DNA of 21,674 nt from Candidatus Izemoplasmatales bacterium (GTDB taxonomy: Bacteria > Bacillota_I > Bacilli_A > Izemoplasmatales > Hujiaoplasmataceae), in contig JAQVTV010000001.1 of assembly GCA_028699855.1 (NCBI GenBank), forward strand, positions 1 through 21,674. The letters are read 5' to 3'. Under the pieces are notes generated by a model. It was not told the DNA's origin. It ran no database searches and was given only the letters and a program-made list of their open reading frames with translations. Shown in pieces: positions 1 to 21,674 of the stretch (positions are counted from its first letter, which is position 1; every line of letters starts with the position of its first letter). Both the position numbers and the translations under genes were made by a program.

Positions 1-1
1 A

Positions 2-757
2 TGGTTATCGGGATTATGTGATGCACATCAAATTCCCAGGAAGACCAACCACGTCGATATCGGAGTAAGAGTGGAAACCAATAACGAAATCATGGAGGAG
101 ATCAACACCCATCTTTATGAAGGGAAATTTATCTACCGCACCTCATCTGGAAACCAAGTCCGGACCTTTTGTTCGAACCCGTCAGGGCACGTGGTCATCG
201 AAAACCACAGTGGCACGATTTTGGCGAACGGACACGCATATAAAGATAACAGCTATGCTTCAAAAAACACCAACTTCGCGTTGTTGGTAAGCCATAATTT
301 CACGGAACCATTTAATCAACCCAATGAATTTGCACATGGGGTATCCAAACTGGCGAATATGTTATCAAACGGCGCGGTTATCGTTCAACGTTACGGTGAC
401 TTGAAAAAGAACCGTCGTTCGACGGATAAAAGGATCAAAGAAAGTTTTGTGACACCTACACTGACGGAAGCTGTTCCGGGAGATTTGGGGTTAGTATTGC
501 CCTACAAGACGATGAAGGCCATCATTGAAATGATTGAAGCGCTCGATCATATTACACCGGGCGTTGCCTCGGAGCATACGTTACTCTATGGTGTGGAAGC
601 AAAATTCTATTCTTCACGACCCGAAGTGAATAGCCACTTCGAATCCCCGATACACGGGCTTTATTTTGGTGGGGATGGGGCAGGAATCACCAGGGGGTTA
701 GCTCAAGCGGGGGCAAACGGGATTTGGATTGCTAGGTCCATTAGTGATAGAAGTTAA
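2..757 (+). CDS. FAD-dependent dehydrogenase (COG2509-like), C-terminal part
   Basis: The reading frame is open from base 2, so the gene begins outside the window; the GTG at 71 is internal. The visible 251 residues match, from memory, the C-terminal half of the uncharacterised NAD(FAD)-utilising dehydrogenase family: VDIGVRVE near the left edge, then a VRTFC segment, NTNFALLV, FTEPF, IVQRYGDL, RRSTDKRI, PGDLG, LYGVEAKFYS and a terminal GGDGAG-TRGLAQAGANGI motif. This last glycine-rich segment contacts FAD in this flavoprotein fold. The substrate is unknown in the family. It converges on the minus-strand GNAT gene, and the gap of about 90 bases holds no convincing terminator. Family assignment is secure; the physiological role is not. 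Confidence 0.9.
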   Translation, partial: WLSGLCDAHQIPRKTNHVDIGVRVETNNEIMEEINTHLYEGKFIYRTSSGNQVRTFCSNPSGHVVIENHSGTILANGHAYKDNSYASKNTNFALLVSHNFTEPFNQPNEFAHGVSKLANMLSNGAVIVQRYGDLKKNRRSTDKRIKESFVTPTLTEAVPGDLGLVLPYKTMKAIIEMIEALDHITPGVASEHTLLYGVEAKFYSSRPEVNSHFESPIHGLYFGGDGAGITRGLAQAGANGIWIARSISDRS

Positions 758-845
758 GGGAGCCATATTTTGTGTTGCATGTATAATTATGTATTTTTGA
801 TTCCCGATGAGATTCCTTTGTGTGATAATTGGCCAAAAATATTGA

Positions 846-1394
846 TTAATTATCGGTGAAATCTATCTTTTTTTTGAAATATACAGTATCAATCCCTTGA
901 CCTCTGTGGTTTTTCAAGGTGGCGTGTATAACAAAACGCATTTTATGCAAGGCTTTAATATGATAATCGTTTAATGACCAAGTTCGAGTTGTAACATAAG
1001 AAAGGCAATATTGGTTTGGAATTTTCGAGAACAAAAAATCATAGAGTTTATATGTGATGCCTAACCCTCGATATTTTGTGTCAACACAGATCGTTGAAAC
1101 ATAGTTTGATAGACCAATATCACGATATATATCACTACTATACTTTGGGATAAAAGACAAAAAACCAATCATATTTTCGTCATCATACGCACAGATAAAA
1201 CACTGCTCAAGCAATGATGAGAAATAGGAGAAAGGTTTTTTGTTTTTATGGTCATGGCTATTTAGTTGGGATTGACTCGTATTTTCACGACTTGAGAGTG
1301 AAGGATAGAATTCATTATCACAAGCACACAATAAATTCCATACTTGATTTTTGGTATTGTCAGACGATATTTCGTCAAAAAAACGGAGAATCAT
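846..1394 (-). CDS. GNAT-family N-acetyltransferase
   Basis: This 182-residue protein has the GNAT acetyl-CoA fold. A beta-strand followed by the pyrophosphate-binding loop KYRGLGI (residues 107-113) and helix is motif A. The C-terminal part has an asparagine and helix (NDYHIKALHKMRF) and ends in RGQGIDTVYFKKK, an ending I recall from clostridial-type GNAT proteins. The acyl acceptor cannot be told from sequence. The gene starts three bases after the stop of the upstream KAP-methyltransferase gene, and its AAGGAAG ribosome site (about 1403-1409) lies inside that gene's end, so the two are probably translationally coupled. Base composition is AT-rich like its partner and unlike the housekeeping neighbours. 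It may modify the same target or a product of the fused methyltransferase; that is inference. Confidence 0.85.
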   Translation of the reverse strand: MILRFFDEISSDNTKNQVWNLLCACDNEFYPSLSSRENTSQSQLNSHDHKNKKPFSYFSSLLEQCFICAYDDENMIGFLSFIPKYSSDIYRDIGLSNYVSTICVDTKYRGLGITYKLYDFLFSKIPNQYCLSYVTTRTWSLNDYHIKALHKMRFVIHATLKNHRGQGIDTVYFKKKIDFTDN

Positions 1395-1397
1395 TTT

Positions 1398-3551
1398 CTA
1401 TTCTTCCTTAGAAGCGAATATATATAGTCTGTGTGTATAGCGATTGATTGTTTTTGTTTGACAAAGTCGGTAAAACTCTTTTTTCAATAATTTCGAATTT
1501 TTCTTGGATAAGCGCGATAGATATGGCAACAACGACGCATTTGCAAAATTATCTACAAGAGATTCATATTCACGTCCGTCACTTTCAACGCTTTCTACAG
1601 TGATATTCGAAAAACCGATGTCGTATAATAGTTGTTCCATTTCTTGTTTTGTAGGATAAAACAATGGAACAGTCCAATTTTCATAATAATGATCATATTC
1701 CAACGAGGATATCGCTTCTTTTACCACATCATGCAAACCACAATAACTGTTTTTCCCTCCCTGGTGAATGGAGATCCTTCCACCAGCGGCTAACGCTTCG
1801 TAGATTTTTTGATAAATCTCCTTTCCGTTTGTTATCCAATGTAGTGATGCGTTGCTAATGATGATGTTGTATTTGTTCGTCTCGGTAAGATTATATGCGT
1901 CGAATTGAAAAAAGTGAATTTGTTCTTTGGAATAACCCGCATCGTTGCGGTTTTTAATTGCAATATCAATTTGCGATTCGTTTATATCAAATGCATCGAT
2001 ATTTACTGTCTTGTTTTTTTCAAAAAACTTGATTGTTGTTTTTCCGTTTCCACACCCAATGTCAAGAATGTAAGAATGGTTTGGAATGAATGTATGGTTA
2101 AGAAGGTAATCTGATTGAGCATATTGTGTTTGAGAAGACGCATCATACTTTGAGCCATCAAACACAACTTCTCGTTCGAGAGAATAGGATAAATTTGTCA
2201 TTGAGGATAGCTTGATTGTGTGTTTGATATTTGTTATGTTAATTTTGTTTTCAACCAATAATGCATCAAGGATTTTAAATATGGCTTGAACGTTGCTTGT
2301 GAAGCCATCTAGCACGGGGTCTACAACACAAATTTTGTAAAGTAGTTTTTCCCAATGTAGCAGATGAGTTATGTTGTTCTCTACAATATCATCCATGTTG
2401 CTTTTTGCAAATTCATAGACAAAATCACTTTCATCCCAACTTTTAAAGTCAGGGTTGGCACACAAATAATTATAGATTTTAGGGTATGCTTGTTGAATAC
2501 AGATAAGCACGATATTTAAGAGTTTCATTGTTTCACTGGACAATATTCTATATTTTGATTGATCGTATATGTAACTGAGATTAACCGCGTTTATTAATCT
2601 TTTTATTCTCCTCGGATTATTACCGACTGTATATTTTACTGAGTTCATAATTTGTGAATACGTAAGGTGTGAAAATTCGTCTAGTTCAGATATATAGTTC
2701 ATTTGTAGCAAGGAGGCAGTTATCATTTTTTTAATATCGTAACTTAGGACAGGCATTACAAACGGTAATTGAATCATTTTGTCGAAGTAAGACCGATAAT
2801 ATACTTCATCCTTAGCCTTGTACTCGCCATATTTGCGCCGCAAACCCTTGACGATTACTTCATAATCAATCGCTAAGATAAAAATACAGTATTTAATTTC
2901 AAAGATGTTTTTAAAAATATCGATTAGTTGAACCGCATTAACGGGTTCGATGCGATCCAAATCATCAATAAAAAACACAAAACCGCCCTTTGTAATATTT
3001 TTGTCTTCTTCAACCAGTTTCCTAATTAATGATTCAATGCTGTTTCTTAGGTTTTTGACAAGGTTAACGTTGTTTTTATCAAACAAGCCCAAGACACTTT
3101 TTCTTGCCGATTCATCAACCCCAACCGAAGAAAGCAACACGTTGACAGCTCGTTGAGAGAAATCTCTGAGCGCATCGAGTATTGTTTTTACCTCGCTTGT
3201 ATATGATTTACCCTTTGCCTTTCCAATTTTTGTTATGCGATTGATGATCGAAAGAATTACTTTTTCAATCGAATTTTCTTTATTATCAAGATAATACTCC
3301 CACGTATTGATCCATATAGACTCATACCCAACACCATTATCCTGAGACATATTTTTTTCAATCAAATGCATTAATGATGTTTTTCCTGAACCCCATTCAC
3401 CCTGTATGGACACCGTTATGGGTGTGTCAGATTTTAGCAAGAAAGCGACCAGCGATTCAGCGTGATGATTTAAGTTAAGCAAGTCATGTTCTTTGTCATC
3501 GATGGGAAGATCGCGCATATCAAGATAGTTGAATGTTTTTGTCATGTTCAT
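1398..3551 (-). CDS. KAP-type P-loop NTPase fused to SAM-dependent methyltransferase
   Basis: The protein has 717 residues and two parts. Residues 1 to about 440 are a KAP-family P-loop NTPase: Walker A GEWGSGKTS (51-59), Walker B FFIDDLDR (193-200), the following DIF-NIF / ILAIDYEV segment, and a GNNPRRIKRLINAVN motif (310-324). Most KAP proteins have membrane helices between Walker A and B; none is visible here, so it should be soluble. Residues about 455-717 are a class I methyltransferase resembling trans-aconitate/BioC-type enzymes: motif I ILDIGCGNGKT (495-505), acidic FDIN (521-524), FDAYNL (550-555) and SNASLHWI (566-573). The first ATG is chosen because a GAGGGA site (3561-3566) lies 9 bases upstream. 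No ribosome site precedes the internal Met451 (2201), supporting one fused product. PifA of plasmid F, a KAP protein, excludes phage T7, so a defence role is possible but unproven. Confidence 0.88.
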   Translation of the reverse strand: MNMTKTFNYLDMRDLPIDDKEHDLLNLNHHAESLVAFLLKSDTPITVSIQGEWGSGKTSLMHLIEKNMSQDNGVGYESIWINTWEYYLDNKENSIEKVILSIINRITKIGKAKGKSYTSEVKTILDALRDFSQRAVNVLLSSVGVDESARKSVLGLFDKNNVNLVKNLRNSIESLIRKLVEEDKNITKGGFVFFIDDLDRIEPVNAVQLIDIFKNIFEIKYCIFILAIDYEVIVKGLRRKYGEYKAKDEVYYRSYFDKMIQLPFVMPVLSYDIKKMITASLLQMNYISELDEFSHLTYSQIMNSVKYTVGNNPRRIKRLINAVNLSYIYDQSKYRILSSETMKLLNIVLICIQQAYPKIYNYLCANPDFKSWDESDFVYEFAKSNMDDIVENNITHLLHWEKLLYKICVVDPVLDGFTSNVQAIFKILDALLVENKINITNIKHTIKLSSMTNLSYSLEREVVFDGSKYDASSQTQYAQSDYLLNHTFIPNHSYILDIGCGNGKTTIKFFEKNKTVNIDAFDINESQIDIAIKNRNDAGYSKEQIHFFQFDAYNLTETNKYNIIISNASLHWITNGKEIYQKIYEALAAGGRISIHQGGKNSYCGLHDVVKEAISSLEYDHYYENWTVPLFYPTKQEMEQLLYDIGFSNITVESVESDGREYESLVDNFANASLLPYLSRLSKKNSKLLKKEFYRLCQTKTINRYTHRLYIFASKEE

Positions 3552-3615
3552 TGAAATTGTTCCCTCATTTCAGTTATTTGATTGACACACGAACACTGCA
3601 AGACGTGGCATTTTC

Positions 3616-3644
3616 ATTGTATCACATCGGTTTATTTTTGTCTT
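3616..3644 (-). promoter_or_regulatory. Promoter of the KAP-methyltransferase/GNAT pair
   Basis: On the minus strand a -10 TACAAT (3616-3621) is preceded by TGA, giving an extended -10, and by AAGACA (3639-3644) as a -35 with a 17-base spacer. Transcription would start near 3609, leaving a leader of about 58 bases to the ATG at 3551. Confidence 0.5.
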
Positions 3645-3710
3645 GAATCAAACAGAAACTAATGCCAAGCATTTTGAGGTATTATGAGTTATAGCAAGGG
3701 AATGTGGATA

Positions 3711-3790
3711 TGTTCGGAGTTGCATAAATGTTTTAAGAATGTTCGATTTGTCCGATGAAAGAAATCTCATTTTTGATGAAGAATGTTCAA
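3711..3790 (+). promoter_or_regulatory. Candidate PurR-box-like repeats upstream of purA
   Basis: GTTCGG (3711-3716), GTTCGA (3741-3746) and GTTCAA (3785-3790) resemble the reverse complement of the CCGAAC core of Bacillus-type PurBoxes. The second and third lie in an exact 10-base direct repeat, AAGAATGTTC, at 3735-3744 and 3779-3788. Flanking AT bases fit partly. Spacing differs from the paired boxes of Bacillus, so this is a weak call made mainly because purA is a known PurR target in Bacillus. Confidence 0.25.
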
Positions 3791-3836
3791 TAAGAATGGC
3801 TTTTACTTTTTCGGGCTATCATTCAAAGGGTGGCTA

Positions 3837-3845
3837 TGATATAAT
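3837..3845 (+). promoter_or_regulatory. Extended -10 promoter of purA
   Basis: TGA followed directly by a consensus TATAAT (3840-3845) forms an extended -10. The -35 position (3817-3822, TATCAT) is poor. Transcription would begin near 3852, just six bases before the ribosome site, so start codons upstream of 3852 would not be on the transcript. Confidence 0.65.
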
Positions 3846-3857
3846 GATAATGCTTTC

Positions 3858-3864
3858 AGGAGGG
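3858..3864 (+). promoter_or_regulatory. Ribosome binding site that decides the purA start
   Basis: AGGAGGG directly abuts an ATG at 3865, which is too close for initiation, and lies six bases before the in-frame TTG at 3871. The TTG is therefore the likely start. Confidence 0.7.
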
Positions 3865-3870
3865 ATGATT

Positions 3871-5157
3871 TTGGCTAATACAATTGTCGTTGTCGGCATG
3901 CAATGGGGCGACGAAGGAAAAGGAAAAATAACCGATTTCTTGGCGGGAAAAGCCGATGTCGTTGTAAGGTGTCAAGGTGGAAATAATGCCGGTCATTCGG
4001 TATATTTTGATTACAAAAAATTTGCGCTGCACCTATTACCCTCGGGTGTTTTCAATCCGCGCGTCATCAACATCATGGCGTCGGGAATGGTGGTTCATCC
4101 CAAAGCGCTTTTAGCAGAAATAGAACAAATCTCTCATCAAGGGATTAACGATATTCAAGTATACCTCTCGGATCGGGCACACGTGGTCATGCCATATCAT
4201 CTTGTTCTTGACGAATTGATTGAACGGGTGCGCGGAGCGGACGCGATCGGCACAACCAAAAAAGGAATTGGACCGGCGTATATGGATAAAACCGCACGCT
4301 TCGGTATTCGCGTGTGTGATTTGCTTGACGAAACGCGATTGCTCAATCAGATTTCTGTGGCGTTGGCGTTTTATAATCCGGTTTTGGTCGCTTTTGGCAG
4401 CGAAACGTTTGATGCTCAAGCATTGACGAATGAATATCATCACTATGGCATGCAACTCCGCCACCGGATCGCGGACACGGGAGTCATGTTGCGACAATTA
4501 ATCAAAGAAAACAAGTATATTCTATTCGAAGGCGCGCAAGGGTCGATGCTCTGCCTCGACCACGGAACATATCCTTTCGTGACCAGCAGTTCTCCTACAG
4601 CGACTTCGGTTCCCTTGAACGCTGGAATCGCACCGAGAGAGATCAATCAAGTCATCGGGGTCACAAAAGCCTATTCAACCCGCGTAGGAGCAGGTGTTTT
4701 TCCTACGGAGATTACCGATCAGATCGCTTCAACCATTCGTGAGCGCGGCAAAGAATACGGAACCACAACCGGAAGGCCACGTCGCATCGGTTGGTTAGAC
4801 AGTGTCGTACTTCGTTACGGCGCACAAATCAACGGAACGACTGGGTTAGCACTTACCTTGCTTGATGTCCTATCTGGAATGGATGAACTCAAAATCTGTG
4901 TGGCCTATCGACTTGACGGCAACATCATTCACCATGTGCCGGCAAAGTATCAGGATTACTTGCGCGTAGAACCCATCTACGATTCTTTTCAAGGGTGGAA
5001 GGAAGATATTTCCGCGATTACATCATACGAATCACTACCTGAAAACTGTAAGAAATACCTTCAAGCGATTGAAGCGTACACTGAAACAAAAATTGCGGTG
5101 TTGTCACTCGGTCCCGACCGAACACAAACCGTGGTTTTGGATCCCTCGATCCAATAA
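3871..5157 (+). CDS. purA: Adenylosuccinate synthetase
   Basis: Joins IMP and aspartate using GTP to give adenylosuccinate, the first step from IMP to AMP; PurB, encoded at 15233-16540, does the second. From the TTG start the protein is 428 residues, the usual family length. Seen: VVVGMQWGDEGKGK with catalytic Asp14, GGNNAGHSV with His42, the IGTTKKGIGPAY IMP-binding loop, FEGAQGSMLCLDHGTYP, TRVGAGVFPTE, TTGRPRRIGWLD and a C-terminal LSLGPDRTQT guanine-binding segment. The TTG start is preferred over ATG 3865 or anything upstream because of the ribosome site spacing and the promoter at 3837-3845, and because the protein then begins where E. coli PurA does. An aminotransferase gene follows after 22 bases, probably cotranscribed. 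Confidence 0.96.
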   Translation: MANTIVVVGMQWGDEGKGKITDFLAGKADVVVRCQGGNNAGHSVYFDYKKFALHLLPSGVFNPRVINIMASGMVVHPKALLAEIEQISHQGINDIQVYLSDRAHVVMPYHLVLDELIERVRGADAIGTTKKGIGPAYMDKTARFGIRVCDLLDETRLLNQISVALAFYNPVLVAFGSETFDAQALTNEYHHYGMQLRHRIADTGVMLRQLIKENKYILFEGAQGSMLCLDHGTYPFVTSSSPTATSVPLNAGIAPREINQVIGVTKAYSTRVGAGVFPTEITDQIASTIRERGKEYGTTTGRPRRIGWLDSVVLRYGAQINGTTGLALTLLDVLSGMDELKICVAYRLDGNIIHHVPAKYQDYLRVEPIYDSFQGWKEDISAITSYESLPENCKKYLQAIEAYTETKIAVLSLGPDRTQTVVLDPSIQ

Positions 5158-5179
5158 TTCTATGAAAAGGGTGTGAAAA

Positions 5180-6415
5180 ATGCTGAATCAAATTGTAGGG
5201 AAGCACGCAGAAAGCAAAAAGCTTGAATCAAACATTTTGCAAATTTCTCAAGACGCAAAATTGATGAAAGCCAAACACGCTGACGTGATCGATGCGACCG
5301 TCGGTATGTTGCATCACGAAGAAGGAAACGTTTTTAAGTATCAAGTGGTAGAAGATTTGTTGCATCATCTGAGCGATGCCGAGATTTACCACTATGCCCC
5401 GGTGCGTGGAACCAATGCTTTTAGCGAAGGGGTTGTCAATTGGGTTTTCGGTAACCATACACAGACGATCAAAGAGCATTTCCATTATTCTGTCATCCCT
5501 ACAACGGGAGGAAGTGGAGCCATCAGCAACACGTTTTACAATTTCAATGATTTTGGCCAAAAAGTCCTGATCGCCAATCATTACTGGACGCCTTATGAAA
5601 ACTTTGCTTTCGAAGCGAACATTGAACTCACCACTTTCCAAATGTATGATGATAGTGATTGTTTCAACATCGAAGACTTTCGTGCAAAAGCAATGGATCT
5701 GGCGCATAAACAAAAACGTTTGTGCGTGCTCCTCAACGACCCTTGCAACAATCCTACTGGATTGTGCATGTCGCCAGACGATTGGAAAGCAGTCGTCTCT
5801 GTTTTGAACCAAGTTGCGGACGAAGATATTCCCGTGATTCTTATCCACGATATCGCTTATGTGGATTATCAACTGAAGGATCCACAATATTCACGAGAAA
5901 CCTTTTTGAGTTATTTGGATTTCCATCCGAACATCCTCGCTGTCGTAGTTTTCTCCGGGAGCAAGACTTTTTCGCTCTATGGTTTCCGGATCGGCGCGCA
6001 AATCGGCATTAGCAAGTCCAAAGACATCATCGATCAATTTGTACGCGTCGGAGATTATTCTGTTCGCGGACGATTTTCGAGCGTCAGCCAACCGGGAATG
6101 AACATCATCGGTAAAATTTTTACCGACCCGCATTATCAAAACCAATTTTCCCAAGAATTGATTCATGCGCGGAAGTTACTGAAGGACCGGGCCATTCTTT
6201 TCATGGAAGAAGCTGACAAGCAAGGGTTGAAGATATTGCCCTATTGTGGTGGGTTTTTCATCAGCATCATCACGCAGAACAACAACATTTTCAAAGACCT
6301 CGTTCAAGAACATGTATTCGTGATCCAAATGAAGAAACTCATCAGAATTGCGATCAGTTCATTGAAGCTTCAAGATATTCCACGACTGGTTTCTATATTA
6401 AGACGCCATATTTAA
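5180..6415 (+). CDS. Class I/II PLP-dependent aminotransferase, possibly aromatic
   Basis: This 411-residue fold-type I aminotransferase shows TTGGSGA (108-114, phosphate-binding turn), NDPCNNPTG (186-194, with the conserved Asn), HDIAYVDY (223-230, with the Asp and Tyr that hold the pyridine ring), SGSKTFSLYGFRIG (259-272) with PLP-binding Lys262, and Arg389 in RIAISSL as the likely substrate-carboxylate ligand. This layout resembles the aspartate/aromatic aminotransferase subfamily. Because the adjacent convergent operon ends in TyrA chemistry, transamination of 4-hydroxyphenylpyruvate to tyrosine is a reasonable guess, but the substrate is not proved by any residue seen. It follows purA by 22 bases with an AAAGGGTG ribosome site and ends at a strong terminator. 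Confidence 0.88.
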   Translation: MLNQIVGKHAESKKLESNILQISQDAKLMKAKHADVIDATVGMLHHEEGNVFKYQVVEDLLHHLSDAEIYHYAPVRGTNAFSEGVVNWVFGNHTQTIKEHFHYSVIPTTGGSGAISNTFYNFNDFGQKVLIANHYWTPYENFAFEANIELTTFQMYDDSDCFNIEDFRAKAMDLAHKQKRLCVLLNDPCNNPTGLCMSPDDWKAVVSVLNQVADEDIPVILIHDIAYVDYQLKDPQYSRETFLSYLDFHPNILAVVVFSGSKTFSLYGFRIGAQIGISKSKDIIDQFVRVGDYSVRGRFSSVSQPGMNIIGKIFTDPHYQNQFSQELIHARKLLKDRAILFMEEADKQGLKILPYCGGFFISIITQNNNIFKDLVQEHVFVIQMKKLIRIAISSLKLQDIPRLVSILRRHI

Positions 6416-6429
6416 CGACTAGATAAAGT

Positions 6430-6487
6430 AAAAGGGACTGTAAACTCCGTGAAGACGAAACATCTTCATTTCGTTACAGTCCCTTTT
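6430..6487. terminator. Bidirectional rho-independent terminator
   Basis: A perfect 14-base inverted repeat (AAAAGGGACTGTAA at 6430-6443, its complement at 6474-6487) is flanked by A and T runs on both sides, so it can stop transcription from the aminotransferase gene (plus) and from the convergent small membrane gene (minus). The 30-base interior can form either of two mutually exclusive inner hairpins: 6450-6455 with 6463-6468, or 6455-6460 with 6469-6474. Confidence 0.85.
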
Positions 6488-6504
6488 TGGTATGCCTGGA
6501 TTCT

Positions 6505-6720
6505 TTAGGTCAAGAAAGATACTTTTCCGTTCATCAATACCGAAACAAGGTCGATAATCCACAAGATCGCAATTCCAAGAATGATCCAAAGGATACCGAT
6601 AATGAGGCGGCCCTTGGCGATTCGGTAGATTCCGTAAAAAATACCGTCGAGACCGGGTAAAGCCAAAATCACTTTCAAAATCAGAGGCAAACCATCAATG
6701 AATTTTACATATTCTTTCAT
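6505..6720 (-). CDS. Small integral membrane protein of unknown function
   Basis: A 71-residue protein with two hydrophobic stretches, about residues 10-32 and 37-62, separated by a short basic turn (YRIAKGR). The second helix ends in an acidic WIIDLVSVL segment, reminiscent of TM2-type small membrane proteins; I recall similar unnamed proteins in Acholeplasma-like genomes but cannot name a function. ATG 6720 is chosen over the in-frame TTG at 6738 because the GGAAGGTG ribosome site lies between the two codons, 5-6 bases before the ATG, and because the extended -10 places the transcript start near 6737. The gene is a single unit: own promoter upstream, shared terminator downstream. Confidence 0.75.
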   Translation of the reverse strand: MKEYVKFIDGLPLILKVILALPGLDGIFYGIYRIAKGRLIIGILWIILGIAILWIIDLVSVLMNGKVSFLT

Positions 6721-6743
6721 AGCATCACCTTCCTTCAAATCGC

Positions 6744-6752
6744 ATTATAGCA
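6744..6752 (-). promoter_or_regulatory. Extended -10 promoter of the small membrane protein gene
   Basis: On the minus strand TGC precedes a perfect TATAAT (6744-6749). The -35 position is poor. The predicted start near 6737 leaves a leader of about 17 bases. Confidence 0.6.
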
Positions 6753-6766
6753 CAAGGTGACTTGTG
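6751..6766. repeat. Inverted repeat in promoter spacer, operator candidate
   Basis: CACAAG (6751-6756) and CTTGTG (6761-6766) are separated by four bases and lie just upstream of the -10 of the small membrane protein gene. There is no T-run, so a terminator for the aro operon is unlikely. A repressor site is possible but short palindromes arise by chance. Confidence 0.25.
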
Positions 6767-6797
6767 ATGATACCTTTCCCTCAAAAACAACAATAAA

Positions 6798-7814
6798 TTA
6801 ATCTAGTTTTCTCCCGATCGCTGTGGCGATGCGTCGACAACCATCCATCAGCGATTGGAAGCGTTCGGGTTTGAGGGATTGTTGCCCATCACTCAAGGCT
6901 TTTTCCGGTTCGTGATGCACTTCGATGATCAAACCATCCGCGCCCGCGGCAATCGAAGCTTTTGCGAGGGCTTCAACATATTCCCAGCGGCCCGCGGCGT
7001 GCGAGGGATCGACAATAACCGGGAGGTGCGATAGTTTCTTCAAGACCGGGATGGAACTGATGTCCAAAGTCGAGCGTGTAGCTGTCTCAAAAGTGCGTAT
7101 GCCGCGCTCGCATAAGATGACGTTCCGATTTCCGCCGGCAAGGATATATTCTGCGGACATCAACCATTCTTCGATCGTGTTCGCAAGACCGCGCTTCAGA
7201 AGAATCGGTACTTGTGTTTTTCCGAGTTCTTTGAGCAGACTGAAGTTTTGCATGTTGCGTGCGCCGACCTGCAACAAATCAACCGTCCCGACAAAATAAT
7301 CCAAATCTTCCACACTCATGATTTCACTGACGACCGGCATGTTGAAGCGGGCTCCGGCGTGTTTGAGAATCCCCAGGCCGTCGCCCCCAACCCCCTGAAA
7401 CGAGTAGGGACTAGTTCTTGGTTTGTAAGCTCCGCCACGGAGGATTCGTGCGCCGGCAGAAGCGACCAAGGGAGCGATGGTTTCAACTTGTTCTTGGGAT
7501 TCCACGGCACACGGACCGGCCATGACGACGATGTTTTCGCCCCCAATCATCACGCCGGATACATCAATGATGGAATTGTCCGGGTGAAACTTGCGGTTGA
7601 CTTGTTTGAATGGTTCCTGAACGCGCAAAACACTATCGATAAAGTCGTATGCGTACAAGCTTTCTTGATCGAATTTCGAAGTGTCTCCCACGACACCAAA
7701 GATGGTGATGGATGATCCAATGCTTTCGTGAATCTCAAAACCGAGATCCATTAATTTTGTTTTCAGGAGATCTGCGTTTTCCTTCAGGGTGCCTTCTTTG
7801 AGTTTGATAATCAT
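6798..7814 (-). CDS. aroF: 3-deoxy-7-phosphoheptulonate (DAHP) synthase, type I-beta
   Basis: Condenses phosphoenolpyruvate with erythrose 4-phosphate, the first step of the shikimate pathway. At 338 residues it matches the Thermotoga-like form: an N-terminal ferredoxin-like (ACT-like) domain of about 80 residues, known in that form to bind aromatic amino acids as feedback inhibitors, then the TIM barrel. Motifs seen: AGPCAVES (99-106), RGGAYKPRTSPYSFQG (126-141), VGARNMQNF, KRGL, ERGIRTFE and IVDPSHAAG near the C-terminus. There is no fused chorismate mutase domain. The ATG overlaps the aroQ stop as ATGA, so it is translationally coupled and last in the operon, although it encodes the first enzyme. 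Confidence 0.95.
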   Translation of the reverse strand: MIIKLKEGTLKENADLLKTKLMDLGFEIHESIGSSITIFGVVGDTSKFDQESLYAYDFIDSVLRVQEPFKQVNRKFHPDNSIIDVSGVMIGGENIVVMAGPCAVESQEQVETIAPLVASAGARILRGGAYKPRTSPYSFQGVGGDGLGILKHAGARFNMPVVSEIMSVEDLDYFVGTVDLLQVGARNMQNFSLLKELGKTQVPILLKRGLANTIEEWLMSAEYILAGGNRNVILCERGIRTFETATRSTLDISSIPVLKKLSHLPVIVDPSHAAGRWEYVEALAKASIAAGADGLIIEVHHEPEKALSDGQQSLKPERFQSLMDGCRRIATAIGRKLD

Positions 7815-8248
7815 TTTGTTGTTTGTCCTTTCGTGAGTGAGTCAAGGGCTTCAAGGTATCCTTGGATTCCTTTGCCTGATATTTGTTTGATACATGCGGG
7901 AGCAATGACGGATACTTTGCGGAACGCTTCTCGCTGGTGGATATCGGAAAGATGTACTTCGATCGCGGGAATAGGAACGGATTTCAAACAATCATAAATG
8001 GCATAAGAATAATGGGTAAAGGCACCGGGATTGATGATGATGCAATCTATCTTATGGCGATATTTTTGTATGAGATCGATAATGGAGCCTTCATGGTTTG
8101 TTTGTTTGAGGTAGACTTTATGTCCAAATCGTTTCGCATGGGTGGAGACGGCCTGTACGAGGTCACGATAGGTACTTTTGCCATAAATATCAGGCTCTCT
8201 CTCGCCCAAAAGATTAATGTTGGGTCCGTTTATGACTAAAATATTCAT
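7811..8248 (-). CDS. aroQ: 3-dehydroquinate dehydratase, type II
   Basis: Removes water from 3-dehydroquinate to give 3-dehydroshikimate. The 145-residue length is typical of the dodecameric type II enzyme. Seen: NGPNINLLGEREPDIYG with catalytic Tyr22, INPGAFTHYSYAI, and EVHLSDIHQREAFR with catalytic His99, then a SVIAPACIKQISGKG ending. The ATG lies 35 bases inside the end of the aroE/K gene, but AGAGGA about 9 bases upstream and the canonical N-terminus support it. It is coupled to aroF by an ATGA overlap. Confidence 0.95.
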   Translation of the reverse strand: MNILVINGPNINLLGEREPDIYGKSTYRDLVQAVSTHAKRFGHKVYLKQTNHEGSIIDLIQKYRHKIDCIIINPGAFTHYSYAIYDCLKSVPIPAIEVHLSDIHQREAFRKVSVIAPACIKQISGKGIQGYLEALDSLTKGQTTK

Positions 8249-9479
8249 TGATTTTCCTCTCGACTTCTTGGATATGAACGGTGATATCGCCGGTTAGTTT
8301 GAAAGTGATATCCGCATGTTTTTGGTAGAGCGGACCGCGAATTTCGGCCAACCGATACAAATCATCGGCGTTTTGCATGAGTGGACGGTTGCGTATTTGA
8401 TGCTTAAGAATTTCTGCGGGATCTTTATCAAGATAGATGATCAGCCCGTTTTGTTTCAAAAGATCCATAAGTTCGGAATTCATGATCATTCCACCGCCGG
8501 TGGAGATGATCTGGTTGTGGGAGCGATATACGTTTTTGATTAAATCGAACTCAAGTTTCCGAAAGGCTTTTTCGCCTTGTGTCCGAAATATGTCCACAAT
8601 CGATATCCCTGCATTTTTCTCGATTTCTCTGTCTGTATCGATATAATGTTTTCTAAATAAAGGCTCCAATCGTCGTGCGTAAAGTGATTTTCCCGACATA
8701 GGTAGGCCTACGAAAACGAGGTTCGTCATCTTTGCCCTGAGTTTATTGTAGTTTTTGTTCAGTTCGCTCAAGGGTGTTTCTTTGTGAAAGAAACGATCGT
8801 GAGACCCCTTTGCTTGGGCGACCAGCATATATAAACCATTATAGGCGGGAATGTTGAGTGATTCGGCCTCAAGCAACCACTTCGTTTTGAGCGGGTTGTA
8901 AATCAAATCCATCACGCATGTGAGGTGGGTGAATGGTTTGAGCGAGAACAAAGGGGTATCGCTGTTGTGTGGATACATTCCGATGGGCGTTGTGTTGATG
9001 ATGATCTCAAAGTCGTGAAAACGATTGATGTCCTGCAAGGGGTATTCGTTTGTCTCGCGAACGCTCCGACACGCCTTAACAACGCGATCGGCGTGAAGAT
9101 CACGCGCAAGCAAAGCGACAGTTTTAGCGGCTCCGCCGTTGCCAACAATCAACACCTTCTTGTTTTCAATAGATATTTTATGGTATTCCAGAGAAAGTTT
9201 CAATCCTTGATAATCGGTATTATATCCCTTCAACAAGCCGTTCTCATTGATGATGGTGTTGACAGAACCGATTCTCTCAGCCAAAGGATCGATGGCACCG
9301 AGAAAGGGAATGACCGCTTCTTTGTAGGGAATGGTCACATTGATGCCACGAAATGATTTGTGATTCAAAAATGCGCTGATGTCATCGAGTTCGATGATGC
9401 GGTACTGGGCATTGCCGAACAACGAATGGACATAAGGTGAGAAACTGTGCGTCAGTTGACGACCGATCAGTCCGTACAT
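8214..9479 (-). CDS. aroE-aroK: Bifunctional shikimate dehydrogenase / shikimate kinase
   Basis: A 421-residue fusion of two consecutive enzymes. Residues 1 to about 248 are AroE, which reduces 3-dehydroshikimate with NADPH: YGLIG...SPYVH, NVTIPYK with catalytic Lys53, NTDYQG with Asp89, and the nucleotide loop GNGGAAKT (113-120). Residues 251-421 are AroK, which phosphorylates shikimate with ATP: P-loop GLPMSGKS (258-265), YIDTD (279-283), FRKLE (306-310), STGGG (326-330) and the lid arginine in RNRPL. The P-loop has Met where many kinases have Gly, but GxxxxGKS is intact. ATG 9479 is preferred to TTG 9491 because it gives the canonical AroE N-terminus. Met251 has an AGGG five bases upstream, so separate kinase synthesis from 8729 is conceivable. 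Confidence 0.93.
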   Translation of the reverse strand: MYGLIGRQLTHSFSPYVHSLFGNAQYRIIELDDISAFLNHKSFRGINVTIPYKEAVIPFLGAIDPLAERIGSVNTIINENGLLKGYNTDYQGLKLSLEYHKISIENKKVLIVGNGGAAKTVALLARDLHADRVVKACRSVRETNEYPLQDINRFHDFEIIINTTPIGMYPHNSDTPLFSLKPFTHLTCVMDLIYNPLKTKWLLEAESLNIPAYNGLYMLVAQAKGSHDRFFHKETPLSELNKNYNKLRAKMTNLVFVGLPMSGKSLYARRLEPLFRKHYIDTDREIEKNAGISIVDIFRTQGEKAFRKLEFDLIKNVYRSHNQIISTGGGMIMNSELMDLLKQNGLIIYLDKDPAEILKHQIRNRPLMQNADDLYRLAEIRGPLYQKHADITFKLTGDITVHIQEVERKINEYFSHKRTQH

Positions 9480-10573
9480 GACTGGTACCAATCCCAGCGA
9501 TGCTTCGCCACAAGGAGATCGAGAACGACAAAAGCGGATACCGCGTTGATGACGGGAAGCGCACGATGAACAATGGCGGGATCGTGACGCCCCGCGATTT
9601 GGATGGTCGCTGGCTGTTTCAATTCCAAATGGACGGTTGTTTGTTCTTTTGAGATGGAAGGCGTCGGTTTGATTGCGGTTTTGAATAGGATGGGCGAACC
9701 CAAAGAGATGCCTCCCGATATACCACCTTGATGATCAGATGCGGTCGTGATGGTAGAACGGTGGTAGATGAAGGCGTCATTCACTTCGCTGCCATATTTT
9801 TCCGTGAGGGCAAATCCGTCTCCGAATTCGATGCCCTTAACTGCGGGAATTGAAAAGATCGCCTTTGACAGACACGACTCAAATGATAGAAAGTATGGTT
9901 CGCCACAGCCCACCGGAACATTCAATAACACGGTTTCAATGATTCCACCCACGGAATCTCCCGTATTTTTCGCAGCCAGGATTTCCGCCTTCATCAATGG
10001 TTCCACAGATGCCTCAAGGACAGGAAAATCGCTGGAATTCAATGTTTTCAAGTGTTCTTCGTTGAAGTGTTCTCTGCGAAAAGGGGCATCTTGGATCGTT
10101 TTGATTCGATGGATATGTGAAGCGATGAGGATTGAATGCTTCTGTAGGATTTGTTCGGCGATTGCGCCCACAACCACCCACAAAGCTGTCATCCTTCCGG
10201 AAAACATCCCGCCGCCACGAGGGTCGTTGTAGCCGTTGTATTTGATGTGTGCGGGATAATCCGCATGAGCCGGGCGCGGTGTGTTTTTATACGCTTCATA
10301 ATCGGATGAACGCACATCGGCGTTATGGATGACGACGACAAGCGGAGCGCCGGTCGTCCGCTCTTGATAATATCCGGATGCGATCTCAAATTGATCCGGC
10401 TCGCTTCTTTGGGTAGCGTATGCGCCTTTGGGACGCCTTTTATCGAGGTGGTCGCGGATAAATGCCTCATCTATCGCGATTCCGGGAGGCAACCCATCGA
10501 TGGCCACGCCGATGATAGAAGCGTGGGATGTGCCAAAAAACGTAATTTTGATATATTCACCCAAGGTGTTCAT
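9467..10573 (-). CDS. aroC: Chorismate synthase
   Basis: Converts EPSP to chorismate, the last common step, using reduced FMN that is not consumed. The 368-residue protein shows FGTSHASIIGVAIDGLPPG at the N-terminus, RRPKG, TQRSEPDQFEI, TTGAPLVVVIHN, SSDYEAYKNTPRPAHAD, RGGGMFSGRMTA, GDSVGGIIE, GGISGGISLGSPI and the C-terminal GRHDP signature. The ATG follows GAGGTG at a good distance and overlaps the end of aroB by 17 bases; its own end overlaps aroE/K by 13. Single-function chorismate synthases need an external flavin reductase; a flavin-reductase-like gene lies just upstream of the operon in the opposite direction (13858-14376). Confidence 0.96.
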   Translation of the reverse strand: MNTLGEYIKITFFGTSHASIIGVAIDGLPPGIAIDEAFIRDHLDKRRPKGAYATQRSEPDQFEIASGYYQERTTGAPLVVVIHNADVRSSDYEAYKNTPRPAHADYPAHIKYNGYNDPRGGGMFSGRMTALWVVVGAIAEQILQKHSILIASHIHRIKTIQDAPFRREHFNEEHLKTLNSSDFPVLEASVEPLMKAEILAAKNTGDSVGGIIETVLLNVPVGCGEPYFLSFESCLSKAIFSIPAVKGIEFGDGFALTEKYGSEVNDAFIYHRSTITTASDHQGGISGGISLGSPILFKTAIKPTPSISKEQTTVHLELKQPATIQIAGRHDPAIVHRALPVINAVSAFVVLDLLVAKHRWDWYQSCTD

Positions 10574-11588
10574 TTGGTTTCACCTCATTTATGGGAATGA
10601 TTTCATTGTCGATGACGCAATCACTCAAGTACGCTGAACCGATTACTTTGATGAGCACCATTCGCGCCTGATGGTCGCGATTCTTTTTGTCTTTCGCGAT
10701 ATAGGGTAACAAATCTCGAATCGCAACGTGATCGGTGGTGGGCAGATTGTATTGACGTAAAAGATCCATCAAGCGATGTTTTATGGCGTGATCCAGAGTT
10801 GCATGGACCATCCCGATGGCAACGGCCTCTCCATGAAGATATCGTTCATATCGGTAATGGGCTTCGATGGCATGTCCCAAGGTATGGCCGAAATTGAGCA
10901 GTTGCCGTTCGTTTCGGTCATATTCGTCGATTTCAACGAAATGCTTTTTGATTTCGATCGTACGACGAATCAAAGCCAAAGGTTGGCGATCAAACAAACC
11001 ACCCTCGAGTTGTTCGATGAGCTCTTGATCCGCAATCATCCCACATTTGATCATTTCCGCCACGCCGTTGGCGAGGTGTCTGGGGGGTAAAGTCTTCAGC
11101 GTATTGACATCCACAATCACCATTTTGGGCGGGTAGATCGCGCCGATCGCGTTTTTGGTGTTGTGATGATTGATCCCGACTTTTCCACCAACGGACGAGT
11201 CGATTTGAGCGAGTAGCGATGTGGGAATTTGTACGAAATCGATTCCGCGCATATAGGTTGCGGCGACAAAACCCGCGAGATCTCCGGTCACACCGCCGCC
11301 TAATGCGATGATGGTGGCATTTTTGAGCACGTTCGCTTCGAGCATGGTGGTGCAGATTTTGTCCCATTGAGCCATACTTTTCGCGTTTTCTCCTTGAGGA
11401 AACACAATCTCAAGACACTGCGGCAAAGCATTGAGGATTTTTTGGACATAAGCTTGAGGTATTCTGGAATCGTGGATCAGCACATATGAAGTCTTTGCAT
11501 CAAGGAACGTATGGATTTGGTCAAGAAGATTCTCGCCGATATGGACAGGGTAGGAGGCGTGACGGGACTGGATATGGATTGTTTTCAC
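10557..11588 (-). CDS. aroB: 3-dehydroquinate synthase
   Basis: Cyclises DAHP to 3-dehydroquinate with NAD+ and a divalent metal. From the chosen start it is 343 residues. Seen: GGGVTGDLAGFVAA (NAD contact), QIPTSLLAQIDSSVGGKVGIN, KNAIGAIYPP, and the metal ligands in GVAEMIK (Glu), NFGHTLGHAIE (His) and LHGEAVAIGM (His). The GTG at 11588 is preferred over the longer frame from 11642: GGAGG (11598-11602) lies nine bases upstream, the protein then begins with the usual first beta-strand, and the overlap with aroA becomes a four-base gap. Confidence 0.95.
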   Translation of the reverse strand: MKTIHIQSRHASYPVHIGENLLDQIHTFLDAKTSYVLIHDSRIPQAYVQKILNALPQCLEIVFPQGENAKSMAQWDKICTTMLEANVLKNATIIALGGGVTGDLAGFVAATYMRGIDFVQIPTSLLAQIDSSVGGKVGINHHNTKNAIGAIYPPKMVIVDVNTLKTLPPRHLANGVAEMIKCGMIADQELIEQLEGGLFDRQPLALIRRTIEIKKHFVEIDEYDRNERQLLNFGHTLGHAIEAHYRYERYLHGEAVAIGMVHATLDHAIKHRLMDLLRQYNLPTTDHVAIRDLLPYIAKDKKNRDHQARMVLIKVIGSAYLSDCVIDNEIIPINEVKPNEHLG

Positions 11589-11592
11589 TATG

Positions 11593-12858
11593 TTAATCCT
11601 CCACAACGGTGAATTGACCACCGATCGACTTGAAATCTTCAAAAAATCGGGGGTAAGATTTATTCACGGCTTCGGCGTGCTTGATTGTCACTTGCTTCTT
11701 GCAGCGGATGGAGGCGATTGCGAGAGCCATGACAATCCGATGATCGTTGAACGAATCAAAAACACCACCTTCGAACTCCGGTTGACCTTCGATGATGAGA
11801 CCATCATCCAGCAACTGTGTGGACACACCCAAACCTTTAAGTGTGTGTTCGATCGAACTCAGACGATTGGATTCTTTGTATTTCAAGCGACCGGCGTTGA
11901 CGATACGGCTTGTGCCTTGGGAGGACGCGGCCAATATCGCTAAAATCGGGGCGATATCCGGGGATTGTGATACGTCATACACGACGCCCGTAGTCTGTGA
12001 TTGATGAAAAGTGATGCCTTCGGGACCGGTGGAGTAATGGCCGCCTGATGCGAGAATGCAATCCAGGATCCGATAATCGGGTTGTAATGAATCCAATTCG
12101 ATGTTTTTGCATAATATATCATTGCCGATGAGACCGGCAACGGCAAAAAAGGCCAGTTGTGAAAAATCACCTTCGATCTTGAGTGATATCGGACGGTAAG
12201 ATTGATTGCCTTTGATTTCGTATACATCGTTGTGTTCATGAATGACGATTCCGGATTTTCTCAACATGTCGCACGTCATATCGACATAGCCCTTCGATTC
12301 GTATTTTCCGGTGACACGGATTCGCGAATCCTCTTTTGCGAGGGGCAAAGCAAAGAGCAACCCGGAGATGAATTGGCTACTGATGTTTCCTGGTATGTCG
12401 TAATGACCTCCGGGTAGCCCTCCGGAGATGATCAATGTGTCTTCGTTTTTTTGATATTGAAGTCCGAGATTTCGAAACAACGACTCATAAATACCCAAAG
12501 GTCGTTGAAACAGACTTTTCTTGCCGGTGAACACGACTTTTTGTCGTGACAACGTCATAATCGGTATCAACAAGCGTAAAGTGGACCCTGATTCGTTGCA
12601 ATCGATGAAATTATCGTCGGTGATGACGATTCTGCCTGTGGCATTCACAATCAACTGATTGGGGTTTTGAATACATTTCGCACCGATTTTTTCCATAGCG
12701 GCGATTGTAGCCAAAACATCTTCGCTATAGGCCATGTTGGAGAGGATGCTTTTGCCTCTGGCGAGGGAAGCGGCGATGATGGTGCGGTGTGATTGGCTTT
12801 TGGATGGCGGGATTTTGATGCTTCCTTTGAGTGATTGAGGGTGGATGATGATATTCAT
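11593..12858 (-). CDS. aroA: 3-phosphoshikimate 1-carboxyvinyltransferase (EPSP synthase)
   Basis: Transfers the enolpyruvyl group from PEP to shikimate 3-phosphate. The 421-residue protein has PPSKSQSHR (17-25) with Lys20 and Arg25, NESGSTLR (88-95), FQRPLG (117-122), SSQFISGLLFALP (160-172), EGDFSQLAFF (229-238), catalytic Asp301 in QSPDIAP, KESNRL (328-333) and DHRIVMA. The PEP loop reads SGST rather than the NAGT of class I enzymes such as E. coli AroA, so glyphosate behaviour cannot be assumed. The ATG overlaps the tyrA stop as ATGA, so translation is coupled. Length and motifs are complete. Confidence 0.96.
   Translation of the reverse strand: MNIIIHPQSLKGSIKIPPSKSQSHRTIIAASLARGKSILSNMAYSEDVLATIAAMEKIGAKCIQNPNQLIVNATGRIVITDDNFIDCNESGSTLRLLIPIMTLSRQKVVFTGKKSLFQRPLGIYESLFRNLGLQYQKNEDTLIISGGLPGGHYDIPGNISSQFISGLLFALPLAKEDSRIRVTGKYESKGYVDMTCDMLRKSGIVIHEHNDVYEIKGNQSYRPISLKIEGDFSQLAFFAVAGLIGNDILCKNIELDSLQPDYRILDCILASGGHYSTGPEGITFHQSQTTGVVYDVSQSPDIAPILAILAASSQGTSRIVNAGRLKYKESNRLSSIEHTLKGLGVSTQLLDDGLIIEGQPEFEGGVFDSFNDHRIVMALAIASIRCKKQVTIKHAEAVNKSYPRFFEDFKSIGGQFTVVED
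11598..11602 (-). promoter_or_regulatory. Ribosome binding site that decides the aroB start
   Basis: GGAGG on the minus strand sits inside the last codons of aroA, nine bases before the GTG at 11588. The alternative start at 11642 has no comparable site. Confidence 0.7.
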
Positions 12859-13700
12859 TCTTTCACATCCTTTTCAATCGAAAAACGTCTTTCCTTGGCC
12901 AGTTTCATCAGGGAAACCAGCGTTTGGACATCGTTGTTTTGAATAGCGTCCTTGTAGCGCGAAAGCGAATCGATGAATTGATCAATCCTGGGGATCAGAT
13001 GCGCGTGATTTGCGATTAACAAATCACTCCATAGTTTTTCGTTAATCATCGCGATTCGGGTCAGGTCACGATAGGAATCGCCGATAAAACGCGCGGTTTG
13101 AAAATGGAAGTCGTCCGCATCTACCAATGCGAGCGACAATACGTGGGTTAACTGTGAAGTATAAGCGATGATTTCATCGTGGGCTTCAGGCGACAGATCA
13201 GTGATGGTGCCAAACCCCATTTCTCGCGCGAACTCGCGCACGAGCTCGAGATGTTCCGGCGTGTTTCGATCCGTGGGAACGATGACGAAATTCTGCTTAT
13301 TGAAGATGGATGGATTGGCATGGCGCACGCCGATTTTTTCTCTTCCGGCAATCGGGTGTGTCATCACGAGATCCAAATCTTGACGAAGGAAGGGCAGGAG
13401 ATCTTTCACGAATTTGGTTTTAATGCCCGCAATTTCGATCAATACCGTGTTTGAAGAGAAAGCGAGCTGATGGTCTTTGATGAAGGTGATGATATCGTTG
13501 GGGTACAAACACAAGAAAACTACCTGAACCTTTTGGGCAAAATCCGTCAGATTCCGGGACATTTCGTGGATGATTTTGTGATTCATCGCATATTGGAGTG
13601 CGTCCTCGTTGATATCATATGCGACGATATGATGACGTTGTTGGAGCGCTTGCGCGATTGACCCCCCCATTAGGCCGAGTCCGATGATGCCGACATTCAT
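12855..13700 (-). CDS. tyrA: Prephenate dehydrogenase
   Basis: Oxidatively decarboxylates prephenate to 4-hydroxyphenylpyruvate, the tyrosine branch. The 281-residue protein has an N-terminal Rossmann motif GLGLMGGSIA (7-16) followed by an aspartate in VAYDIN that suggests NAD+ preference, and THPIAGRE (114-121) with catalytic His115, then an all-helical C-terminal dimerisation domain. There is no ACT domain and no chorismate mutase domain, so feedback control by a fused regulatory domain is absent. It is the first gene of the aro operon, with an AGGTGG ribosome site, an extended -10 just upstream, and a 4-base overlap with aroA. Confidence 0.94.
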   Translation of the reverse strand: MNVGIIGLGLMGGSIAQALQQRHHIVAYDINEDALQYAMNHKIIHEMSRNLTDFAQKVQVVFLCLYPNDIITFIKDHQLAFSSNTVLIEIAGIKTKFVKDLLPFLRQDLDLVMTHPIAGREKIGVRHANPSIFNKQNFVIVPTDRNTPEHLELVREFAREMGFGTITDLSPEAHDEIIAYTSQLTHVLSLALVDADDFHFQTARFIGDSYRDLTRIAMINEKLWSDLLIANHAHLIPRIDQFIDSLSRYKDAIQNNDVQTLVSLMKLAKERRFSIEKDVKE

Positions 13701-13726
13701 GAAACCACCTCATTTATGTTTATATC

Positions 13727-13735
13727 ATTTTATCA
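13727..13735 (-). promoter_or_regulatory. Extended -10 promoter of the tyrA-aro operon
   Basis: On the minus strand TGA precedes TAAAAT (13727-13732); the -35 position is poor. The predicted start near 13720 leaves about 20 bases to the tyrA ATG. A T-box or attenuator leader would not fit in that space. Confidence 0.5.
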
Positions 13736-13825
13736 TAGTTTCGCGTGTTTAGAGAGATAATAATGGGTTTTTTTCCCTGATGATTCCCGAACGCGCCGGA
13801 TGTGCTTTATCTCATTTGGGCCCTG

Positions 13826-13834
13826 TGGTATAAT
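13826..13834 (+). promoter_or_regulatory. Extended -10 promoter of the flavin reductase-folD-purB operon
   Basis: TGG precedes a perfect TATAAT (13829-13834). The -35 position (TTTATC) is weak. Transcription would start near 13841, giving a leader of about 17 bases. Confidence 0.6.
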
Positions 13835-13857
13835 AATATGAGACGGGGTGATAATTG

Positions 13858-14376
13858 ATGTACCAAGAAATCAATGTATTTGATTACGCAGCCACATTGC
13901 TCGACCAGATCGATTCGGGTATCTTTTTATCGACTGAGCACCAGAATCGTATGAATACGATGACCATTGGTTGGGGGGGTATCACGGTGGTTTGGGGAAA
14001 ACCTATTTTCATGGCCTTGGTGCGCGATTGCCGCGCGACATACGAACTGCTCGAGAAGCAAAACGCATTCACGATCAGCGTTCCCTTGCAAGCGGATCTC
14101 AAAGAAGCTTTGGCCTATTGCGGCCGGTATTCGCTTCGCGATGGCGATAAGTTCAATCGATGCAAACTGACGCCGGTTCCGGGAAGAAAAGTCGCTGCAC
14201 CGATTGTCGGAGAAGCCGAATTGCATTATGAATGTCAAGTCATATACAAACAAACATTGATCGAATCACACATTCCCGCCTATATCAAACAACGGTATTA
14301 TACACAAACGACCGCCAACCACACGATGTATTTCGGTGAGATTGTCGATCAATACCTATATCATAAGGACCAATAA
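13858..14376 (+). CDS. Flavin reductase-like FMN-binding protein
   Basis: A 172-residue protein of the flavin reductase-like (flavoredoxin/DIM6) split-barrel family. Seen: NRMNTMTIGWGGITVVWGKP (residues about 31-50, FMN-phosphate region), then LVRDCRATYELLEK, FTISVPL, YCGRYSLRDGDKFNRCKLTPVPG and an ECQVIYKQTL strand, in the order usual for the family. It probably binds FMN; whether it reduces free flavin, a protein or something else is not determined. ATG 13858 is preferred to the adjacent TTG 13855 because GGGGTG ends seven bases before it. It starts an operon with folD two bases after its stop, and it is divergent from the aro operon, whose chorismate synthase needs reduced FMN. Confidence 0.85.
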   Translation: MYQEINVFDYAATLLDQIDSGIFLSTEHQNRMNTMTIGWGGITVVWGKPIFMALVRDCRATYELLEKQNAFTISVPLQADLKEALAYCGRYSLRDGDKFNRCKLTPVPGRKVAAPIVGEAELHYECQVIYKQTLIESHIPAYIKQRYYTQTTANHTMYFGEIVDQYLYHKDQ

Positions 14377-14378
14377 CG

Positions 14379-15236
14379 ATGGCTACGATTCTTGATGGAA
14401 AACAACTCGCGAAAGAAATCAAAGATAATGTCCGTATGAAGGTGCTCGAGCTTGAGCGGACCACGAATCAACGACCGCATCTCGTCGTTGTTCTTGTGGG
14501 TGATGATGCTGCGAGCGAAACCTATGTTTCCGGCAAGGAGAAAGCGGCAGAAATCACACACATCCAAAGTACTGTGATCCGCAAGGGAACAGACGCTTCG
14601 GAAGCTGAGCTGATCGAATTGCTTAGGAAACTCAACAACGATCCGCTTGTCCACGGTATCTTACTGCAGTTACCGTTGCCCAAGCATTTGCACCAGGAAC
14701 GTTTAATCGCGGAAATCGACCCTCGAAAAGATGTGGACGGATTTACGCCTGAAAATGTCGCAAAACTTGTGAAAGGCCAAGCCGGAATCTTACCTTGCAC
14801 TCCCTTGGGAATCATGCGGCTTCTCAAAAAATACGCGATTGATCCTTCGGGGAAAAACGCATGCGTCATCGGCAGAAGTCAGATCGTCGGGAAACCGATG
14901 GCATCGCTTCTGTTGGAAGCGAACGCGACAGTAACCATCTGCCACAGCAAAACCAAGAACATTCAAGAAATCTCCAGAAACAGCGACATTGTCGTTGTGG
15001 CAATCGGAAAACCCGAGTATGTGGATGATACATTTGTGCGACCCGGAGCCGTGGTGATCGATGTCGGGATCTCCCGAGTTGATGGAAAACTCAAAGGGGA
15101 TGTCGCTTTTGACCTGGCGGCCAGGAACGCCGGATTTATTACGCCGGTTCCCGGTGGCGTGGGGCCGATGACCATCGCCTGCTTGATGGAAAACACCTTG
15201 ACGTGCTTTATGAATCAGATGGGGGTATCCGGATGA
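14379..15236 (+). CDS. folD: Methylenetetrahydrofolate dehydrogenase / methenyltetrahydrofolate cyclohydrolase
   Basis: Interconverts 5,10-methylene- and 10-formyl-tetrahydrofolate, supplying one-carbon units for purine and other synthesis. The 285-residue length is standard. Seen: VVLVGDDAASETYVSGKEKA with Tyr49 and catalytic Lys53, GILLQLPLPKHL, DPRKDVDGFTPEN, PCTPLGIMRLL, GRSQIVGKPMASLL (dinucleotide-binding signature), TICHSKTKN and the C-terminal TPVPGGVGPMTIA. The ATG comes two bases after the flavin-reductase stop with AAGGA nine bases upstream; its stop overlaps the purB start as ATGA. Confidence 0.97.
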   Translation: MATILDGKQLAKEIKDNVRMKVLELERTTNQRPHLVVVLVGDDAASETYVSGKEKAAEITHIQSTVIRKGTDASEAELIELLRKLNNDPLVHGILLQLPLPKHLHQERLIAEIDPRKDVDGFTPENVAKLVKGQAGILPCTPLGIMRLLKKYAIDPSGKNACVIGRSQIVGKPMASLLLEANATVTICHSKTKNIQEISRNSDIVVVAIGKPEYVDDTFVRPGAVVIDVGISRVDGKLKGDVAFDLAARNAGFITPVPGGVGPMTIACLMENTLTCFMNQMGVSG

Positions 15237-16540
15237 TCGATCGATATTCACGTCCGCAGATGCGTACTATTTGGTCAGAAGAACAGCGATATCAGACATA
15301 TCTGAATATCGAAATCGCGAACGTCAAAGCGTTAAGTGAACTCGGCATCGTTTCCCCAAAAACATATGAAACGATATTGGACCGCGCGACCTTCAACATC
15401 CAGCGGATTCATGAACAAGAACAAGAAACCAAACACGATGTCATCGCCTTTACTCGAGCCGTATGTGAAACCTTGGGTGAAGAGAAGCGATGGATTCATT
15501 ATGGTTTGACATCGACCGATGTGGTCGATACGGCAAACGGTGTGCAATTGGTTCAAGCGAATCGAATCATCCGCGAGGATATTGAAATATTGTTGGGTGT
15601 TCTGAAAAAACGCGCCTATGAATTCAAACAGACTTATTGTGTCGGAAGAACGCACGGCATCCACGCAGACATCACCGTTTTCGGGTTGAAATGGGCGTTG
15701 TGGTATGATGAAATGCAACGCAATTTGAAGCGGTTCAACGATGCTGCTTTAGGCGTTGAGGTCGGGAAAATCAGTGGGGCCGTAGGCAATTATGCGTTTA
15801 TCAATCCAGAGATTGAAACGATCATTTTGCGTTCGCTTGGTTTGGGACAACCCAATATTTCCACACAAACATTGCAGCGAGATCGCTATGCGTATTACCT
15901 CGCGACGATCGCGCTTATCGGCGCTTCGTTGGAAAAAATTGCCACAGAGATACGCCACTTGCAAAGAACAGAAGTATCAGAAGTCAAAGAAGCATTTGCT
16001 TTAGGGCAAAAAGGCTCTTCCGCCATGCCTCACAAGCGCAACCCCATTTCTAGTGAAAACATCTGTGGGTTGGCGCGCGTGCTTCGAGGTTATATGGTTC
16101 CTGCATATGAGAACGTGGCACTATGGCATGAACGCGACATCTCGCATTCATCGGTCGAACGCATTATTTTGGTTGATGCTACATGTTTGATCGATTATAT
16201 GTTACATCGTTATACATCTGTACTTAACGAACTAGAAGTAGATCAGAAACGGATGCAAGAGAATATTCACTTGACCCACGGGGCTATATTTGCGCAACGA
16301 ATCATGACTGCTCTCATTGATAAAGGTCAATCCCGCGAGGAAGCGTATGATCTTATTCAACCGTTGGCATTAAAGAGTTATACTTCACAAATCCATTTGT
16401 CGCAATTAATCGCTGAATGCAAAATAATCGCGCCACATTTTTCTGAAAGCGAGATGGCTGAATGGTTTCAATATGATGGTTATGCCACACATGTCGATAC
16501 GATTTATCAACGCGTATTTGGAGAAGGCGAAGCACAATGA
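15233..16540 (+). CDS. purB: Adenylosuccinate lyase
   Basis: Cleaves adenylosuccinate to AMP and fumarate, and SAICAR to AICAR in de novo purine synthesis. The 435-residue helical protein of the fumarase/aspartase superfamily shows KHDV with His68, LTSTDVVDTA, GRTHGIHA with catalytic His141, and the superfamily signature GSSAMPHKRNP (261-271) with the catalytic serine. ATG 15233 is chosen over the longer frame from 15203 because it gives the standard N-terminus MIDRYSRPQM, overlaps the folD stop as ATGA, and follows GGGGGT. With PurA it completes IMP to AMP. No clear terminator is seen after it. Confidence 0.97.
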   Translation: MIDRYSRPQMRTIWSEEQRYQTYLNIEIANVKALSELGIVSPKTYETILDRATFNIQRIHEQEQETKHDVIAFTRAVCETLGEEKRWIHYGLTSTDVVDTANGVQLVQANRIIREDIEILLGVLKKRAYEFKQTYCVGRTHGIHADITVFGLKWALWYDEMQRNLKRFNDAALGVEVGKISGAVGNYAFINPEIETIILRSLGLGQPNISTQTLQRDRYAYYLATIALIGASLEKIATEIRHLQRTEVSEVKEAFALGQKGSSAMPHKRNPISSENICGLARVLRGYMVPAYENVALWHERDISHSSVERIILVDATCLIDYMLHRYTSVLNELEVDQKRMQENIHLTHGAIFAQRIMTALIDKGQSREEAYDLIQPLALKSYTSQIHLSQLIAECKIIAPHFSESEMAEWFQYDGYATHVDTIYQRVFGEGEAQ

Positions 16541-16587
16541 CACCACAGCGCAACACGATTCATTTCTGTTTTTTAGAGGATTTTTTC

Positions 16588-16616
16588 TTGATTTCTGATG
16601 ATAATCACACTACAAT
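16588..16616 (+). promoter_or_regulatory. Promoter of the PspC-domain gene
   Basis: TTGATT (16588-16593) and TACAAT (16611-16616) are separated by 17 bases, a good housekeeping-sigma match. The start would lie near 16623, just before the AAAGGGTGAG ribosome site. Confidence 0.6.
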
Positions 16617-16636
16617 ATGGGAGAAAGGGTGAGAAT

Positions 16637-16900
16637 ATGGAGAAAAGAAGATTGTATCGCGACAAGGAAAATGGGAAAATATTCGGCGTGTGTTCCGGAT
16701 TTGCAGATTATTTTGATGTAGATGTGACCTTGATTCGCGTGATTTGGTTGATTCTGATCTTGTTTGCTGGAACAGGACTGATCGCCTACTTTATTATTGC
16801 GATTGTGGTGGAACCCAAAGAAGTCGTGATGAGAAGAGCAAAAAAAGAAGAAAAATGGGTTGATGACGATGATCCTTTCGCCAAATACGACAGAAAATAA
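16637..16900 (+). CDS. PspC-domain membrane protein
   Basis: An 87-residue protein with the PspC domain: a basic N-terminus, KNGK-like DKENGKIFGVCSGFADYFDV, then a single strong hydrophobic helix (about residues 30-55) and a charged tail rich in Lys, Glu and Asp. PspC proteins act in envelope-stress responses in several bacteria, with the N-terminus in the cytoplasm; what this one senses is unknown. ATG 16637 is supported by AAAGGGTGAG just upstream and by the domain beginning at once; the open frame back to 16598 lies before the predicted transcript start. It is transcribed alone, between its own promoter and terminator. Confidence 0.88.
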   Translation: MEKRRLYRDKENGKIFGVCSGFADYFDVDVTLIRVIWLILILFAGTGLIAYFIIAIVVEPKEVVMRRAKKEEKWVDDDDPFAKYDRK

Positions 16901-16912
16901 TTTCATGATTAT

Positions 16913-16942
16913 AAGGGCTTGTCCAGATTGGGCAAGCCTTTT
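16913..16942 (+). terminator. Rho-independent terminator after the PspC gene
   Basis: A 12-base stem (16913-16924 with 16930-16941, two G-U pairs) with a 5-base loop is followed by a short T-run, 13 bases after the stop codon. Confidence 0.8.
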
Positions 16943-16944
16943 CA

Positions 16945-16970
16945 TTACCAATTCTTAACATTTCTTAACA
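16945..16970 (+). promoter_or_regulatory. Pho-box-like direct repeats upstream of pstS
   Basis: TTACCA (16945-16950), TTAACA (16955-16960) and TTAACA (16965-16970) repeat at exactly 10-base intervals. They match the TT(A/C/T)A(C/T)A hexamers, spaced by a few bases, bound by PhoP in Bacillus. They lie about 45-70 bases before the predicted pstS transcript start, fitting activation under phosphate starvation. The regulator whose first codons appear at 21641 is the obvious binder. Confidence 0.6.
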
Positions 16971-17002
16971 AAAACACGGTGTCGAGTGGTGTTTTTTTTA
17001 TT

Positions 17003-17008
17003 TATACT
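17003..17008 (+). promoter_or_regulatory. -10 element of the pst operon promoter
   Basis: TATACT lies 18 bases upstream of the AGGAGG ribosome site of pstS. No -35 matching consensus is seen 17 bases upstream, as expected for a promoter that depends on an activator bound at the Pho boxes. Confidence 0.45.
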
Positions 17009-17039
17009 GGAGTCGAGAAAAATATAGGAGGATTTAAGT

Positions 17040-17981
17040 GTGAAAAAATTGCTTTTAGGAATGATGGGGTTATTGGTATTTACGATGATCGGATGCGGAG
17101 GCAATACAACGGCATTTTCATTTGATGCATCGCGAAACATTACAGTGTATACACGAGATACGACTTCAGGAACGCGGGATGCATTTTTTACAGGGATTGA
17201 TTTTTCTGATGCGATTACGAGCAATGGAGTGTTAGTCGCAAATTATGTCGAAGTCGATGGGAACGGAAGCATGATTACTTCTGTCAAAAACGACATCTAT
17301 GGCATCGGCTATATTTCTTTGGCTTCCCTGGAAACATCAGGACTCAAAGGGCTTGTGTTCGATGGGGTTGCCGCAACTGAAGCGAATGTATTGAATGGAA
17401 CCTATACATTGAAACGCCCGTTCAATTATATGACACGCGCCCATTGGAGCGGCATGGAGAGAGAACGACAAATCGTCGAAGCGTTCGTGGCATTCATGAC
17501 GACCATCGAAGGGATTGCGACGATTCAAAACAAAGCGGGAATCATTTCGGTGGAAGCAAACACGCCTTCATGGGATGATATTAAGAGTCTTTATCCTGTT
17601 TGCCTAGAGGATAATTCAGATGTAACGATATACTTTGGTGGGTCAACATCTGTCGAGTCCGTTGCCAAAGCTTTGAGTCAGGAATTCAGTCAAAAATGTG
17701 GGAACTTTATCGCCGAACATAACCATACCGGATCGGGAGACGCTTATAAGCGTACCCAAGGCAGTGAAGCTGATGGCGGGAATAAACTTCATATTGGGTT
17801 CGCATCCAGAGATTTCAAATCTTCTGAAAGCGGAGATGAAGGAACATCCGGATTCATCTGCTTTGACGCGGTAGTGCTTGTGGTCAACCAAGCCAACACG
17901 GCAATCGATTCCATCACCAAGTCCGAAGCGAAAAAAGTATATTCTGGCGACAAAACGCTTTGGTCATCCCTCAATCCCTAA
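17040..17981 (+). CDS. pstS: Phosphate-binding lipoprotein, PstS type with permuted motif order
   Basis: Extracellular binding protein of the phosphate ABC transporter. It has a basic, hydrophobic signal and an MIGC lipobox with Cys19 (Met at -3 is slightly unusual). The PstS motifs are all present but in a rotated order. Residues 34-171 match the C-terminal half of ordinary PstS: TTSGTRDAFF (41-50), GIGYISL (88-94), NGTYTLKRPF (119-128) and the helix with TIEGIATIQ. Residues 194-311 match the N-terminal half: IYFGGSTSVESVAKAL (197-212), HTGSGDA (229-235), IGFASRDFK (252-260), FDAVVLVVNQAN (275-286) and KKVYSGDKTLWSSL (298-311). GTG 17040 follows AGGAGG (17026-17031) by eight bases. pstC starts about 20 bases after its stop. 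Confidence 0.9.
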   Translation: MKKLLLGMMGLLVFTMIGCGGNTTAFSFDASRNITVYTRDTTSGTRDAFFTGIDFSDAITSNGVLVANYVEVDGNGSMITSVKNDIYGIGYISLASLETSGLKGLVFDGVAATEANVLNGTYTLKRPFNYMTRAHWSGMERERQIVEAFVAFMTTIEGIATIQNKAGIISVEANTPSWDDIKSLYPVCLEDNSDVTIYFGGSTSVESVAKALSQEFSQKCGNFIAEHNHTGSGDAYKRTQGSEADGGNKLHIGFASRDFKSSESGDEGTSGFICFDAVVLVVNQANTAIDSITKSEAKKVYSGDKTLWSSLNP

Positions 17982-18001
17982 GACGATTTGAGGAAGCTGC
18001 G

Positions 18002-18961
18002 TTGATTGTTAAGATTGAGCCCGAAGCCAATAGACGGACACAGAAAAGCAAACGTTTTATATGGATGAAGCATAGCGATAGTTTCATGAAGGGCTTGTTA
18101 ATGGTTCCGACCTTGATGAGCGCATCGTTTGTCATCTTTATTGTGGGGTTCATTTCCCGAAAGGGGATAGCCCCTTTTCTGCCGTCAGTATACGGTTCGG
18201 AACGCGTCAATGCATTCAGTTTTTTATCGGGGACAACGTGGTTTGTTCCGCCGAATGTATACGGTATTCTTTTTATTGTGATTAACACGCTCTATATTGT
18301 CGCGCTCTCAACCTTGATCTCCGTTCCGTTATCGGTGGCGTCTGCATTATTTGTCACGCGGATTCTTCCGAAAAAACTTCAAGGAGTGTTCAAGAGTATC
18401 ATCGAATTGCTTGCGGCGATTCCATCGGTAATCTATGGGGTTTTCGGTTTGGGAATCATTGCCAAGTCTGTCGTGCGATTGGCGGAGTTGTTTCATGCAC
18501 AAACCGCTGGAGGAATCTCAACACTTACCACAATCATTGTGTTGGCAATTATGATCTATCCAACAATCACAATGATGTCCGTCGCAGCGATTTCAGCGGT
18601 GGATCCCGCTTTGGAACATCATTCTTTGGCGCTTGGAGCAACCAAAGTTCAAACCATGACAAAAGTCACGCTGGCTTCTGCAAAGCCAGGAATTTTCACC
18701 GGCATCATTTTGGGCGTGGGACGCGCACTTGGCGAGGCTACCGCTGTCAGCATGGTCGCCGGCAATGCCGGAAGCGGGCCATCATTGATGTTGTTCTCAA
18801 CCACGCGGACACTGACGTCGACGATGCTATTGGGATTAAAGGAAACAAGCGGTATGGATTATGATATTCGTTTTTCGGTGGGGTTAGTACTTATCGGGGT
18901 GATTTTTGTGAGTAATTTTATACTGGCGCATTTCAAGAAGAAAGTGGGACGATTCTCATGA
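18002..18961 (+). CDS. pstC: Phosphate ABC transporter permease PstC
   Basis: One of the two membrane subunits of the phosphate importer. About six hydrophobic helices are visible, with AAIPSVIYGVFGL (138-150) and the EAA-type cytoplasmic loop contacting PstB, VDPALEHHSLALGAT through AKPGIFTG (about 202-234), then GVGRALGEATAVSMVAGN. The start is uncertain: TTG 18002, giving 319 residues, follows GAGGAAG (17990-17996) by five bases, whereas the longer frame from 17960 overlaps pstS and has no ribosome site, and ATG 18065 would give a shorter N-terminal tail. The N-terminal 20-30 residues are basic and polar. The stop overlaps the pstA start as ATGA. Confidence 0.92.
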   Translation: MIVKIEPEANRRTQKSKRFIWMKHSDSFMKGLLMVPTLMSASFVIFIVGFISRKGIAPFLPSVYGSERVNAFSFLSGTTWFVPPNVYGILFIVINTLYIVALSTLISVPLSVASALFVTRILPKKLQGVFKSIIELLAAIPSVIYGVFGLGIIAKSVVRLAELFHAQTAGGISTLTTIIVLAIMIYPTITMMSVAAISAVDPALEHHSLALGATKVQTMTKVTLASAKPGIFTGIILGVGRALGEATAVSMVAGNAGSGPSLMLFSTTRTLTSTMLLGLKETSGMDYDIRFSVGLVLIGVIFVSNFILAHFKKKVGRFS

Positions 18962-20160
18962 AGCAACGTGTCCGCAAGGCGAAAGATACGTTTTTACTTG
19001 GAGGCATATCGATGATGTCGCTTGTCGGCGTGATGGTGCTGGCTTTGATCATGGGTTTTATCATCAATCGCGGGGTCGGGTTGTTGACATGGGATTTGCT
19101 CATCGGGGATTATCATCCGACGACGTATAATCTTTCATTGCCCACGACGGAATCGTTGGGCGGCTTTGCTCGACCGAATGATTTGGATGAATCCGCCTTT
19201 TTTTCACAGATGTGGGGATTGGGGTTAATGGATGATGTCGATTTTGAAGGAAAAGCCGTGGTACGCGTGATTTATGTGGATGCACAATCTCCATTACAGA
19301 TGATGCGTGATAAAAATAATCTTGAGCGTGTGGTTGGTTTGTTTCCGGGCCTCGCATTGGAAAAAGTCATTTTTTCCGATCTAACTATTGGATTAAGTCG
19401 CACCAAGGCCGAAAATTTCATCATCTTATTCGATACACACGAAGGAATCAACGACCTTTTGGCGGTTTCTTCAGGAAACGGTATCCGTGGAGCAATCATC
19501 ACGACGGGGCTTTTGATAGGATTTGCTTTAATGATTGCTTTGCCGATTGGCATTTTTTCTGCGGTATATCTTCACGAATTTGCGCCAAAAAACAACGCAT
19601 TTATTCACACAATGAGAAAGATGATCGATACATTGAGCGGGGTGCCATCCATCGTCTATGGCCTCATGGGCGCGGCGGTGTTCATCCCTTTCACTTCCCG
19701 CATCAGCAAAGCAGAAGGTGGAAATCTGTTCTCGGGCGCACTTACTTTGGCGGTGATGGTGCTGCCAATCATCATATCTGCGACCATTGATGCTTTGAGG
19801 GCGGTGCCGGATGATTATCGTAAAGCATCACTTGCTTTAGGTGCGAATCATACGCAGACAACATTTAGGATTGTGATCAAATCGGCGGTTCCGGGAATCA
19901 TGTCGGCAGTATTGTTAAGCGTTGGGAGGATGATTGGCGAATCAGCCGCGCTCATCTACGCGGTCGGCACCGCTATCAAGGACCACATCATCCTCACCGA
20001 GAAATCCGCATCGCTGGCGGTATTTATTTGGAGCGTTATGGCGGGAGAGGTTCCCAATTTTGAACTTGCTTGTTCCGTAGCCATCATTATCATGATGGTG
20101 GTTCTATTCATCAATGTGCTGATTAAACTTGTGGCGCGACGCTTTGCATTATTACCTTGA
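18958..20160 (+). CDS. pstA: Phosphate ABC transporter permease PstA with large extracytoplasmic insert
   Basis: The second membrane subunit. TM1 is at about 14-37; the next typical PstA segment, [15 protein letters not shown] (173-187), comes only after an additional stretch of about 120 residues (about 50-170). From there the protein is ordinary: [16 protein letters not shown] (195-210), [14 protein letters not shown] (225-238), EAA-type loop [20 protein letters not shown] through AVPGIMSA (277-316) and [10 protein letters not shown] (323-332). It is 400 residues against roughly 280-300 for most PstA proteins. The insert is polar, with beta-like runs such as [13 protein letters not shown] (100-112) and NFIILFDT, and should lie outside the membrane, next to the binding protein. 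I do not recognise the inserted domain. Confidence 0.93.
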
Positions 20161-20171
20161 GGAGGAAGACA

Positions 20172-20924
20172 ATGAACACATTTGACGTTCGCGAGCTCGT
20201 ATTGACATATGATGGGAAGGCCGCGCTACAACATGTTTCTATGAATATCATTCCCAAACAAGTGACGGCACTCATTGGACCATCGGGGTGTGGCAAATCA
20301 TCATTGCTCAGATGTTTGAATCGGATGAACGATTTGATTGATGGATGCAATGTGGAGGGAGAGATATTGTTTCATGGTGAAAATATCTATGCGAAAAACT
20401 ATAATGTATATGAATTGCGGACAAAAGTCGGTATGGTATTCCAAAAACCCTCCCCGTTTCCGATGAGTATTTTTGATAATGTTGCGTACGGACCACGATG
20501 TCAAGGAATTAATGATAAAAAAACATTGGAAAACATTGTAAAAAAGGCCTTGGTTGATGCTGCATTATATGATGAGGTCAAAGAGCGTCTCAAAGAAAGC
20601 GCAATGGCGCTTTCTGGCGGACAGCAACAACGCCTTTCCATTGCGCGCACCATCGCGATGCAACCAGAAGTGATTTTGATGGATGAGCCCACGAGCGCAC
20701 TTGACCCGATTGCTACAGGCAAAATCGAAGAACTCATTTTCGATTTGAAGAAGCATTATACCATTGTCATCGTGACGCATAACATGCAACAAGCCGCAAG
20801 AATATCGGATTATACAGCTTTTTTTCTGATGGGTAATCTAGTGGAATTCAACACGACTGAGCAGATATTTCGTCAGCCAACCCAAGCCAAGACGGAAGAA
20901 TATATCACCGGTCGATTTGGATAA
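20172..20924 (+). CDS. pstB: Phosphate ABC transporter ATP-binding protein PstB
   Basis: The cytoplasmic ATPase that drives phosphate import. The 250-residue protein has every expected motif: Walker [10 protein letters not shown] (36-44), the PstB-typical [10 protein letters not shown] (49-58), Q-loop [11 protein letters not shown] (90-100), signature LSGGQQQR (147-154), Walker [14 protein letters not shown] (167-179) and switch His203 in [11 protein letters not shown] 20172 is chosen because GAGGAGG (20159-20165) lies six bases upstream; the in-frame TTG at 20157 is upstream of that site and overlaps the pstA stop. Confidence 0.97.
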
Positions 20925-20980
20925 AAACACTGCATCTGATTTTCATTATGGGTTATAATAATATTAAGGAGTGGACTTGT

Positions 20981-21628
20981 GTGACTTCAAGAAAACAGTT
21001 TGATCAAGAATTGGCATCATTAAAACTCAATTTGGTACAAATGGGCGATCTGGTCATCCGTCACATCAACGAGGGACTTGATTCTTTTGTGCGCCTCGAT
21101 GTAGATTTGGCCAACCAAGTCATTATCAGTGATAAAGCAGTCAATGAATATGAACATAGCATTGAAAAAAATTGTCTCGGCATTATTTTGCGAGAACAAC
21201 CTGTGGCAAGTGATCTGCGTTTAATTACAGCGGTTTTGAAGATGATTACGGATTTGGAACGCATCGGCGATCACGCCGCGGATATTTCGAAGATGGCGTT
21301 GTTTATGGAAAAAACGCAAACATATTATCGTGTTGATGATATATTCGGGATGATGAATGTGTGTCAGGAAATGATTCGTCATGCCTTGGAATCGTTTGTC
21401 GCTTCGGATCTTGTACTTGCTCAATCGGTTATCTCAGCCGATGACACGGTCGATCATTTGTTTGAGAAAACCAAGAAACACGTCGCGAATGCATTAAGAA
21501 ATGCCGCGGTTGACGCCGATTACGCTATTTATTTAATGATGGTGGCCAAATATTTGGAACGCATCGGCGATCATGCTGTGAACATTGCTGAATGGGTCAT
21601 CTTTTCTATGACCGGAGAACACGTTTAA
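20981..21628 (+). CDS. phoU: Phosphate-specific transport regulator PhoU
   Basis: A 215-residue, all-helical protein with two PhoU repeats, each with the metal-binding motif: DLERIGDHAADI (91-102) and YLERIGDHAVNIAE (191-204). PhoU links the Pst transporter to the PhoR/PhoB-type two-component system and represses it when phosphate is plentiful. GTG 20981 is the best start: AAGGAG (20966-20971) precedes it by nine bases, and the protein then has the usual length. The open frame from ATG 20948 lacks a ribosome site. A TATAAT at 20954-20959 could be an internal promoter, but the transcript would begin at the ribosome site itself, so this is doubtful. Confidence 0.95.
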   Translation: MTSRKQFDQELASLKLNLVQMGDLVIRHINEGLDSFVRLDVDLANQVIISDKAVNEYEHSIEKNCLGIILREQPVASDLRLITAVLKMITDLERIGDHAADISKMALFMEKTQTYYRVDDIFGMMNVCQEMIRHALESFVASDLVLAQSVISADDTVDHLFEKTKKHVANALRNAAVDADYAIYLMMVAKYLERIGDHAVNIAEWVIFSMTGEHV

Positions 21629-21640
21629 AGGGAGGAAACC

Positions 21641-21674
21641 ATGTTGAAGCCAATTGTATTTTCTGTGGAAGATG
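21641..21674 (+). CDS. Start of a probable PhoB/PhoP-type response regulator (partial)
   Basis: Only the first eleven codons are in the window (MLKPIVFSVED). A hydrophobic beta-strand ending in Glu-Asp is how response-regulator receiver domains begin. A GGGAGG ribosome site precedes the ATG, and the gene starts 12 bases after phoU in a phosphate operon, where PhoB/PhoP is expected. Eleven residues cannot prove it. Confidence 0.6.
   Translation, partial: MLKPIVFSVED

Follow-up and report, generated by a model that had tools for sequence, protein, structure and literature searches.

The closest described counterparts of the protein presented here are other forms of the phosphate-binding protein PstS. 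Ordinary PstS (structures 4gd5, 4q8r and 1twy; models TIGR02136 and PF12849) has the same halves, the same motifs and the same operon, whereas in our protein the order of the halves is swapped, the GG-containing hinge is lost and a linker connects the former termini. Streptococcus pneumoniae PstS2 (4h1x; molecule name 'pstS 2', entry title SP_2084), in the PDB since 2012, displays the same swapped order, although it belongs to a different tree group of permuted PstS. PstS is a textbook protein, and this large permuted branch, solved pneumococcal structure included, has seemingly never been so labelled. No text calling PstS permuted was found in the open-licence literature, and words starting with 'permut' are absent from the main-text passages of a 2025 PstS structure paper that refers to both pneumococcal PstS (PMC12421899). 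The first-pass annotation, which was aware of no such PstS, was therefore right about the label, as far as the open literature goes, and wrong about the form, which has been solved and is common.

Beyond PstS, permuted binding proteins are already known (PMC4990184, PMC2395249). TpMglB-2 (Tp0684), like our protein a naturally circularly permuted lipoprotein, is described in PMC4990184 as a glucose-binding protein of 'Type Ic / Cluster Bc', found mostly in treponemes and Gram-positive bacteria. It is kin to the type I / cluster B sugar-binding proteins and not to PstS, and it was not among the best 50 entries of a fold comparison in which our predicted structure had PstS as its best matches. 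The glycine-betaine-binding OpuAC (2b4l) and ProX (1r9l) bind another ligand, share 12-13% identity with our protein and are not PstS either. Circular permutation by duplication has also been described, and the model, as set out in PMC3320104, predicts tandem and partly truncated intermediates.

Here, we analysed a window of 21,674 nucleotides (the whole of the stretch studied; contig JAQVTV010000001.1 of GCA_028699855.1, a Candidatus Izemoplasmatales bacterium), in which the product of the gene at 17040..17981 is very probably the phosphate-binding lipoprotein (PstS) of a PstSCAB-PhoU importer, in a form that has undergone natural circular permutation.

A PstS with swapped halves in a pst operon

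The gene lies on the forward strand, behind a ribosome-binding site AGGAGG (17026..17031), and encodes 313 aa from a GTG start. A signal peptide with lipobox, recognised by eye, extends to Cys19 (17040..17096), a residue invariant across a 50-row alignment. The C half comes first in the chain (17130..17555, about residues 31-172, with R39 and S43-G44-T45), followed by a linker between the former C- and N-termini (17556..17609, about residues 173-190) and by the N half (17610..17975, about residues 191-312, with GGSTSV, GSG, SR and D276). Profile matches place this gene in an operon with pstCAB-phoU on the same strand, namely pstC (18065..18961; TIGR02138, 204.2 bits, above the cut-off of 196.45; ATG start picked by eye within the frame 17960-18961), a pstA of 400 aa (18958..20160; 192.4 bits with TIGR00974, whose cut-off is 193.45) that carries an additional beta-rich insert (residues ~56-170), a pstB-like ABC ATPase gene (20157..20924; PF00005, named from its operon position) and phoU (20948..21628; PF01895). 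No second PstS match was detected in the window's own genome, which is 68.5% complete. Elsewhere in the window, inspection by eye of the reverse strand suggested a 717-aa protein that combines a methyltransferase-like region with a P-loop NTPase region (1398-3551) and a gene run resembling aromatic amino-acid biosynthesis (6798-13700), which contains an apparent shikimate dehydrogenase and shikimate kinase fusion in a 425-aa frame (8214-9491).

The motifs of the two PstS halves had been reported in inverted order in this reading frame, and they are indeed located there: SGTRDAF at residues 43-49, GIGYISL at 88-94 and NGTY-L-RP at 119-127 for the C half, then GGSTSV at 200-205, GSG at 231-233, SR at 256-257, VVN at 281-283 and SG---W at 302-308 for the N half. 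Every motif is present once, which rules out both truncation and internal repeat. Both halves of the NCBIfam model TIGR02136 were recovered, with residues 31-167 matching model positions 161-291 and window positions 17619-17981 matching 39-158; these stretches being in reverse order, the halves are swapped, and the claim of a permutation rather than a truncation is upheld. PF12849 also matched in two stretches, the better one aligning residues 197-310 to model positions 12-125. Since the N half does not precede the C half, the protein is a permuted variant and not an ordinary PstS.

The rearranged and native orders, a comparison suggested by the first-pass annotation, were confronted by rotating the mature sequence through its 290 positions and aligning each form to 12 ordinary PstS. 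Five of these belong to the same phylum, and Vibrio, Subdoligranulum, Limosilactobacillus, Collinsella, Bacteroides, Gloeothece and Ilyobacter contributed one protein apiece. A rotated protein outscored the native order against all 12 (for example, 274 against 172, the best of 100 shuffles reaching 53-64), and the first residue of the best rotation always fell within 125-201. Conversely, the native order scored best against three of three permuted proteins, and the unrotated order was best in all four ordinary-ordinary controls. As the rotation scores exceed those of the native order and of the shuffles, the swapped order is not a product of chance. Rotation also merged the two profile stretches into one, raising TIGR02136 from 114.8 to 123.4 bits (model 40-291) and PF12849 from 54.9 to 68.2. 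The same effect on TIGR02136 was observed for permuted PstS of Trichococcus (189.2 to 197.8, single stretch 40-294) and Monoglobus (188.8 to 199.1, single stretch 40-293). None of these three rotated proteins reached the curated cut-off of 206.6, which an ordinary PstS of the same phylum passes with 229. The swapped order is one source of the low scores that curated PstS models return, and many permuted genes are named just 'substrate-binding domain-containing protein', JGI naming some of them phosphate-binding.

The predicted structure, also proposed beforehand as a check, consists of one PstS-like two-lobed fold. In a comparison with PDB entries, the ordinary PstS 4q8r, 4gd5 and 1twy aligned to the window protein in two order-swapped pieces, whereas 4h1x ('Phosphate-binding protein pstS 2') aligned without interruption (29-311 to 6-264). 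Eleven PDB sequences were matched by a profile built from 50 homologues, and 4h1x alone had a best stretch covering both halves (25-308 to 4-264). The break point was the same in all 13 permuted proteins inspected, where an I-x-V-x-x-R strand opens the domain and W-x-x-[LIV] closes it, with F replacing W in one of them. At that point, ordinary PstS carry a hinge that contains GG and is five or six residues long (10 of 10 proteins, from 9 loci), and the old ends are bridged in permuted PstS by a linker of 12-23 residues, as delimited by the profile. Sequence, profile and predicted fold therefore support a circular permutation with the new ends at one natural hinge, where the first-pass annotation had put them.

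Probable phosphate site and lipid anchor

The alignment of permuted proteins shows no variation at R39, S43-G44-T45, S256-R257, D276 and in the GGS-S and GS loops, and these positions match the invariant residues of the ordinary PstS alignment. In E. coli PstS, phosphate is bound by residues at these conserved motifs. The window protein stays far below the TIGR02136 cut-off even when rotated (123.4 against 206.6), so that phosphate as its ligand is inferred; its lipidation and its role in transport are inferred as well. This low score would also suit a protein binding another oxyanion, a reading made improbable by the conservation of the phosphate-site motifs and by the position of the gene within a pstCAB-phoU operon.

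The protein would be lipidated at Cys19. From there the chain begins with the hinge strand, which in ordinary PstS leads into the second lobe, then builds the C half, crosses the short linker, builds the N half and ends at the hinge. The same two-lobed trap would form despite the swapped halves, holding phosphate between (nearly) invariant residues of both (R39 and S43-G44-T45 on one side; GSTS, GSG and S256-R257 on the other) before passing it on to PstCA. The lipid anchor would have left the N lobe for the hinge strand, and the trap should work with this relocated anchor, since the site residues are invariant in both forms. For TpMglB-2, the authors of PMC4990184 suggest that strain on the tether might be eased by the changed topology, an idea that would apply by analogy to permuted PstS. 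Such a move of the anchor from one lobe to the hinge would offer a test of how far the geometry of the tether affects the hand-over to the transporter, if at all.

Distribution of the permuted order

We searched 392 genomes of the phylum with the permuted profile and counted by hand from the matches listed. Among these, 131 of the 392 genomes matched, including 78 with a full-length permuted match, 3 more with the permuted form in pieces, 1 with a re-permuted form, 25 with the ordinary order (23 confirmed on their loci and two, G163 and G318, by the ordinary profile) and 25 others without class. A single genome among the matches listed, G234, has both a permuted and an ordinary pstS (L119, L120). 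Each of its two genes has its own pstC-pstA-pstB downstream, with a 408-aa PstA beside the permuted pstS and a 280-aa PstA beside the ordinary one.

All 80 named loci were C-first (75 C-N, 3 C-N-C-N, 1 C-N-C-N-C-N and 1 C-N-C), a proportion that is no census because the query itself was permuted; one C-N locus, L090, carries a frameshift. Among the bacteria that carry these loci are Acholeplasma laidlawii, A. granularum, A. oculi, Izemoplasmatales and a Haloplasmataceae bacterium. The best 120 relatives of the 4h1x sequence comprised 117 C-N proteins, two whose match was confined to the C half and one N-C-N, with Streptococcus, Granulicatella, Trichococcus, Carnobacterium and Bavariicoccus among those named. 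Permuted PstS also occur in Roseburia/Lachnospiraceae, and in Monoglobus and Treponema saccharophilum the permuted pstS is the first gene before pstC-pstA-pstB-phoU. The permuted form is an old and widespread PstS subfamily, shared by many Gram-positive bacteria and by wall-less bacteria related to them. An assembly or annotation artefact might have been suspected from the window genome, which is incomplete and split into 242 contigs, but this explanation is refuted by the same order in a record titled complete genome (L058), in cultured isolates (A. laidlawii and A. granularum, for example) and in the 4h1x crystal.

The idea that the permutation goes together with the long PstA of the window was considered and found unsupported, long PstA tracking the window-type clade. 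Permuted PstS at L124, L126, L129-L131, L173 and L177 adjoin PstA frames of 278-297 aa, and in the 4h1x group the two members whose neighbouring genes are annotated, Monoglobus and T. saccharophilum, encode a PstA of the usual size (274 and 288 aa), against 400 in the window. Separately, two 367-aa frames (L010 and L066) join a permuted PstS with a shortened N half to an in-frame tail that by eye resembles a histidine kinase, through either deletion or misassembly.

Tandems, re-permutation and origin of the swapped order

In-frame C-N-C-N proteins of 593-678 codons were found in G148 (on one 1.88-Mb contig), G015, G117, G297 (L094), G166 (L106) and at L079, together with a C-N-C-N-C-N protein of 910 codons (L049). 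Copies within one protein are 79-97% identical, and 85-98% at the DNA level (five tandems measured); three of these five have copies too diverged to be assembly doublets. In all five tandems of the searched genomes, the middle N-C stretch has the order of ordinary PstS, whose model it matches.

Haploplasma modicum ATCC 29102 (L109) displays yet another order, with a C-tail (profile 104-136), then N (1-120), then a C-body (2-101). Its frame of 315 codons (309 aa from the first ATG) has a lipoprotein-like start, the pstC frame begins 8 bases downstream, and G239 encodes an identical protein on a contig of equal length. TIGR02136 matches it in a single stretch (model 13-259), and five residues separate N from C, as in ordinary PstS. 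This near-ordinary order is derived and not retained, because the nearest relative in the tree, A. granularum, is plain C-N (support 100/98 in a 62-row tree, 97 in a 98-row tree). The tandem-bearing G148 belongs to the genus of H. modicum (g67), yet is not its sister in the PstS tree; H. modicum grouping with A. granularum, the G148 tandem is not the direct parent. In-frame duplication has happened several times in Acholeplasmatales-type lineages, and re-permutation in H. modicum, the latter being based on a single isolate. Judging from the sequences, this second permutation most likely arose through a duplication whose outer parts were later lost, as a C-N-C-N tandem deprived of most of C1, the C2 tail and N2 would yield the H. 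modicum order. On balance, we favour a fluid PstS order, with an old permutation from N-C to C-N, recurrent tandems and a near-reversing second permutation in H. modicum. This would represent serial, near-reversing natural circular permutation within one protein family, with intermediate-type tandems persisting within the same bacterial family. Thanks to the tandem and re-permuted relatives, a single family would allow the duplication model of circular permutation to be tested.

The ordinary N-C order, present across phyla, is taken as ancestral. By analogy with the second permutation, duplication and then outer-part loss would be the most likely route of the first. The first-pass annotation had proposed this route and the search for homologues and duplicated intermediates: homologues are many, and the route fits the in-frame C-N-C-N tandems and H. 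modicum, but no trustworthy N-C-N-C or N-C-N intermediate of the first permutation emerged. Among the matches listed for the 392 genomes with the ordinary profile, no N-C-N-C tandem was observed. Of the longer ordinary-type frames, which also include one in G243 and one in G214, the six inspected (L190-L195, 342-502 codons) are PstS-like in N-C order, and by eye they begin with membrane helices at the N-terminus. A short-frame scan for remnants of lost halves near permuted genes gave one match, the frame-shifted N-half rest of L090 itself.

Four N-C-N proteins (P0235, P0241, P0242 and P0248), which resembled the intermediate expected for the first permutation, were set aside as chimera-like. 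Their first N half is 100% identical between P0235 and P0241, and likewise between P0242 and P0248, whereas the C-N parts are 63-76% alike; the C-N part of P0235 shares 97-100% identity with a normal permuted protein. All four come from metagenomes, each as the sole member of its cluster, and have their junction in the conserved GREAGSGTRGAF motif. An assembly chimera of an ordinary and a permuted gene, or a very recent recombination, is the likelier reading, although N-C-N was seen with two different first halves and the P0248 contig reaches 15.3 kb.

The missing N-C-N-C frames among the matches listed for the 392 genomes, the chimera-like N-C-N proteins and the two separate neighbouring pstS genes of some genomes (G319, G290) would also fit a fission of pstS with fusion in reverse order, or a recombination between neighbouring pstS genes, instead of an in-frame tandem duplication. 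We regard this as rather unlikely, given the in-frame C-N-C-N and C-N-C-N-C-N proteins of seven genomes, the H. modicum form expected from outer-part loss in such a tandem, and a half-domain scan of the loci that returned one lone half, a weak match (22 bits) in an annotated pstC region.

Whichever the route, the trees and AU tests are compatible with one to three origins of the permuted order. Repeated origins (in the window type, the Lactobacillales/Lachnospiraceae type and a small third group) are a tentative and less favoured option. Permuted proteins occupy three places in a careful 62-row tree, from which 36 of 98 rows had been removed by hand (long branches, near-duplicates), and 0% of its 200 bootstrap trees need just one change; the quick 98-row tree also splits the permuted rows into three groups. 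Against this, a single permuted clade stays unrejected by the AU test on the 62-row tree (p 0.105), and on the 98-row tree it has the better likelihood (AU p 0.637). Finally, members of all three groups have an identical break point, which favours one origin, though the hinge would also tolerate repeated events.
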